The notes under the pieces are model-generated. The model searched no databases. It was given only the letters and a program-made list of their open reading frames with translations, and was not told where the DNA came from. A DNA stretch of 64,000 nt from Roseateles sp. (GTDB lineage Bacteria > Pseudomonadota > Gammaproteobacteria > Burkholderiales > Burkholderiaceae_C), in NCBI GenBank assembly GCA_016790285.1, contig JAEUPJ010000070.1, forward strand, positions 20,846 through 84,845, in the 5' to 3' direction. Both the position numbers and the translations under genes were made by a program. Shown piece by piece: positions 1 through 64,000 of this stretch (its first letter is position 1; each line of letters starts with the position of its first letter).

Positions 1-1
1 T

Positions 2-1681
2 TACGCGGCGGTGCTGTGGGGGCTGCGCGTGCCCAAGGGCATGTGGCGCTTCTCCGGTTTCGGCGAGGTCAAGCGGCTGGCCGTGGCCTGCCTGCTGGCC
101 GGCCTCGTGGGCATGGCTGCCGTGCGCATGGCCCACCTGCAGGCCGTGCCGCGTGCTGTGCTGGCCCTGCACCCGCTCTTCACGCTGATGCTGCTGGCGA
201 TGATGCGCATGGGCTACCGCATGCTCTACGAGCACATGCGCAGCCGCATCAACGGCACGGCCCAGGAGCAGCGCCGGGCGCTCGTGATGGGCGCCGGGGA
301 CGCGGGGCGGCTGCTGGTGGCCGGCATCCAGCACACGCAGGGCTGGGTGGTTGTGGGCTTCCTCGACGACGATGTGTCCAAGCGCGGAGGGCGCGTGGCC
401 GGCCTGCCGGTGCTGGGCACCCTTTCGCAAGTGAGCGCCGTCGCGGCGGCGCAGGGCGTGACGCATCTCCTCGTGGCCATGCCGGCCGCCTCGCCTCCTC
501 AGCGCCACCGGGCGCTTGACCTCGCCGCCGGCAGCGGCCTGCATGTGCTGACCGTTCCCAGCGGCGACGAGCTGCTGTCCGGCCGCCGCGTCAACGAGGT
601 CCGGGACATCGAACCGGAGGACTTGCTTGGGCGCGAGCCGATCCGGTTGGACGAGGGCGGCATCAGCGAGGCGATCGGCGACAAGACGGTGCTGGTCACG
701 GGGGCCGGCGGCAGCATCGGTGCCGAGCTTTGCCGCCAAGTGGCGCGCTACGGCCCGAGGCAGCTCGTGTTGTTCGAGCTGAGCGAGTACGCGCTCTATC
801 AGATCGAGCAGGAGCTCAGCGAGCGCTTCCCGCACCTGCCGCTCGTGCGGCTGATTGGCGACGTGAAGGATCTCTCCCGCCTGCGCGACGTGTTCGCAGC
901 GCATCGGCCGCACGTGGTCTTTCATGCGGCTGCCTACAAGCATGTGCCGCTGATGGAAGTGGGCAACGCGGCGGTGTGCCTGCGCAACAACGTGCTGGGT
1001 ACTTACCGCGCCTGCAAGGCCGCCGCAGAGTTCGGCGTCGAGCGGCTCGTGCTCATCAGCACCGACAAGGCGGTCAACCCCACCAATGTGATGGGTGCAA
1101 CGAAGCGGGCTGCGGAACTGGTGATCAGTCACATGGCCGGCCAGGGGCATGTCACGCGCTTCATGGCGGTGCGCTTCGGCAACGTGCTGGGCTCCAGCGG
1201 TAGCGTCATTCCGAAGTTCAAGGAACAGATCGCCCGGGGCGGGCCCGTCACGGTGACGCACCCGGACATCACCCGGTATTTCATGACGATCCCAGAGGCC
1301 GCACGGCTCGTTGTACAGGCGGCAGCCTTGGGCAAGACCGGTCAGGTCTTCGTGCTGGACATGGGCGAGCCGGTGAAGATTGCGGAGCTGGCCCGTTCGC
1401 TGATCCGGATGTCGGGCCATGCCGACCACGAGATCGGTATTGCTTATGTGGGACTGCGGCCTGGTGAGAAGCTGTACGAAGAACTGCTGGCCGACGCCGA
1501 TGCCACGATGCCGACGCCGATCAAGCAGCTGCTGATTGCGCGGCTGGACGACAGCCCGAGACATGCAGGCATTGCGGCGTGGCTGGCGCAGATCGAGGAA
1601 GGTGAAGATGCACCTTTGGACGATGGCGACGTGCGTGTGCGTCTGCACGCGCTGCTGGGCGTCGAGTACCGCCATGCTTGA
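2..1681 (+). CDS. Membrane-anchored UDP-sugar 4,6-dehydratase (WbpM/PglF/CapD type), 5' end outside window
   Basis: The reading frame is open to the window edge, so the true start lies upstream; 559 residues plus stop are visible. The visible N-terminus still contains hydrophobic membrane segments (about residues 25-70). A first nucleotide-binding fold follows (GAGDAG near residue 97) and then the catalytic SDR domain (TGAGGSIG near 223, AAYKHVP near 300, STDKAVNPTN near 343). The catalytic Tyr position is Met (MGATK), as is known for large WbpM-type enzymes. Family members convert UDP-GlcNAc to the 4-keto-6-deoxy sugar at the cytoplasmic membrane, the first step to QuiNAc, FucNAc or bacillosamine. 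It is probably the last gene of a polysaccharide operon that begins outside the window. Substrate is not decidable from sequence alone. Confidence 0.9.
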   Translation, partial: YAAVLWGLRVPKGMWRFSGFGEVKRLAVACLLAGLVGMAAVRMAHLQAVPRAVLALHPLFTLMLLAMMRMGYRMLYEHMRSRINGTAQEQRRALVMGAGDAGRLLVAGIQHTQGWVVVGFLDDDVSKRGGRVAGLPVLGTLSQVSAVAAAQGVTHLLVAMPAASPPQRHRALDLAAGSGLHVLTVPSGDELLSGRRVNEVRDIEPEDLLGREPIRLDEGGISEAIGDKTVLVTGAGGSIGAELCRQVARYGPRQLVLFELSEYALYQIEQELSERFPHLPLVRLIGDVKDLSRLRDVFAAHRPHVVFHAAAYKHVPLMEVGNAAVCLRNNVLGTYRACKAAAEFGVERLVLISTDKAVNPTNVMGATKRAAELVISHMAGQGHVTRFMAVRFGNVLGSSGSVIPKFKEQIARGGPVTVTHPDITRYFMTIPEAARLVVQAAALGKTGQVFVLDMGEPVKIAELARSLIRMSGHADHEIGIAYVGLRPGEKLYEELLADADATMPTPIKQLLIARLDDSPRHAGIAAWLAQIEEGEDAPLDDGDVRVRLHALLGVEYRHA

Positions 1682-1928
1682 TAGCGCTGCGCTCGCATGG
1701 AGCGGGCTGCGGTCGCAGGGCGATGAGGTACGTGCCGTTACCCGCGTCACAAGCCGTGCAAATTGCTCGAAGCGTTGCGGACTGTCTCTCCGGGGCAACG
1801 AAAGTGCGCGCGTGCGCACAATGGGTGCGCATGCTGCCGCTACTATGAAGTCGCTGCTGTACGGCCAAAGCTGACCGGGCTGCAGGCCGTTGCGAACTAG
1901 CGTGTTTTCCCGAGGTGTTCAAGTTTCA
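1682..1928. other. Intergenic stretch without a recognised gene
   Basis: This segment separates the dehydratase gene from the promoter of the surface protein gene. Short open frames here lack a ribosome binding site and protein-like composition. One small inverted repeat (GTGCGC/GCGCAC, near 1804-1819) is visible, with no T tract. I see no terminator for the upstream gene. Confidence 0.5.
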
Positions 1929-1959
1929 TTGACAGTCGCTTAAAAATGCGGTCTAGAAT
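1929..1959 (+). promoter_or_regulatory. Promoter of the surface protein gene
   Basis: A perfect -35 hexamer TTGACA (1929-1934) is followed by TAGAAT (1954-1959), one mismatch from the -10 consensus, with a 19-base spacer. Reading TCTAGA at 1952-1957 as the -10 gives 17 bases. Transcription should begin near 1966. It is the best sigma-70 promoter in the window and fits a highly expressed gene. Confidence 0.7.
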
Positions 1960-1969
1960 GCCGCGGCGT

Positions 1970-2001
1970 GTGTTGGAACAACACGTGTGATTCGCGAATC
2001 A
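1970..2001 (+). promoter_or_regulatory. Two 5'-leader stem-loops before the surface protein gene
   Basis: GTGTTG (1970-1975) pairs perfectly with CAACAC (1979-1984) across a GAA loop. Four bases later comes the perfect 14-base palindrome TGATTCGCGAATCA (1988-2001). With the predicted start near 1966, the first hairpin sits almost at the 5' end of the mRNA, an arrangement known from ompA to slow decay. The ribosome site TGGAG (2025-2029) lies downstream in unpaired sequence. The palindrome could instead be a protein-binding operator. Confidence 0.55.
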
Positions 2002-2037
2002 TTGATCTCTTTCCATAACCCTTGTGGAGTTCACCGA

Positions 2038-3468
2038 ATGAAAAAATATGTCTTGAAGGCGACCGCTCTGGCGATCGGTGCGCTGGTTGGAAACGCGGCG
2101 GTCGCTGCGGTGACGGCGGGCGTTGACTTCGACGCAGCAACGCCTACGGTCAGCAAGTACGCCAAGGAACTGGCCTACAACAACGCTACCCCGATTATTA
2201 ACGTTAACGCCATCAACTTCACGACCAAGATTGGTTTTGGCGTTAGCAACGGCCAGACTCGTTACATCCGCATCGACTACGCGAATGCAACGCTGGACGC
2301 CGCCCATGGCGCCGTTGGCGGTACCGACATCGAAATCAACAACAACGGCGCTGCTGATTCCTTCGCCGTTGTGCAAGGTGGCCAGATCGGTGACAACTAC
2401 GTCATCTATCAAGTCACTGCTGCTGCCGACCACGCTGCAAGCGCTTCCGTCGACGTCAAGGTGCCGGATCTGCGCGTCACCTCCACAGCCTCGGCCGTGA
2501 ATGTCACGTACTCGCTGCATGAAACCGCTGTGAGCGCTGTTGCCGGTTCCGCTGGTGCTTCCAAGCTGTACACCAAGAGCCAGGACATCATCACGTTCGC
2601 GACAGGCCTGAAGTTCACGGTGGACACCACCCCGACGACCACCGCTTCGGTGGAACAGTCGTTCCTGAAGTTCAAGACGGGCGGCGGCTACATCAACGAC
2701 ACGACCGCCAAGCTCGGTTCGATCACGTTCGGTGTGGATGCTACGGTTCTTGAGCATGACGGCTCGGGTGTCGACATTGCCGACCTGCTGGCTGCAACTG
2801 GCACGAAGATCGTTCTGACTGGTGACACGGGCATTCCCTTCGGCGCCAATGACACGGCGAAGAAGGCTAGCGTCTACATCGCCGCTGACGCTGACTGCGC
2901 TGCCGGTACGGCGTCCACGACGGTGCCGACCGCCACGGGCGCTTCGTTCACGACCGACCTGAACACCTACACGACGCGTGGTATCTGCTACGTCGTGAAC
3001 GGCACCTCGGCGATCTCGGCTTCGACCTACAGCGTCCGTGTTGACGTTGCGGCTGCCGCCGGCACGTCGACCGCCAGCATCGCTGACAAGGCGATTGGTT
3101 CCATCGTTCGTGACGGCACGGAACTGCAAGCTCCGTTCGCCACCATCTACGCTGGCACGGGTAACCGCGCTGTGTTGACCAGCCTGCACTCGTCTGATGC
3201 TGTCGTGACGGCCTCGGCCATCACGGAAGACGGCGTGACCTGCAACACCGGCACGACCACCTTCAATCTGAAGTCTGGCAAGCAGCTGTTCATCAACGCT
3301 TCGGACGTCTGCCCGACGCTGAGCGTCGGCACGCGCTTCGCCCTGAAGTTCATCATCGCAGCCCCGAACAATAAGATCTCGGGCGTGTACAACTCGTACA
3401 CGTACGATGCCACCACCGGGAAGGTGACGGATCTGGCTTCGTACCCGCTGCAGCGTCCGGCCAACTGA
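2038..3468 (+). CDS. Secreted surface protein, probable S-layer type
   Basis: A 476-residue protein starting at the ATG 8 bases after TGGAG; an upstream in-frame ATA/TTG-type start would add residues in front of the signal peptide. Residues 1-24 are a classical signal peptide (MKKY, hydrophobic core, cleavage after AVAA). The mature protein is rich in Ala, Thr, Ser, Val, Gly and Asn, poor in charged residues, and predicted all-beta. It has four Cys in its second half, which could form two disulfides. Codon choice (GGT, CGT, AAC, GTT) is less GC-extreme than in the neighbours and suggests very high expression. I recognise no enzymatic motif. Composition, strong promoter, structured leader and own terminator suggest a surface-layer protein, possibly of the kind coating outer-membrane vesicle tubes (nanopods) in Comamonadaceae. 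The gene lies directly upstream of a type II secretion operon, which may export it. Function is inferred, not recognised. Confidence 0.75.
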   Translation: MKKYVLKATALAIGALVGNAAVAAVTAGVDFDAATPTVSKYAKELAYNNATPIINVNAINFTTKIGFGVSNGQTRYIRIDYANATLDAAHGAVGGTDIEINNNGAADSFAVVQGGQIGDNYVIYQVTAAADHAASASVDVKVPDLRVTSTASAVNVTYSLHETAVSAVAGSAGASKLYTKSQDIITFATGLKFTVDTTPTTTASVEQSFLKFKTGGGYINDTTAKLGSITFGVDATVLEHDGSGVDIADLLAATGTKIVLTGDTGIPFGANDTAKKASVYIAADADCAAGTASTTVPTATGASFTTDLNTYTTRGICYVVNGTSAISASTYSVRVDVAAAAGTSTASIADKAIGSIVRDGTELQAPFATIYAGTGNRAVLTSLHSSDAVVTASAITEDGVTCNTGTTTFNLKSGKQLFINASDVCPTLSVGTRFALKFIIAAPNNKISGVYNSYTYDATTGKVTDLASYPLQRPAN

Positions 3469-3486
3469 TCGGACCTCACGTGTCAG

Positions 3487-3510
3487 AGGGCGCCTTCGGG
3501 CGCCCTTTTT
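3487..3510 (+). terminator. Intrinsic terminator of the surface protein gene
   Basis: GGGCGCC (3488-3494) and GGCGCCC (3499-3505) form a perfect stem closed by a stable TTCG tetraloop and followed by five T. It lies 19 bases after the stop codon, so the surface gene is a monocistronic unit separated from the secretion operon. Confidence 0.92.
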
Positions 3511-3544
3511 CATTGGTGCCTGTAGAGGTGGCAGCGTGCGGCCC

Positions 3545-3550
3545 TAGAAT
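3545..3550 (+). promoter_or_regulatory. Possible -10 box for the type II secretion operon
   Basis: TAGAAT lies 18 bases before the gspG start and downstream of the terminator, where a promoter for the eleven-gene operon is needed. No good -35 hexamer is visible at 16-18 bases, so the promoter may be weak or activator-dependent. Confidence 0.35.
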
Positions 3551-3568
3551 TTGAACGATTCAGCGTAG

Positions 3569-4045
3569 ATGGATTCCCAGATGGCAAGAAAGTTCGTGGT
3601 TGGTCGTCGTAACCTCAGCCGCTCGGCGGGGTTCACCCTGCTCGAGATGCTCGTGGTGCTCGTGATCATCGGTTTGCTGGCGGGCCTGGTGGGTCCGCGC
3701 TTGTTCAGCAAGGTGGACCAGTCCAAGGTCACGGCCGCGACCACGCAGGCCAAGATGCTCCGCGGTGCGGTGGAAAGCCTGCGGCTGGACATCGGTCGCT
3801 ACCCCACAGCCGACGAAGGCCTGGCGCTGCTGACCAAGGCCCCGGCCGACCCGGCCACGGCTGCCCGCTGGCGCGGCCCCTATCTCGACGGCGCGTTGCC
3901 GGAAGATCCCTGGGGCCAGCCGTACCAGTACGCGGTGCCCGGTGCTGACGGCCAGCCATTCGCGCTGTTCTCAATGGGTGCCGACGGCAAGCGCGGCGGT
4001 ACCGGAGACGCCGCCGATGTCGGTGTTCTACCCGCCGCGCCATGA
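3569..4045 (+). CDS. gspG: Type II secretion major pseudopilin GspG
   Basis: A 158-residue prepilin. After a 21-residue leader the peptidase site reads AG/FTLLEMLVVL, with the conserved Glu at position 5 of the mature protein and a hydrophobic helix to about residue 45. The family hallmarks follow: RYPTADEGLALL, DPWGQPYQY and the C-terminal calcium-binding stretch SMGADGKRGG. GspG polymerises into the periplasmic pseudopilus that drives cargo through the secretin. ATG codons at 3569 and 3581 are both possible; neither has a good Shine-Dalgarno sequence. It is the first gene of an operon with almost no spacing, and its stop overlaps the gspH start (ATGA). No prepilin peptidase gene is present locally, so processing must rely on a PilD/GspO elsewhere. 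Confidence 0.95.
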   Translation: MDSQMARKFVVGRRNLSRSAGFTLLEMLVVLVIIGLLAGLVGPRLFSKVDQSKVTAATTQAKMLRGAVESLRLDIGRYPTADEGLALLTKAPADPATAARWRGPYLDGALPEDPWGQPYQYAVPGADGQPFALFSMGADGKRGGTGDAADVGVLPAAP

Positions 4046-4452
4046 TTTTGATCGGGCGCCTTGGAGGTGCGCGGGCAGGGCGTGGTTTCACGCTGCTCGA
4101 AATCCTCGTCGTCCTCGTCCTGGTGTCGCTGACGGTCGGCTTGGTCGCTCCCGCTAGCTCGCGCTGGCTGGCGGCTGCGCGGGAGCGCGGCTGGCAGCAG
4201 GATCTCCGGGCGCAGCTGACCGACCAGCCCCTGCGCGCGTTCCGTGAGGGCAGGGCTCTTCAGCTGGACGCCGCTGCGGTTCGTCAGCTCGTGCCGGACC
4301 TGCCGCCCGACGTCGTCATTGAGCTTTCCGCGCCGCTGCGTTATGGCCCGACGGGGGGCGCGAGTGCGGCGGACATCATCTTGCGCCGCCCGGGCGCGCC
4401 GGCGCTGAAGTGGCGCGTGGTGGCCATGACGGGCGAGGTCCAGGACGCCTGA
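4042..4452 (+). CDS. gspH: Type II secretion minor pseudopilin GspH
   Basis: A 136-residue prepilin-like protein with cleavage motif RG/FTLLEILVVLVL near residue 15 and the invariant Glu5. The rest is a short globular domain with little further conservation, as is usual for GspH. It overlaps gspG by four bases and precedes gspI. The assignment to H rather than another minor pseudopilin rests on order and size. Confidence 0.85.
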   Translation: MILIGRLGGARAGRGFTLLEILVVLVLVSLTVGLVAPASSRWLAAARERGWQQDLRAQLTDQPLRAFREGRALQLDAAAVRQLVPDLPPDVVIELSAPLRYGPTGGASAADIILRRPGAPALKWRVVAMTGEVQDA

Positions 4453-4464
4453 AGGCGCTGCCCC

Positions 4465-4905
4465 ATGATGAAGCGCGTGCGAGGCGTGGGCCTGCTGGAG
4501 GCCATTGTGGCGCTCGTCATCCTGGCGACGTCCGGGCTGGCGTTGTTTTCCTGGATCGGCCAGAGCATTGCCGATGTGCGGCGCACCGAGGACGCGCAAG
4601 CCCGCGCCGCGCTCCAGCTCACCGCACTTGCTGTGCTGACGAGCGTCAACCCGCAGGCCGAGCCCCAGGGCGAGCGGCGAGTCGGTCGGGTCGTCGTGCG
4701 GTGGACCTCGCAACTGCTCGAACCCCTGCGCTACAGCCTGCCTTACGCCGGCAGCCAGGGCCCGCGCTGGGAAGTGGGCCTGTATCGGCTGACTGTTGTG
4801 GCCAGCGACGAGCCGGCGGGCATTCGTGTCGACTTCAGCATGGACCAGACCGGCCTAAGGCAGTTGGACACCGGCGGCCCGCGCCCTGGCATGGATCCCC
4901 CATGA
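4465..4905 (+). CDS. gspI: Type II secretion minor pseudopilin GspI
   Basis: A 146-residue protein with the prepilin motif RGVG/LLEAIVALVILA at residues 6-20. The LLEAIVALVI form is characteristic of GspI, which seeds the pseudopilus tip together with J and K. A start at the first of two adjacent ATG codons is chosen. The stop overlaps the gspJ start by four bases (ATGA at 4902-4905). Confidence 0.88.
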   Translation: MMKRVRGVGLLEAIVALVILATSGLALFSWIGQSIADVRRTEDAQARAALQLTALAVLTSVNPQAEPQGERRVGRVVVRWTSQLLEPLRYSLPYAGSQGPRWEVGLYRLTVVASDEPAGIRVDFSMDQTGLRQLDTGGPRPGMDPP

Positions 4906-5510
4906 CCCGCAGGCGCAGTCGCGGCCTCACGCTGCTGGAGATGCTGGTGACGCTGGTCATCGCAGCCATGGTGGCGACCCTGATGTCGGAAGGGCTCTTC
5001 CAGATCGGCCAGGTCGAGCGTCGCCTGGGTTCGGGGCAGTTGCAGGCCCGGCTCGAGCGTCTGCATGCGCTCTGGATGCAGCAGTGCTTGGAGGGTTTGC
5101 GGGCGGCGGAGCCCGGAACGCCCGAGGCGGTCGTCGCCAGCGCCCGGTCGTTGAAGGGCGTCAGCAGCATGCTGCCCCTGCCGGAGCCGTCCGGCCCGAT
5201 GCCCGTCTCCTTGGCGTTCACCTACATTCAGTCGAGCGACGAAACCGAGTTGCGCCTCGTCATCGGGCCCCAGGGCAAGCCGGTGCAAGCGGCGGTTCTG
5301 GCCCACTGGCGGGGCGATACCGGCCATTTCAGGTACCTCGACCCCCGTGGCGAGTGGCTGCAAGACTGGCCCGTCGTGGCGCCGAACTCGCCGCTGCTGC
5401 CGCGCGCGGTGGCCGTTTACGGGGCCCGCGACGAACTGCTGCTGGTGGCTGCAATGCAGGCCTCTGCACAGAGCCTCGGCAAGCGGGTGGACATCGAGAA
5501 GCTGCCCTGA
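4902..5510 (+). CDS. gspJ: Type II secretion minor pseudopilin GspJ
   Basis: A 202-residue protein starting at the ATG that overlaps the gspI stop. The prepilin motif RG/LTLLEMLVTLVIAA lies at residues 7-22. An Arg-rich segment (QVERRL) after the helix is typical of GspJ. Family members form the tip complex with I and K. The larger frame upstream (from 4410) is rejected because the prepilin leader must be close to the N-terminus. Confidence 0.88.
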   Translation: MTRRRSRGLTLLEMLVTLVIAAMVATLMSEGLFQIGQVERRLGSGQLQARLERLHALWMQQCLEGLRAAEPGTPEAVVASARSLKGVSSMLPLPEPSGPMPVSLAFTYIQSSDETELRLVIGPQGKPVQAAVLAHWRGDTGHFRYLDPRGEWLQDWPVVAPNSPLLPRAVAVYGARDELLLVAAMQASAQSLGKRVDIEKLP

Positions 5511-6526
5511 TGACGCTCGCACGCCCTTCCCGCCGGCAGCAAGGTTATGTGCTCATCTTTGTGATGGCGGCGCTGGCCCTGGTTGCTTTCATTGCCGCGC
5601 GCTTCGCGCTGCGGCTGGATGCTCTGCGTGAGCAGGCGCTCACCTTGCAGAGCTTTGCGGCGGGCCGGACTGAGCTGGAAAGTGGCAGGGCCCGTGCCCT
5701 CTACTGGCTGAGTACGCGCCCATTCGGGCTGGCCTCAGCCGGGTTCGCCGATGAACTGCCACTGCAGCTGAACAACCAGCCCTACGTGATGCCCGGTGGG
5801 GCTTGGGTCCGTGTCCAGGATGCTCGCGGCCTGATGTCGCTGAATGAACCCCATCGGGAGCGGTGGCTCACGGCCCTCATGTCGGCCGGCGCCTCGTTCG
5901 AAGACGCGAACAGCATGATCGACGTGTTGCTCGACTACACCGACACTGATCACCTGAAGCGGCTCAACGGTGCCGAGGCGCCGGATTACGCCCGCCTCGG
6001 CCTGCCGCCACCGCGAGACGATTGGATTCTGTCGGTCGACGAGATTGCTCGTATGCCGGTCTGGTCGGCAAACCCGGCTTTGCGCCAACGATTCAGCGCT
6101 TGGGTCAGCGTCACGCGAAACAGTTTGTTTAATCCCAATACCGCGCCGCTGGATTTGCTCAAGGCACTTTGGCCAAAAGTATCTCCCGACCAATGGGACC
6201 TCTTCGACCGCCTGCGGACGACGGCGCCGTTCGTCGACGCTGCGGCGGCCACCGCGAGCACTGGCATCCCCTTCCCCACAGACGACAGCCTACTTTTTCA
6301 TGCCAGCAACGAGATGCGCATGCAGCTGTGGGCGCCAGGGCTGCCGATGGCCGTCGAATACACTCTTTCGATTGTCCCGACGGGGACCTACGCTCCCTGG
6401 CTGATCCAAGAAGTTCGCCAGGCGGATCGTTTCGTCACTCCCGATGCCCATCAAGCAACCGTCAAGTTTCCTGACGCGAGCAAAGACCTCGCTCGACCCG
6501 CTTCGTCTACCGCGCCTGCTTTCTGA
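5510..6526 (+). CDS. gspK: Type II secretion minor pseudopilin GspK
   Basis: A 338-residue protein that starts at the ATG sharing one base with the gspJ stop (TGATG). The leader (RRQQG/YVLIFVMAALALVAF) lacks Glu5, as is known for GspK. The large globular domain contains the family stretches LNEPHRERW, LLDYTDTD, RLNGAEAPDY and FNPNTAPLDLL. GspK caps the pseudopilus tip and contacts the secretin and cargo. Its last 83 bases overlap the predicted start of the next gene, by far the largest same-strand overlap in the operon. Confidence 0.9.
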   Translation: MTLARPSRRQQGYVLIFVMAALALVAFIAARFALRLDALREQALTLQSFAAGRTELESGRARALYWLSTRPFGLASAGFADELPLQLNNQPYVMPGGAWVRVQDARGLMSLNEPHRERWLTALMSAGASFEDANSMIDVLLDYTDTDHLKRLNGAEAPDYARLGLPPPRDDWILSVDEIARMPVWSANPALRQRFSAWVSVTRNSLFNPNTAPLDLLKALWPKVSPDQWDLFDRLRTTAPFVDAAAATASTGIPFPTDDSLLFHASNEMRMQLWAPGLPMAVEYTLSIVPTGTYAPWLIQEVRQADRFVTPDAHQATVKFPDASKDLARPASSTAPAF

Positions 6527-7613
6527 CCGGTTCGAGCTGCCCGCTCAGGGCGGTCAGGCACGTGGACTGACGCTGATCTCGCGCGGTCTGATGCGCCACC
6601 GTGCCTTCGACTTGTCCTCGTTGGCTGTGGCCGATCGGCCGACGGCACTTCGGGCCCAGATGGCGGCGTGGGCGCCCTTGCCGGACGCGGAGTACCTGAT
6701 TGCATGGCAAGGCGCCGTAGCGCAGGTGTTCGCCGTGGAAAAGTCGGCGCTCGAGACGGCTTCTGTGCGCAACCCGCAGTGGTTGCCGGAGACCCTGGCC
6801 CGAGCGTCGATCGCTGATGGCGTGCGGCTGGTGCAGGCCCTGGACGGCTATGAGGCCCAGGCCTGGACGGAAGGCGTGCTCCGCGCCACCCGCTGGTGGG
6901 CCACGCGCCCTGGCGCCGAGGCCTGGACGCAGTTCCTGCGCCAGGCCGGCTGGCCGGCAGAGCCATCGCAGGCCGAAGCCGAGCCGCAACAGCCCGCCTG
7001 GAAGAAACCGGCTGATCTGCCGATGCCGCCAGGCAAGCTCGAACAGGCAGGTCAGGGTCAGGAAAGCCGCCTCGTCGGGATGCTGTTCCTCGTCTTGCTG
7101 GGCCTGGGTGCGGCGTCCGTGCGCGACCTCTGGGACAGCGATCAGGCGCGCAGCCAGGCACGACAGGACCTCGTGCAAATGAAGGTTGACGTCGCGCCGG
7201 TGCTCGCGGCCCGTGAAAAGGCCTTGGCTGCCGCCGACAAAGGCGCAGCCCTGATGGCGCGACTGCAGGGACCGCTGCCGCTGGAAGTGTTGGAGGAGCT
7301 GCTGCGCCTGCTGCCTCCCGCAGGCTTGATCCGTGAATTCGAACTGCAGGGTCAGGACGTGCGCGTGCTGGTGGACCTGCCGGCCGATGTCCCGCGGAGC
7401 AAGGTGATCGCCGGCCTGGAGTCGGGTGGTTGGTTCGTCGGCGTCGCTGAAGTGCGCGATGGGCAGGCCCGTGCGGGCGTGGATCTGCAGATGAAACTCG
7501 CTTCGGCCGTGCCACCACAACGCGGCAACGCTGACGCCGGTCTGCAGCGCCTGAACTCGGAAGGCCTGGCGCCTGCAGTGCGCCCGGCGGCTCCGATGGG
7601 AGGCAAGCCATGA
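6444..7613 (+). CDS. gspL: Atypical GspL-like inner-membrane assembly protein
   Basis: A 389-residue protein in the gspL position. One membrane segment is visible near residues 208-225 (LVGMLFLVLLGLGAAS). The cytoplasmic N-terminal half contains AQMAAWAPLPDAEYLIAWQG, and the periplasmic half carries a helical stretch and a small alpha/beta domain. I do not see the clear actin-like ATPase-fold motifs of canonical GspL/PilM, so this is a divergent L or a PilN-like protein. In the family, L links the GspE ATPase to the envelope complex. The start at 6444 lies inside gspK and has no good ribosome site; in-frame alternatives (e.g. the ATG before RHRAFDL) would remove conserved-looking sequence. 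The stop overlaps the next start (ATGA). Confidence 0.72.
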   Translation: MPIKQPSSFLTRAKTSLDPLRLPRLLSDRFELPAQGGQARGLTLISRGLMRHRAFDLSSLAVADRPTALRAQMAAWAPLPDAEYLIAWQGAVAQVFAVEKSALETASVRNPQWLPETLARASIADGVRLVQALDGYEAQAWTEGVLRATRWWATRPGAEAWTQFLRQAGWPAEPSQAEAEPQQPAWKKPADLPMPPGKLEQAGQGQESRLVGMLFLVLLGLGAASVRDLWDSDQARSQARQDLVQMKVDVAPVLAAREKALAAADKGAALMARLQGPLPLEVLEELLRLLPPAGLIREFELQGQDVRVLVDLPADVPRSKVIAGLESGGWFVGVAEVRDGQARAGVDLQMKLASAVPPQRGNADAGLQRLNSEGLAPAVRPAAPMGGKP

Positions 7614-8224
7614 AGTTCACCGTGGCCAAACCCGTGCCTTCGGCGCTGACCGAGGGCCTCGCTAATGCCCGCCGTGAATGGCAAGCCAACGTTCGACTGC
7701 GCTGGGGTGTCCGCCTCATCATTGCGACGATCTGGGTGTGGCTCGCTCTGGTGGCGCAGGATTGGGCGACGGCGTGGCGTGCCGAAACCGAGGAGACGCG
7801 GTCACAACTTCAGCGCCTCAAGCCACTGCTGTCCGAGAAGGCTTGGCCCCAGCGTGCCGAAGACGCGCGCACTCAGTTGAAAGAAACCCAGGCCCTGCTG
7901 TGGGCGGCAGGCAGCCAGGGGCAGGCCGAAGCCATGCTGCAGGACCGCCTGCGCGAGCTTTGCGGCAAGGCGGGCCTGACCGTGCGGGAGCTGGTCATCA
8001 TCGCCACCGACAGCAAGCTCACGGTCGATGATGCACGGCCCCTGCGGGTGCGGCTGGCCGTCGACATGAACAACCGGCTGGCATTGATGGGTCTGCTGTC
8101 GGAGATCGGCATGGCATCGCCGTCGATGGTGGTCGATACGCTGCGACTGCGCCCCCAGGCGCCGCAGCCGCGCGCCGAACTGGAGATCCGCGTCATGTAC
8201 CGCGAACAGGCCAAGGCCCCATGA
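7610..8224 (+). CDS. gspM: GspM-like inner-membrane assembly protein
   Basis: A 204-residue bitopic protein with a membrane segment at about residues 32-50 (VRLIIATIWVWLALVAQ). A periplasmic coiled-coil stretch follows (about 55-100) and then a small ferredoxin-like domain. This is the general plan of GspM and PilO, the L/M or N/O partner that forms the inner-membrane platform. It overlaps gspL by four bases and the next gene by four bases. Sequence conservation is low, so the name rests mainly on topology, size and position. Confidence 0.68.
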   Translation: MKFTVAKPVPSALTEGLANARREWQANVRLRWGVRLIIATIWVWLALVAQDWATAWRAETEETRSQLQRLKPLLSEKAWPQRAEDARTQLKETQALLWAAGSQGQAEAMLQDRLRELCGKAGLTVRELVIIATDSKLTVDDARPLRVRLAVDMNNRLALMGLLSEIGMASPSMVVDTLRLRPQAPQPRAELEIRVMYREQAKAP

Positions 8225-8670
8225 ACGTCGCCTCGATTCGTGCCAAGATGCTGTGGGCGCTTGCGGCCTTGCTCGCCGGTTGGACCCTGGGGCAGCGCCC
8301 CTCGTCGGATGCGCCTGCGCTGGTCCAGGCGCGCCGTGATGTCTGGACACTGCCCGTGCTGGCCAAGCCGACCGATACGCCCACCCGTGCCGCCATCGTC
8401 GCGGCCGCGCCGCAATGGGGAGTCGACAAGACGCCTGCAGCGGGTGCCGCTGCCGAAGAAGCGCCACGCTGGCGTCTCGCCGGCATTTTTGGCGCTGGCA
8501 AATCGGGAGGTGTCCTCGTCTTGTACGAGGGCGACCGCAAGCCGGCCGAGCGCCTGAAGGTCGGCGACAAGCTGCCCACCGGGCACATCATCGAGTCGGT
8601 CGATGGCAACCAGATCCATGTCCGTCTGGGCAAGAAGCGCGAGAGCTTTGGAGTTGAAAATCGTGAATGA
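8221..8670 (+). CDS. gspC: Short GspC-like protein with HR domain only
   Basis: A 149-residue protein with an N-terminal membrane helix (about residues 8-24). After a Pro/Ala-rich linker comes a C-terminal HR-type beta domain (WRLAGIF near residue 83, then VLVLYEGDRKPAERLKVGD, IIESVDGNQIHVRL). In GspC the HR domain contacts the N0 domain of the secretin and couples the inner platform to the outer membrane. The protein ends after HR and lacks the PDZ or coiled-coil domain of longer GspC proteins. It overlaps gspM and gspD. Confidence 0.78.
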   Translation: MNVASIRAKMLWALAALLAGWTLGQRPSSDAPALVQARRDVWTLPVLAKPTDTPTRAAIVAAAPQWGVDKTPAAGAAAEEAPRWRLAGIFGAGKSGGVLVLYEGDRKPAERLKVGDKLPTGHIIESVDGNQIHVRLGKKRESFGVENRE

Positions 8671-10842
8671 GACCCTGAAGGTCATGCCGCAAACGGCTTT
8701 CTGGCGGTACGTGGTGCTGTCGGCATCCGTGGTGCTGTCGGGGTGCGCGCCACTTGCACCCATCGTGCCGGCCCCCATGGGCCAGGCCGCCCCCGAGCGC
8801 ACCGCCGCAGGCCTGCAGGGCGCGCAGCCACCGGCCGCTGAGGGCCTTCGCGTGACGGACCTGCCCCAGGCCCCCACGGTCGCGCCGAGCAAGTTCTCGG
8901 AGAAGCGCAGTGCATCCGATGCCAAGGTCAGCACCGATATCGCAGGGCGCCAGTCCGACGAGGTGGGCGCGATCAACCTCCAGCAGGTGCCGCTGCCCAA
9001 CTTCGTGCAGGTCGTCTACGCTGAGATGCTCAAGCGCAATGTAAACATCGACCCCGCCGTGCTGGCCCGCAAGGACCTGGTCACGTTCCGCGCCCCGGCG
9101 TCGCAGTCCGCGGCACAACTCGAAACGGCGCTCAAGCTGCTGCTGAAAAGCTATCAGATTGCGGTCGTGGACGTGGGCGGTCTCGTGCGCGTGCTGCCGG
9201 ACAACGCTCAGTTCGGCGATCTCCCCGAGATCCGCCGCGCGGAAGCCCTGCCCGACACGCCGCTGCCGCTGCGTCCGATCTTCCAGCTCGTCGAGATGCG
9301 GTCGGTGCGCCAGAACGAAGTGGCCATGTGGCTCAAGACGCTGTTTGCCAATCGCGTCAATATCCAGGAAGACGCGACTCGCAATGCCCTGCTGCTCAAC
9401 GGCACCCCGGACAACATGCAGGCGGCCCTGGAAGCCATCCGCGTGCTGGACCAGCCGCTGATGAGCGGCCGCCGCAGCATTGCGCTCACGCCGGCCTACC
9501 TGTCGGTCGACGATCTGGCGCGGCGTCTCGTCGAGGTCCTGACGGCGCAGGGCTATGCCGTCGCGCCGCTGGGTCCGCTGCAAGGCATCCGTTACCCGGT
9601 CACGCTGCTGCCCGTGTCGGCGGTCAACTCGGTCTACGTGTTCGCGGTGAGCGACGAGGTGCTGAAGCATGTCGAGCAGTGGGCTCGCACGCTGGACAAG
9701 CCCAACGAACGCGGCGTGGGCAAGAACTTCTTCACCTACCAGGTGCGCCACAAGGATGCGGGCGACTTGGCCAAGACATTGGATCAGCTGCTCAGCGGCA
9801 GCCGTGGCCGCGTCAGCACGGCCACCCCACCCGCGACGGGCAGCACGTCGAGCGCCAGCAACTCGACGCGGTTGACCTCGGTCGTCGTGGACCAGTCGAG
9901 CAACATGCTGATCTTTCAGGCCGAGCCTGACGAGTACAGCCAGATCAGCTCGCTGCTGCAGACCCTGGACCGCCCGGCCAAGGCCGCGCTCATCGAGGTG
10001 ACCGTGGCGGAGTTGTCCACCACTGACAGCAGCCAGCTCGGCATCGAGTGGCTGGCCAGCCACGACTACGGTGACGGCAGGATCGGTACGTTTGGTACCA
10101 AGGGGGGGACGGGCATCGGTTCGTCGGGCTTCAACTTCCGACTGCTCGACAGGGCCGGTACGGTCAAGGCCGCCCTGAATGCGCTGGCGTCCACCAACCA
10201 GGCCACGATCCTGTCGAGCCCCCGTGTGCAAGCCCGCAATGGCGAGCAGGCCATCATCCAGGTGGGCCAGGAAGTGCCCATCATTACGAGTCAACAGACG
10301 ACGACCGGCACCGTCTCGACACCCACACAGGCTGCCGTGCTGCAGACGGTTCAGTACCGCAGCACGGGCGTGATCCTGCGTGTGAAGCCCGTCATCCATT
10401 CCGGCGACCAGGTGGACATCGAAGTCGAGCAGGAGGTCAGCGCCGCGGCCGCGACGAATACCGGCGTCAACACCTCACCCACTTTCAGCACGCGCAAGCT
10501 GTCCACCAAGATGACCTTGCGCAACGGCGCGACGGTCATGATGGGCGGTCTCATCTCCAACGACACGAGCCAGGGCAACGCCGGCGTGCCCTTCCTGAAG
10601 GACCTCCCGCTCATCGGCAACCTGTTCAGCACGCGCACCAGCGGTGGGAGCCGCCGCGAGCTGGTCGTGCTGATCACGCCCTACATCCTCAACGACAGCA
10701 CGGAGGCCGAGGCGATGACCGCGGCCTTCCGCAAGCAGTTGGGCGGCTGGGCCGACACCGCGGCGAAGCCGGACGGCACCACGGCACCGAACAACCCCGT
10801 GCTTGACCTCATCGCCAAGCCGCCAGCCGTGAAGGCGGGGCC

Positions 10843-10846
<4 letters not shown>
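8663..10846 (+). CDS. gspD: Type II secretion secretin GspD, predicted lipoprotein
   Basis: A 727-residue protein. I choose GTG at 8663 because GGAG lies 9 bases upstream; ATG at 8684 is the alternative and leaves the same signal sequence. The N-terminus ends in the lipobox LSGC, so the secretin is probably lipid-anchored. The N0 domain (VPLPNFVQVVYAEML) is followed by repeated N domains (about residues 190-430) and the secretin core, with QEVPIITSQ near 550 and GATVMMGGLI, PFLKDLPLIGNLF and ELVVLITPYIL near the end. It forms the outer-membrane gate. No S-domain-like pilotin-binding tail is evident, consistent with self-targeting as a lipoprotein. The stop overlaps gspE (GTGA). Confidence 0.92.
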
Positions 10847-12521
<1,675 letters not shown>

Positions 12522-12525
<4 letters not shown>

Positions 12526-13742
12526 TGGAGACCTTTCGTTATCGGGCCCAGGACGGCAGCGGCAACATCGTTCGCGGCGAGCTGGAAGCGCGTGACGACG
12601 CCCATGCGGCCCGTGAGCTGATCCGCCAGGGGCTCACGCCGTTGGAGCTCACGGCGGCCGCGCCGGATGCGGCGCCGAGCGGCGGCAGCTCGATGCGCCG
12701 ACCCGGCCGCATGACGGCTGCCGACAAGGTCGTGACGGTGCGCGAACTCGCCACGCTGCTGGCCGCTGGCGTGCCGCTGGACGAGGCCCTGGGTTCGCTG
12801 GCCAGTGGCCACGCCGGTCACGGCATGGGCGACACCATGGCGCGGGCGCTGCAGGCGGTCCGCGAAGGCAGCACGCTGCATGACGCGCTGGACGTCAGCG
12901 GCCTTGGGCTGCCCGCGCACCTCATGACCGTCGTGAAGGTGGGCGAGGCGAGCGGCCAGCTGGCCAGCGCGCTCAACGACTGCGCCGAACAGATGGAAGT
13001 AGCCCGTCGCCTGTCGCAGGAGCTGCGCAGCGCGATGATCTATCCCAGCATCCTGGTGCTGGCTGGTGTGCTGGCCGTGCTGATCATCTTCATCGGCGTC
13101 ATCCCTCGCTTTGCCCCACTGCTCAAGGGCACGAGGGCGCAGGTGCCCGAGTTTTCGGTCTGGGTCATAGAGACGGCGGTCTTCCTGAAGGCGCATCTGC
13201 TGGTTCTCGGCCTCGGCACGGCCGCGGTTCTCGGTGTCACGGTCGCCCTCCTGGCGCGTGCCGACGTTCGCCGCATGCTGTTCGAGCAGGCCGCGCAGCT
13301 GCCCGTGCTAGGCCCCTGGCTGCGCGAGGCCGAGGTGGGGCGCTGGGCGCTGCTGATGGGCACGATGCTGCAGAACCGCGTGCCGCTGCTGGAGGCCTTG
13401 AAGCTTTCCCGCGGCGCGTTGCACCTGCGGGAGTTCTCGCTGCTGATCGGATCGGCAGCGCGCGAGCTGGAGCACGGTCGCAGCCTGTACGACAGCCTGC
13501 GGCAGTCAGCCTGGATTGCACCTTCGCGGCTGAATCTGATCAAGGTCGGCGAGCGTGCCGGCAGCCTGGACGCGATGCTGACCTCGCTCGGCCAGATGCA
13601 GGCCGAGGCGGCCCGCGAGCGTCAGAAGCGGGCGATGGCGCTGATCGAGCCGGTCGCCATCCTGCTGATCGGCAGCGTGATCGGGGTGTTGATGGTCGCC
13701 GTGATGATGGCGATCACCTCAATGAACGCCGGCGCCGCCTGA
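12522..13742 (+). CDS. gspF: Type II secretion inner-membrane platform protein GspF
   Basis: A 406-residue polytopic protein with two repeated T2SSF domains, each beginning with a TxxRELATLLAAGVPL- or LLMGTMLQNRVPLL-like amphipathic stretch. Membrane helices are near residues 175-195, 215-240 and 375-400 (PVAILLIGSVIGVLMVAVMM). GspF is the centre of the platform and binds GspE. GTG at 12522 and ATG at 12525 are adjacent starts. It is the last gene of the operon; its 3' end overlaps the convergent gene at 13719 by 24 bases, and there is no visible terminator. Confidence 0.95.
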
Positions 13743-15263
13743 GCGCGGCGGCACCGCGGCAGGCTGCTTCCTGAAGAAGTCTGCGACGGCCTGCGGGTTG
13801 TTCACCTCGCCGCTCAGCAGCCCCAGCACCAGCGGCCGGGTGGCCAGCGTGCTGATCGTGGGCGCATGACGCACCGCTGTGTCTGCCTTGCTGAACCAGA
13901 CGATGAACGGCACGCGATGGTCGGGCGTCTTCCCGGCCTTGCCGCTACCGGCACCGCGCTGCTGTTCGTACATCGCGGCCCACAGTTCGTGCTCCCGCAG
14001 CCAGTGGTCGGAGGTCAGCACGAGCGTCGACTCGCCGCCCTGGGCCACCAGGCGCTGCTGCACTGCGTCGATCAGCTCGGCCGTCAGCACCAGGTTCACG
14101 CGGTAGTCGTTGAGCAGGTTGCTGGGGGCATGGCGTCCCACGGCGCTGGGTGGATGAGGCACGTTGATGTGGATCCAGACCATGTCATTGTCTCGGTCTT
14201 CCACTGCGCGCAGGGCCTCCTCGTGCAGCCGGGCATAAGTGGCGTGCCATTGCTTGAGGAACACCGAGTACGGAAAGTCCAACTCGCCTGTGCGCTTGAA
14301 TGCGCGCTGGAACTGCGCTTTCCAGCCCTGGAAGAACTGCACCGGTTCGGCATGGCAGCGCCGCGCCGTGGTCACGAGGGCGCAGTAGTCGTGGTAGTAG
14401 CCAACCACGGCATGGCTGACGTGGCGTGACTGCAGGTCGCTGAAGAGCTGTTGGCTGTCAGGGGTCCAGGCCTGCCCCGTCTTGCTGCGCAGCTCGGCCG
14501 CCCCACCGCGGTCGATCTCGCCGAAAGGCTGGGCGAAGAGCATGCCGGGAATGGACTCCAGCGTGTTCGGACCGGCCGGCAGTGCCCGCTCGGCGAAGAA
14601 GGACTGCGCCAGCAGCCGCTGCATCGGTGCCTGGCTGAACAGGCCCTCGCGCTCGGACACCTCCATGTCCCATTCGTCGAACACGATCACGACCGTCCGG
14701 CGCGGGCCCGGCGTCGCGTGGGTGTCGCTGGCCTTGGAGGCGTGGGTCGTGCCCGACGCGGCTTTCAGGAGGAAGCCGGCCATGCCGGGCTGCAGCGCGA
14801 AGAGCGTCACCAGCGCCAGGCAGGCGGCGTTGCCGAGCCGCTCGCCGACCTCAACCCGACCCCGCCAGGCCACGCCGGCCGCAGCCATGGCGCAGGCAGC
14901 CATCGCGCCCGCCTTGGCCCAGCCGGGCAGGGGCAGGCTCGTGGCCAGCGATTGGCGAAACACCTGGAAGAGGGCGACGAACACCAGCGTGAGCAGCAGC
15001 GCGCGAACGGCTCGGGCAGACCAGCGCTCCGCCCGGTCAAGGCGATCAACCCACCCGCCCAGGGCCGCAAAGCCCGCCACGGCGAGCAGCAGCAGGTGCC
15101 CCTCTTGCAGGAACACGCCGGGCTGGAACGACAGGTACAGCGAGTACGTGTAGCGCAGGATGACGTCGCCCACGCCGATCGCGCCGAGGCTCACGAGGCT
15201 CAGCAGCGCATACCGCGCCATCTGGCGGCCATCGGGGCGCCATCCGGCAGTCCGGTTGTTCAT
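13719..15263 (-). CDS. Membrane protein with alkaline phosphatase/sulfatase-fold domain
   Basis: A 514-residue protein starting at the ATG that overlaps the upstream methyltransferase stop (ATGA). About five hydrophobic segments fill residues 15-180. A soluble domain follows with VIVFDEWD (metal-binding Asp position), AGPNTLESIPGML (nucleophile-region Thr/Ser), HINVPHPPS and LVLTSDHWLREHELW, the Asp-His pair expected in the alkaline phosphatase superfamily. Relatives include sulfatases and lipid-linked phosphoethanolamine or phosphoglycerol transferases acting in the periplasm. With its two upstream neighbours it probably modifies the surface polysaccharide. The exact reaction is unknown. Confidence 0.72.
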   Translation of the reverse strand: MNNRTAGWRPDGRQMARYALLSLVSLGAIGVGDVILRYTYSLYLSFQPGVFLQEGHLLLLAVAGFAALGGWVDRLDRAERWSARAVRALLLTLVFVALFQVFRQSLATSLPLPGWAKAGAMAACAMAAAGVAWRGRVEVGERLGNAACLALVTLFALQPGMAGFLLKAASGTTHASKASDTHATPGPRRTVVIVFDEWDMEVSEREGLFSQAPMQRLLAQSFFAERALPAGPNTLESIPGMLFAQPFGEIDRGGAAELRSKTGQAWTPDSQQLFSDLQSRHVSHAVVGYYHDYCALVTTARRCHAEPVQFFQGWKAQFQRAFKRTGELDFPYSVFLKQWHATYARLHEEALRAVEDRDNDMVWIHINVPHPPSAVGRHAPSNLLNDYRVNLVLTAELIDAVQQRLVAQGGESTLVLTSDHWLREHELWAAMYEQQRGAGSGKAGKTPDHRVPFIVWFSKADTAVRHAPTISTLATRPLVLGLLSGEVNNPQAVADFFRKQPAAVPPRSGGAGVH

Positions 15264-16651
15264 GCAGCGGCTCCAGGCGGCGCGTCGCGTCGGGTCAAGT
15301 GCAGCAGCGTGCGGTGCTGGGAGACAGTCACCTGCTCCTGCAGCGTGAACCAGGGTTCGGCACAGCGCAGCACGAAGGCCAGATCCCAGTGGTCGTACAG
15401 GCTGAGGTTGGGGCCGGCCAGCTCGACGAACCGTGGGTCGTCGCGAGGCACGAACTCCAGCAGCAGGGTGCCGCGGCAGTAGCCCGCCAGCACCTCGAAG
15501 AGCTGTGCCGTGGGCAAGCGCTCGGTCACGGTCAGGTGGTGCACGACGGCGAGGGCCAGCACGAGATCGAATCGGCCCGCGAAACGCTGCGGCAAGCCAA
15601 GCGTTTCGGCCAGGCGCCAGCCCGTGGCTGGGGTCGGGTGCGCGAAATTGGCATGCACGCACTGGACGGGCAGCAGGTGCTCGCGCGCCTGCTTGTGCAG
15701 GTCGTGCAGTGCATTGACGTCGTCATCCAGTGCCACCACCTTGCTGCCCGCGCGGGCTGCGATGAGAGAGAACTCGCCTGTATTTGCACCGATGTCCAAG
15801 ACCCGCTCGAAGCGGCCGCCAGCTGTGAGCTGTGCGACGGCCTCCCGCTTGGCCACCAGTTCGGCGGCCTGGTAGTGGTCGCGGTTGCCGGTGTACTCGC
15901 TCCAGGTGCTCACTCCCCGACCGCGTGCCGTAATCTGTGTGACGAAGCGCTGCAGGTTGCCCAGGAGCCACGGCGTGCCGTCCGGCGCGCCGGGCTTGGC
16001 CGGGATGCGGCGGGTCTGGTCGTGGTGGATTCGGCGGCGTTCGAGCCGCGCGGGCAGGCGCACATGCAGCCACATCGACAGGCTGAGGTGGGCGTGCCAG
16101 GGGAGGTAGGGCGCGAGTTCCGCGGCGCGCAGGCCGTCGCGAGCTGCCAGGAAGATGTCGCGCGGCGTGCGGCCGAGCTGCGATACAGCCAGCAGCGGCA
16201 GCACGAAATGCCGCACGAACTGGCCGTACGCCACCCAGCCAGGTAGGTCGCCGGCTTGGCGTCGCTGCAGGGAGAGCAGGTCGCAGAAGACCGGCCGGCT
16301 GCCTTCGAACAGCACATTGCCGGCTGCAGCGTCCTTCAGCGTCCAGCCTTGGGCCCAGGCGCGACGCTGGATGTCCAGCGTCAGTTGAGCAGCGTCGGCC
16401 AGCATGGCGGGCGCCCATTCGAACGGGTAGGTCGGGAGCGGTACACGGCGGTGACGCAGCAGAAGCGTGTCGTCCGGCTGGTGCTGCTGCTCCTCGACCC
16501 CGATCAGCAGCCCATCACGGACAAGCTCGGCGTACAGCGGGCTGTTGAGCAGTTTGGCGGTGGCGCCGACCGCATGCGGCTGCACCTTGCGCCAGACCTG
16601 CCGCCCGTCATCCTCGACGTTGCCGTCGGGATCCCGGAAGCTGACCCGCAT
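15260..16651 (-). CDS. Kinase-like/SAM-dependent methyltransferase fusion protein
   Basis: A 463-residue protein. The C-terminal part is a class I methyltransferase with the SAM loop VLDIGANTGEFS at residues 284-295, an acidic VVALDDD strand and the VHHL motif. The N-terminal 200 residues contain LKDAAAGNVLFEGS followed by PVFCDLLS, which resembles the catalytic loop and metal-binding segment of kinase-fold proteins. The combination recalls polysaccharide chain-terminating WbdD enzymes, which pair kinase and methyltransferase domains in the opposite order; this is inference. It starts one base into the stop of the small gene upstream and overlaps the phosphatase-fold gene by four bases. Confidence 0.75.
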   Translation of the reverse strand: MRVSFRDPDGNVEDDGRQVWRKVQPHAVGATAKLLNSPLYAELVRDGLLIGVEEQQHQPDDTLLLRHRRVPLPTYPFEWAPAMLADAAQLTLDIQRRAWAQGWTLKDAAAGNVLFEGSRPVFCDLLSLQRRQAGDLPGWVAYGQFVRHFVLPLLAVSQLGRTPRDIFLAARDGLRAAELAPYLPWHAHLSLSMWLHVRLPARLERRRIHHDQTRRIPAKPGAPDGTPWLLGNLQRFVTQITARGRGVSTWSEYTGNRDHYQAAELVAKREAVAQLTAGGRFERVLDIGANTGEFSLIAARAGSKVVALDDDVNALHDLHKQAREHLLPVQCVHANFAHPTPATGWRLAETLGLPQRFAGRFDLVLALAVVHHLTVTERLPTAQLFEVLAGYCRGTLLLEFVPRDDPRFVELAGPNLSLYDHWDLAFVLRCAEPWFTLQEQVTVSQHRTLLHLTRRDAPPGAAA

Positions 16652-16854
16652 CAGGAGCGGTCCCGGTTCCAACGGCGCTTGAGGGCGCGCCAGATCTCGC
16701 GGGGGTTGCGGAGGTAGTAGACCAGGCCCACGGCTGCCGCGATCAGGCCCTGGATGAGCAGGTGGGCCGAGCCCCCATCGATGTAGGCGTAGGCCGGCGA
16801 GGTGCCTGCCAGCAGGACCAGCACGACCAGGAGCACTTGGCGGCAATAAGACAT
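16651..16854 (-). CDS. Small membrane protein of the polysaccharide locus
   Basis: A 67-residue protein. Residues 1-23 look like a signal peptide (LLVVLVLLAGTSPAYA). The mature N-terminus reads YIDGGSAHLLIQ, then a second hydrophobic helix (GLIAAAVGLVYYL), and a basic tail rich in Arg, Lys and Trp. It resembles small YIDPGTGS-type proteins that accompany polysaccharide or phosphatase-fold genes in many proteobacteria. A longer frame reaches upstream, but the chosen ATG places the signal peptide at the N-terminus. It heads an operon with the methyltransferase and phosphatase-fold genes (TGATG overlap). Role unknown; possibly a membrane scaffold. Confidence 0.7.
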   Translation of the reverse strand: MSYCRQVLLVVLVLLAGTSPAYAYIDGGSAHLLIQGLIAAAVGLVYYLRNPREIWRALKRRWNRDRS

Positions 16855-16913
16855 GGCGGAATTGCAAAGTTTGCCCGGGTTGGCGGGCACAGCAGGCATG
16901 GTATCAGGACGTG

Positions 16914-16939
16914 CCGGCCGCCGGCCGCCGGCCGCCGGC
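16914..16939. repeat. Heptamer tandem repeat in a divergent promoter region
   Basis: The unit CCGGCCG is repeated 3.7 times without mismatch. It lies between the divergent small-protein operon (start 16854, minus) and the flippase gene (start 16985, plus). A candidate minus-strand -10 (TGATAC, near 16899-16904) and a plus-strand -10 (TACAAT, 16959-16964) flank it, so both -35 regions would fall on or beside the repeat. Confidence 0.8.
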
Positions 16940-16958
16940 TGTGGTGCGACGGCGCGCC

Positions 16959-16964
16959 TACAAT
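16959..16964 (+). promoter_or_regulatory. Possible -10 box of the flippase operon
   Basis: TACAAT matches the -10 consensus at five of six positions, 20 bases before the TTG start of the flippase gene. No good -35 hexamer is visible; the position 17 bases upstream is the edge of the heptamer repeat. Confidence 0.4.
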
Positions 16965-16984
16965 CCGCCGCGCCGGGGCCCGCC

Positions 16985-18442
16985 TTGAGAATCGTTCGAC
17001 ATTCCCTCCTGAACCTGATCGGACTCGGAGCCCCGCTGCTGCTGGCGTTGTACGCCATCCCCGTCCTGCTGGACGGCCTGGGCACTGCCCGCTTCGGCGT
17101 GCTTACGCTGATCTGGGCCCTGGTCAGCTATTTCGGACTCTTCGACCTTGGCGTGGCGCGCGCCCTGACTCTGAAGCTCGCCGTCAGCTTCGAACGACAC
17201 GAAGATGACGACATCGGGCCGCTGAGCGGCACCGCGCTTGTGCTGCTCGGGGCCGTGGGCGCGCTCGCTGGGGTTGGCCTGGCGGTCGGCGCGATGCCGT
17301 TGGCGGGGTTGCTGAAGGGGCTGCCCGACCTCAACGAAGCGGCGTCCAGCCTTGGCTGGATGGCTCTGGCTCTGCCCGTGACCCTGCTGACCGCCGGCCT
17401 TCGCGGCATGCTGGAGGCGCGCGGTGCCTTTGGCTGGATCAATGGCATTCGGCTGGCGATGGGACTGTGGACATTTCTCGGGCCGGTGGCCGCGCTGCGC
17501 GCGGTCGGGCCGGACCTGGCCGCCATCGCCGCCGTGCTGGCGCTTGGCCGTGTGCTGGGCGCCGCAGCGCATGTGGTGGCCGTTCGGTGGGTGATCCCGC
17601 AACTGCGAGGCCGGTGGCGCTGGCGCGGCGATGCGGCCCGCGCGTTGGTCCACGACAGTCGCTGGCTGCTCGTCAGCAACCTGCTCGGCCCGTTCATGGG
17701 TTACGCCGACCGCTTCATCGTCGGACTGTTCGTGCCGGTGGCGGCGCTCGCATACTACGCAACGCCGCAGGAACTGGTGATGAAGCTCTGGATCCTGCCC
17801 GGCGCGCTAACGGCGGTGCTGTTTCCGGCGCTGGCGGCGCAGATCGCTCAGCGCGACCCGCTGGCGGCGCGGCTTTGTCGCCAGGCGTCGCTCGGGCTGG
17901 CCTTGGCGTTGCTCCCGATCACGCTGGGCCTGGCGACGTTCGCGCACCCGCTGCTGGCGGTGTGGCTCGGCGGGCCTTTTGCGGATGGGGCCCAGGGCTG
18001 TCTCATGGTGTTCTCGCTGGGCATGTTCGTGACCAGCCTGGCGCAGGTGCCCTACACCGCCCTGCAGAGCGCCGGGCGCGCTGCCACCGCAGCCAAGTTG
18101 CACCTCGCGGAACTGCCGGTGTTCGTCGTGGCCTTGTGCTGGGCGGCGGCCTCGGTGGGCTATTTCGCTGCCGCCTGGGTCTGGCTGTTGCGTGTGGTGG
18201 TCGACGCCGTCCTGTTGTACGTCGCGGCGTCGCGGCTGCAGTTGCGTGGCGGCGAGCCGCTGTTCGACGCCGGCGCAATGCGCCTGCTCGCGCTGGCGCC
18301 GGCCGGCTTCCTAGCGTTGCTGCTGCCGAGCCCTTCGCTGCGTGCGGGTGCCTGGCTGGCGGTGACCCTGGTGTGCGCAGCCCTCCTGCTGCGAGGGTTG
18401 CAGCGCCGATCAAAGACAATGCAACGCTTCGACACGCTCTGA
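16985..18442 (+). CDS. Wzx-type polysaccharide flippase (first of two)
   Basis: A 485-residue polytopic protein with about 12-14 hydrophobic segments in the MATE/MOP flippase pattern. The N-terminal block HSLLNLIGLGAPLLLALYA is followed by LGTARFGVLTLIWALVSYFG, both typical of oligosaccharide flippases that move lipid-linked repeat units to the periplasm. Start choice: TTG at 16985 gives the usual short cytoplasmic N-terminus; an in-frame ATG at 16898 would add a Gly/Arg/Pro-rich extension running through the tandem repeat and is unlikely. A second flippase gene lies at 31994-33376. The next gene begins seven bases after the stop. Confidence 0.88.
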   Translation: MRIVRHSLLNLIGLGAPLLLALYAIPVLLDGLGTARFGVLTLIWALVSYFGLFDLGVARALTLKLAVSFERHEDDDIGPLSGTALVLLGAVGALAGVGLAVGAMPLAGLLKGLPDLNEAASSLGWMALALPVTLLTAGLRGMLEARGAFGWINGIRLAMGLWTFLGPVAALRAVGPDLAAIAAVLALGRVLGAAAHVVAVRWVIPQLRGRWRWRGDAARALVHDSRWLLVSNLLGPFMGYADRFIVGLFVPVAALAYYATPQELVMKLWILPGALTAVLFPALAAQIAQRDPLAARLCRQASLGLALALLPITLGLATFAHPLLAVWLGGPFADGAQGCLMVFSLGMFVTSLAQVPYTALQSAGRAATAAKLHLAELPVFVVALCWAAASVGYFAAAWVWLLRVVVDAVLLYVAASRLQLRGGEPLFDAGAMRLLALAPAGFLALLLPSPSLRAGAWLAVTLVCAALLLRGLQRRSKTMQRFDTL

Positions 18443-18449
18443 CGATTCC

Positions 18450-19661
18450 ATGCCCGCGCCGCTCCTGTCCGTTGTGATCCCCACCCACAACCGTGCCCGT
18501 TATGCCATGCATGCGATCACGTCCGTGCTGAGCCAGGGGGATGAGCGGCTGGAAGTGGTTGTCAGCGACACCAGCACCGATGGGGAGCTGCAGCGTTGGG
18601 TGGCCGCCAGCCCGGTCGGCAAGGATCCGCGGCTTCACTATTTCCGTCCCGCGCAACGGCTCGACATGACCGGCAACCACAACGCGGCCGTGGCTGCGGC
18701 GCGGGGAGAGTTCCTTTGCCTGATCGGCGATGACGACACCATCGCTGCCGGCCTGCTGGAGGCCGCCGACTGGGCCCTGCGCAATGGTGTTGACCTGATC
18801 GCGCCGAACGTCGTGGCCAACTACGTCTGGCCGGACTTCCGCTCGCGCTACTTCGGCGCCGGCCACGCATCGCGCCTCTACTTTGCGCGGAAGATGGGCG
18901 GGGCCCGGTTCTGCACGACCCGGGAGGCACTGGCGCTGGCGCTGCACGAGGCAGCGCAGGGTACGGACGGTCTGCCCAAGCTGTACCACGGGCTGGTGCG
19001 CCGTTCGGTCATGGAGCGTGTGAAACAGCGGTCGGGCGAGTACTTCCACGGCTCGAGCCCCGATGTTTCCGGCTCAATCGGCTTGGCCGTCTGTGCGGAG
19101 CGATTCCTGATCGTGGATTTCCCGCTCAGCATTCCTGGCGCTTCGGGTGGAAGCAACACGGGCCGCAGTGCGATGAACACTCACAAGGGCAAACTGACCT
19201 CCGAGAGCCAGACGAGCGGGTTCGTGGACGCCGGCTGGAGCCCTGGCGTGCCGAAGTTCTTCTCCGTGGAGACCGTCTGGGGCCACGCCGCGTTGTCCAC
19301 GCTCAGCCGGCTCGACCCGGCAGCTATTTCGCGCTACCACTTTGCGCGGCTGCTGGCGGCCTGCTCGCTGCGGCATCCGGAGTACGCTACCGAGATCGAA
19401 GTGGCGACCGCGCAGGCGGCCGAGATGCAGGGCCTGGACATCTCGGCCCTAAAGGCAGCCATCGCTGCCGAGTACCGCAGGCTGCGCTGGCAGCGCATCC
19501 GGCATGTCGTGAAACGTGTGCTCAGGCCGACGGCATCCGGCGGTCGCCCGTTCGTCGCGGGGCTGGAGACGGTGGCCGAGGCGCCGGCGGAACTGGCCGC
19601 GCGCCTGACCCGCATGCACCTGGACTGGGCTGGCGCCGTGCGCCAGCCCAGTCGTGACTGA
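18450..19661 (+). CDS. Glycosyltransferase family 2
   Basis: A 403-residue cytoplasmic enzyme with a GT-A fold. The start SVVIPTHNRARYAMHAI binds the nucleotide, VVVSDTSTDG and the metal-binding motif IGDDDTI (near residue 90) follow, and a C-terminal extension of about 150 residues is rich in Ala and Arg. Family members transfer a sugar from a nucleotide donor to the lipid-linked repeat unit. Donor and linkage cannot be predicted. The gene follows the flippase closely and its stop overlaps the next candidate start (TGATG). Confidence 0.88.
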   Translation: MPAPLLSVVIPTHNRARYAMHAITSVLSQGDERLEVVVSDTSTDGELQRWVAASPVGKDPRLHYFRPAQRLDMTGNHNAAVAAARGEFLCLIGDDDTIAAGLLEAADWALRNGVDLIAPNVVANYVWPDFRSRYFGAGHASRLYFARKMGGARFCTTREALALALHEAAQGTDGLPKLYHGLVRRSVMERVKQRSGEYFHGSSPDVSGSIGLAVCAERFLIVDFPLSIPGASGGSNTGRSAMNTHKGKLTSESQTSGFVDAGWSPGVPKFFSVETVWGHAALSTLSRLDPAAISRYHFARLLAACSLRHPEYATEIEVATAQAAEMQGLDISALKAAIAAEYRRLRWQRIRHVVKRVLRPTASGGRPFVAGLETVAEAPAELAARLTRMHLDWAGAVRQPSRD

Positions 19662-20557
19662 TGCCCTTTGTTGACAGGCCACCCATGACGGATTCGAGGA
19701 AACGACTGCTCGTGCTCGGTGCGAACGGCATGCTGGGCAATGCCGTGCTGCGCTGGTTTGCGAACGATCCGGCCTACGAGGTCATCGGCTCGGTGCGCCG
19801 TGCCGACACCGTGTCGACCCTGCAGGAGCGCGCCCCCGCGGCCCAGCTCGTGACCGGTGGCGACGCCTGTGACCTGCCCGCGCTGCGCCGGCTGTTCGAC
19901 CACGTGCAGCCCGATGTGGTCATCAACTGCATCGGGGTCGTCAAGCAGCTCGCAGGGGCCGAGGCTCCGGCGGTGGCCATCCCCATCAATGCGCTGCTAC
20001 CGCACCGGCTGGCCAAGCTGTCGCAGGTGCGGGGCGCGCGGCTGATCCACATCAGCACCGACTGCGTGTTCTCCGGCGCCCGGGGCGGCTACAGCGAAGA
20101 AGACCTGCCCGACGCCGACGACCTGTATGGCCGCAGCAAGCTGATGGGCGAGGTCGACTACGAGAACGCGGTCACGCTGCGCACGTCGATCATCGGCCAC
20201 GAGCTCGGCACCTCGCACGCCTTGCTCGGCTGGTTCCTCGCGCAGGGCGGCACGGTCTCCGGCTTCACGAATGCCATCTTCTCTGCGCTGTCGACGGTGG
20301 AACTCGCGCGCGTGATCCAGCAATTCGTGCTGCCCAGCCGTGACCTGCACGGCACCTATCACGTGGCCGGCCCGGCCATCAGCAAGCACGACCTGCTGCA
20401 TGTCGTGGCCCGTGCCTATGGCCGCAACACGCCCATCGTGGCCGAGCCGCTGCCCGTGCTGGATCGTTCGCTCAACGGCAGCCGATTCAAGGCCGCCACC
20501 GGCTACGCCGCACCGGCCTGGGACGAGCTGGTGGCGCAGATGCACGCCTTCGGCTGA
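19661..20557 (+). CDS. RmlD-like NAD(P)-dependent sugar-nucleotide reductase
   Basis: A 298-residue extended SDR of the RmlD family. The dinucleotide loop LVLGANGMLGNAVLRWF is near residues 17-33, with NCIGVVKQ, the catalytic Ser-Thr block HISTDCVFSG and YGRSK (Tyr and Lys) all present. RmlD enzymes reduce a 4-keto-6-deoxy nucleotide sugar. No rmlA, rmlB or rmlC is in the window. The likely substrate is therefore a UDP-4-keto sugar made by the WbjB-type or WbpM-type dehydratases, as in the WbvR step to UDP-L-RhaNAc/L-QuiNAc. ATG at 19661 overlaps the previous stop; ATG at 19685 is an equally good start that gives a typical short N-terminus. Confidence 0.85.
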   Translation: MPFVDRPPMTDSRKRLLVLGANGMLGNAVLRWFANDPAYEVIGSVRRADTVSTLQERAPAAQLVTGGDACDLPALRRLFDHVQPDVVINCIGVVKQLAGAEAPAVAIPINALLPHRLAKLSQVRGARLIHISTDCVFSGARGGYSEEDLPDADDLYGRSKLMGEVDYENAVTLRTSIIGHELGTSHALLGWFLAQGGTVSGFTNAIFSALSTVELARVIQQFVLPSRDLHGTYHVAGPAISKHDLLHVVARAYGRNTPIVAEPLPVLDRSLNGSRFKAATGYAAPAWDELVAQMHAFG

Positions 20558-20559
20558 AC

Positions 20560-21528
20560 GTGCCGGTCACGCTGCGCTCCCTGCAGGCCTGCCGCGCCAT
20601 TGCGGCGCTGATGGTGCTGTTCTTCCACCTGGGGCCAACGGTGCAGCACTACTTCGGTACCGCGCCGTTGTACGTGCCGTTCGGCCACGCGGGTGTCGAC
20701 TTTTTCTTTGTGCTCAGCGGCTTCATCATCATGTCGGCCCACCGGGCGGATGTGGGCCGGCCGGAGCGCCTGCAGCGTTTCCTGTGGAAGCGCTTCGTGC
20801 GCATCTACCCGGTCTACTGGCTTGTCTTCCTGGTGGCGTTTGCGGGGGCCTTCCGAATCCTTGACCTCACGCCGTCCGCCGTGGCCAAGGCCTTGCTGCT
20901 GGTGCCCACGGGCATCGCCCCGGTCATCTCGGTGGCTTGGTCCCTCCAGTGGGAGGTCGTCTTCTATCTGCTGTTCGCGACGCTGATCGTGCACCCGCTG
21001 CTGGCTGTTGCGGCCGTGCTGGCGGTGCTGGCGACTCGCCTGCCTGGCGGGCCTATGTACCTGAGCCTGTTTGCCGCGGGCGTGGGGGCCGCACTCGTCG
21101 TGGAGCGATGGCCGCGCCTGCCGGGCCGCGTCTTCGCCGCCGTCGGTGCGTCGGTGTTCGCAGCGGCCTGTGTCGTCGACGCGCTGACTGGAGCCAAACC
21201 GACTGCCTGGCTGGGGGCGGGCGCGGCGGTCATGGTCGCGGGCCTCGTGCGGGCCGAGCGCGCGGGGCAGGTCATTGGCGGGCAGCGTGGGCTGCAGCTG
21301 CTCGGCAATGCCTCCTACAGCCTCTATCTTGTGCACTACCCGCTCATCAGCGTGGGTTGCAAGCTGGCGACGGCGCTCGGCCTGCACGGCGAATCCGGCG
21401 CCTGGATCGCCTACCCCGTGCTGCTCGTGGCGGCCGTGCTCGCGGGCGTCGGCCTGCACCTAGCGGTGGAGCAGCCGCTGATCCACCGACTCAACCGCCG
21501 CTGGGCGCCGGTCACGCCCGCCCGATGA
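20560..21528 (+). CDS. Acyltransferase 3 family membrane protein (OafA-like)
   Basis: A 322-residue protein with about ten hydrophobic segments. It starts with GTG two bases after the preceding stop. The N-terminus has the family motif RSLQACRAIAALMVLFFH, whose His is thought to be catalytic, followed by GHAGVDFFFVLSGFII and the RIYPVYWL block. These enzymes move acetyl or other acyl groups across the membrane onto surface sugars, here probably O-acetylating the polysaccharide. Its 3' end overlaps the convergent glycosyltransferase gene by 17 bases. Confidence 0.9.
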   Translation: MPVTLRSLQACRAIAALMVLFFHLGPTVQHYFGTAPLYVPFGHAGVDFFFVLSGFIIMSAHRADVGRPERLQRFLWKRFVRIYPVYWLVFLVAFAGAFRILDLTPSAVAKALLLVPTGIAPVISVAWSLQWEVVFYLLFATLIVHPLLAVAAVLAVLATRLPGGPMYLSLFAAGVGAALVVERWPRLPGRVFAAVGASVFAAACVVDALTGAKPTAWLGAGAAVMVAGLVRAERAGQVIGGQRGLQLLGNASYSLYLVHYPLISVGCKLATALGLHGESGAWIAYPVLLVAAVLAGVGLHLAVEQPLIHRLNRRWAPVTPAR

Positions 21529-22669
21529 GGCAGTTGAACATCGCGCGCGTCGCCAACGTCTGCGGGCTGGCATTGAGTCTTTCCAGGCCGTAGGCCTGAG
21601 CTCTCTGGCGCCACTGCAGCCGCTCGGCCGGCGGTGTCTGAGCGAATGCCTCGATGAAGGCGGCGAATCGGTCTGGCGTGTCCAGGGGCAGGTCGGCGCC
21701 CACGCCCAGGGCCTGGAGGCTTTGCCAGGGTGTCTGGTCGCTGATGAGGGGCACGCAGCCGCTCAGCAGCGCCTCGTGGATCACATAGCCGTTGTTTTCC
21801 GACTGGGTCGGCAGCAGCAGCATCTCGTAGGCGGGAAGTGTGCGCAGCGCCTCGCCCGGGGGCAGCGGGCCGCGGTAGCTCACCTGCACGTGCGCGGGCA
21901 TTCCGGTGATGGCGTGCTGGCAGGCCTGCCAGTAGGCCGCATCGCCGACCGGTCCGTAGATGTCGAATGTGACCGGCGTGCGCAGCAGGCTCAGGGCATG
22001 CAGCGCGAAGAGCAGGTTCTTGATCGGGACCACGCGGGCCAGAAATACGAGCCTTAGCGGTGTCAGCGGCATGGCCTCGGGGGGGGGCAGGTCGGTCGGC
22101 TGGCAGTCGGGCGGGAGGTCGCCCGCCTCATGGACCTGACCCAGGCCAAGCGCCGTCAGCGCCCGCACCTCGGCCGGGCTGGTGGCCTGGAAGTGCAGGC
22201 CGCGCAGCAAGCCGGCTGCACGAAGTGTCGCGAGGTAGCCGCGCTTCTTGCGGGGCTTGAGCAGCAGGGCACCCGGCATCAACTCGCCCCGCGGCGCCAG
22301 CAGCCATGGCATGCGAAGCCCTTTGAGCCGGCGCAGCAGCAGCGGCAGCGTGGTGTAGCCCGGCGACAGGAAACTGTTCAGATAGACCAGGTCCCACGGC
22401 TGCGACAGGAGGGCATTCAGGGCTGCAATCCGGGCCGTGCCGCGTGGCAGGTAGACCATCGGCACGCCCGCGCGCTCCTGCGCCCGGTCCAGGGCATCGG
22501 GTGGGTAGGGCTCGCCTGCGTGCAGGTCATGGGCGCTCGTCGCGACCGTGAAGTCGAAGTCCTCGCGCAGGTGGCCGACGAGGCTGGCCAGCGCGGTGAC
22601 CAGGCCACCCCCGCGCTGACTCGGCGCGAAGTGCGTGGCCAGCACGAGGACGCGGGGACGTGCGGTCAT
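21512..22669 (-). CDS. Glycosyltransferase family 4 (GT-B)
   Basis: A 385-residue GT-B enzyme. The N-terminal domain opens with LVLATHFAPSQRGGGLVTAL (acceptor side). The C-terminal donor domain has LRLVFLARVVPIKNLLF and the E-x7-E region SENNGYVIHEALLSG. It likely adds one sugar of the repeat unit on the cytoplasmic face. The gene is the last of the minus-strand operon that starts near 36646, and its start overlaps the stop of the WbuB-like gene by four bases. Confidence 0.88.
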   Translation of the reverse strand: MTARPRVLVLATHFAPSQRGGGLVTALASLVGHLREDFDFTVATSAHDLHAGEPYPPDALDRAQERAGVPMVYLPRGTARIAALNALLSQPWDLVYLNSFLSPGYTTLPLLLRRLKGLRMPWLLAPRGELMPGALLLKPRKKRGYLATLRAAGLLRGLHFQATSPAEVRALTALGLGQVHEAGDLPPDCQPTDLPPPEAMPLTPLRLVFLARVVPIKNLLFALHALSLLRTPVTFDIYGPVGDAAYWQACQHAITGMPAHVQVSYRGPLPPGEALRTLPAYEMLLLPTQSENNGYVIHEALLSGCVPLISDQTPWQSLQALGVGADLPLDTPDRFAAFIEAFAQTPPAERLQWRQRAQAYGLERLNASPQTLATRAMFNCLIGRA

Positions 22670-23892
22670 GGCAGGCGTGTCTGGGCGAGCCAGGCTTGGA
22701 GCTGGTCGATCAGGCTAGCGCGGTTGAAGTGCGTCTGCACGTAGCGACGCGCGCGCTGTCCCATCGCCTCGCGCTCGGCCGCGCTGGTTTCGGACAGCCT
22801 CACCACCTGCGCCGCCAGGCCCGCGCCGTCGCCCGCCGCACAGACCAGGCCGGCCCCCGCATCCTGGACGACCCGCGCGCCTTCGCCGTCCAGCATGGCG
22901 AGCAGCGGCAGGCCGGTCGCGAGATAGGCCTGGACTTTGCCGGGAATGGTCATCGCGAAGACCGGGTCGGGCTTCAGCGACACGAGCAAGGCGTCCGCCC
23001 CACGGAAGAACGCGGGCATGCGTTCCTGCGGATGACGACCGAGCATGCGCACTGTGGACGACAGGCCCCGCCGCTGGATCTCGGCGCGCACTTGATCGGC
23101 GGCGCGGCCGTCACCGACGATCAGCCAGCGGATGTCCGGCCGCTCGCGTAGCCGCTCCGCGGCATCCAGGATGGCGGGGAAGTCCTGGGCGTCGCCGATG
23201 TTGCCGGCGAACATGATGTTGAAGGCGACGCGCTCGGCGGCCACCTCGGGGGCGCAGGCCACGGTCGCGTCCATGCGTTCGAAGGTGTCCTCGGCCCATT
23301 GCGGGAAATAGCGGGACTTCTCCGGTGCGCGAGACCATTTCTCGATGGCCGGGAAGAAGCCCTGCGACTGCGCGAGGATCAGGTCACAACGCCGGTAGAT
23401 GAATGCCACCAGTCGACCGACCCAGCCCAGCACGCGCGGCGAGCGCACCATGCCCACGGCGGCGAGCGTGTCCGGCCACAGGTCCAGCACCCACAGCAGC
23501 AGCGGTGCACGCTTGATGCGGCGCAGCAGCACGGCCGGCAGGGCGGAGGTGATGGGCGAGGTCTCGAAGCAGAACAAGGCGTCGAAGCGGCGTCCGCGCA
23601 GCAGCCACGGCCCGAGTACGCAGCCCCAGAAGACGAAGCTCCAGTAGTTCAGCACCAGGCGGACGCTGCCCTTGCCGCGCGGGCGCAGCGGCACGCGCAC
23701 GACCTCGGCGCCTGCATAGCGCGCGTAGTGTTCGGGCCGCGCGGTGAAGTCGGCGAAGACCTGTCCGTCGGGGTAGTTCGGGCGACCGGTCAGCACGGTC
23801 ACCTCGTGTCCCCGCGCGACGAGCTCGGAGACGACTTCGTTCACGCGGAAGACCTCAGGCCAGAAGTACTGGCTGACGACCAGCACGCGCAT
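22666..23892 (-). CDS. wbuB: WbuB-type glycosyltransferase (probable L-FucNAc/L-FucNAm transferase)
   Basis: A 408-residue GT-B enzyme beginning with VLVVSQYFWPEVFRVNEVV and VTVLTGRPNYPDG. These are the usual WbuB/WcaI-like N-terminal signatures. The donor domain has FNIMFAGNIGDAQDFPAI and KVQAYLATGLPLL. WbuB proteins are known or predicted to transfer L-fucosamine derivatives, and here the gene adjoins the WbjBCD genes that make that donor. It shares one base with the WbjD stop (TGATG). Acceptor unknown. Confidence 0.85.
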   Translation of the reverse strand: MRVLVVSQYFWPEVFRVNEVVSELVARGHEVTVLTGRPNYPDGQVFADFTARPEHYARYAGAEVVRVPLRPRGKGSVRLVLNYWSFVFWGCVLGPWLLRGRRFDALFCFETSPITSALPAVLLRRIKRAPLLLWVLDLWPDTLAAVGMVRSPRVLGWVGRLVAFIYRRCDLILAQSQGFFPAIEKWSRAPEKSRYFPQWAEDTFERMDATVACAPEVAAERVAFNIMFAGNIGDAQDFPAILDAAERLRERPDIRWLIVGDGRAADQVRAEIQRRGLSSTVRMLGRHPQERMPAFFRGADALLVSLKPDPVFAMTIPGKVQAYLATGLPLLAMLDGEGARVVQDAGAGLVCAAGDGAGLAAQVVRLSETSAAEREAMGQRARRYVQTHFNRASLIDQLQAWLAQTRLP

Positions 23893-25025
23893 CAGTCGTA
23901 CTGCCGCCAGACGACGCGCTTGATGTAGTCGGTGTAGCTGTGGATGATGCGGACGACCTTGTCCGACACGTTCGGCATGCTGTAGTCGGCCACCAGGCGC
24001 AGCAGGCGCTCGTCACCCCGCGGTTGATCCGCGATGATGGCCAGGCCCTGACGCACGCGGTCCACGCTCAGGCCCGTCATGATCACGGCGCCCTCTTCCA
24101 TGCCCTCGGGGCGCTCGTGCGCCTCCCGCAGGTTCAGGGCGGGGAAGTTGAGGATGGAAGACTCCTCGTTGATGGTGCCGCTGTCCGACAGCACGGCACG
24201 CGCCGATTTCTGTAGTCGCACGTAGTCGAGGAAGCCCAGCGGCTTGAGCAACTGGATGTTCGCGTGGAACTTGATACCGGCGGCGTCGATGCGCTTCTGT
24301 GTGCGGGGATGGGTGGACACGATGACCGGCAGACCGTGGTCCTCGGCCGTCGCGTTCAGCACCGCGCAAAGCTTCGCGAAGGTGCGCGGTGCCTCGATGT
24401 TCTCCTCGCGGTGCGCGCTGACGACGAAGTACCGGTGTTCTGCCAGCCCGAGTCGTTCCAGCACGTTGGAGGCTTCGATGCCCGGCAGGTAGTGGTGCAG
24501 CACCTCGTACATCGGGCTGCCGGTCTTGATGACCTGGTCAGGCGGCAGGCCTTCGCGCAGCAGGTACTCGCGGGCGATGCTGCTGTAGGTGAGGTTGATG
24601 TCGGCGGTGTGGTCGACGATGCGGCGGTTCGTTTCCTCGGGCACGCGCTGGTCGAAGCAGCGGTTGCCGGCTTCCATGTGGAAGATCGGGATCTTGCGCC
24701 GCTTGGCCGCGATGACCGCGAGGCAGGAATTGGTATCGCCGAGTACCAGCATGGCTTCGGGCTGTTCCTGCTCTAGCACGGCGTCGATGCCGCCGATGAT
24801 GTTGCCGATCGTCTGGGCCGCGCCGCCCTGGGCAGCATTCAGGAAGTGGGCCGGCTTGCGCACGCCCAGGTCGTCGAAGAAGACCTGGTTGAGCTCGTAG
24901 TCATAGTTCTGGCCTGTGTGCACGAGCACATGGTCGCAATGCGCGTCCAGCGCGGCCATGACGCGTGACAGGCGAATGATTTCCGGGCGTGTGCCGACGA
25001 CCGTCAAGACCTTGAGCTTCTTCAT
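23892..25025 (-). CDS. wbjD: UDP-N-acetylglucosamine 2-epimerase family, WbjD/FnlC type
   Basis: A 377-residue enzyme of the non-hydrolysing UDP-GlcNAc 2-epimerase family. Visible motifs are TVVGTRPEIIRLSRV at the start, LGDTNSCLA, MEAGNRCFD, PEETNRRIVDH, SAHREENIE and SDSGTINEESS. In this context it should convert UDP-2-acetamido-2,6-dideoxy-L-talose (the WbjC product) to UDP-L-FucNAc, rather than make UDP-ManNAc. The start is the ATG overlapping the wbjC stop (ATGA); a longer frame upstream is rejected because it adds a random Arg/Gly-rich tail. Confidence 0.92.
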   Translation of the reverse strand: MKKLKVLTVVGTRPEIIRLSRVMAALDAHCDHVLVHTGQNYDYELNQVFFDDLGVRKPAHFLNAAQGGAAQTIGNIIGGIDAVLEQEQPEAMLVLGDTNSCLAVIAAKRRKIPIFHMEAGNRCFDQRVPEETNRRIVDHTADINLTYSSIAREYLLREGLPPDQVIKTGSPMYEVLHHYLPGIEASNVLERLGLAEHRYFVVSAHREENIEAPRTFAKLCAVLNATAEDHGLPVIVSTHPRTQKRIDAAGIKFHANIQLLKPLGFLDYVRLQKSARAVLSDSGTINEESSILNFPALNLREAHERPEGMEEGAVIMTGLSVDRVRQGLAIIADQPRGDERLLRLVADYSMPNVSDKVVRIIHSYTDYIKRVVWRQYD

Positions 25026-26140
25026 AGTGGCTTGACCTTCATGGCGGTCGTGTCGGGGCGGGCGCGGTCGAAAACCTCGTTGGCCCACAGCATGACAATG
25101 AGCTCGTCCTCACCGATGTTCGTGATGTTGTGAGTCCAGCCGGGGATGGTTTCCACGATCTGCGCCTCGCCGCCGCGCGTCACAAGCTCATGCGTCTCGC
25201 CGGTGTCGATCTGGCGGAAGCCGAAGTGTGCGGTGCCCCGGATGACGAGGAACTTTTCGGTCTTGGTGTGGTGGTAGTGCTCGCCGCGCGTGATGCCGGG
25301 CCCGGCCGTGAAGTAGCTGAACTGCCCGCTGTCGGAGGTCTTGAGCATCTCGACGAAGACGCCGCGCGGGTCTGCGTGGCGCGGCACTTCATAGGCAAAC
25401 GACTCGATCGGCAGATAGCTGACGTAGGTGGCGTACAACGCCCGGGTCAAGCCGGAGCCGACACGGTCAATCATCAGCCCCTGCCGCGTCGCGCGAAAGC
25501 CGTTGAGTGTCTGCGCGAGTTCGCCCACCGTGGTGTCGTACGTCGGCTCGACTTCGACGAAGCCAGCCGCAGGCGGCGTCGGGCCGAGCAGCGACAGCAT
25601 GTGGTCGATGACGTCGTCGATGTAGACCAGGCGAAGGGGCGAGCTTGGGTCGTTGATCGTGACCGGCAGGTCACGGGCGATGTTGTGGCAGAAGGTGGCG
25701 ACGACCGAGTTGTAGTTCGGACGGCACCATTTGCCGAACACGTTGGTCAGCCGGAAGATGTATACCGGCACACGGCGCTGGCGCTGATAGTGCAGCAGCG
25801 CTTCCTCGGCGGCGCGCTTGCTGCGACCATAGACGTTGTCCAGCACCGCCTGTGTGGAGGACGCGAAGGCCACGGGCGGCGGGTCGCCTGGCAGGCTCCC
25901 GAGGATGGACACCAGGCGCAGGCTGAAGTCGGCGTTGCCGTCCTCGAACTCGACAGGATCCTGCGGCCGGTTCACCCCGGCCAGGTGGAAGACGAAGTCC
26001 AGCCCGCTCAGCTGCTCGATCAGCTGCGCGTCGTCCGCCACGTGCGAGATCAGGCGGACATCCGCATGCCCCGCCTCGCGCAGCCGCCATTGCAGGTTGC
26101 GGCCGACAAAGCCCGATGCTCCGGTGATGCCGATCTTCAT
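25022..26140 (-). CDS. wbjC: Bifunctional-looking SDR-cupin reductase, WbjC/FnlB type
   Basis: A 372-residue protein with two domains. An N-terminal SDR domain (KIGITGASGFVGRNLQ, residues 2-17; catalytic YGRSKRAAE near 127) is followed by a C-terminal cupin domain near residues 260-350 (GITRGEHYHHTKTEKFLV). This fusion is diagnostic for WbjC/FnlB/CapF, which reduces the 4-keto sugar made by WbjB, the cupin domain assisting epimerisation. It lies four bases after wbjB and overlaps wbjD. Confidence 0.93.
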   Translation of the reverse strand: MKIGITGASGFVGRNLQWRLREAGHADVRLISHVADDAQLIEQLSGLDFVFHLAGVNRPQDPVEFEDGNADFSLRLVSILGSLPGDPPPVAFASSTQAVLDNVYGRSKRAAEEALLHYQRQRRVPVYIFRLTNVFGKWCRPNYNSVVATFCHNIARDLPVTINDPSSPLRLVYIDDVIDHMLSLLGPTPPAAGFVEVEPTYDTTVGELAQTLNGFRATRQGLMIDRVGSGLTRALYATYVSYLPIESFAYEVPRHADPRGVFVEMLKTSDSGQFSYFTAGPGITRGEHYHHTKTEKFLVIRGTAHFGFRQIDTGETHELVTRGGEAQIVETIPGWTHNITNIGEDELIVMLWANEVFDRARPDTTAMKVKPL

Positions 26141-26144
26141 CGCC

Positions 26145-27182
26145 TCAGTCCTCGGCCGTCACGTTGGCTTCGCCTGCAGCGATGCGGCGCACGAAGTCGA
26201 GCTTCATCAGCAGCGCCGTCATGCCGGCGACGTCCAGCCGCTCGGTGTTGTGGGAGGTGTAGTCCTCCGCGGCCTGGATGCGGGCTTCGCCCTGCTCGAC
26301 GAACTTGGTGTAGTTGAGGTCGCGCCCGTCCGGCGGGATGCGGTAATAGCCGCCGAGGTCTTCGGCGCAGGCCCGCTCTTCCCGGCTCAGCAGCGCTTCG
26401 TAAAGCTTCTCCCCATGTCGGGTGCCGATTTCGCGGATGGGATGCTCCGGCAGGCCGAGCACGCCGAGCACCGCCTCGGCCAGCACGCGGATGGTCGCGG
26501 CCGGTGCCTTCTGCACGAAGATGTCGCCGTTGCGCCCGTGTTCAAAGGCATACAGGACCAGCTCCACCGCGTCGTCCAGCGTCATCATGAAGCGCGTCAT
26601 GGCCGGGTCGGTGAGGGTGAGTGGCTTGCCCTGGCGGACCTGTTCGACGAACAGCGGGATCACCGAGCCGCGCGACGCCATCACATTGCCGTAGCGCGTG
26701 CCGCAGATGACCGTGCCCGAGCCTTCGAGGTTGCGCGAGGCAGCCACCATGACCTTCTCCATCATGGCCTTGGAGATGCCCATTGCATTGATGGGGTAGA
26801 CGGCCTTGTCGGTGGACAGGCAAACTACGCGCTCCACGCCGGCCTGGATGGCAGCCTCCAGCACGTTCTCCGTGCCGAGCACGTTCGTGCGCACGGCCTC
26901 CATCGGATGGAATTCGCAGGACGGCACCTGCTTGAGGGCCGCGGCATGGAAGCAGTAGTCGACGCCCCGCATGGCCGCGGCAACGGCGCGCGAGTCGCGC
27001 ACGTCGCCGATGTAGAACTTCAGCTTGGGCGACGCGTACTTCTTGCGCATGTCGTCCTGCTTTTTCTCGTCACGGCTGAGGATGCGGATCTCGCGCAGCC
27101 TGGAGTCCAGGAAGCGGCGCAGCACGGCATTGCCGAAGCTGCCGGTGCCGCCAGTGATGAGCAGGGTCTTGTCGTCGAACAT
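26145..27182 (-). CDS. wbjB: UDP-GlcNAc 4,6-dehydratase/5-epimerase, WbjB/FnlA type
   Basis: A 345-residue SDR enzyme with LLITGGTGSFGNAVLRRF at residues 6-23, HAAALKQVPSCEF and the catalytic region STDKAVYPINAMGISKAMME. As in the CapE/FlaA1-like family, Met replaces Tyr in the active-site motif (MGISK). WbjB starts the L-FucNAc pathway by dehydrating and epimerising UDP-GlcNAc. Together with wbjC and wbjD it forms the complete three-enzyme route. It is two bases downstream of the wbuZ stop. Confidence 0.93.
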   Translation of the reverse strand: MFDDKTLLITGGTGSFGNAVLRRFLDSRLREIRILSRDEKKQDDMRKKYASPKLKFYIGDVRDSRAVAAAMRGVDYCFHAAALKQVPSCEFHPMEAVRTNVLGTENVLEAAIQAGVERVVCLSTDKAVYPINAMGISKAMMEKVMVAASRNLEGSGTVICGTRYGNVMASRGSVIPLFVEQVRQGKPLTLTDPAMTRFMMTLDDAVELVLYAFEHGRNGDIFVQKAPAATIRVLAEAVLGVLGLPEHPIREIGTRHGEKLYEALLSREERACAEDLGGYYRIPPDGRDLNYTKFVEQGEARIQAAEDYTSHNTERLDVAGMTALLMKLDFVRRIAAGEANVTAED

Positions 27183-27184
27183 GT

Positions 27185-27970
27185 TTAGCGCGTCAGTGCC
27201 GAGGCGAACAGGGCGTCCTTCTGGGCGGGCTGTGGGTAGTTGATGAGCACGGCGCGGTACTGGCCCTTGAAGACGAACAGGCTGCCGGCGGCGCAGCCGA
27301 CCACCCCGCAGGCCTTGATCAGGGCCTCGATGTCGCCGAGCGAACCGGCGCCGCCGAGCACGCTCATCGGGATGCGGATGGCGGCCCGTACCTGGCGTGC
27401 CAGCTCCAGGTCATAGCCCTTCATCACGCCGTCGCGGTCGACCGAGTTGATGACGATCTCGCCTGCACCCTGGGCCTGGCACTCCTCCGCAAAGGCGATC
27501 GGATCGAGCTTGTGTGCCTTGGTGGCGTTGTGCGTGCAGAGCTCGAAGCCGCTGGCAAAGAAGCCGGTCTTCTTGCGGACGTCGAGCACCACGACGACGC
27601 TCTGCCCGCCCACGGCATCGGCGATGCGGCGGATGACGGTTGGGTCCTCGATGGCTGCGCTGCTGATGCAGACCTTCTCCACGCCCAGCTCGATGATCCG
27701 CTTGGCCTGCTCTGGCGTGCGCACGCCGCCGCCATAGGCCAGCGGCATGCGGCATTCCGCTGCAAGGTCCTGGATGAGCTTGTAGTCGGGTTCGACGCCG
27801 TTGCGCGTGGCGTCGATGTCCAGCACGACGAGCTCGTCGGACTCCTTCTCGTTGAAGATCTTGACCGCATTGATCGGGTCGCCCACGTACTTCGGGTCCT
27901 TGAAGCCGACCGTCTTGACGAGGCCGCCTTCGTGCACGAGCAGGCAGGGGGTGATGCGCGGTCTCAGCAT
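27185..27970 (-). CDS. wbuZ: HisF-like amidation protein WbuZ
   Basis: A 261-residue (beta/alpha)8 barrel of the HisF family (MLRPRITPCLLV start; LDIDATRNGVEPDY; MPLAYGGGVRTPEQAKRI; VVVLDVRKK; NSVDRDGVMKGYDLEL). HisF proteins of this subgroup pair with a HisH glutaminase and an N-acetyl sugar amidotransferase to deliver ammonia for acetamidino sugars. The gene is flanked by polysaccharide genes, and no other his gene is nearby. It overlaps hisH by seven bases. The hydrophobic C-terminal extension seen here (SLFVFKGQYRAVLINYP) is usual for the glycan-modification subgroup. Confidence 0.88.
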   Translation of the reverse strand: MLRPRITPCLLVHEGGLVKTVGFKDPKYVGDPINAVKIFNEKESDELVVLDIDATRNGVEPDYKLIQDLAAECRMPLAYGGGVRTPEQAKRIIELGVEKVCISSAAIEDPTVIRRIADAVGGQSVVVVLDVRKKTGFFASGFELCTHNATKAHKLDPIAFAEECQAQGAGEIVINSVDRDGVMKGYDLELARQVRAAIRIPMSVLGGAGSLGDIEALIKACGVVGCAAGSLFVFKGQYRAVLINYPQPAQKDALFASALTR

Positions 27971-28593
27971 GCCGACGACTCCAGCTCGGCGAAGTTCTTC
28001 AACAGCGCCGCGCCCCAGTGATGGCTCTTCTCAGGGTGGGCCTGCATGCCGTAGATGCAGCCGTTGCGCACGGCTGCTGTGAACGGCGAACCGTATTCGG
28101 CCCGCGCGGCGACGTGCGCCAGGTCCCGGCACTCGAAGTAGTAGGAGTGCAGAAAGTAGAAGCGCGCATCCGTCTCCAGGCCCTTGAACAGCGGGCTCCC
28201 GGCGACGGGCGCCACATCGTTCCAGCCCATGTGCGGCAGCGGCAGGCCGGCCATGCGGCCGGTGCTATCGAAATGCCGCACGTGGCCCGGCACCCAGCCG
28301 AGCCCGCGGCACTGGCCTTCGTCGCTGGACTCACCGAGCATCTGCATGCCCACGCAGATGCCCAGCACCGGCACGCCGCCGCGCGCGACGAGGGCGTCCA
28401 GCGGCTCACGGAGCCCGGAGTCGTTGAGGCGGTTCATCGCGTCGTCGAAACCGCCCACGCCGGGGAGGATGACGTGAGACGCACCTTCGAGGTCGCCGGC
28501 CACCGTGGCGAAGCGGGTGGCGATGTTCATGCGCTTGTACATGTTCGCCAGAGCGCCGATGTTGCCGACGCCGTAGCTGACGATACTGATCAT
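27964..28593 (-). CDS. hisH: HisH-like glutamine amidotransferase (WbuY) of the acetamidino module
   Basis: A 209-residue class I glutaminase. The oxyanion strand LPGVGGFDDAM, nucleophile elbow GICVGMQML (Cys near residue 80), HSYYFEC, and catalytic His-x-Glu in AHPEKSHHWG are present. It hydrolyses glutamine and feeds ammonia through the HisF-like barrel. Its genes overlap those of the partners on both sides (four bases with the amidotransferase, seven with wbuZ), which supports a three-protein complex. A role in histidine synthesis is unlikely in this context. Confidence 0.88.
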   Translation of the reverse strand: MISIVSYGVGNIGALANMYKRMNIATRFATVAGDLEGASHVILPGVGGFDDAMNRLNDSGLREPLDALVARGGVPVLGICVGMQMLGESSDEGQCRGLGWVPGHVRHFDSTGRMAGLPLPHMGWNDVAPVAGSPLFKGLETDARFYFLHSYYFECRDLAHVAARAEYGSPFTAAVRNGCIYGMQAHPEKSHHWGAALLKNFAELESSAC

Positions 28594-29729
28594 CGGATGA
28601 TCGCCCGTTGCACACCGAGCGCACGCAGCACGCGCGTGCCCAGCTCAATGATCGCCATGTCGTTGGCGTAGTCCTTGTAGGTCTTGGGGGCGCCACGGTG
28701 CAGGGCCTGGAGCTCGGCGACCGTCAGCCCGAGCTTGGTCGCGATGTACTCGAAGTCGTGCGCCAGGGTCTCGTCGTCGTAGGCTGGGATCCCGATCTTC
28801 GCCAACGCGTCCACGCGGCTGAGCTGGCCGGTCAGGATCAGGCTCGAGAAGTGCGCGCGGCGCTTGTCGTAGCCAAACTTGCTCGGCAGCCAGTAGCCTT
28901 CGTAGAAGCGCGTGAATCGCGACTCGTAGTGTTTGTGGGCGTACTTCTGCCAGCCGAATTTCTGCACCAGCTCGTCCATCGCGGCCTCCTTGAAGAAGGG
29001 CACATGGTTGAGCGGCTTGACGACCTGCACACCCTTGAAGAAGCGGTAGTAGATCTTGAAGCGGAAGATGCCTGCCAGCGGAAACTTCTTGAGCGGGCGG
29101 GTGCCGAAGCGGCGGTGGATGTCCTTCAGCTGGCGCACGTCGGAGGCGTGGTAGTGCCACTCCAGCGGCTCGCGCACGCATTCGGTTGAGTAGTTCGCAC
29201 CGGTGAGGATGTACTTGGCGTTGTGCTTGGCCGCGAAGTTGTACAGGCCCGCGAAGAAGGCGTGGTCCTGCGGGGTGTCCAGGTGGGGCACCTGGGCCTT
29301 GAAGAAGGCCAGTTGCAGGTCGCGCATCTCGGGCCAGTCCACGACCTCGGTGAATAGGTCCAGGCCCAGGCCGTCGACCAGCTTCTCGATGTTGTTGACC
29401 GCCTGCTGTGAATTCCAGCCTGCGTCGACGTGGTAGAGCAGCGGCCGCAGCCCGAACTTCTCCTTGGCGAGGTAGGTGACGTAGGAACTGTCCACGCCGC
29501 CGGACAGGCCGATCAGGCAGTCATGGTCCTTGCCCTTGCCGTCACGCTTGATCTGCGCCACCTGCGCCATGATCTCCTGCTCGCCACGTTCATCGGTGTG
29601 CCAGTTCGGCAGGATGTTGCGATGGTAGTTGTTGCAGTAGTCGCACCAGCCGCGCTCGTCGAACACGATGCCGGAGTCGGACGTGTCCATGATGCAGTTG
29701 GAGCAGATCTGGTAGGGGCGGGAAGGCAT
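28590..29729 (-). CDS. wbuX: N-acetyl sugar amidotransferase (WbpG/WbuX/PseA family)
   Basis: A 379-residue enzyme. The N-terminal zinc-ribbon-like block carries Cys pairs (ICSNCIMDTSDSG and WCDYCNNY, residues 8-34). The PP-loop GLSGGVDSSYV (near residue 75) adenylates the substrate. Family members turn an N-acetyl group into an N-acetamidino group using ammonia from the HisH/HisF pair. With WbjBCD upstream in the pathway, UDP-L-FucNAc or the lipid-linked sugar is the likely substrate, giving L-FucNAm as in E. coli O145-type clusters. It is the first gene of the module. Confidence 0.9.
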   Translation of the reverse strand: MPSRPYQICSNCIMDTSDSGIVFDERGWCDYCNNYHRNILPNWHTDERGEQEIMAQVAQIKRDGKGKDHDCLIGLSGGVDSSYVTYLAKEKFGLRPLLYHVDAGWNSQQAVNNIEKLVDGLGLDLFTEVVDWPEMRDLQLAFFKAQVPHLDTPQDHAFFAGLYNFAAKHNAKYILTGANYSTECVREPLEWHYHASDVRQLKDIHRRFGTRPLKKFPLAGIFRFKIYYRFFKGVQVVKPLNHVPFFKEAAMDELVQKFGWQKYAHKHYESRFTRFYEGYWLPSKFGYDKRRAHFSSLILTGQLSRVDALAKIGIPAYDDETLAHDFEYIATKLGLTVAELQALHRGAPKTYKDYANDMAIIELGTRVLRALGVQRAIIR

Positions 29730-29780
29730 GGTGCTGGCGGATATGGGCGTGATCCCCGTGGGGACAATGGATGGATGGGC

Positions 29781-30674
29781 TTACCAGCCAGAGAAGAGAC
29801 CGTACAGGCGACGCCGAAAATTGTAGAGGGCGGCGTTCGTGATCGAGAGGGCACGCAGGCGGTCGACCCAGCCGACCGGGCTGCGCAGCACGCCCAGCAT
29901 GCTGCCGGCCGAGCGCTGCTGCTCGCAAGCCACCTTGGCTTCGAGGTCGCGCCGACCGGGCTCGTCGAGCGCAGCGCGGTGCTTCCCCAGGAACAGCGAG
30001 TAGGCCTTCAGGCGAGCGGTGATCTTGCGGTTGTACTCGGGGAAGGGCACCAGCATGTTGATGCTGTTGCCGGCGTGCACGCGCCACTGGCAGCCGATGA
30101 TGTCGCTGTGCACGACCCGCAGGCTTGGCAGGTGCAGCACCGCGAGCTCCATCCAGGTGTCTTCGTTGGGCAGCGTTTCGGGCACCGGGAAGATCGTCTG
30201 CAGCGCCATTCGGTTCATGAACGGCGAGATGCCGGACAGCGCCCCACGGCCGTGCGCCCGGGGCACCACGTGGCCATCGTAGCGCTTGATCTCCGACATC
30301 GTCACCAGCTTGCACAACCCGACGACCGGCTCGTCATCGGGCAGGCCATTCACCTTGGCCAGGCGTGCTGCGAGGCTGCCGGCCGGCATGAGGTCGTCGC
30401 CCGCGAAGATGCAGGTGAAGCGTCCTTGTGCGAGAGCCACGCCATGGTTGAAGGCCGAACACTTCCCCGCGCGCGGGTTGCGGGCCACTTGCAGCTGCGG
30501 GTAGCGCTTCTGCAGGTCGGACAGGATGGCGAACGTGGCGTCCGTCGAGCCGTCATCGACCACGATGACCTCATGGCGCAGGCCTTCCTGGGCCAGGATG
30601 CTTTCGATGGCCGAGGAGACGTATTTCTCCTCGTTCTTGACGGCGACAACTACCGAGACGTCGATGGGGCTCAT
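29781..30674 (-). CDS. Glycosyltransferase family 2
   Basis: A 297-residue GT-A enzyme. VSVVVAVKNEEKYVSSAIESI opens the nucleotide-binding domain, then IVVDDGSTDAT, the GKCSAFNHGVALAQG stretch and the metal-binding FAGDDLM (near residue 92). It has no membrane segment. It should add one sugar of the repeat unit. It overlaps the polymerase gene by four bases and lies 51 bases before wbuX. Confidence 0.9.
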   Translation of the reverse strand: MSPIDVSVVVAVKNEEKYVSSAIESILAQEGLRHEVIVVDDGSTDATFAILSDLQKRYPQLQVARNPRAGKCSAFNHGVALAQGRFTCIFAGDDLMPAGSLAARLAKVNGLPDDEPVVGLCKLVTMSEIKRYDGHVVPRAHGRGALSGISPFMNRMALQTIFPVPETLPNEDTWMELAVLHLPSLRVVHSDIIGCQWRVHAGNSINMLVPFPEYNRKITARLKAYSLFLGKHRAALDEPGRRDLEAKVACEQQRSAGSMLGVLRSPVGWVDRLRALSITNAALYNFRRRLYGLFSGW

Positions 30675-31933
30675 GGCTTCTGTGGCGAGCGCGGGGCGGC
30701 CGGGGTGGGTGTTCTGGCAGGGCGTCGCGGCACGACGGCGATCCGGCCGAACAGGGCGAGCATGAAGATCAGCGCGTAGCCGTTGCTGAGCAGGGTGCCG
30801 ATCAGGCCGCTGGTGAAGATTGCAAAGCAGAAGATGGGCCAGAGCGCCTTGAACGCTTCGTCACGGGAGCGGCTGAACCAGCGCAGCACCTGACCCACGA
30901 GCAAGGACAGGAGGACGACACCGGGCCAGTCGAAGTTGACGAAGGCTTCGGTGATGTAGACGGAATTGGTGTTGGCGATGTCGCTCCAGCCCCACTGGTA
31001 CTCCGAAACTAGGCGCTCCATGTTGACGCGCTCCAGGCCGAACAGGCCTGCGAAGAAGGAACTGGTCGCCCCCCACAGCGGCTGGCCGCCGAACTGCTCC
31101 GCATGCACCAGCAGCGTGTCGGAGGCCGAGAACATCGGCACGGCCGTGCTGCGCCAGATCAGGTGCTCGACCGAATTGGCGGGGAGGTAGGTGGCCAGGA
31201 AATAGTCCGAATCGGACGCTGCCACGGCCGCTTCCGAGGCGGGGCCGTCGGCGCCGCCGAAAGCCAGCAGCGTGACGCCGAACAGCAGCGCGACGCTGCC
31301 GCCGACGATAGCGATCACCTTGCTCGTGCTGGCCCGGGTCCCCTGCGAAGCCAAGTAGAGCAGGGGAAAGAGCACATTGATGAAGAGGGCCTTCTGCAGG
31401 AAGCTCAGCGAATAGGCCAGAAAGATGGCGAGCAGCAGGAAGCGCGACCGCGACTTCTGGATGAAATGCAGCGCCAGGCTGTAGGGCAGAAGGGCACTGA
31501 CGAACAGCGTGCTCAGGTAGATGAGTGCCGCTTCGGCGCCGGTACGGGTCTTCAGGAAGTCGCCGCGCTGTAGGGCCAGCTCCGCCGCTGTTGCGCCCCG
31601 GAAGGCCGACACGATCGGGATGGAATCGGCCGTGACCAGGGTGATGACCAGGAAGATGCCGAAAGTGCCCCAGACCGTCCAGTGGAAGGAGCGGGAGTCG
31701 ATGCGGATGCGCGGGGCGTCGAGCGCGAAGCGGTGATCCAGCAGCGGCAGCCGGTAGCCGATGGCGATGCAGGTGCAGGCCACTGCGGTCAAGATGCCCA
31801 GTTGGACGAAGTACGGATTGGGCAGCACCAGCGCATCCACGCCCACGGGCAGGGCGAGGTAGATGACTGCCATCGCGGCAATGAACACCCAGGGCGCGGT
31901 GCGGGTGTTGAACAGGCGCTTAAACATGCGCAA
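30671..31933 (-). CDS. Wzy-type oligosaccharide repeat-unit polymerase (predicted)
   Basis: A 420-residue protein with about 10-12 hydrophobic segments and a large periplasmic loop between two of them (about residues 235-300, including YLPANSVEHLIWRS and MERLVSEYQWGWSD). This is the topology of Wzy polymerases, which join repeat units in the periplasm. Sequence conservation in the family is too low for firm recognition, so the call rests on topology and on being the only such protein between flippase, chain-length regulator and glycosyltransferases. Two Met codons (31933 and 31927) are possible starts. Confidence 0.75.
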   Translation of the reverse strand: MRMFKRLFNTRTAPWVFIAAMAVIYLALPVGVDALVLPNPYFVQLGILTAVACTCIAIGYRLPLLDHRFALDAPRIRIDSRSFHWTVWGTFGIFLVITLVTADSIPIVSAFRGATAAELALQRGDFLKTRTGAEAALIYLSTLFVSALLPYSLALHFIQKSRSRFLLLAIFLAYSLSFLQKALFINVLFPLLYLASQGTRASTSKVIAIVGGSVALLFGVTLLAFGGADGPASEAAVAASDSDYFLATYLPANSVEHLIWRSTAVPMFSASDTLLVHAEQFGGQPLWGATSSFFAGLFGLERVNMERLVSEYQWGWSDIANTNSVYITEAFVNFDWPGVVLLSLLVGQVLRWFSRSRDEAFKALWPIFCFAIFTSGLIGTLLSNGYALIFMLALFGRIAVVPRRPARTPTPAAPRSPQKP

Positions 31934-31997
31934 GCTCCCGGATGCCGTTGAGCGCCGGCCGCACGGGCATGTTGTTGGCGAGGGGCTGGTGCGTCAT
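31920..31997 (-). CDS. Possible 25-residue ORF bridging flippase and polymerase genes
   Basis: A short frame begins at an ATG overlapping the flippase stop (ATGA). It encodes MTHQPLANNMPVRPALNGIR plus five more residues, and ends at a TAA 14 bases inside the polymerase gene. The arrangement could keep ribosomes moving across the 60-base gap (translational coupling). No homologue is recognised, and it may be fortuitous. Confidence 0.25.
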   Translation of the reverse strand: MTHQPLANNMPVRPALNGIRELAHV

Positions 31998-33376
31998 CGG
32001 CCACCTCCGAGGGCGCTGATCAGCGCGGCCAGCGCAGCCGCAGCGGCCGTCCAGACCAGTGTCACGAGGACGCCCTGGCGGTCGCCCACCGACGACAGGC
32101 GCAGGGGCACGCCGGCAGAGATCATGACGAGCAGCAGATAGAACAGGTAGACGACGGCGCCCGACGCGGCGTAGGCCTCGGTGACCCAGCCCGGGGCAAC
32201 ACGAGCCGCTGCCAGCACCGCGCCGACACGCACCAGCAGTGACGCGGCCTGCAGCAGGAAGGCGCGGCGCTGATGCCCGGTCACGTGCAACGCCATCGAG
32301 ATGGGCGAGGCCAGGAACTGCAGCGCGAACCATGGCACCATCGCAGCCACCATCTCACCCGAGCGCGACCAGGCGGGCCCCAGCATCAGGCCGAACAGGC
32401 CCGGTGCCAACAACCCGGCTGCGATGATCGGCCCCAGGCCGGCCTTGGTCAGCCCGCGCAGCACGCCGACCGTGAACGTGCCCAGCTGACCGGCGCGGTG
32501 TTCCTCGGCAGCGCGCGATAGGAAGACCTGCCCGATCGCCGTGCCGATGAGGGCGATGGGCACCTGCATGACGTAGATTGCCATCGACAGATGGCCCGCC
32601 TCGGCCGGCGCGGCCAGCGCGGCGATCAGGATGATCGGCAGCTGGATGGCGGCGCTGTTGGCGAGTGCTTCGATGGTCGAGTACTTCGGGAACCGCACAT
32701 ACTCGCGCGCCAGCTCGCGCATGCGCGACAGCCGCAGCCGGCGTCGAGCGCGCACCAGGTCTCCGCCCAGTGCGAGGCACGCGACGCCGCTGTTCATGAC
32801 ATAGCCCACGAGCAGGCCAACCGGCCCGGCACCCAGGCTGGCCAGGCCGATCTGCGTGCCCGCGCTGGCCGCCGACTGGGCGACCCGCACGCGCGACAGC
32901 GGCCCGAAGCGCTTGAGGCGGATCTGCCAGGACTGCAAGGCGCTGTAAGCCCCGGCCGCCAGCACGCCGAGCGGCAGCAGCAGTAGGTAGTGCGCCAGTG
33001 CCGGCTGGCCCAGGGCCTGCGCGATGCGATCGGGCGCCACGACCACCGCGACGGCGAGCGCCAGGGCCACCAGGCAGGCGCAGGCCAGCGACAGTGCCAC
33101 GAGGTGCTGAGCGTCGTCGTCGTGCTCGGGCATCGGCACGGCGACGTCGTACCTCAGGCAACTGGCCACGGCGATGATGGACAGCGTGCCCGAGAACACG
33201 GCGAGCAGGCCGAAGTCGGCGGGCGTGTACAGGCGGGACAGCACCGGTAGCGCCAGTGCCGTGAGACCGTGCGCGAGGGCCGTGCCGCTCGCCAGCACGA
33301 GGACCGCACGCAGCAGCCCGGGACGGGATTTGGGTCCGGGCTCGGCCATGGGTGTCGTCGCCTGTCGCGCCTGCAT
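31994..33376 (-). CDS. Wzx-type polysaccharide flippase (second of two)
   Basis: A 460-residue polytopic protein with about 12 hydrophobic segments. The N-terminal block RAVLVLASGTALAHGLTAL and LSRLYTPADFGLLAVFSG are typical of the MOP/Wzx family. It should translocate undecaprenyl-linked repeat units. I start at ATG 33376, which has a GGTGGGA-like ribosome site; ATG 33349 is a shorter option and the frame extends upstream to 33439 without conserved sequence. Its sequence differs clearly from the flippase at 16985, so the two are not a recent duplication. Confidence 0.88.
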   Translation of the reverse strand: MQARQATTPMAEPGPKSRPGLLRAVLVLASGTALAHGLTALALPVLSRLYTPADFGLLAVFSGTLSIIAVASCLRYDVAVPMPEHDDDAQHLVALSLACACLVALALAVAVVVAPDRIAQALGQPALAHYLLLLPLGVLAAGAYSALQSWQIRLKRFGPLSRVRVAQSAASAGTQIGLASLGAGPVGLLVGYVMNSGVACLALGGDLVRARRRLRLSRMRELAREYVRFPKYSTIEALANSAAIQLPIILIAALAAPAEAGHLSMAIYVMQVPIALIGTAIGQVFLSRAAEEHRAGQLGTFTVGVLRGLTKAGLGPIIAAGLLAPGLFGLMLGPAWSRSGEMVAAMVPWFALQFLASPISMALHVTGHQRRAFLLQAASLLVRVGAVLAAARVAPGWVTEAYAASGAVVYLFYLLLVMISAGVPLRLSSVGDRQGVLVTLVWTAAAAALAALISALGGGR

Positions 33377-33568
33377 CAGCAGCGGTCCCACCGGGTCAGG
33401 CGAGTGCCACCGTGCCCCGTACCGACCGGGCGGAGGCACGCGCAGGGCCGCGCGCCGCCCAGTGGCAGCGAGCGGGCGTAGCGATGGCGGCGGGTGGCAT
33501 GGCGGTACGGCTCATTCAGATGGGGCGGCGTGCAATCGGGGTGCAGGCCAGACCTCGGAGGTCGTCGC

Positions 33569-34669
33569 CTAGACCCGCTGCCCGGCGCGTTCGCGGATCA
33601 GCGACAACGTGGTCTTAACAGCCACGCCGATCAGCGCGAGCACGAAGCCGAGGATCATCAACTGGCTGCGCTTGGGCTTGGACTTGCGCTCGGGCGGCTG
33701 GGCCGCGTCGATCACTTGCAACTGCCCGCCATCGCGGCTCTCGTCCACGCGGGCGAGTTCGTACTGGCGCGCGATCAGGTCGAACAGGCTTTCCTGGTAC
33801 TTGAACTCGCGGTAGGCGCCGATGTAGCCGCCGGCGGCCGACTGTTCCACAGTGCCCGCGCGGGCCAGCTCGCTGCGCAGGCGACCGACGGCGGCGCTCT
33901 GCTGCTGCACTTCCGGTGTGGTTTCGGCTAGGCTGCTGCGCAGCATCTGCAGGCGCACCTCGGCGCTGGTGAGCTCCGCGCGCAGTTTGGCCACGGCCTC
34001 GACCGCGGCCTTGGGCTCGGCCTTGATCGTGTCCGTGGAAACACCGCTGCCCTGCAGCGCGGCCTGGGCCGCGTCGAGCCGGGCGCGGACCTGCTTGAGC
34101 TGCCCCTCGAAGAACGCGCGGCGCTGCTGGGCCTCCGTCAGCGTCAAGCCGGCGGTCAGCTTGCGCAGCTCCTCGATATACGCGTTGGCCATGTCGGCGG
34201 CCCGCTTGGGGTCGTGGTCATCGACTTCCAGCGTGATGACGCCGTCCTTCTTGCCCAGCGTGACTCGGGTGTTCTCGGCGAGCTTCAGGCGCGAGTCGTG
34301 GCGCAACTTCTCGTCGTAGACCGTCGTCAGGTCGAAGCGCTCGATCATGCGGTCGGCAATCGTGCGGCTTTGCGCGAAGGTGACATGCTGGTCGCCGCTG
34401 TTGCGCAGCCCCCCCGAAAGGCCGGCCAGGGCACCAAGCGATGCCAGGGCGCCGGTCGCACCACCTTGCTGCTGCTGGGGCGGCATGAAGGTCGTGCGGG
34501 CGGTGAAGGTCGGCGTGATCAGGTAGCTAGCCCCAAGGGCCAGCACGGCGGCGGCCAGCGGAGCACCGATCATCCAGCGCCAGTTGGCCAGCAGCGCAGC
34601 GCCGATTTCGGACAGCGTCAGTTCAGACTCGGAGGGCGGGGTCCCCGCATCGGTGGGAAGCATCGACAA
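33569..34669 (-). CDS. Wzz-type polysaccharide chain-length regulator
   Basis: A 366-residue protein with two membrane helices, at residues 35-52 (APLAAAVLALGASYLI) and near 338-358 (LMILGFVLALIGVAVKTTL). Between them lies a long coiled-coil periplasmic domain. YREFKYQESLFDLIARQYE followed by the Pro-rich VIDAAQPPERKSKPKR just before the second helix is the GNVR/Wzz signature. There is no cytoplasmic Walker-box kinase, so it is a pure Wzz rather than a Wzc. It follows the Wza-like gene directly and controls chain length with Wzy. Confidence 0.92.
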   Translation of the reverse strand: MSMLPTDAGTPPSESELTLSEIGAALLANWRWMIGAPLAAAVLALGASYLITPTFTARTTFMPPQQQQGGATGALASLGALAGLSGGLRNSGDQHVTFAQSRTIADRMIERFDLTTVYDEKLRHDSRLKLAENTRVTLGKKDGVITLEVDDHDPKRAADMANAYIEELRKLTAGLTLTEAQQRRAFFEGQLKQVRARLDAAQAALQGSGVSTDTIKAEPKAAVEAVAKLRAELTSAEVRLQMLRSSLAETTPEVQQQSAAVGRLRSELARAGTVEQSAAGGYIGAYREFKYQESLFDLIARQYELARVDESRDGGQLQVIDAAQPPERKSKPKRSQLMILGFVLALIGVAVKTTLSLIRERAGQRV

Positions 34670-34678
34670 ATCTCGCCC

Positions 34679-36646
34679 TTAGTTCTTGAGTGTCTTCAAG
34701 GCTGCAGCACCCAGGCCGAACTGGTACAGGATCTGCGTCCATTCCTTGGCTTCCTGGCTGAAGCTGGTGCGCGTCAGGTCTTCTGGGACGAAGATCGTGT
34801 CGCCCGGCAACGCTGGCATCGTTGAGAAGCTGCTGCCCAGCGAGATCCAGCCGCTCGACTGTTGCTTGGCACTGACGACGCTGCCATTGGCGCGGATTAC
34901 GAACGTGCTGGAGTTGTCGGCGCCGCGGGTCGGGCCGCCGGCCAGCTTGAGCATGTCTTCCAGGCTGGCGCCCGGGTTGAACACAAAGCTGCCGCCATTG
35001 AAGACGCTGCCAAACACGCCAACCGTCGACGGCCGAGCCGGCACGACCAGTCGGTCGCCATCTTCGAGCGCAAGGTCGGGCAACTCGGTGGCTGACGGTT
35101 GCATCTGCAGAACGATGCGACCGGTGGGCCGCACAGCGCGCAGGCGTTCAATCAGGCGCGTCGAACTCTGCACGCGGGCGTTCTGGCCGCTGGCCTCGTC
35201 GGCCGTCAGGGCCTTCTGGGTGACCTGGATCCGCGCGAACTCGGTCTCGAGGTCCCGCAGGGCGCGCTCGTACTGGGCCTGCTGGGTGATGCGCACGCTT
35301 TCGCGGCTCAGATCGGCGCCGTAGACGAAGGCACCGGGCGTGAGACCGCCCGCAGCCTGCACGGCCTGGGCCAGGGTGCTGTTGGGGGGCAGGATGTATT
35401 CGCCCGGCCGCTGCACCTCGCCTTCGATGCGCACACGCTTGTTCTGGCGGTGCTGGGGCAGCAGGGAATCCAGCGCGTTGAAGGCGCGCACGACATCGCC
35501 GCCCTTCAGGCCCGTGCGGCCTTGCGCCGGCAGCTTGACTTCCGCAATGCGGATGTCGTTGCGCATGTCCAGGCTCTCGATGGCCACGCGCGTGCGGTCG
35601 GCGACGGCGCTCAGGCCGCCGCCCATGGTCAGCAGTTCTTCCATGGTCTCGCCGGGCTTGAGCTCGAAGATGCCCTGGCGATTGACGCTGCCGATCAGTG
35701 CGACCTGCTGGCCGACCGGCCCGATGTGCACCACGTCGTCGGCCTGCAGCACGCGGTCGGCGCTTTTGTCACCGCGCAGCAGCAGGTCGTAGAGGTCGAA
35801 CTGGCTGACGACCTTGCCTGCACGGCGAAGTTCGATGTTGCGGAAGCTGCCCGCCGCCGACGGTCCGCCGGACTGGATCAGCGCATTGACGATCGTCGAG
35901 AGGCTGCTGACGGCGTACGAGCCCGGGCGCTGGGTGAAGCCCGTGACGTAGACGCGGATGCTGCGCAGCTTGCCCAGCGACGTGCTCAGGCGGTAGTTGC
36001 GGAACACCTGAGCGACCCGCTGGTCGACGGCGGCATTCAAGTCGGAGAAGCGCAGGCCCGCCACCAGCACCGGCCCGACGCGCGGGATGGTGATGCGACC
36101 GGTGCGGTCGACCGTCAGGCGCAGGTCCGCCTCTACCGAGCCCCACAGGTTCACATTGATCTCGTCACCAACGCTGATAACGTAGTCCTGCGGGATCTGG
36201 CTGGACGCCTCGCCGGCATTGGCATTGCGCTGGAGCATCAGCTCGCTGCCGAAGCGGCGGACCTCGGAATCCTCCCCCGCGCTGCGACGCACGTGCCGTT
36301 CGAACTCCGACAGGTTGAGCTTTCGGCCCGTCACCGGGTCAACGAGACCCGGGATCAGGAAGTCCCGTTCGCGGTCCCGGTCACGTTCACGATCCTGCTC
36401 GGGCAGCCGTTCGCGCTGGGCGTTGGGCAGGTTGTCTGTCGCCGGTTCGGTGGTCACCGGCCTGGCCGGGGCCACGAGGCGCACCGGGCCACTGGCCAGA
36501 TTGTCCTGAGGGTCGGTGGCCGCCCAAGCAGGCGTGCACAGGCTCGTCATCACCGAGGCGCCGAAGGCTGCCAGGGCGAAGAGAACGCGGTGCGACCGGG
36601 GGTGTTTCGGCGGTTGGGGGAGGTCCCGGAAGGCCGGAAGAGTCAT
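34679..36646 (-). CDS. Large SLBB-domain polysaccharide export outer-membrane protein (Wza-like)
   Basis: A 655-residue exported protein. The signal peptide ends near AWAA (residue 42). A charged linker of alternating Asp/Arg/Glu follows (DRERDRDRERD), then the export domain (SQIPQDYVISVGDEINVNLWG) and several SLBB repeats (YVTGFTQRPGSYAVSSLST; ALIGSVNRQGIFELKPGETM; IEGEVQRPGEYILPPNSTL; VFGSVFNGGSFVFNPGASL). It lacks an obvious lipobox Cys. It likely forms or gates the outer-membrane exit for polysaccharide. It is about twice the length of E. coli Wza. I start at ATG 36646; TTG 36682 is a weak alternative. It is first in the minus-strand operon. Confidence 0.88.
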   Translation of the reverse strand: MTLPAFRDLPQPPKHPRSHRVLFALAAFGASVMTSLCTPAWAATDPQDNLASGPVRLVAPARPVTTEPATDNLPNAQRERLPEQDRERDRDRERDFLIPGLVDPVTGRKLNLSEFERHVRRSAGEDSEVRRFGSELMLQRNANAGEASSQIPQDYVISVGDEINVNLWGSVEADLRLTVDRTGRITIPRVGPVLVAGLRFSDLNAAVDQRVAQVFRNYRLSTSLGKLRSIRVYVTGFTQRPGSYAVSSLSTIVNALIQSGGPSAAGSFRNIELRRAGKVVSQFDLYDLLLRGDKSADRVLQADDVVHIGPVGQQVALIGSVNRQGIFELKPGETMEELLTMGGGLSAVADRTRVAIESLDMRNDIRIAEVKLPAQGRTGLKGGDVVRAFNALDSLLPQHRQNKRVRIEGEVQRPGEYILPPNSTLAQAVQAAGGLTPGAFVYGADLSRESVRITQQAQYERALRDLETEFARIQVTQKALTADEASGQNARVQSSTRLIERLRAVRPTGRIVLQMQPSATELPDLALEDGDRLVVPARPSTVGVFGSVFNGGSFVFNPGASLEDMLKLAGGPTRGADNSSTFVIRANGSVVSAKQQSSGWISLGSSFSTMPALPGDTIFVPEDLTRTSFSQEAKEWTQILYQFGLGAAALKTLKN

Positions 36647-36715
36647 GGAGGAGCCGCAGGTTGACAAGGGCGACGCCGTCAAGCCGTGAATACGACGAGG
36701 CGCGAAGTGGCGCGG

Positions 36716-36721
36716 ATTCTA
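36716..36721 (-). promoter_or_regulatory. Possible -10 box of the wza-wzz polysaccharide operon
   Basis: TAGAAT on the minus strand lies 70 bases before the Wza-like start, in the divergent gap shared with the initiating transferase gene. The hexamer equals the -10 boxes proposed for the surface protein, gspG and acpP genes. No good -35 box is seen. Confidence 0.4.
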
Positions 36722-36809
36722 GCCATCGCTCGACCGGCAGCCATGCTGCCTTCGCCCCGCCGTGGGGCATGCCGAGCGCCTGGGTACACTTGCCTGCCTG
36801 ATTTGAAGG

Positions 36810-36838
36810 GCGGGCTGACTGACCGTCAGACTGCCCGC
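36810..36838 (+). promoter_or_regulatory. Stem-loop in the leader of the initiating transferase gene
   Basis: GCGGGCTGAC (36810-36819), loop TGACC, and GTCAG(actg)CCCGC (36825-36838) can form a ten-pair stem with a four-base bulge, 16 bases before the start codon. A -10-like TACACT lies at 36785-36790. No T tract follows, so this is not a terminator; it may affect translation or be incidental. Confidence 0.3.
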
Positions 36839-36853
36839 ACTGGTCCCGGCTCG

Positions 36854-37984
36854 ATGCTGCCCATCCTTGCGCTTAGTTTTCTCGTCGCCGCGGCCGTGAC
36901 GTTGCTGATCATCCGTTCGTCGCACCTGCATGGCGCGCTGTCGGCCGATCACGATCTCTCGGGGCCGCAGAAGTTCCACTCGCGTCCGGTGCCGCGCATC
37001 GGCGGCCTAGCCATCTTCAGCGGCTTTGCTGTCGGGACGAGCCTATTGGCGTGGCGCTACCCAGCCATGCGCACCGTGGCGGCCCTGCTGCTTGCCTGCA
37101 GCGTGCCAGCCTTCGTCTCCGGCCTCATCGAAGACCTGACCAAGCGCGTCAGCCCCCTGCGCCGCATGCTGGCCACACTGCTGGCCGCGGCGCTGGGTGC
37201 CTGGCTGCTCGGGGCGCAGATCAAGCAGACAGCCATTCCCGGTCTCGATCTCATCGCCAGCACCTCCGTGGGCGGCGTCCTGTTGGCGCTGCTGGTGGTC
37301 AGCGGCGTGTCCAACTCCATCAACATCATCGACGGCATGAACGGCCTGGCCTCGATGTGCTCGGCCATCATGCTTGCGGGCCTGGCCTATGTGGCGCTGC
37401 AGGCAGGCGACCAGTTGGTGGCGGCCATGGCCATCGCCGTCATCGGGGCCGTGCTTGGCTTCTTCATGTGGAACTACCCCTACGGGCTGATCTTCCTGGG
37501 TGACGGCGGCGCGTACTTCCTGGGCTTCATGCTGTCGGAGCTGGCCATCCTGCTGCTGGTGCGCAACCCCGACGTATCGCCCATGTTCCCGCTGCTGCTG
37601 TGCGCCTACCCGGTGTGGGAGACGGTGTTCTCCATGTACCGCCGCAAGGTCGTGCGCGGGCGGCCCGTGGGCATGCCCGACGGCATCCACCTGCACAGCC
37701 TCATCTACCGCCGACTGATGCGCTGGGCGCTGGGCAGCAAGGACGCCGCGGTGCTGACGCGGCGCAATGCGCTCACCGCGCCCTACCTGTGGGTGCTGTG
37801 CAGCCTGTCGGTCGTGCCGGCCACCATCTGGTGGGACGACACGGCCATGCTGCAGATCATCCTGGGCCTGTTCGTGGCGAGCTACGTGCTGCTGTACTGG
37901 CGCATCGTCCGCTTCCGCACACCGCGGTGGATGGTGCTCAATTCGCGCGACGAAGCCCAGCCGCCGGTGACCCGTCCGGAGTAG
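36854..37984 (+). CDS. Polyprenyl-phosphate sugar-1-phosphate transferase (WecA/WbpL/MraY family)
   Basis: A 376-residue integral membrane protein with about 10-11 helices. Family motifs are present: the HSRPVPRIGGLA loop near residue 40, NSINIIDGMNGLA (the Mg-binding NxxNxxDGxxxL type) near 155, FLGDGGAYFLGF, and the cytoplasmic HLHSLIYRR His loop. It attaches the first sugar phosphate (GlcNAc, QuiNAc or FucNAc type) to undecaprenyl phosphate and so starts repeat-unit synthesis. I place the start at the ATG just before the first helix (LPILALSFLVAAAV); the frame extends upstream into a leader with a hairpin. It is divergent from the export operon. Confidence 0.9.
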   Translation: MLPILALSFLVAAAVTLLIIRSSHLHGALSADHDLSGPQKFHSRPVPRIGGLAIFSGFAVGTSLLAWRYPAMRTVAALLLACSVPAFVSGLIEDLTKRVSPLRRMLATLLAAALGAWLLGAQIKQTAIPGLDLIASTSVGGVLLALLVVSGVSNSINIIDGMNGLASMCSAIMLAGLAYVALQAGDQLVAAMAIAVIGAVLGFFMWNYPYGLIFLGDGGAYFLGFMLSELAILLLVRNPDVSPMFPLLLCAYPVWETVFSMYRRKVVRGRPVGMPDGIHLHSLIYRRLMRWALGSKDAAVLTRRNALTAPYLWVLCSLSVVPATIWWDDTAMLQIILGLFVASYVLLYWRIVRFRTPRWMVLNSRDEAQPPVTRPE

Positions 37985-37999
37985 GTTGGCGGCATCCGG

Positions 38000-38005
38000 G
38001 ATAAT
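38000..38005 (+). promoter_or_regulatory. -10 box that would give a leaderless rhlE transcript
   Basis: GATAAT matches the -10 consensus at five of six positions and ends six bases before the A of the rhlE start codon. Initiation at the usual distance would therefore begin at or next to the ATG. There is no Shine-Dalgarno sequence. The -35 region is poor. Confidence 0.4.
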
Positions 38006-38011
38006 CACCGG

Positions 38012-39493
38012 ATGCAAGAAAACCCCGAGTCCGCAGTCGCGGCGCCTGAAGAGGCGCCCGCGCCCGCCCGTTTCGACACCCTGCCGCTGGATCCCAAGCT
38101 GCTTCGCGCCGTGGCCGATTCCGGCTACATGACGATGACGCCCATCCAGGCCAAGGCGATTCCCATCGTGCTGCAGGGGCGCGACGTCATGGGCGCCGCG
38201 CAGACCGGCACGGGCAAGACCGCCGCGTTCTCCATCCCGCTGCTGCAACGCATGCTCAAGCACGAGACCGCGAGCGTGTCGCCGGCCCGCCACCCGGTGC
38301 GCGCCCTCGTGCTGGCGCCCACGCGCGAGCTGGCCGACCAGGTCGCCGAGAACGTCAAGAAGTACGCCAAGCACACCCAGCTGCGCTCGGTCGTGGTGTT
38401 CGGCGGCGTCGACATGAAGCCGCAGACGGCGGCACTCAAGGCCGGCGTCGAGGTGCTGATTGCCACCCCGGGCCGCCTGCTCGACCACATCGAGGCCAAG
38501 AACTGCGTGCTCAACCAGGTCGAGTACGTCGTGCTCGACGAGGCCGACCGCATGCTGGACATCGGCTTCCTGCCCGACCTGCAGCGCATCCTCAGCTTCC
38601 TGCCCAAGGCGCGCCAGACGCTGCTGTTCTCGGCCACCTTCTCGCCCGAGATCAAGCGGCTGGCGCAGAGCTATCTGCAGGACCCGATCCTCGTGGAGAC
38701 GGCCCGCCCCAACCAGACGGCCTCCACCGTGGAGCAGCGCTTCTATAGCGTGACCGACGACGACAAGCGCGCCGTCATCCGCCAGATCCTGAAGGACCGC
38801 GCCATCCGCCAGGCCATCGTCTTCGGCAACTCCAAGCTGGGCGTGGCGCGCCTGGCACGCTCCTTCGAGCGCGATGGCCTGCGCACCGCGGCCCTGCACG
38901 GCGACAAGTCGCAGGACGAGCGTCTGAAGGCCCTCGAAGCATTCAAGCGCGGCGAGATGGACGTGCTGGTCGCCACCGACGTGGCCGCCCGCGGCCTGGA
39001 CATCGCCGACCTGCCGGCCGTCTTCAACTTCGACGTGCCCTTCAACGCCGAGGACTACGTCCACCGCATCGGCCGAACCGGCCGCGCCGGAGCCTCCGGC
39101 CTGGCGGTCACGCTGGTCACCAAGGCCGATGCCCGCCTCGTGTCGGACATCGAAAAGCTGATCAAGCGCAAGATCGACCTCGACCCCTTCGAGCTGCAGG
39201 ACTCCCGCCCGCCGCGCTTCGAGCGCCGTCGCCCGGAAGAGGTCGACGCACCCGAGGCCCGACCCGAAGCCCGACCCGCAGCGCCGCGCCCGGTCTACCG
39301 GCCGCCGTCAGCGCCCAAGGACCCGTTCTTCGACAAGCCCTACGAAGCCAGCGCCAGCGGCGAGCCGCCCGCCTGGGAGAAGGCCAAGGCAGCCACCCCG
39401 GCTGTGGGCAAGGGGCTGTCCAGCTACATCAAGCCCAAGCGCCAGGTCGCGGCCCTGTTCGGTGCCAAGAAGCCGGCGTCCGCCGAAAGCTAA
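38012..39493 (+). CDS. rhlE: ATP-dependent RNA helicase RhlE (DEAD box)
   Basis: A 493-residue helicase with the full motif series: Q motif (MTPIQAKAIP), I AQTGTGKT (63-70), Ia APTRELADQ, II DEAD (near 177), III SAT, IV/V (VATDVAARGLDIADL) and VI HRIGRTGR. A basic, Pro/Ala-rich C-terminal tail of about 100 residues follows, as in RhlE-type proteins that act in rRNA maturation and RNA decay. The stop interlocks with the stop of the convergent methyltransferase gene. It marks the boundary between the polysaccharide locus and the core genes. Confidence 0.93.
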   Translation: MQENPESAVAAPEEAPAPARFDTLPLDPKLLRAVADSGYMTMTPIQAKAIPIVLQGRDVMGAAQTGTGKTAAFSIPLLQRMLKHETASVSPARHPVRALVLAPTRELADQVAENVKKYAKHTQLRSVVVFGGVDMKPQTAALKAGVEVLIATPGRLLDHIEAKNCVLNQVEYVVLDEADRMLDIGFLPDLQRILSFLPKARQTLLFSATFSPEIKRLAQSYLQDPILVETARPNQTASTVEQRFYSVTDDDKRAVIRQILKDRAIRQAIVFGNSKLGVARLARSFERDGLRTAALHGDKSQDERLKALEAFKRGEMDVLVATDVAARGLDIADLPAVFNFDVPFNAEDYVHRIGRTGRAGASGLAVTLVTKADARLVSDIEKLIKRKIDLDPFELQDSRPPRFERRRPEEVDAPEARPEARPAAPRPVYRPPSAPKDPFFDKPYEASASGEPPAWEKAKAATPAVGKGLSSYIKPKRQVAALFGAKKPASAES

Positions 39494-40251
39494 GCCAGCA
39501 GCGCGAAGACCGCAGGGATGCGGTCGGGCAGGGCGTCGGCACGGCGCTTCCAGTCGGCCACGGTCGCCGTGCGCGTCCAGCCGCCCGGCAGCGTCAGGCC
39601 GACGCTGATCGACAGTCGCGTGGTCGCCTTCAGCGCGCCCACGAGGGCCTGGCGCATCGCCTCGTTGCGGTAGGGCGTCTCGATCAGCAACTGCGTCTGC
39701 TGGGCCTTGGCCGAGAGCTGTTCCAGCTCTCGGATGCGGGCCCCGCGCGCTGCCGCGTCCACCGGCAGGTAGCCGACGAAAGCGAAGCTCTGCCCGTTCA
39801 GCCCACTGGCGGCCAGGGCCAGCAGCAACGAACTCGGACCGGACAGCGGCACGACCTCGATGCCGGCCTCATGGGCCAGCGCCACCAGCCGCGCGCCGGG
39901 GTCGGCCACGGCGGGCAGCCCGGCCTCCGACATCAAGCCCACGTCGTGGCCCGCGAGGGCCGGGGCCAGCAGCGCGCGCCAGGCCGGGCTGTCGTCTGCG
40001 GCCGGCTTGCCGCCTTTGGGCGGGCGGGGCAGTTCGGCGATCTGCAGGGCCTGCAGCGGCTGGGCGAGTGGAGACACGGCGTCCACGCGCTTGAGCAGCG
40101 CGCGGGTCGTCTTGGCGTTCTCGGCGGCCCAGTGACCGAGTCGCGCGGCCTGCTCGATGACCCGCTGCGGCAGCACCTCGCGCAGGTCCAGCGAATCGTC
40201 CACGCCGAAGTCCAGCGTGTTGGGCATCAGGATCAGGCGCCCGGGCTTCAT
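39490..40251 (-). CDS. RsmI-like SAM-dependent methyltransferase (tetrapyrrole-methylase fold)
   Basis: A 253-residue protein. LILMPNTLDFGV at the start, GLMSEAGLPAVADPGARLVALAHEAGIEVVPLSGPSS-like central motifs and LIETPYRN are those of the RsmI branch of tetrapyrrole methylases. RsmI itself methylates C1402 of 16S rRNA, but this shorter paralogue type with the N-terminal LREVLPQRVIEQ block is commonly separate, and its substrate is not established. It overlaps the Maf gene by four bases (ATGA) and is convergent with rhlE. Confidence 0.85.
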   Translation of the reverse strand: MKPGRLILMPNTLDFGVDDSLDLREVLPQRVIEQAARLGHWAAENAKTTRALLKRVDAVSPLAQPLQALQIAELPRPPKGGKPAADDSPAWRALLAPALAGHDVGLMSEAGLPAVADPGARLVALAHEAGIEVVPLSGPSSLLLALAASGLNGQSFAFVGYLPVDAAARGARIRELEQLSAKAQQTQLLIETPYRNEAMRQALVGALKATTRLSISVGLTLPGGWTRTATVADWKRRADALPDRIPAVFALLA

Positions 40252-40823
40252 GCCAGCGGCTCCAGGCCGGCGCGGCGCAGCAGGCTGCAGGTGCGGATCA
40301 GCGGCAGGCCGATGAGGGCGGTCGGGTCGTCCGACTCGACCGACTCCAGCAGCGCGATGCCCAGGCTCTCGACTTTGGCGCTGCCTGCGCAGTCATACGG
40401 CTGGTCAGCGTGGAGGTAGGCGTCGATGGCGGCGTCACTCAGCGCGCGAAAGCGCACGCGCACCTCGGCGCGCTCGATGGCCGCAAGCCCGCGCGCAACC
40501 ACCGCCACGGCCGTCTGGAAGACGACGACCCGGCCGCTCATGAGACGCAACTGCGCCTGCGCCGCCGCGTGCGAGCCGGGCTTGCCCAGCGCCTGGCCGT
40601 CCAGGTCGGCCACCTGGTCGGAGCCGAGCACGATGGCGTCGGGCCGCGCCGCTGCCACCGCGCGTGCCTTGGCCAGCGCCAGGCGCTCCGCGAGGGCGGC
40701 CGGCGCCTCGCCAGCCAGCGGGGTTTCATCGACCTCGGGGGCCACGGCCTCGAAGGGCAGCCGCAGGCGGGCGAGCAGTTCCTGGCGGTAGCGCGAGGTC
40801 GAGGCAAGGATCAGCGAAGGCAT
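40248..40823 (-). CDS. yceF: Maf-family nucleotide pyrophosphatase, YceF type
   Basis: A 191-residue protein. ASTSRYRQELLARL (residues 7-20) is the Maf substrate loop, VLGSDQVADLDG contains the catalytic Asp, and KPGSHAAAQAQL and YDCAGSAKVESLG follow. The pattern matches the YceF subgroup, which hydrolyses 7-methyl-GTP and is thought to clear modified nucleotides. It is divergent from yceD with 32 bases between the starts, as in many proteobacteria. Confidence 0.9.
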   Translation of the reverse strand: MPSLILASTSRYRQELLARLRLPFEAVAPEVDETPLAGEAPAALAERLALAKARAVAAARPDAIVLGSDQVADLDGQALGKPGSHAAAQAQLRLMSGRVVVFQTAVAVVARGLAAIERAEVRVRFRALSDAAIDAYLHADQPYDCAGSAKVESLGIALLESVESDDPTALIGLPLIRTCSLLRRAGLEPLA

Positions 40824-40855
40824 CCTTGCATTCTCGCCCGCCTAAACTTGAGGGG

Positions 40856-41407
40856 ATGAAGACGCGCGCCTTTGTTCCCGAGAAGCTCGACGTGGCAGCC
40901 CTGGCCCACGACGGTGCCAGCCTGGCCGGTGAATGGCCCGCCACCTTGCTGGAGCGCCTGGCCGATTCGGCGGCCCCCGAGGCGCCGGCCAGCGGCTGGC
41001 CGCCGCTGCAGTGGCGCCTGCACGGCGAGATCCGCCAGCCCAAGGGTGGCAAACCGCAGACCTGGCTGCGCCTCACCGCGTCCGGTCAGGTGGCGCTGAC
41101 CTGCCAGCGCTGCCTGCAGCCTGTGCTGGAAGACATCGACATCGATCGATGGATCCGGTTCGTCGACACCGAAGCGGAAGCCGCGGCACTGGATGTGGAC
41201 AGCGATGACGACGTGCTGGCCCTGCCGCGCCACCTGGATGCGCGTGAGCTGATCGAGGACGAACTGCTGCTGGCGCTCCCGCTGGTGCCGCGGCATGAGG
41301 CCTGCCCCGAGCCGCTGCCCGTGCCGGCCGAGGACGAGGCTCCCGAGGTCGAGGAGCGGCCCAACCCCTTCGCCAAACTCGCCGCGCTCAAGCGCCGCGA
41401 CGGCTGA
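40856..41407 (+). CDS. yceD: YceD/DUF177 family protein linked to 23S rRNA accumulation
   Basis: A 183-residue acidic protein. The DUF177 signature [11 protein letters not shown] (Cys pair near residues 82-85) is followed by an Asp/Glu-rich region, [20 protein letters not shown] and a third conserved Cys, ending in the [10 protein letters not shown] tail that is typical of the family. YceD homologues promote 23S rRNA accumulation. ATG at 40856 follows a purine-rich GAGGGG directly; a frame open further upstream overlaps yceF and is discarded. The neighbour is rpmF, the conserved order. Confidence 0.9.
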
Positions 41408-41452
41408 CACCATGCACGCGCACGCCCGGCCCGTCCTGCAGCGCGGAGTGGC

Positions 41453-41481
41453 TTGGCGACTTGATGATCCGGTGCTACACT
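41453..41481 (+). promoter_or_regulatory. Promoter of rpmF and the lipid synthesis genes
   Basis: TTGGCG (41453-41458), a 17-base spacer and TACACT (41476-41481) form a reasonable sigma-70 promoter. Transcription would start near 41488, giving an 80-base leader before rpmF. Confidence 0.55.
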
Positions 41482-41568
41482 CGTGGGCTTTTCTGCGGCC
41501 TGGAGTTCGAGCTTTGCCCTCACTCCCCGGGGTCGCAACCCCAAACCCCGCAGATTTCGGAGAATTTC

Positions 41569-41754
41569 ATGGCCGTTCAGCAAAACAAGAAGTCGCCTTC
41601 CAAGCGCGGCATGCACCGTTCCCACAATGCCCTCACGACCCCGGGCACGGCCATCGAGCCGACGACTGGCGAAGTGCATCTGCGTCACCACATCAGCCCG
41701 ACCGGTTTCTACCGTGGTCGCAAGGTGCTGAAGAGCAAGGCCGACGCGGCCTGA
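41569..41754 (+). CDS. rpmF: 50S ribosomal protein L32
   Basis: A 61-residue basic protein with the L32 start [19 protein letters not shown] and the C-terminal [15 protein letters not shown]. The zinc-binding Cys residues of some L32 forms are absent, so this is the Cys-free type normal in betaproteobacteria. ATG is preceded by GGAG at a six-base distance. It sits between yceD and plsX, the standard order that ties ribosome and lipid synthesis. Confidence 0.97.
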
Positions 41755-41804
41755 TGATGCCCGGCGCTGCCCGGTGCAGCGCTCCACCATCGAAGAATCT
41801 GCCG

Positions 41805-41834
41805 ACCCGGCCTGCGTACCGCGCAGCGCCGGGT
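41805..41834 (+). terminator. Hairpin between rpmF and plsX, possible partial terminator
   Basis: ACCCGGCCTGCG (41805-41816) pairs with CGCAG-c-GCCGGGT (41822-41834) around a TACCG loop: twelve pairs with one bulge. A T-rich stretch (ttggtcttt) follows, but it is not a clean T run. It lies 51 bases after rpmF and 31 before plsX, where a partial terminator would lower expression of the enzyme genes relative to the ribosomal protein. Confidence 0.5.
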
Positions 41835-41865
41835 TTGGTCTTTGTGGCTCACGAAAACCACTGAC

Positions 41866-42957
41866 ATGACCGCCACTTTGCCTGAGCCGATCCGCCTGGC
41901 CGTCGACTGCATGGGCGGCGACCATGGCCCCTCGGTCACGCTGCCCGCCTGCCGCTCTTTCCTCGACAAGCACCCCGGCGCCGAACTCCTGCTGGTGGGC
42001 AAGCCCGAGGCGCTGACGGCCGCTGCCGCCTGGCCGCGCTGCCGCGTCGTCGCCGCCAGCGAAGTCGTCACGATGGACGACCCCGTCGAGGTCGCCCTGC
42101 GCCGCAAGCGCGATTCCTCCATGCGCGTGGCCATCCAGCAGCTCAAGGCCGACCGCGACGGCAACCCTGCCCTGGCCCATGCCTGCGTGTCGGCGGGCAA
42201 CACCGGCGCGCTGATGGCGGTGGCGCGCTACCTCCTCAAGACATTGGACGGCATCGACCGCCCGGCCATCGCCACCGTCATGCCCAACCAGCGTGGCCGC
42301 TTCACGACTGTGCTCGACCTCGGCGCCAACGTCGACTGCACCGCCGAGCACCTGCTGCAGTTCGCCCTCATGGGCAGCGCGCTGGTCGCCGCCGTGGAAG
42401 GCAACGAAGAGCCGAGCGTCGGCCTGCTCAACATCGGCGAAGAAGCCATCAAGGGCAGCGAGACCATCAAGCAGGCGGGCGAGCTGTTGCGCGCCGCGGG
42501 CGCAGCGGGTCAGCTCAACTTCTTCGGCAACGTCGAAGGCAACGACATCTACAAGGGCACGACCGACATCGTCGTGTGCGACGGCTTCGTCGGTAACGTG
42601 ATGCTCAAGACGTCGGAAGGCCTGGCCACCATGATCGGCGCCTTCATCAAGGAAGAGTTCGGCCGCAACGTCTTCACCAAGCTTGCCGCAGTGCTCGCGT
42701 TGCCGGTGCTCAAGGCCTTCAAGCACCGCGTCGACCACCGTCGTTTCAACGGGGCCGCGCTGCTGGGCCTGCGCGGCCTCGTGTTCAAGAGCCACGGTTC
42801 GGCCGACGCGTTCGCGTTCGAGATGGCCCTGGCCCGCGCTTATGATGCCGCCCGCAACCGGCTGCTGGACCGGGTGCACGATCGCATCGTCGCCACGCTT
42901 CAGGCCAAGGCGGGCGATGCCGGAGACAACGCGACAACCGTCGCGCAGGCTGCGTGA
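41866..42957 (+). CDS. plsX: Phosphate acyltransferase PlsX
   Basis: A 363-residue enzyme. The start [20 protein letters not shown] and the internal [25 protein letters not shown] and [19 protein letters not shown] stretches identify PlsX. It makes acyl-phosphate from acyl-ACP for the first step of phospholipid synthesis at the membrane. The start is the ATG eight codons into the open frame. It begins the plsX-fabH-fabD-fabG-acpP-fabF series. Confidence 0.96.
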
Positions 42958-43016
42958 GCGCGGCACGGCCGCCCGAAGGCGCTCGCGCCCGCCCTGCGTA
43001 GCACGGAGGCCCCTTC

Positions 43017-44015
43017 TTGATTCCCACCGCAAGCACTTCCCCGCGCTACTCGCGCATCCTCGGCACCGGCAGCTTCCTGCCGGCTGACCGTGTGACGAAC
43101 CAAGCCCTGGCCGAGCGCCTGGCCGCCGACGGCATCGAGACGTCCGATGACTGGATCGTCGAGCGCACCGGCATCCGTGCCCGCCACTTCGCGGCGCCCG
43201 ACCAGGCCGCCAGCGACCTGGCCTTCCCTGCCGCCCAGGCAGCGCTGGAAGCCGCAGGCCTCGTCGCCGAAGAGATCGACCTCATCATCGTGGCCACGTC
43301 CACGCCGGACATGGTCTTCCCGTCCACCGCCTGCCTGCTGCAGAAGAAGCTCGGCGTGCATGGTTGCGCGGCCTTCGATGTGCAGGCCGTCTGCTCCGGC
43401 TTCGTCTACGCGCTGACGGTGGCCGACTCGATGATCCGCAGCGGCGCGGCCAACAAGGCGCTGGTTGTCGGCGCGGAAGTCTTCTCGCGCATCCTCGACT
43501 TCAAGGACCGCACCACCTGCGTGCTGTTCGGCGATGGCGCGGGCGCCGTCGTGCTGGGCGCCAGTGCCGAGCCGGGCATCCTCGCGACCGAGCTGCATGC
43601 GGACTCCCGCCATGTCGACATCCTCTGCACGCCCGGCACCGTGTCGGGCGGCCAGGTGCTCGGCACGCCGCTGCTGAAGATGGATGGCCAGGCCGTGTTC
43701 AAGGTCGCCGTGGGCGTGCTGGAGAAGGTGGCCCGCTCGGTGCTGGACAAGGCCGGCCTGACCGATGCCGACATCGACTGGCTCATCCCGCACCAGGCCA
43801 ACATCCGCATCATGCAGGGCACGGCCAAGAAGCTGAAGATGGACCTGAACAAGCTCATCGTCACCGTCGATGAGCATGGCAACACCTCGGCGGCCTCCGT
43901 GCCGCTGGCGCTGGATGTGGCCGTGCGCAGCGGCCGCGTGCAGCGCGGCGACACCGTCCTGCTGGAAGGCGTTGGCGGTGGCTTCACCTGGGGCGCGGCC
44001 CTGCTGAAGTACTGA
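43017..44015 (+). CDS. fabH: Beta-ketoacyl-ACP synthase III
   Basis: A 332-residue enzyme beginning with TTG, which is supported by GGAGG (43005-43009) seven bases upstream. The catalytic triad is present: Cys126 in DVQAVCSGF, His in IPHQANIRI and Asn in [10 protein letters not shown]. It condenses acetyl-CoA with malonyl-ACP to start fatty acid synthesis and is the feedback point of the pathway. [13 protein letters not shown] near the N-terminus is typical. Confidence 0.96.
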
Positions 44016-44079
44016 TAACTCCTGGCAGGCGCCGGCCGCGCTGCCGGCGTCGCCCGCTCTTGAACTGGAACCACAAGCT

Positions 44080-45024
44080 ATGACTGCACCTTTTGCCGTT
44101 GTCTTCCCCGGCCAAGGCTCGCAGGCCGTCGGCATGCTCGACGCCTGGGGCAACCATCCCGAAGTGCGCCGCACGCTCGACGAGGCCTCTGCCGCCCTCG
44201 GTGAGGACATTGCCGCGCTGATCCACGCCGGCCCCAAGGAGCAACTGGACCTCACGACCAACACCCAGCCCGTCATGCTGACCGCCGGCATCGCCTGCTG
44301 GCGCGCCTTCGTGGCCGAGACGGGCGCCACGCCCGTGGCGGCTGCCGGGCACTCGCTGGGCGAGTACACGGCCCTCGTGGCGGCTGGCGCGCTGAGCCTG
44401 GCCGATGCGCTGCCCCTCGTGCGATTCCGCGCCCAGGCCATGCAGGAGGCGGTGCCGGTGGGCGTGGGCGCGATGTACGCCATCCTGGGCCTGGACGGTG
44501 ACGCCGTGCGCGCCGGCTGCGCGCAGGCTGCGGCCGAGACGGGCGAGGCCATCGAGGCCGTCAACTTCAACGACCCCAAGCAGACCGTCATCGCCGGCAG
44601 CAAGGCCGGCGCCGAGAAGGCGGCCGAGATCCTGAAGGCGGCCGGCGCCAAGCGCGCGTTGCCGCTGCCGGTGTCGGCGCCGTTCCACTCCAGCCTGATG
44701 AAGCCTGCCGCCGAGCGCCTGAAGGACAAGCTTGCGACCGTGCAGTTCCAGGCCGCCGCCTTCCCGGTCATCAACAACATCGACGTCGCCGTCACGGGCA
44801 CGGCCGACGCGCTGCGCGACGCCCTCTACCGCCAGGCCTTCGGCCCGGTGCGTTGGGTCGAGGTCGTGCAAGCCCTCAAGGCGCGCGGCGTCGGCCATGT
44901 CATCGAAGCCGGCCCGGGCAAGGTGCTCACCGGCATGGCCAAGCGCATCGACGCCGAGCTGCAGGCTGCCTGCGTCTTCGACCCCGCCTCGCTCGCCGAG
45001 GCCCGCAGCCTGCTGGGAGCCTGA
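44080..45024 (+). CDS. fabD: Malonyl-CoA:ACP transacylase
   Basis: A 314-residue enzyme with FPGQGSQAVGML near the start, the nucleophile elbow GHSLGEYTA (Ser92) and the His of PVSAPFHSSLM (about residue 205). It charges ACP with malonyl for elongation. It is preceded by a GC-rich inverted repeat in the 64-base gap and followed by fabG after three bases. Confidence 0.96.
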   Translation: MTAPFAVVFPGQGSQAVGMLDAWGNHPEVRRTLDEASAALGEDIAALIHAGPKEQLDLTTNTQPVMLTAGIACWRAFVAETGATPVAAAGHSLGEYTALVAAGALSLADALPLVRFRAQAMQEAVPVGVGAMYAILGLDGDAVRAGCAQAAAETGEAIEAVNFNDPKQTVIAGSKAGAEKAAEILKAAGAKRALPLPVSAPFHSSLMKPAAERLKDKLATVQFQAAAFPVINNIDVAVTGTADALRDALYRQAFGPVRWVEVVQALKARGVGHVIEAGPGKVLTGMAKRIDAELQAACVFDPASLAEARSLLGA

Positions 45025-45027
45025 ACC

Positions 45028-45771
45028 ATGACTGAATCCGCATCCAAGGGCGTGGCCCTCGTCACCGGCGCGAGCCGCGGCATCGGCCGCGCCATCGCGC
45101 TCGCCCTGGCCCAGGAGGGCTGGCGCGTCGTCGGCACGGCCACGACCGAGTCCGGCGCTGCCGGCATCACCGAAGCCCTGGCCGCGCACGGCGGCCGCGG
45201 CATCGTGCTGAACGTGACCGACGCTGCCGCCAGCCAGGCCGCCGTCGACGACATCGTCGCCAAGGAAGGCGGCCTGCACGTGCTCGTCAACAACGCCGGC
45301 ATCACGCGCGACACCCTGTCCATGCGCATGAAGGACGAGGACTGGGACGCCGTGCTGGACACCAACCTCAAGGCCGTCTTCCGCATGGCGCGCGCTGCGA
45401 CCAAGCCGATGATGAAGCAGCGCTCCGGTCGCATCATCAACATCACCTCCGTCGTGGGCGCCTCAGGCAATGCCGGCCAGGCCAACTACGCCGCCGCCAA
45501 GGCCGGCGTGGCGGGCCTCACGCGCTCGCTGGCGCGCGAACTCGGCAGCCGCGGCATCACCGTCAACTGCGTCGCGCCAGGCTTCATCGCCACCGACATG
45601 ACCGACGTGCTGGCCGAGGCCCAGAAGGCCGCGCTGCTGTCCCAGATCCCGCTCGGCCGCCTCGGCGCGCCAGAGGAAATCGCCGCGGCCGTCGTCTTCC
45701 TGGCGTCACCCGGCGGTGCTTACATCACGGGCAGCGAGCTGCACGTGAATGGCGGCATGTACATGGCCTGA
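45028..45771 (+). CDS. fabG: 3-oxoacyl-ACP reductase
   Basis: A 247-residue SDR enzyme: TGASRGIGRAIA (NADP loop), NNAGITRDTL, the catalytic Ser in NITSVVGASGN, and YAAAKAG (Tyr and Lys). It reduces the beta-keto group in each elongation cycle. The C-terminus GGMYMA is typical. Three bases separate it from fabD, so the genes are co-translated. Confidence 0.96.
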   Translation: MTESASKGVALVTGASRGIGRAIALALAQEGWRVVGTATTESGAAGITEALAAHGGRGIVLNVTDAAASQAAVDDIVAKEGGLHVLVNNAGITRDTLSMRMKDEDWDAVLDTNLKAVFRMARAATKPMMKQRSGRIINITSVVGASGNAGQANYAAAKAGVAGLTRSLARELGSRGITVNCVAPGFIATDMTDVLAEAQKAALLSQIPLGRLGAPEEIAAAVVFLASPGGAYITGSELHVNGGMYMA

Positions 45772-45780
45772 TTTCGGGCC

Positions 45781-46100
<320 letters not shown>

Positions 46101-46145
46101 GCGCCTTCTCTTTCTCTCGCAACTCTGATCCCTGATCCGCACCGC

Positions 46146-47390
46146 ATGACCCGTCGCCGCGTCGTCGTCACCGGTCTTGGCCTGATCAGTCCCGTCGGCA
46201 ACACCGTTGCCGAAGGTTGGGCCAATATCCTCGCCGGTCGTTCCGGCATCGCCACCGTCACCCGCTTCGACGCCAGCAACCTGGCGTGCCACTTCGCGGG
46301 TGAGGTCAAGGGCTTCAACATCGAGGAGTACATCCCCGCGAAAGAAGCCCGGCACATGGATGGCTTCATCCACTACGGGCTGGCGGCGGCCATGCAGGCG
46401 GTGCGGGACTCCGGCATTCCCACCGGAGACCAACTCACCGAAGAGCAGGCCGAGCGCATCGGCGTGCTCGTGGGTTCGGGCATCGGCGGCCTGCCGCTGA
46501 TCGAAGACACCCACACGGAACTGATGAACCGCGGCCCGCGGCGCATCTCGCCGTTCTTCATCCCGGCCTCGATCATCAACATGATCTCGGGCCACGTCTC
46601 CATCCAGTTCGGCTTCCAGGGCCCCAACCTGGCGATCGTGACGGCCTGCACCACGGGCCTGCACGCGATCGGTGAAGCCGGTCGCCTCATCGAGTACGGC
46701 GACGCCGACGTGATGATCGCGGGCGGCGCCGAGGGGGCGGTCTCGCCGCTGGGCATCGGCGGTTTCGCCGCCGCCCGGGCGCTGTCCACCCGCAACGACG
46801 ACCCCGCGACGGCGTCCCGCCCCTGGGACAAGGACCGCGACGGTTTCGTGCTGGGCGAGGGCGCGGGTGTGCTGGTGCTCGAAGAGTACGAACACGCCAA
46901 GAAGCGCGGCGCCAAGATCTACTGCGAACTGGTCGGCTTCGGCATGGGTGCGGACGCTTACCACATGACCGCGCCCAACGTCGACGGCCCCAAGCGCTCC
47001 ATGCGCGCGGCGCTGCGCAACGCGGGCCTGAACCCTGACCAGGTCCAGTACATGAACGCCCACGGCACCTCCACGCCGCTGGGTGACGTCAACGAGACCA
47101 ACGCCATCAAGCTCGCTTTCGGCGACCACGCCAAGCAGATGGTCATCAGCTCGACCAAGTCCATGACCGGCCACCTGCTGGGCGGCGCGGGCGGCATCGA
47201 GTCGGTCTTCACCGCGCTGGCCGTGCGCGACCAGGTGGCCCCGCCGACGATCAACATCTTCAACCAGGACCCCGAGTGCGACCTGGACTACTGCGCCAAC
47301 GAGGCGCGGCCGATGAAGATCGACGTCGCCGCGAAGAACAACTTCGGGTTCGGCGGCACCAACGGCACGCTGATCTTCAAGCGCGTCTGA
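46146..47390 (+). CDS. fabF: Beta-ketoacyl-ACP synthase II
   Basis: A 414-residue condensing enzyme. The catalytic Cys168 lies in [12 protein letters not shown], and the two His in [11 protein letters not shown] (about 307) and [15 protein letters not shown] (about 343). The C-terminal [10 protein letters not shown] loop is intact. It elongates acyl-ACP and is the last enzyme of the cluster. Confidence 0.97.
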
Positions 47391-47405
47391 CCGCGGCAGC
47401 GGGCG

Positions 47406-47825
47406 ATGCGTCGCGCGCCGCCGCTCGTCGTGCAGGTGCGGCCGCAGCCGGTGGTCCAGGCCGTGATCGCCCTCATCGCGGCCGTCACCGCGGCCGGGCT
47501 GGTGGCGTGGGCCGTCAGCCACCACCCGCAGGCCTGGCCCGGTGTGGTCTGCATCCCCTTCGCGGCCTGGTGGGGCTGGCGGCAGGCGGCTGCGCTGCCG
47601 CGCCGGCTTCGCTGGGACGGCCAGGCTTGGTGGCTCGGTCGACCCGCCTCCGATGACGAAACCCAGGTTCAGCTGGACGTGGTGATCGACCTGGACCACT
47701 GGCTGCTGCTGCGTGCTGGCCCGCGCCCCTGCTGGCTGGCCCTGTCGCGACACCAGCAGCTCGCGACGTGGGGCGCGTTGCGCGCCACCCTGCATGCGGC
47801 GCGCCCGGCCGCCATCGAGCCATGA
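47406..47825 (+). CDS. Small membrane protein, YgfX/CptA-like (tentative)
   Basis: A 139-residue protein. Two hydrophobic helices lie at about residues 18-38 (QAVIALIAAVTAAGLVAWAV) and 44-60. A soluble beta-rich tail with LRWDGQAWWLG and DHWLLLRAG follows. This plan is that of YgfX-type proteins and is common between fabF and rpoE in Burkholderiales. No catalytic motif is seen. Its stop overlaps the rpoE start (ATGA), so it is translationally coupled to the sigma factor. Function unknown. Confidence 0.7.
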   Translation: MRRAPPLVVQVRPQPVVQAVIALIAAVTAAGLVAWAVSHHPQAWPGVVCIPFAAWWGWRQAAALPRRLRWDGQAWWLGRPASDDETQVQLDVVIDLDHWLLLRAGPRPCWLALSRHQQLATWGALRATLHAARPAAIEP

Positions 47826-48412
47826 CCGTCGACACAGACGCTCTGCTCGTGCGCGAGGCGCAGGCCGGCAGCCGCGCGGCCTTCGACATGCTCGTCCTGA
47901 AGTACCAGCGCCGCGTGGAGCGCCTGCTCTCCCGCAGCGTGCACGACAGTGCCGACGTGGCCGACCTCACGCAGGAAACCTTCCTCGCCGCCTACCGTGC
48001 GCTGCCGGCCTTCCGCGGTGAGAGCGCGTTCTACACCTGGCTTTACCGCATCGCCATCAACGCCGCCAAGCGCCACCTCGGCCAGCGCGGGCGGCTCAAG
48101 CTCGTGCAGGCCGTCGACGACGACGAGGGAACTTTTGGCACGGACCGCGCTCCAAGCGACGATGCGACCCCGGAAACCCTGCTCGCCAGCCGCCAGCTGG
48201 CGCGTGAGCTGGACGAGGCGGTCGAGTCCCTGGCGGAAGAACAGCGCCGGGCCCTGCTGCTGCGAGAGGTGGATGGCTTGAGCTACGACGAGATCGGTGA
48301 CCTGATGGCCTGCCCGCCGGGCACGGTGCGTTCGCGCATCTTCCGGGCCCGTGAGGCCGTGGCGGCGCGGCTGAGGCCGCTGCTTGAGGGCCGGGGAGGG
48401 CGGCGGTGGTGA
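47822..48412 (+). CDS. rpoE: Extracytoplasmic stress sigma factor RpoE/AlgU
   Basis: A 196-residue ECF sigma factor. Region 2 (LKYQRRVERLL, DLTQETFLAAYRALPAFRG, FYTWLYRIAINAAKRHL) and region 4 (EEQRRALLLREVDGLSYDEI, CPPGTVRSRIFRARE) are complete. The ATG overlapping the previous stop is chosen; the frame extends 18 codons upstream without RpoE-like sequence. It is followed by its anti-sigma factor and a periplasmic protease, forming the envelope stress unit. Confidence 0.95.
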   Translation: MTVDTDALLVREAQAGSRAAFDMLVLKYQRRVERLLSRSVHDSADVADLTQETFLAAYRALPAFRGESAFYTWLYRIAINAAKRHLGQRGRLKLVQAVDDDEGTFGTDRAPSDDATPETLLASRQLARELDEAVESLAEEQRRALLLREVDGLSYDEIGDLMACPPGTVRSRIFRAREAVAARLRPLLEGRGGRRW

Positions 48413-48921
48413 ACACCTTGGACGACGAACTTGCCCAGTCCCTGTCGGCCGTGATGGACGGCGAGGCGACGCCCGCCGACTGGGCGCGAGTGGACGCCGC
48501 CTGGGCGCGCGACCCTGCGTTGCGGGAGCGCTGGGCCACCTGGCAGGCGGGTGCCGACGGCCTGCGTGCGACGGCGTTGCCGGCGCTGCATCAGCCCCCT
48601 GAGGCGTTGCTGGCGGCGCTGCATGCGCGCCTGCCCGCCGAGGCGGCCGTGCGCCCGCGGGGGCGCGACTGGCTGCCCGCCCTGGCCGTGGCTGCCACTT
48701 TTGTCGCCGTGGCGGTGGGCATCGGGATGCTGCAGCCCGCGCCGGTGTCCGACGCCGTCGTGGCGGCTGCGCCGATCGCAACACCACGCGCCCAGGGGTT
48801 GAATGGCCTGAGCTTTGCGCAGACCGCGGCAGGCCGTACGCTCTCGGGCGACGCGCCCCCGGACGTCATCGACTGGGGGCTGGCACTGCCCGAGCCTGCG
48901 GCCTCGCAGCCGCTGCCTTGA
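48409..48921 (+). CDS. rseA: Anti-sigma-E factor RseA/MucA-like
   Basis: A 170-residue bitopic protein. The N-terminal sigma-binding domain starts NTLDDELAQSLSAVMDGEAT, the standard RseA opening. One membrane helix is near residues 90-108 (LPALAVAATFVAVAVGIGML). The periplasmic tail of about 60 residues is short, Ala/Pro-rich. GTG at 48409 forms a GTGA overlap with rpoE; GTG at 48406 is also possible. The RseB partner gene, usual next in Burkholderiales, is absent here. Confidence 0.87.
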   Translation: MNTLDDELAQSLSAVMDGEATPADWARVDAAWARDPALRERWATWQAGADGLRATALPALHQPPEALLAALHARLPAEAAVRPRGRDWLPALAVAATFVAVAVGIGMLQPAPVSDAVVAAAPIATPRAQGLNGLSFAQTAAGRTLSGDAPPDVIDWGLALPEPAASQPLP

Positions 48922-48995
48922 AGTCGCGGTGCGCCAACCCATCTGTGTTGTCCCTTTCGTTCCACTCGTTCCCATCGATTTCCCGGAAACCCGAA

Positions 48996-50471
48996 ATGCA
49001 CGCTGAGACCCGTCACCATCCCGCGCGCACGCGCTTCCTGCTGTCGAGTGCCACCCTGGCCCTGGCGCTGGCCCTCGGCCAGGCACCTGCCGTGGCGCAG
49101 CCGCGCGAGCTGCCGGATTTCGCCGAGCTCGTGGAGCGTGTGGGCCCGGCGGTCGTGAACATCCGCACCGCCGAGAAGGTCAAGGTGACCGAAGGGCAGG
49201 CGGAGATGAACGAGCAGATGCAGGAGTTCTTCCGCCGCTTCGGCATCCCCGTGCCCAACCAGCGCCGCGGCGCCCCGCGCGGCGGGGGCACGCCGGACGA
49301 CGACGGCCCCATGCGCCGCGGCGTCGGCTCCGGCTTCATCCTCAGCGCCGACGGCTATGTGCTGACGAACGCCCACGTGGTGCAGGGGGCCGATGAAGTC
49401 ATCGTCACCCTGACCGACAAGCGCGAGCTCAAGGCCAAGATCATTGGCGCCGACCAGCGCTCCGACGTGGCCGTCGTGAAGGTCGAGGCTTCGGGGCTGC
49501 CGTTCGTGAAGGTCGGCGACAGCAACAAGGCGCGCGTCGGCGAATGGGTGATGGCCATCGGCTCGCCCTTCGGCCTGGAGAACACCGTCACCGCCGGCAT
49601 CATCAGCGCCAAGCAGCGCGACACGGGGGACCTGTTGCCCCTCATCCAGACCGACGTGGCCATCAACCCCGGCAACTCCGGCGGCCCGCTCGTGAACATG
49701 CGCGGCGAGGTCATCGGCATCAACTCGCAGATCTACAGCCAGAACGGTGGCTACATGGGCATCTCGTTCGCGATTCCCATCGCCGACGCCGTCCGCGTGG
49801 CCGACGAGCTGCGCGCCGGCGGCCGTGTCGTGCGCGGCTACCTCGGCGTGCTGCCTGACGACATCACCAAGGAGATCGCCGAGGCGATCGGCCTTGGCAA
49901 GCCGCAAGGCGCCGTCATCCGCTCCGTGATCGCCGGCAGCCCGGCCGAGAAGGCCGGTATCGAGGGCGGTGACGTCGTCACCAAGGTCGACGGCAAGATC
50001 GTCGAGAAGGCGGCGGACCTGCGTCGCCTCGTCGCCAATGTGAAGCCCGGCGCCAAGACCACGCTGACGGTCTTCCGTCGCGGCGCGACCAAGGACATCG
50101 TCGTCACGGTGGGCGAGGACGAGCGCAGCAAGAAGCCGGGCAGCGCCACCGAGGGCGGCAGCAGCGAGCCTGCGCCGGCCGCGGCACCCAGCGCGGCCCT
50201 GGGCCTGAAGGTGTCCGAGCTGACCGACGCCCAGCGCAAGGAGATGAAGCTCAAGGCCGGGGTGAAGGTCGATGCGGCCACCGGGGCCGCGGCCCGCGCC
50301 GGCCTGCGCGAGGGCGACCTGATCCTGTCCGTCGACAACGTCGAGGTGACCTCGGTGAAGGTCTTCCAGGCCCAGATCGCCAAGGCGGACAAGGACAAGG
50401 CCAAGGTCATCAACCTGGTGGTGCGCCGGGACGACGTGGTGAGCTTCGTCCTGCTCAAGCCGGCCCGTTGA
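48996..50471 (+). CDS. mucD: Periplasmic serine protease MucD/DegQ (Do family)
   Basis: A 491-residue protease-chaperone. A signal peptide ends near PAVAQ (residue 35). The trypsin-like domain has His127 (TNAHVVQ), Asp157 (RSDVAVVKV) and Ser228 (NPGNSGGPLV). Two PDZ domains follow (about 265-350 and 395-480; GYLGVLPDD and GVKVDAATGAAARAG). It degrades misfolded periplasmic proteins and limits RpoE signalling. ATG at 48996 places the signal peptide correctly; the frame is open further upstream. A 74-base gap separates it from rseA. Confidence 0.94.
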   Translation: MHAETRHHPARTRFLLSSATLALALALGQAPAVAQPRELPDFAELVERVGPAVVNIRTAEKVKVTEGQAEMNEQMQEFFRRFGIPVPNQRRGAPRGGGTPDDDGPMRRGVGSGFILSADGYVLTNAHVVQGADEVIVTLTDKRELKAKIIGADQRSDVAVVKVEASGLPFVKVGDSNKARVGEWVMAIGSPFGLENTVTAGIISAKQRDTGDLLPLIQTDVAINPGNSGGPLVNMRGEVIGINSQIYSQNGGYMGISFAIPIADAVRVADELRAGGRVVRGYLGVLPDDITKEIAEAIGLGKPQGAVIRSVIAGSPAEKAGIEGGDVVTKVDGKIVEKAADLRRLVANVKPGAKTTLTVFRRGATKDIVVTVGEDERSKKPGSATEGGSSEPAPAAAPSAALGLKVSELTDAQRKEMKLKAGVKVDAATGAAARAGLREGDLILSVDNVEVTSVKVFQAQIAKADKDKAKVINLVVRRDDVVSFVLLKPAR

Positions 50472-50615
50472 AGCGGCACAAACCTCGGCTGTCAGCTCGG
50501 GCTTTCCGCGATGCGGCAAGGCAGTCCGACCGGGCGGGCGGGGTTGTCCACCGTTTCTGGAAGTTGGCGCCGGCTAACTTGAGGGTCTTGCCGGTGGATT
50601 GTTCGCGTTGGCCGC

Positions 50616-50684
50616 TAAAATGGACCCCAGACGAGCCTCAGATTGCGGTGTCCGGCGGGGGAATCGATGCCCGCCGACAACACC
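50616..50684 (+). promoter_or_regulatory. -10-like box followed by a GC-rich stem-loop
   Basis: TAAAAT (50616-50621) resembles a -10 box. About 25 bases on, GGTGT (50647-50651) with CGGCGGG (50653-50659) can pair with CCCGCCG (50670-50676) and ACACC (50680-50684). The result is a twelve-pair stem with a small internal loop. No -35 box at good spacing and no T run are visible. Either a structured leader or an incidental repeat. Confidence 0.35.
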
Positions 50685-50690
50685 CTGATT

Positions 50691-50736
50691 TGATCCACAG
50701 GTGATCCACAGGAGCTTGTGGATAACCTGTGGTTAA
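50691..50736. promoter_or_regulatory. Four-box DnaA-binding cluster, inverted pairs
   Basis: Two copies of TGATCCACA on the plus strand (50691-50699, 50702-50710) are followed on the minus strand by TTATCCACA (50717-50725, the perfect DnaA box) and TTAACCACA (50728-50736). Centres within each pair are 11 bases apart, one helical turn. The halves form a 16-base inverted repeat with a single mismatch. Adjacent AT-rich sequence (gttaaaaat) follows. No dnaA, dnaN or rpmH is near. Confidence 0.65.
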
Positions 50737-50807
50737 AAATCCTTGTTGGCAGCCTGCAACGGCCGGAAAACCAATGCTGGCGCGGTTTCCCGGCAGGGCC
50801 TTTTGGC

Positions 50808-50813
50808 TACAAT
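50808..50813 (+). promoter_or_regulatory. -10 box of the small RNA
   Basis: TACAAT matches the -10 consensus at five of six positions and lies six bases before the first paired base of the small RNA. No clear -35 hexamer is present at 16-18 bases (GTTTCC at best), so an activator or extended contacts may be needed. Confidence 0.5.
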
Positions 50814-50818
50814 GAAGG

Positions 50819-50883
50819 CCCAACAAGCAGTTGCCATACCTTTTGTTGGAAGGCACGTCGCCTCTTCGACGTGCCTTTTTTTT
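50819..50883 (+). ncRNA. Candidate small RNA of about 65 nucleotides upstream of lepA
   Basis: From a start predicted near 50819, CCAACAA (50820-50826) pairs perfectly with TTGTTGG (50843-50849). A 16-base single-stranded loop, gcagttgccatacctt, is exposed between them. The terminator stem follows at once: AGGCACGTCG (50851-50860) pairs with CGACGTGCCT (50867-50876), then eight T. Promoter, two compact hairpins and an uninterrupted U tail are the layout of Hfq-type bacterial sRNAs. There is no ORF in it. It is 105 bases before lepA and could alternatively be an attenuated leader of that gene, but the T run would end most transcripts. I do not recognise a described family. Confidence 0.65.
50851..50883 (+). 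terminator. Strong intrinsic terminator of the small RNA
   Basis: A perfect ten-pair GC-rich stem with a six-base loop (CCTCTT) and a run of eight T. It is the strongest intrinsic terminator in the window, yet no protein gene ends near it: mucD stops 380 bases upstream. Confidence 0.93.
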
Positions 50884-50987
50884 GTTTACGGCACGGCCCT
50901 CGCGGGCCTTCACATCGCTGCGCGATATGAGCCTTCAACGCAACGGCTTCGCCGTCGTGACCTCGGCCCCGCAGAGCAGCAGTCAGC

Positions 50988-52796
<1,809 letters not shown>

Positions 52797-52830
52797 CCTA
52801 CCCCCCCCTCCTGCCTTGAAAACCTCCTCG

Positions 52831-53814
52831 ATGAGTGCACTGACCGGTGTTTTGTACGCGGCCCTGGTGGCCTACCTGGGCGGCTGGTACGTCGGTCGGT
52901 GGAGCGGCAACTTCGCGTTGCTGCTCTTCGTGCTGACGGTCGTGACCATGCTGTACTGGCTGGCCGAGCGCTTTCATTTCGCGCCCGCCCGCCGCGCTGC
53001 GGCCGATGCCCTGGCCGCCAACGACGCCAAGCGCCGTGAGCAACTGGCCGCGCAGGGCATTTCGCGGGTCGACGGCGACATCGAGCCCGCGCGCCAGCAG
53101 ATCCTGCAGCAGCCCTGGTGGCTGGACTGGACCGCGGGCCTGTTCCCGGTGATCCTGGTCGTCTTCCTGCTGCGCAGCTTCCTGTTCGAGCCCTTCAAGA
53201 TCCCGTCGGGTTCCATGGTGCCGACGCTGCTCGTGGGCGACCTCATCCTCGTCAACAAGTTTCACTACGGCGTGCGCCTGCCGGTGATCAACAAGAAGAT
53301 CATCGCCAACAACGACGTCAAGCGTGGCGACGTGATGGTCTTCCGCTACCCGGAAGACCCGAGCACCGACTTCATCAAGCGCGTCGTGGGCATCCCCGGC
53401 GACGAGGTGAGCTACGTCAACCAGAAGCTCTACATCAACGGCCAGCTCGCCCCGACCCAGCCGGTGGACAACTTCTACGACGACAGCGGCTCGCCGCGCG
53501 TGTACCGGCCCCGGTTCACCGAAAAGCTCGGCGAGAAGGAGCACCAGATCCTGGTGCAGCCCAACGCCCAGGCGTTTTTCCGGCCCGACCGGGCGGACGG
53601 TCCCTTCCCGTTCCAGGAAAACTGCCGCTACACCGTCGAGGGCGTGACCTGCAAGGTGCCCGCCGGCAACTACTTCATGATGGGCGACAACCGCGACAAC
53701 TCCCGCGATTCGCGCTTCTGGGGGTTCGTGCCCGATGAGAACATCGTCGGCAAGGCCTTCTTGGTCTGGATGAATTTCGGTAACCTCAAGCGCATCGGTA
53801 CCTTCTTCGATTGA
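52831..53814 (+). CDS. lepB: Signal peptidase I
   Basis: A 327-residue membrane protease. Two N-terminal hydrophobic segments precede a third (LFPVILVVFLLRSFLF). The catalytic Ser128 is in IPSGSMVPTL and Lys183 in TDFIKRVVGIPGD, and the GDNRDNSRDSR box is complete. It cleaves Sec/Tat signal peptides, including that of the surface protein at 2038. ATG at 52831 is preferred; TTG at 52816 would add five residues. A run of eight C (52801-52808) lies between lepA and lepB. Confidence 0.95.
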   Translation: MSALTGVLYAALVAYLGGWYVGRWSGNFALLLFVLTVVTMLYWLAERFHFAPARRAAADALAANDAKRREQLAAQGISRVDGDIEPARQQILQQPWWLDWTAGLFPVILVVFLLRSFLFEPFKIPSGSMVPTLLVGDLILVNKFHYGVRLPVINKKIIANNDVKRGDVMVFRYPEDPSTDFIKRVVGIPGDEVSYVNQKLYINGQLAPTQPVDNFYDDSGSPRVYRPRFTEKLGEKEHQILVQPNAQAFFRPDRADGPFPFQENCRYTVEGVTCKVPAGNYFMMGDNRDNSRDSRFWGFVPDENIVGKAFLVWMNFGNLKRIGTFFD

Positions 53815-53821
53815 TGCCCAG

Positions 53822-54202
53822 ATGAGCCCTGCCCGCCGTCCTTCGTCATTCCCCCACCGCCAGCGCGGCCTCACGCTGATCGGCCTGCTGTTCTGGGGCG
53901 GCATCGTCGCCGTCACGGCGGTCGTGGGCATGAAGGTCTTCCCGACCGTGCTCGAGTACTACACCGTGCAGCGCGTGGTCGACCGCATCGCGGCCAGCAA
54001 CCCGCCCACGGTGCCGGCCGTGCGCCAGGACTTCGACAAGGCCATCCAGGTCGAATACTCCATCCAGAGCATCAAGAGTGGCGACCTGGTCGTCACCAAG
54101 GATGGCAACGACAAGGTCGTCATCGAGTTCGCCTGGGACAAGGAAATCGACCTGTTCGGCCCGGTCTACCTGATGATCAAGTACCGGGGCAAGTCGCGTT
54201 GA
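53822..54202 (+). CDS. DUF4845 family membrane protein
   Basis: A 126-residue bitopic protein. QRGLTLIGLLFWGGIVAVTAVVGM resembles a type IV pilin-like N-terminus, but Glu5 is absent. The periplasmic part (TVQRVVDRIAASNP, FAWDKEIDLFGPVYLMIKY) is typical of DUF4845, always found between lepB and rnc in betaproteobacteria. Function unknown. It starts eight bases after lepB. Confidence 0.9.
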   Translation: MSPARRPSSFPHRQRGLTLIGLLFWGGIVAVTAVVGMKVFPTVLEYYTVQRVVDRIAASNPPTVPAVRQDFDKAIQVEYSIQSIKSGDLVVTKDGNDKVVIEFAWDKEIDLFGPVYLMIKYRGKSR

Positions 54203-54218
54203 CGCCTGCCCTGCGTCA

Positions 54219-54911
54219 ATGAACGCTTCCCTGGACGACCTGCAACGCCGCCTCGGCCATCGTTTCCAGCGGCCGGAGCTGCTCAGCCGCGCGCTGACGC
54301 ACCGCAGCTACGGCGCTGACCACAACGAGCGCCTGGAGTTCCTGGGCGACGCCGTGCTGAGCCTGGCGGTGTCCAGCCTGCTGTACGAGCGCTACGCCGG
54401 CTCCGACGAAGGCGACCTCACCCGCGTGCGGGCCCACTTGGTGCGGGAAGACAGCCTGCACAAGCTGGCCCTGGGCCTGGGCCTGCCGGGCGTGCTGAAG
54501 ATGTCCGACGGCGAAGCCCGCGGGGGAGGGGCCCAGCGGCCATCCATCCTCGCTGACGCCGTCGAGGCCCTGCTGGGGGCCGCCTACATCGACGCCGGCT
54601 ACGACGCCGCTTTGGGCATCGTGCGCCGGCTGCTCGGCGAGACGATCGCCACGTCCACCAGCGCGGGCGACTTCGCCAAGGACGCCAAGACCGCGTTGCA
54701 GGAGTGGCTCCAGGCCCGCCGCATCGCGGTGCCGAGCTACCGCATCGTTGCCACCCGTGGCCAGGCCCATGCCCAGACCTTCGAGGTCGAATGCGCGGTG
54801 CCGGCCCTGGACGTGGCTGAATTGGGGACGGGACGCTCCCGCCGCAACGCCGAGCAGGAGGCAGCACGCCGCTTGCTGGATAGACTGACCGCCGAACGAG
54901 GCAAACCATGA
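54219..54911 (+). CDS. rnc: Ribonuclease III
   Basis: A 230-residue enzyme: signature [17 protein letters not shown] (metal-binding Glu/Asp), [15 protein letters not shown] and a C-terminal double-stranded RNA-binding domain ([12 protein letters not shown] to [13 protein letters not shown]). It processes rRNA precursors and structured RNAs. It overlaps era by four bases. Confidence 0.96.
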
Positions 54912-55825
54912 CCGACCCCAAGCCCGACCCCAGTGCGCCCAATGTCCCGCAGCGCTGTGGCCTCATCGCCATCGTCGGCCGCCCGAACGTCGGCAAGTCC
55001 ACGCTGCTCAACGCCCTGGTGGGCCAGAAGGTGAGCATCACCTCCGACAAGGCCCAGACGACGCGCCACCGCATCACCGGCGTGCGCACGGTCGACGAGG
55101 CGCAGTTCGTCTTCGTCGACACCCCTGGCTTCCAGACCAAGCACAACGCGGCGCTGAACCGCACCCTCAACCGCACGGTGCATGGCGTGCTGGCCGACGT
55201 GGACCTGGTGCTGTTCGTGGTGGAGGCGGGCCGCTTCGGCCTGGACGACGCCAAGGTGCTCGCGCTGCTGCCCGAGGACAAGCCGGTCGTGCTGATCGCC
55301 AACAAGCTCGATGCCGTGCACCGCCGCGCCGAACTCGCGCCCTGGCTCAAGGGCATGCAGGAGCGCCGCAACTTTGCCGAATTCGTGCCGCTGTCGGCCA
55401 AGAAGGAGGCCGACGTCACGCGCCTGTTCAAGATCCTCAAGCCCTACCTGCCCGAGCAGGGCTGGTTCTACGACGAGGACGCGCTGACCGACCGCAGCGA
55501 GAAGTTCCTGGCCAGCGAGATCATCCGCGAGAAGCTCTTCCGCCTCACCGGCGACGAGCTGCCCTACACCTCCACCGTCATCATCGACAAATGGGAGGAG
55601 GAGGGCGAACTGCGCCGCATCAGCGCCAGCATCGTCGTGGAGCGCGACGCCCACAAGGGAATGATCATCGGCCAGGGCGGCGAGCGCCTGAAGCGCATCG
55701 GCTCCGAGTCCCGCCAGGAACTGGAACACCTGATGGACGGCCGCGTGTTCCTGGAGCTGTGGGTCAAGGTGCGCTCGGGCTGGGCAGATACCGAAGAGCA
55801 CCTGCGCAGCTACGGCTACGAGTGA
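54908..55825 (+). CDS. era: GTPase Era
   Basis: A 305-residue GTPase. [14 protein letters not shown] (G1), DTPGFQTKH (G3), NKLDAV (G4) and SAKK (G5) are followed by the KH RNA-binding domain ([20 protein letters not shown]). It binds the 3' end of 16S rRNA in 30S assembly. The start overlaps the rnc stop. Confidence 0.96.
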
Positions 55826-55847
55826 TCCGCGCTTCCAGGCCCTGCCG

Positions 55848-56597
55848 ATGAAGCCGCGTCTCCCGACCAGCCAGCCGGCCTACGTACTGCATCAGCACGA
55901 CTGGAGCGAGTCCAGCCTGATCCTGGACCTCTTCACCCGCGAATCCGGCCGCGTCGCCGTGGCTGCCAAGGGCGCCAAGCGACCGTATTCGCAGCTGCGC
56001 GCGGTGCTGCTGCCCCTGCAGCGCATCACCGTCTCCCTGAGCAAGCCGGCCAAGGCCGAGGGCGGCGAAGTGCAGACCCTGCGCAGCGCCGAGTGGGGCG
56101 GCGGGGCGACGCTGCCCGGTGGCGCGGCCCTCTTCAGCGGCTACTACCTCAACGAGTTGCTGCTCAAGCTGCTGGCGCGCCACGACCCGCATCCGCAGCT
56201 CTTCGACGCCTACGCCGACACGCTTGCGCACCTGGCCGACGGTGATGCCGTGCTGCGCGCCTTCGAGCTCAAGCTGCTGGCCGAGCTCGGCCTGCTGCCC
56301 GACCTGAGCGTCGTCACGCCCACGCAGGCGAGCGTCGACCCGGCGCGGCGCTACCAGCTGTCGCCCGAGTCGGGTGTCATTCCCGCCAGCGGCGACGCGA
56401 GCCTTGCCGGCTCCCTGCTCGTCCAGTTGCAGGCGGCGCTGCTGCACGGCAGCCCGGCCGCCCTGCGCCAGACCTGCGCCGCTGCCCCCCAGGCGCTCAA
56501 GAGCACGCTGCGCGGGCTGCTCCACTACCATCTCGGCCACCAGCCGCTGCGCACGCGCGCGCTGATGGTCGACGTCCAACAACTGCTCGATGCCTGA
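55848..56597 (+). CDS. recO: DNA repair protein RecO
   Basis: A 249-residue protein with the OB-fold N-terminus (QPAYVLHQHDWSESSLILDL, RVAVAAKGAKRP) and the helical domain with YYLNELLLKLLARHDPHP. RecO loads RecA with RecR and anneals single strands. The zinc-binding Cys set of some RecO proteins is missing, as is usual in betaproteobacteria. Confidence 0.93.
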   Translation: MKPRLPTSQPAYVLHQHDWSESSLILDLFTRESGRVAVAAKGAKRPYSQLRAVLLPLQRITVSLSKPAKAEGGEVQTLRSAEWGGGATLPGGAALFSGYYLNELLLKLLARHDPHPQLFDAYADTLAHLADGDAVLRAFELKLLAELGLLPDLSVVTPTQASVDPARRYQLSPESGVIPASGDASLAGSLLVQLQAALLHGSPAALRQTCAAAPQALKSTLRGLLHYHLGHQPLRTRALMVDVQQLLDA

Positions 56598-56614
56598 GAA
56601 GTGCGCCTGACGCC

Positions 56615-57385
56615 ATGAACCCATTCGCCCATGCCGCTGGCGCCCGTTGCGCCCTGTCGGTCAACGTCAACAAGGTCGCGCTGCTGCGCAACACCCGCCA
56701 TCTCGGCATCCCCAGCGTGCTGCGCGCCGCCGAGCAGTGCCTGCTGGCGGGCGCCCACGGCATCACGGTGCACCCGCGTCCCGACGCCCGGCACATCCGC
56801 CCGGGCGACGTCGACGACCTGGCCGCGTTCCTGAAGGACTGGCCGCAGGCCGAGTTCAACATCGAGGGCAACCCCACGCAGAACCTGATGGATTTCGTGC
56901 GCCGCCACCGGCCGCACCAGGTCACCTTCGTGCCCGACTCCGAAGACCAGTTCACCTCCGACCACGGCTGGACGCTGCCGCAGGACGCCGAGCGGCTGAA
57001 GCCCCTCATCCGCGAGGCGCAGGACCTGGGCGTGCGCGTGAGCCTGTTCATGGACCCGAACCCCGCGGCCATGGCGGCGGTGGCCGAACTCGGGGCGGAC
57101 CGCATCGAGCTCTACACCGAGACCTTCGCCAGCGCCTTCGCCACGGCGCGCCAGGACGAGGTGCTGGCCGGCTTCACGGCCACGGCCGAGGCCGCGCTGA
57201 AGGTGGGACTGGGCATCAACGCCGGGCACGACCTCAATCGCGACAACCTCAGCGTGTTCCTGCGCCACGTGCCCGGTGTGCTGGAGGCCTCCATCGGCCA
57301 CGCCCTCATCGCCGACGCGCTGGAGCTGGGCTACACCGAGACGGTGCGCGGCTACCTGCGCGTGATCGCGACCGCCTACAGCTGA
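56615..57385 (+). CDS. pdxJ: Pyridoxine 5'-phosphate synthase
   Basis: A 256-residue TIM-barrel enzyme: [46 protein letters not shown] and [13 protein letters not shown] match PdxJ. It makes pyridoxine phosphate from deoxyxylulose phosphate. It shares one base with acpS (TGATG). Confidence 0.96.
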
Positions 57386-57783
57386 TGGTCCACGGCATCG
57401 GCACCGACATCTGCGACATCCGCCGCATCGAGGCCACGCTGGCCCGACGCGGCGAGCGTTTTGCCGAGAAGGTGCTGGGGCCCGATGAGCTGCGGGTGTT
57501 CCGCGCCCGGCGTGCGCGCTCCGAAGCGCGTGGCGTGCGCTACCTGGCCACGCGTTTCTCGGCCAAGGAGGCGTTCAGCAAGGCCATTGGCCTCGGGCTG
57601 CACCTGCCCATGCGCCTGCCGGACTGCCAGATCCTCAACGAGTCCAGCGGCCGGCCGGTGCTGAAGCTGTCAGGCCCGCTGGCGGACTGGTTCGCCGAGC
57701 TCGGCCTGAGCGGCCTCGTGACCCTGAGCGACGAAAGCGACTACGCGGTCAGCTTCGTCGTCGTCGAGAAGACGCCGGGTTAG
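57385..57783 (+). CDS. acpS: Holo-[acyl-carrier-protein] synthase
   Basis: A 132-residue enzyme with the start [13 protein letters not shown] (metal-binding Asp) and [13 protein letters not shown] (Glu and Lys). It transfers phosphopantetheine from CoA to AcpP (45861). The longer frame from 56647 is a shadow of pdxJ. The stop is interlocked with the stop of the convergent gene. Confidence 0.95.
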
Positions 57784-58817
57784 GACTTCTTCTTGGCCGG
57801 GGCCTGGCGGATGCCGAGCGCCTCGCCCTTGGACGTCATGTCCATGTTCATGTCGAACAGCATCCGCATGTTGTCGGGGCCGTCCACCGTCATCTTCATG
57901 TCCATGCCGAGCCGCGTGTTCAGCGGCAGCCGGTCGGTCAGGCGCAGCGAGCTCGTGCCCTTGCCGCTGCCCGTCATGGTCATGCGCAGCACGCGCGGCG
58001 CCGCGGGCGGGCTGCCGGCGGCCGACGCTGCCGGCTCCGCCGGGGCGGAAGCACCCGATGCCGCCGTGGCCGGGGGCGTGGGCATGGGCGTCTCGATGTT
58101 CGCGTTCAGCGTCATCGTGAGGTCGAAGTGGGCGACCCCGCGATCCACGCGCACCAGGGTGTAGTGCACCAGGCCCTGCAGTGCGCCGGCACCTCCGGGC
58201 AGCGGCATGGGCAGCGCCAGGTTGAGGGGCACGTCCACACTGTCGCCGATCTTGAGGGACCGCTGGGACAGCACCTTGTGGAGCTTGAAGGCATCGGAGA
58301 TCAAGGCCTGGCCTTGTGCCGTCATCATCTGGCTCAGTTCCGGCCGGCCACCTTCCACCTTTTGCAGCTCGAAGGAGAAATCCTTGGGGTTGAAGCGTGC
58401 CGTGAGCGTGAGGTCACCCGCCTGGGTGTTCGGCAGCGGCACCACCTTGCCGCCCACCTCGACGGTGGTCTCCTTGTTGCCGGAGACGAAGCTCAGCGGC
58501 AGCCAGCCTTGCGCGTCGGGCTGCCCGACGCGCGTGGTGTGCAGCATCTGCATGTGCATCTTGATGTCGCCGCCTTGCGCCATGCGTTCGGCCGCCTGGG
58601 CGACCTTGGCGCGCTGCTCGTCGGTGGCGTCAGGGCCGGCTTCGGCGCGCATCTTCATCGTGGCGCGCATGTCCAGCGCCTGGCGCTGCTGCTGGCCGGC
58701 GCGCGGCGTGGTGTCGAAGACGACTTCGGCCGGCGTGCTGGGGGCGGCCTGCGACGCCAGTTGCAGGGCCAGGAGGGCGCCCAGCAGGGGCAGGCGCAGC
58801 TTGGAAGAGACGTTCAC
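57780..58817 (-). CDS. Exported protein of unknown function
   Basis: A 345-residue protein with a signal peptide ([19 protein letters not shown], cleavage near residue 25). It is Met- and Lys-rich, with repeated short stretches such as [21 protein letters not shown] and [13 protein letters not shown], and an Ala/Pro-rich linker near residues 245-275. Predicted mainly beta, like DUF6263-type periplasmic proteins. No catalytic motif is recognised. Monocistronic, with 136 bases to the next upstream gene. Confidence 0.75.
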
Positions 58818-58953
58818 GGGAACTCCAGGAAAGAGGCGCCGCCGGGTTGGCAGCTGCTGCGCATCCTAGAGGCCGGGGTATCAGCGGCGCATAAGGGCCG
58901 CAGCGGTCTTTTTCCCCTTGCGGGGCCGCGGGCAGCCCGTTGCTCCGTGAGCT

Positions 58954-60633
58954 TCAGCGGGCGTGGAACAGCAGCCGCTCGGCCAGTTCCCGGCGCGCCG
59001 GGGTCTGGGCCGGCAGGCGGTCCAGCATGGCGATGACGGGGTCGCACGTCGCGCCTACCGCGGTGGCCGGGGCGTCGGGCGCGTCGGCCCACAGCCGCGC
59101 GAGCATGCCCATCGCGGCCGTGCCCACGGAGCGGTCGAGCACCTCGATCTCGATGGCCGTCGGCGGCTTGGGCTGCCAGCGCGGCGGCGTGCCACGGGCG
59201 GCGTCCAGCAGCCAGGCGGCCTCGCGGGCCTGCAGTTCCACCGGCAGCTGCTCGCGGGCGCTCAGGCGGCCGTCCAGCAGGTCGCGGCAGCCCGGGCGCG
59301 TGCCGGGCTTGGCCGGCGTGCGCAGTGCCTTCAGCTGGTCTCCCACGATCTGCACGTAGCGGCGGCGCAGCTGGCCGTCGGTGCCCTGCACCAGGCCCGG
59401 CATCTGCGCGGCCAAGGGCGCGATCGAGGCCGACTGCACGTCCTCGTCGCTCGCACCCGCCACGCGTGCGGCGTGCATGCGCTTGGCGACGGCCTCGATC
59501 GTGCCGGCATTGCGCTTGTCCAGCGCCGCCCAGACCGGGTGCACGCGCAGGGCATCGTCGAAGTCGGCCAGCGGCGCGCCCGCGGCGGGCAGGGCCACGG
59601 CCATGGTGCGCGGCGACGGCGCGATCAGCGAGTAGGCCTGCAGGTCCTCGCGCGGCACGAACCACATGCTGCGCGCCGGCGTGTTCAGGGTCTTCTCGAT
59701 CATCGGCTCGGGCAGGCCGAGGCGGCGGTAGGTCTTGGCCAGCTCCTGGTTGGCCAGCTCTTCGAAGACGGGGTTGTAGGTGCCGGTGGACGCGCGGTGA
59801 AAGCCCAACTGCGCCTCGGGCGCCAGGTGGCGCGGGCTGCCCGCCAGGAAGACCAGCGTGCAGGCGCTGGCACAGGTGCCCACCGCGCGCGCCTCCTGGT
59901 GGCGCTCCTTCAGGGCCTCGGCCATGCGCTCGGCCTCGCGCACGCGCCCGCCCGGGGAGACGAGCTCCACGCGCTTGAGGCCTTGGGCGGCTTCGCTGGC
60001 CATCAGCGTGCGCAGCCGCTCGCCGTCGCCCATGCCGATGACGCCTTCCAGCCGCAGGCTGCGCCCGTCCGGGGACAGCGTGAACTTGGCCTGCCCGATG
60101 GGGTCGATGCCGCGCGCCATCTGCCAGTACTCGCCCAGGCTCGGCACGAAGCCGAAGATCACCGAAGCCGCCAGCTGCAAGGTGCCCAGCACGAGGCTGA
60201 TGCGCGCCAGCCAGCCCCACAGCGCCGAGCCGTGGTCGTGCAGGTAGTTGCGCGCTGCGCGCCAGGCGCCCACCAGGCACCAGACGTTCAGGGCGATCAG
60301 GAGCGGGAAGCCGACGAGCACGACGATGGCGCTGACCTGCAGCGAGTCGCCCTTGACGCTGATCCAGCTCATCAGGGCCGTCAGCGCGGTGGCCAGCGGC
60401 GTGGCCACGAGGAAGTTGTTCAGCCAGTAGCTGCGCGCCAGGCTGTGTTCGCCGCGCCAGTGGGCCGCGAAATAACCCGTGCGCGGTGCCTCCTTGGGGC
60501 GCTGGACGCGCCTGGGCGTGCTGCGCGGGCGGTTCGAGGCCTGCTGCCAGGCAGCCGGGGCCTCGGCGGGCTTCGGGGTGTTGAACGCCTCGGCGGCTGC
60601 GGAGGTCGGGTCGATGTAGGGGCGCTGATTCAT
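58954..60633 (-). CDS. Membrane protein with ClpP/SppA-like serine peptidase domain (COG3904-like)
   Basis: A 559-residue protein. A 70-residue Pro/Arg-rich cytoplasmic head is followed by hydrophobic segments at about 75-100, 105-130 and 150-175. A periplasmic domain then shows VELVSPGGRVREAERMAEAL, the nucleophile-like GTCASACTLVFLAG (Ser near residue 270) and LGFHRAS. This is the crotonase-fold arrangement of SppA/ClpP relatives with the oxyanion SPGG loop. The C-terminal 200 residues are helical with no known domain. The ATG at 60633 is preferred to longer frames. Function unknown. Confidence 0.72.
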   Translation of the reverse strand: MNQRPYIDPTSAAAEAFNTPKPAEAPAAWQQASNRPRSTPRRVQRPKEAPRTGYFAAHWRGEHSLARSYWLNNFLVATPLATALTALMSWISVKGDSLQVSAIVVLVGFPLLIALNVWCLVGAWRAARNYLHDHGSALWGWLARISLVLGTLQLAASVIFGFVPSLGEYWQMARGIDPIGQAKFTLSPDGRSLRLEGVIGMGDGERLRTLMASEAAQGLKRVELVSPGGRVREAERMAEALKERHQEARAVGTCASACTLVFLAGSPRHLAPEAQLGFHRASTGTYNPVFEELANQELAKTYRRLGLPEPMIEKTLNTPARSMWFVPREDLQAYSLIAPSPRTMAVALPAAGAPLADFDDALRVHPVWAALDKRNAGTIEAVAKRMHAARVAGASDEDVQSASIAPLAAQMPGLVQGTDGQLRRRYVQIVGDQLKALRTPAKPGTRPGCRDLLDGRLSAREQLPVELQAREAAWLLDAARGTPPRWQPKPPTAIEIEVLDRSVGTAAMGMLARLWADAPDAPATAVGATCDPVIAMLDRLPAQTPARRELAERLLFHAR

Positions 60634-60777
60634 CAGGCAACGGCGAAGAAAAGCCACCGGTCGGGCAACCGGCGGCATCCTAGAGCGCGGTGCCGGCCCT
60701 GTGCGCCGGGCAATGCGGGGAATTTCACCCTCGGCGCCGCCGCGGCGTGAAATCAGCCGCGATCTGCGTGCCGGCGC

Positions 60778-62328
60778 TCAGGCGCGGTAGTGGTTCTGCA
60801 GCGGGTAGCGCCTGGCCGCCAGCGCGAAGAGCAGGGCGGCGACGAGCGCGAACCCGGCAAAGAAGAACATCAGGCAGGCCGTCTCGCTGTAGCCGCTGGA
60901 CTTGATCGCGCCCAGTGCCGCCGGGCTCTTGATGCTGACGTTGGACAGCAGCACCCACAGGTTGCCCACGGTCACCGAGAGGTTCCAGAAGCTCATGATC
61001 GTGCCCTTCATGGCCAGCGGTGCCTGGCTGTAGGCGAACTCCAGCCCCGTGGCCGACACCAGCACCTCGCCCAGCGTCAGCAGGGCATAGGGCAGCATCT
61101 GCCAGACGATGCTGACCGTGTCGCCCGCGTCCAGCCACAGCTGCAGCATGCCGGCGACGACCCACGCCGCGCCCGCCAGCGCGATGCCCGCGCCCATGCG
61201 GCGCAGCGCCGTCACCTTCACGCCCGCGCGCTCGAGCATCGGGTAGAGCACGAGGTTGTTGAAGGGGATGAGGATCATCACCAGCAGCGGGTTCAGCGCC
61301 TGCATCATGGACGACTGGAACCAGGCAGGCTTGGCCATCTGGTCGGCCTGCAGCACCCAGGTGGAGGCCTTCTGGTCGAACAGCGACCAGAACGGCGTGA
61401 CCAGGGCGAACAGCACCAGCACGCGCAGCACCGCGCGCACGCCGTCCACGGCTTCATCGGGGTGCAGGCCGCGGGCCCGGTCGAGCTGCAGCGATGCGCC
61501 CACCCCGCCAAAGCCCATCACCAGCACCAGCGCCAGGCACACCGCAGCCACGAAGCCGAGGCTGCCGATCTGGCTCAGGCTGTAGGCCGCGCCGGCCAGG
61601 CCCAGGCCCGCGACCGCCATGCCCAGGCCGCCGCCCTTGAGCGCCGTCCACACCACCTTCAGGAAGCTGTGCGGGTTGGCGCCGCGCGGGGGCATGTGCA
61701 CGTACTTCTTGCGCCCGCTCCAGAAGATCAGCGTGGCCAGGGCCATCAGGAGGCCGGGCAGGCCGAAGGCGACGCTGGCACCGAACTGCTTGAGGATGAC
61801 GGGCATCAGCAGCGAGGCGAAGAAGCTGCCGAAGTTGATGATCCAGTAGAAGGCGTCGTACACCTTCTGCGCGAGCGACCGGTTGGTCTTGTCGAACTGG
61901 TCGCCGACGAAGCTCGTCACCAGCGGCTTGATGCCGCCCGAGCCCAGCGAGATGAGGAACAGGCCGAAATAGAAGCCGCGGATGTTGTCCTCGAAGATCG
62001 CCAGGCACGCATGCCCGCAGCAGTACAGCAGGCTCAGCCAGAAGATGGTGTTGTACTTGCCGAAGAAACGGTCAGACAGCCAGCCGCCCAGCAGCGGGAA
62101 GAAGTACACCCCGATCACGAAGGTGTGGAACACCTCCTTGGCCTCGCCCTTGCGGAGCTCCTCGGGCACGGCCATGAGCAGGCTCGTCATGAGGAACACC
62201 GTCAGGATGTTGCGCATGCCGTAGAAGCTGAAGCGCTCACATCCTTCGTTGCCGATGATGTAGGGAATCTGCGCCGGCATCCGGGCGGGCGCGGCAGTCG
62301 CGGGGGTGGTCGCGGTCGTGGTGGTCAT
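60778..62328 (-). CDS. POT-family proton-dependent peptide transporter
   Basis: A 516-residue protein with about 12-14 helices. The POT signature GNEGCERFSFYGMRNILTVF (ExxERF-type, near residue 28) and FINFGSFFASLL-like second signature (YWIINFGSFFASLLMP) are clear, with GGWLSDRFFGKY between. These carriers import di- and tripeptides. The N-terminus is a Thr/Ala-rich tail. Monocistronic, convergent with nothing; upstream lies the RNase E terminator. Confidence 0.9.
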   Translation of the reverse strand: MTTTTATTPATAAPARMPAQIPYIIGNEGCERFSFYGMRNILTVFLMTSLLMAVPEELRKGEAKEVFHTFVIGVYFFPLLGGWLSDRFFGKYNTIFWLSLLYCCGHACLAIFEDNIRGFYFGLFLISLGSGGIKPLVTSFVGDQFDKTNRSLAQKVYDAFYWIINFGSFFASLLMPVILKQFGASVAFGLPGLLMALATLIFWSGRKKYVHMPPRGANPHSFLKVVWTALKGGGLGMAVAGLGLAGAAYSLSQIGSLGFVAAVCLALVLVMGFGGVGASLQLDRARGLHPDEAVDGVRAVLRVLVLFALVTPFWSLFDQKASTWVLQADQMAKPAWFQSSMMQALNPLLVMILIPFNNLVLYPMLERAGVKVTALRRMGAGIALAGAAWVVAGMLQLWLDAGDTVSIVWQMLPYALLTLGEVLVSATGLEFAYSQAPLAMKGTIMSFWNLSVTVGNLWVLLSNVSIKSPAALGAIKSSGYSETACLMFFFAGFALVAALLFALAARRYPLQNHYRA

Positions 62329-62350
62329 TCGTCAGCCTCGATGAAGCCTG

Positions 62351-62389
62351 GGAAAGGAAAACGCCGCGCGGCTTGTGGCCGGCGGCGTT
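62351..62389 (-). terminator. Intrinsic terminator after rne
   Basis: Read on the minus strand, AACGCCGCCGGC and its complement (62360-62389 overall, one bulged base, loop of five) form a twelve-pair stem. A T-rich tail TTTTCCTTTCC follows. It lies 28 bases after the rne stop and before the transporter gene. Confidence 0.7.
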
Positions 62390-62416
62390 CGGGGGCGGGT
62401 GGTCAGCCGTGCGCGA

Positions 62417-64000
62417 TCATGCCTCGAAAGGCAGCTTCACCTGGCTCAGGTCCTTGCGGGTTTCCACGAGCACCAGCGGGCCTTCGTCGACGACGACGAC
62501 CGGTGCGGGCTCGCGGCCCAGCGGGGCCGGGGCGGGCTCGGCCGCGATGGCGGCCTGGGCGGCGGCGATCTTGTCGGCGTCCGAGTTGACCCACTGCAGG
62601 CCCGCGCCCTCGGCGATGGCTTGCAGCTGGCCCAACGGCAGCTCGAAGGCCTCAATGACCGGGGCGGCCGGCGCAGCGGCCACGGGTGCGGCCGCCGGGG
62701 CATGAGCGGCCGGCACAGCGACCGGCACAGCGACCGGCGAAGCGACGGTTGCCGCCACCGGCGCAGCGACGGGCGCTGCAACAGGGGCGGAGGCATTGGC
62801 CATCGCGTCTTCGATCAGCGAGCTCTGCACGGGCGCGGCAGCGCCTTCGGCCGGCGCCTCCTGGCCGTCGACCGCACCGTCTTCGCGGCGGTTGCGGTTG
62901 CGGCCGCGGCCACCACGGCGGCGACCCTCGCGGGCCGGGCCTTCGGCAACGTCGTCGCCTTCGAGCTGCGGGGCAGCGTCGGCACCGGCGTCAGCCGCGG
63001 CGGCGTCTGCCGGCGCGTTGGCGCCTGCGTCGGCCGGCGTGTCGGTGGGCGTGTCGGTGCCAGCGGCCTGGTCGTCACGGTCACGGCCACCACGGCGGCG
63101 GCGGCGGCCCCGGCCCTGGCGTTCTTCGCCGGCCGGCACGTCGCCCGTCGGGGGCAGGGCGCCTTCGGCCTGGCTGTCGACGAAAGCGGGCGGCGCGTCA
63201 TGCACGGCGGCCAGGTCGTCGTTCAGCGGCGCCGCCAGTGCGGCCGTCGTCTCGACGGGCGGGCGCTCCTGGCGCTCGCCGCGCGGGCGGCGTTCACCGC
63301 GCTCGCCACGCTCACCGCGTTCGGGGCGGTCACCGCCGCGCTCGGCGCGCTCACCCCGCTCGGGGCGCTGTTGTTGTTCGGGCTTGTCGCCGCCTTCCGC
63401 GCGCTTGCTGCGGTCGCCGCGATCACCGCGTTCGGCGCGCTCACCACGGCCCTCGCCCGGCTTGCCATCGCGACGGCCGCCCTGGCCGCGCTGTTCACCG
63501 CGCTCGCCCCGCTCGCCACGGCGCCCGCCGTCGCGACGGCCGTCACGGCCGCCTTCGCGCTTGGGCTTGTCGGTGGTGGCAGGAGCCGGTGCCGGCGCCT
63601 CAATGGCCGGCGTGGGGGCGGGCGCTGGTGCGCTGCTGCCGCCAAAGAAGCTGAACAGACGGCTGAAGAAGCCCTTGGCTTCGGGCGCAGGCGGCGGCGG
63701 GGCCACGACCGGCGCAGGTGCGGGCGTGGGCGCCACCACCGGCGCGGGGGCCGGGGCCGGCATCGGCGCGGGCTGCTCGGGCAGGATGCCCTTGATGACC
63801 GGCTCCTGCTTGTTCTTCTTCTCGGTGTCGCCGCGGCGGGTGATGCCCACCTCGTCCTGCGGCTCCTCGATCATCGTGTAGCTGGCCTGCAGGTTCTCCA
63901 GGCGCGGGTCGTCGTGGCGCAGGCGCTCGAGCTTGTAGTTCGGCGTCTCCAGGTGCTTGTTGGGCACCAGCAGCACGGTCACGCGCTGCTTGAGTTCGAT
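62417..64000 (-). CDS. rne: Ribonuclease E, C-terminal part (5' end outside window)
   Basis: The frame is open to the window edge; 527 residues are visible. IELKQRV, VTVLLVPNKHLETPNYKL and LQASYTMIEEPQDE belong to the end of the catalytic half. The disordered scaffold half begins near residue 70: Pro/Ala-rich blocks, then a long Arg/Gly/Glu/Asp-rich region (about residues 140-255) built from short RGE-like units. A second Ala/Pro-rich part follows, ending in a conserved small tail (AFELPLGQLQAIAEGAGLQW; DLSQVKLPFEA). RNase E leads RNA decay and the degradosome; the scaffold binds RNA and partner proteins. The low-complexity region is prone to length change. Confidence 0.93.
   Translation of the reverse strand: MELKQRVTVLLVPNKHLETPNYKLERLRHDDPRLENLQASYTMIEEPQDEVGITRRGDTEKKNKQEPVIKGILPEQPAPMPAPAPAPVVAPTPAPAPVVAPPPPAPEAKGFFSRLFSFFGGSSAPAPAPTPAIEAPAPAPATTDKPKREGGRDGRRDGGRRGERGERGEQRGQGGRRDGKPGEGRGERAERGDRGDRSKRAEGGDKPEQQQRPERGERAERGGDRPERGERGERGERRPRGERQERPPVETTAALAAPLNDDLAAVHDAPPAFVDSQAEGALPPTGDVPAGEERQGRGRRRRRGGRDRDDQAAGTDTPTDTPADAGANAPADAAAADAGADAAPQLEGDDVAEGPAREGRRRGGRGRNRNRREDGAVDGQEAPAEGAAAPVQSSLIEDAMANASAPVAAPVAAPVAATVASPVAVPVAVPAAHAPAAAPVAAAPAAPVIEAFELPLGQLQAIAEGAGLQWVNSDADKIAAAQAAIAAEPAPAPLGREPAPVVVVDEGPLVLVETRKDLSQVKLPFEA

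Follow-up and report, generated by a model that had tools for sequence, protein, structure and literature searches.

A putative small RNA between mucD and lepA whose conserved loop is complementary to the start codons of nucleoid protein genes

In the window considered here, a 64 000-nt stretch of DNA from Roseateles sp., the frames which we take to be fabF, a short frame, rpoE, rseA, mucD, lepA, lepB, a short membrane protein and rnc follow one another in that order, and the gap between mucD and lepA raises the question of whether it holds a gene of its own and, if so, what that gene might do. An earlier note, made from the letters alone, had proposed an undescribed small RNA with a loop serving as a seed. 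Comparative evidence supports that proposal, the loop core fitting a constrained target site at the starts of unlinked genes.

The gap holds a 64-nt RNA gene, whose 5' end is deduced from the position of the −10 box, and the parts of the locus are collected in Table 1. The TACAAT box, the 7-pair hairpin with a 16-base loop, the 10-pair terminator and the overall length of 76 bases, counted with TACAAT and the final T included, are all present in the letters as they had been described. The distance from mucD, given as 380 bases, comes to 349 when counted from the mucD stop (50471) to the RNA start; on the other side, the ATG of lepA (50988) lies 104 bases past the RNA end. Hairpin 1 encloses the loop GCAGTTGCCATACCTT, and the terminator arms AGGCACGTCG and CGACGTGCCT occupy 50851–50876. 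There are indeed eight T, at 50876–50883, but they do not form a separate run, the first doubling as the last base of the stem. When the RNA of the window is folded, a single dominant structure of two separate hairpins is predicted (−27.4 kcal/mol, z −5.6), with none of 200 shuffled sequences doing as well. In this minimum-energy fold an additional A–U pair lengthens the stem of hairpin 1 and a 2-pair helix forms within the loop, with two bases of the loop core paired; thus the loop has the 16 bases claimed for it but is not fully open. Neither tRNA nor tmRNA was found in the window.

Table 1. Features of the mucD–lepA locus and candidate targets in the same genome (positions are those of the window; L numbers denote loci elsewhere in the genome)
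Feature	Location	Strand	Basis
Small RNA gene, about 64 nt	50820..50883	+	kept in 49/49 loci; 127/150 family genomes by model R3
Hairpin 1, arms CCAACAA (50820–50826) and TTGTTGG (50843–50849)	50820..50849	+	fold and pair conservation
Loop core GCAGTTGCCAT, reverse complement of ATGGCAACTGC; proposed seed	50827..50837	+	
Remaining loop plus the first base of the arm; its CCTT is able to pair with AAGG in the HC2 Shine–Dalgarno of the window's genome	50838..50843	+	predicted duplex
Intrinsic terminator and T run	50851..50883	+	sequence and stem changes
−10 box TACAAT	50808..50813	+	TACAAT 46, TAGAAT 2, TAAAAT 1 of 49 loci
Palindrome GTTG-N8-CAAC, possible regulator site, centred −67 from RNA start	50745..50760	.	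45/49 loci at −67 to −65
DnaA-box-like pair TGTGGATAA (50717–50725) and TGTGGTTAA (50728–50736), 11 bases apart	50717..50736	+	
Own-genome candidate target, HC2-type histone H1-like (PF07382)	L212		
Own-genome candidate target, SWIB-domain protein with Ala/Lys tail (PF02201)	L205		
Own-genome candidate target, MFS transporter	L201		

The RNA is widespread within one family, here taken to comprise the Comamonadaceae together with the relatives of Roseateles and Rubrivivax. Among 100 genomes, a 121-bp DNA query matched the genome of origin, in which there is one copy, 18 of the 19 further genomes of the genus and 30 of the 40 from other genera of the family, and it gave nothing below an E value of 0.03 in 40 genomes of other families. 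The sole genus member without the RNA (G017) is also without a lepA match, and the contig with the locus may therefore be missing. The covariance search that the earlier note had suggested gave no match to Rfam 15 at the gathering score across the whole window, and a model of our own (R3) was used to scan 399 genomes of the order and 150 of the family. In the order, 12 hits of at least 58 bits were obtained, all within the family; in the family, 129 of the 150 genomes were matched, 127 being left after two hits (G045 and G529, about 28 bits) were dropped as chance. Second, weak hits inside family genomes scored 28–36 bits. In the order's other families we saw no credible copy; R3 gave weak hits there in 21 genomes, at 37.1 bits or less. 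A look at these weak hits that set aside G312, G090 and G307 covered 18 loci (L062–L079), which were plain terminators wherever the hit region was viewed, and GCAGTTGCC was seen within none of these hits; L079, which is truncated by a contig end, was viewed off its hit and holds no GCAGTTGCC anywhere.

Alignment of the mucD–lepA gap, another check that had been suggested, places the −10 box, hairpin, loop core and terminator together before lepA in all 49 relatives. In the terminator stem, both partners have changed at five of the 10 pairs, though the innermost pair fails to form in 14 of the 31 distinct rows. In hairpin 1, the pairs of which were counted apart from the model alignment, where rows such as L044–L046 and L048 are slid, the five outer pairs form in every one of the 25 distinct hairpins, which represent 61 loci; compensatory double changes occur twice (L263 and L260), and two hairpins have G–U pairs. 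Absence of compensatory changes had been named as grounds for abandoning the RNA; such changes are present. The loop core is better conserved than the terminator stem, GCAGTTGCC occurring in 49 of 49 loci, in all 12 of the strong hits obtained in the order (two being repeats) and in 19 of 20 further family homologs read, out of 22 matched (L257 and L266 were left out). An altered loop, GCAGATGCC, is found in L264 (genome G505), and G472 is without the core.

The neighbourhood of the gene bears on whether it is primarily an independent RNA or part of lepA. Upstream, mucD was matched in 46 of the 49 fetched loci, the exceptions being two short loci (L006 and L011) and L025. Downstream, lepA follows directly on the same strand in all 49, from 0 to 119 nt past the T run. 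A further scan of named genomes used an exact pattern that demanded the loop core, and so says nothing on core conservation; it yielded at least 119 loci and, among the matches listed, 111 with lepA just downstream, seven near a locus end and L085, from a MAG labelled Terriglobales, without lepA. The genera among the matches listed include Acidovorax, Variovorax, Polaromonas, Comamonas, Delftia and Rhodoferax, as well as Limnohabitans, Roseateles, Rubrivivax, Ideonella and Aquabacterium. So constant a position 3' of the element, in both sets of loci, is what would be expected if the promoter mainly made lepA mRNA, with the hairpins setting read-through as a 5' leader or attenuator and the short RNA being a by-product. 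The T run in L030 touches the ATG of lepA and that in L028 ends 5 nt before it, so that expression of lepA there seems to need read-through. However, the distance to lepA varies freely while the RNA is tightly kept, no alternative antiterminator is seen in the fold of the window's RNA, and the match between the loop and the gene starts described below is left unexplained. A principal role as a lepA leader is therefore unlikely, although the element may have a second role of this kind, above all in L030 and L028.

For an independent RNA, the loop is the part that points to a function. Nearly every copy read has the same core, GCAGUUGCC(A), whose reverse complement is (A)UGGCAACUGC, and the corresponding 11-mer, made up of AUG and codons 2–4, opens genes for non-homologous nucleoid proteins, namely histone H1-like HC2 proteins, SWIB-domain proteins and tailed HU-like proteins. 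In the window's own genome, TGGCAACTGC occurs at 16 sites, one being the RNA itself, compared with eight for a reversed control pattern, and three of the 15 non-self sites are ATG starts reading ATGGCAACTGC. Elsewhere, the 11-mer starts H1-like, SWIB and HU-like (PF00216) genes in G029 and G485, H1-like and SWIB genes in G022 and G494, and an H1-like gene alone in G505. The same start opens an MFS transporter without an Ala/Lys tail in four genomes, i.e. L201 (G000), L408 (G475), L411 (G553) and L415 (G528), and this transporter is possibly a further target. A search for the 11-mer behind AGGA, with the first base of codon 5 other than A, returned 12 cases in 10 of the 150 genomes, presumably three MFS transporters, two SWIB-domain proteins, one each of an ABC ATPase-like and an Ala/Lys-tailed protein, and five frames that are short or doubtful. 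In a single case (L289 in G022), an IclR-type regulator also opens with ATGGCAACTGC.

The codons at these starts are more uniform than the protein sequence demands. A search for MATAKKA starts, free as to synonymous codons, matched 120 of the 150 family genomes, and rows for codons 2–3 were taken from 118 genomes plus G039 (GCA-ACT), with three rows of G408 left out. GCA-ACT is used in 159 of 162 MATAKK rows from 106 genomes with the RNA, in 9 of 15 rows from 10 family genomes with lepA read and no RNA, in all three rows from two genomes in which lepA was not found, and in 4 of 14 rows from other families (13 of 243 genomes). Fisher tests give 9e-6 against the RNA-lacking genomes and 4e-11 against other families, values that are not corrected for relatedness, the genomes not being independent. 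Departing starts thus make up 6 of 15 rows without the RNA versus 3 of 162 with it (in G491, G482 and G532), a pattern in keeping with constraint being relaxed once the loop is lost, though GCA-ACT is still kept in 9 of the 15. The two genomes with altered loops, G505 and G472, were counted as RNA-positive and retain GCA-ACT in spite of their loops. After codon 5 of these genes, Ala is encoded by GCA in 14.6 % of cases and Thr by ACT in 8.4 %, as counted over 64 different coding sequences, of which 16 are H1-like, 43 SWIB and 5 HU-like. The wobble positions of 63 sequences have an entropy of 0.39 bit at codon 2, 0.12 bit at codon 3 and 1.17 bit at codon 4, and of 1.5–1.9 bit at four-fold sites from codon 7. 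The synonymous constraint therefore ends where complementarity ends; in other words, the constraint on the target starts and stops with complementarity to the conserved loop. Co-variation between loop and target was not found: a loop fitting the changed starts was sought in the RNA-lacking G465 and G542 and not seen, and the H1-like start of G505 has no change matching its altered loop. In the RNA-lacking loci L360–L376 (e.g. in G465, G471, G544 and G056), a TACAAT box and a terminator are retained between mucD and lepA with other sequence between them, and the RNA may have been replaced in these genomes rather than deleted.

Codon uniformity of this kind might have arisen without the RNA, if ATGGCAACTGC starts were kept for translation efficiency, or spread as a common N-terminal module, and the loop matched them by coincidence. 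A-rich codons following AUG are often favoured, the target genes share MATAKK and Ala/Lys-rich tails such that a common origin of their N-termini is possible, and the persistence of GCA-ACT in RNA-lacking family genomes is in keeping with such an origin. Yet variation is free from codon 4 onward, RNA-lacking genomes and other families depart from the start much more often, the MFS transporter shares it without having the tail, and the bases conserved in the RNA are the very ones constrained in the targets, all of which makes coincidence distinctly unlikely.

The reading preferred here, and one that we hold to be quite probable, is that the gene encodes a trans-acting small RNA whose loop masks the start codon of nucleoid protein mRNAs and represses their translation. 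The conserved −10 promoter would give rise to an independent transcript of about 64 nt, ended by its own terminator, in which hairpin 1 would display the loop core GCAGUUGCC(A)(U) for pairing over 10–11 bp with (A)UGGCAACUGC. The region paired would be the start codon and codons 2–4 of mRNAs for basic nucleoid proteins, i.e. HC2, SWIB-domain proteins with an Ala/Lys-rich tail and tailed HU-like proteins, together with the MFS transporter in a few genomes; the loop's CCUU could also cover AAGG of the HC2 Shine–Dalgarno in the window's genome, albeit from a stretch of the RNA (50838–50843) that is without conservation in a second clade. Since AUG and codons 2–4 lie inside the ribosome footprint, blocked initiation is the natural reading, so that pairing would prevent 30S initiation and less nucleoid protein would be made; from this we infer repression rather than activation, just as transcription, pairing in the cell and the physiological use are inferred. 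Predicted loop–target duplexes have energies of −20.3 to −22.6 kcal/mol. For a background of 761 partly redundant gene starts, the first percentile lies at −19.1 kcal/mol and the best value at −21.3 kcal/mol, and with the best 1 % so near the targets, duplex energy alone is weak evidence. In favour of a trans-acting RNA are the conserved −10 box and terminator, with no −35 found and no reading frame needed, and a conserved seed complementary to the ribosome-binding regions of unlinked mRNAs. The T run is compatible with binding of Hfq or ProQ, this being a feature of the sequence alone.

Start-codon masking of this kind has a precedent in IhtA of Chlamydia trachomatis, which is described, in passages of PMC4355289, as an Hfq-independent RNA of 107 nt with three stem–loops, a 7-nt site (CAUGGCG) and a second target, its loop 1 occluding the AUG of hctA, the gene for the histone-like protein HctA, which it represses. 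Likenesses to that account are a hairpin loop over the AUG of a histone-like mRNA (here as complementarity only), an intrinsic terminator and a further target. The present RNA differs in having 64 nt, two hairpins, a 10–11-nt site (AUGGCAACUGC), a mucD–lepA locus and several non-homologous nucleoid targets. IhtA thus makes the mechanism credible by analogy; the two are unrelated by position and layout, and no homology is claimed. Two RNAs of the Burkholderiales were also compared. S17 of Bordetella pertussis, as presented in passages of PMC11722255, is flanked by a glycosyltransferase gene and coq7 and has an active short form processed by RNase E; the two have in common a single-stranded pairing region that is conserved, along with numerous predicted targets, whereas the RNA described here is flanked by mucD and lepA and has its promoter 6 nt ahead of it. 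NcS25 of Burkholderia cenocepacia, in passages of PMC10117139, is a conserved small RNA of 84 nt beside a porin gene, with a porin target, is found in Burkholderia, Paraburkholderia and Pandoraea, and is likewise thought to block the Shine–Dalgarno/start region of its target. Position and targets, as given in those passages, rule out both as the identity of the RNA. The passages of the B. pertussis small RNA survey PMC3110155 hold nothing on lepA or mucD, and no published report of a mucD–lepA RNA was noticed among the best-ranked results in the open literature, subscription papers being mostly outside that scope. Below the gathering scores, Rfam ncr1241 (25.3 bits against 60) and suhB/mmgR (15.5 against 41) share two hairpins including a terminator and were rejected as chance-level matches of layout.

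Upstream of the RNA, the −10 box stands 6 nt from the RNA start (CCAAC) in 48 of the 49 loci and 7 nt in one; no −35 box is recognizable, a two-box promoter scan giving no sites. DnaA-box-like sites (TTWTNCACA) number 47 in the 49 loci against 1.3 expected, and the relaxed site TGTDNAWAA occurs around −102 in 41 loci and around −91 in 23, with 47 having it in at least one of the two places and 17 in both, which suggests a link between the promoter and DnaA. That the element is merely the terminator region of mucD, behind which it lies in the same direction and with a textbook terminator at its end, is very improbable given the constant spacing of the −10 box, the palindrome and paired boxes at fixed upstream distances, and a loop core better conserved than the terminator stem.

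Taken further, the masking RNA may be one whose single 11-letter antisense tag co-represses H1-like HC2, SWIB-domain and tailed HU-like proteins via their start codons, under a promoter whose DnaA-box-like sites and palindrome couple chromosome packing to replication or growth state, making it a convergent counterpart of IhtA; this fuller picture is tentative and, as a whole, rather doubtful. If it is true, widespread environmental betaproteobacteria would govern histone-like proteins by one dedicated RNA, with rare codons fixed at unrelated gene starts to preserve its target site, and the H1-like, SWIB and tailed HU-like proteins would constitute a named, testable regulon. It would also be a second, independent case of start-codon-masking RNA control over histone-like proteins, and the removal or overexpression of 64 nt would offer a simple handle on nucleoid compaction.

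Next to the gene, on the reverse strand at 50970–51076, Rfam AsrC is matched below its threshold (28.3 bits against 111, E 6.6e-6); the match runs antisense to the 5' end of lepA, which is conserved, and probably reflects coding similarity.
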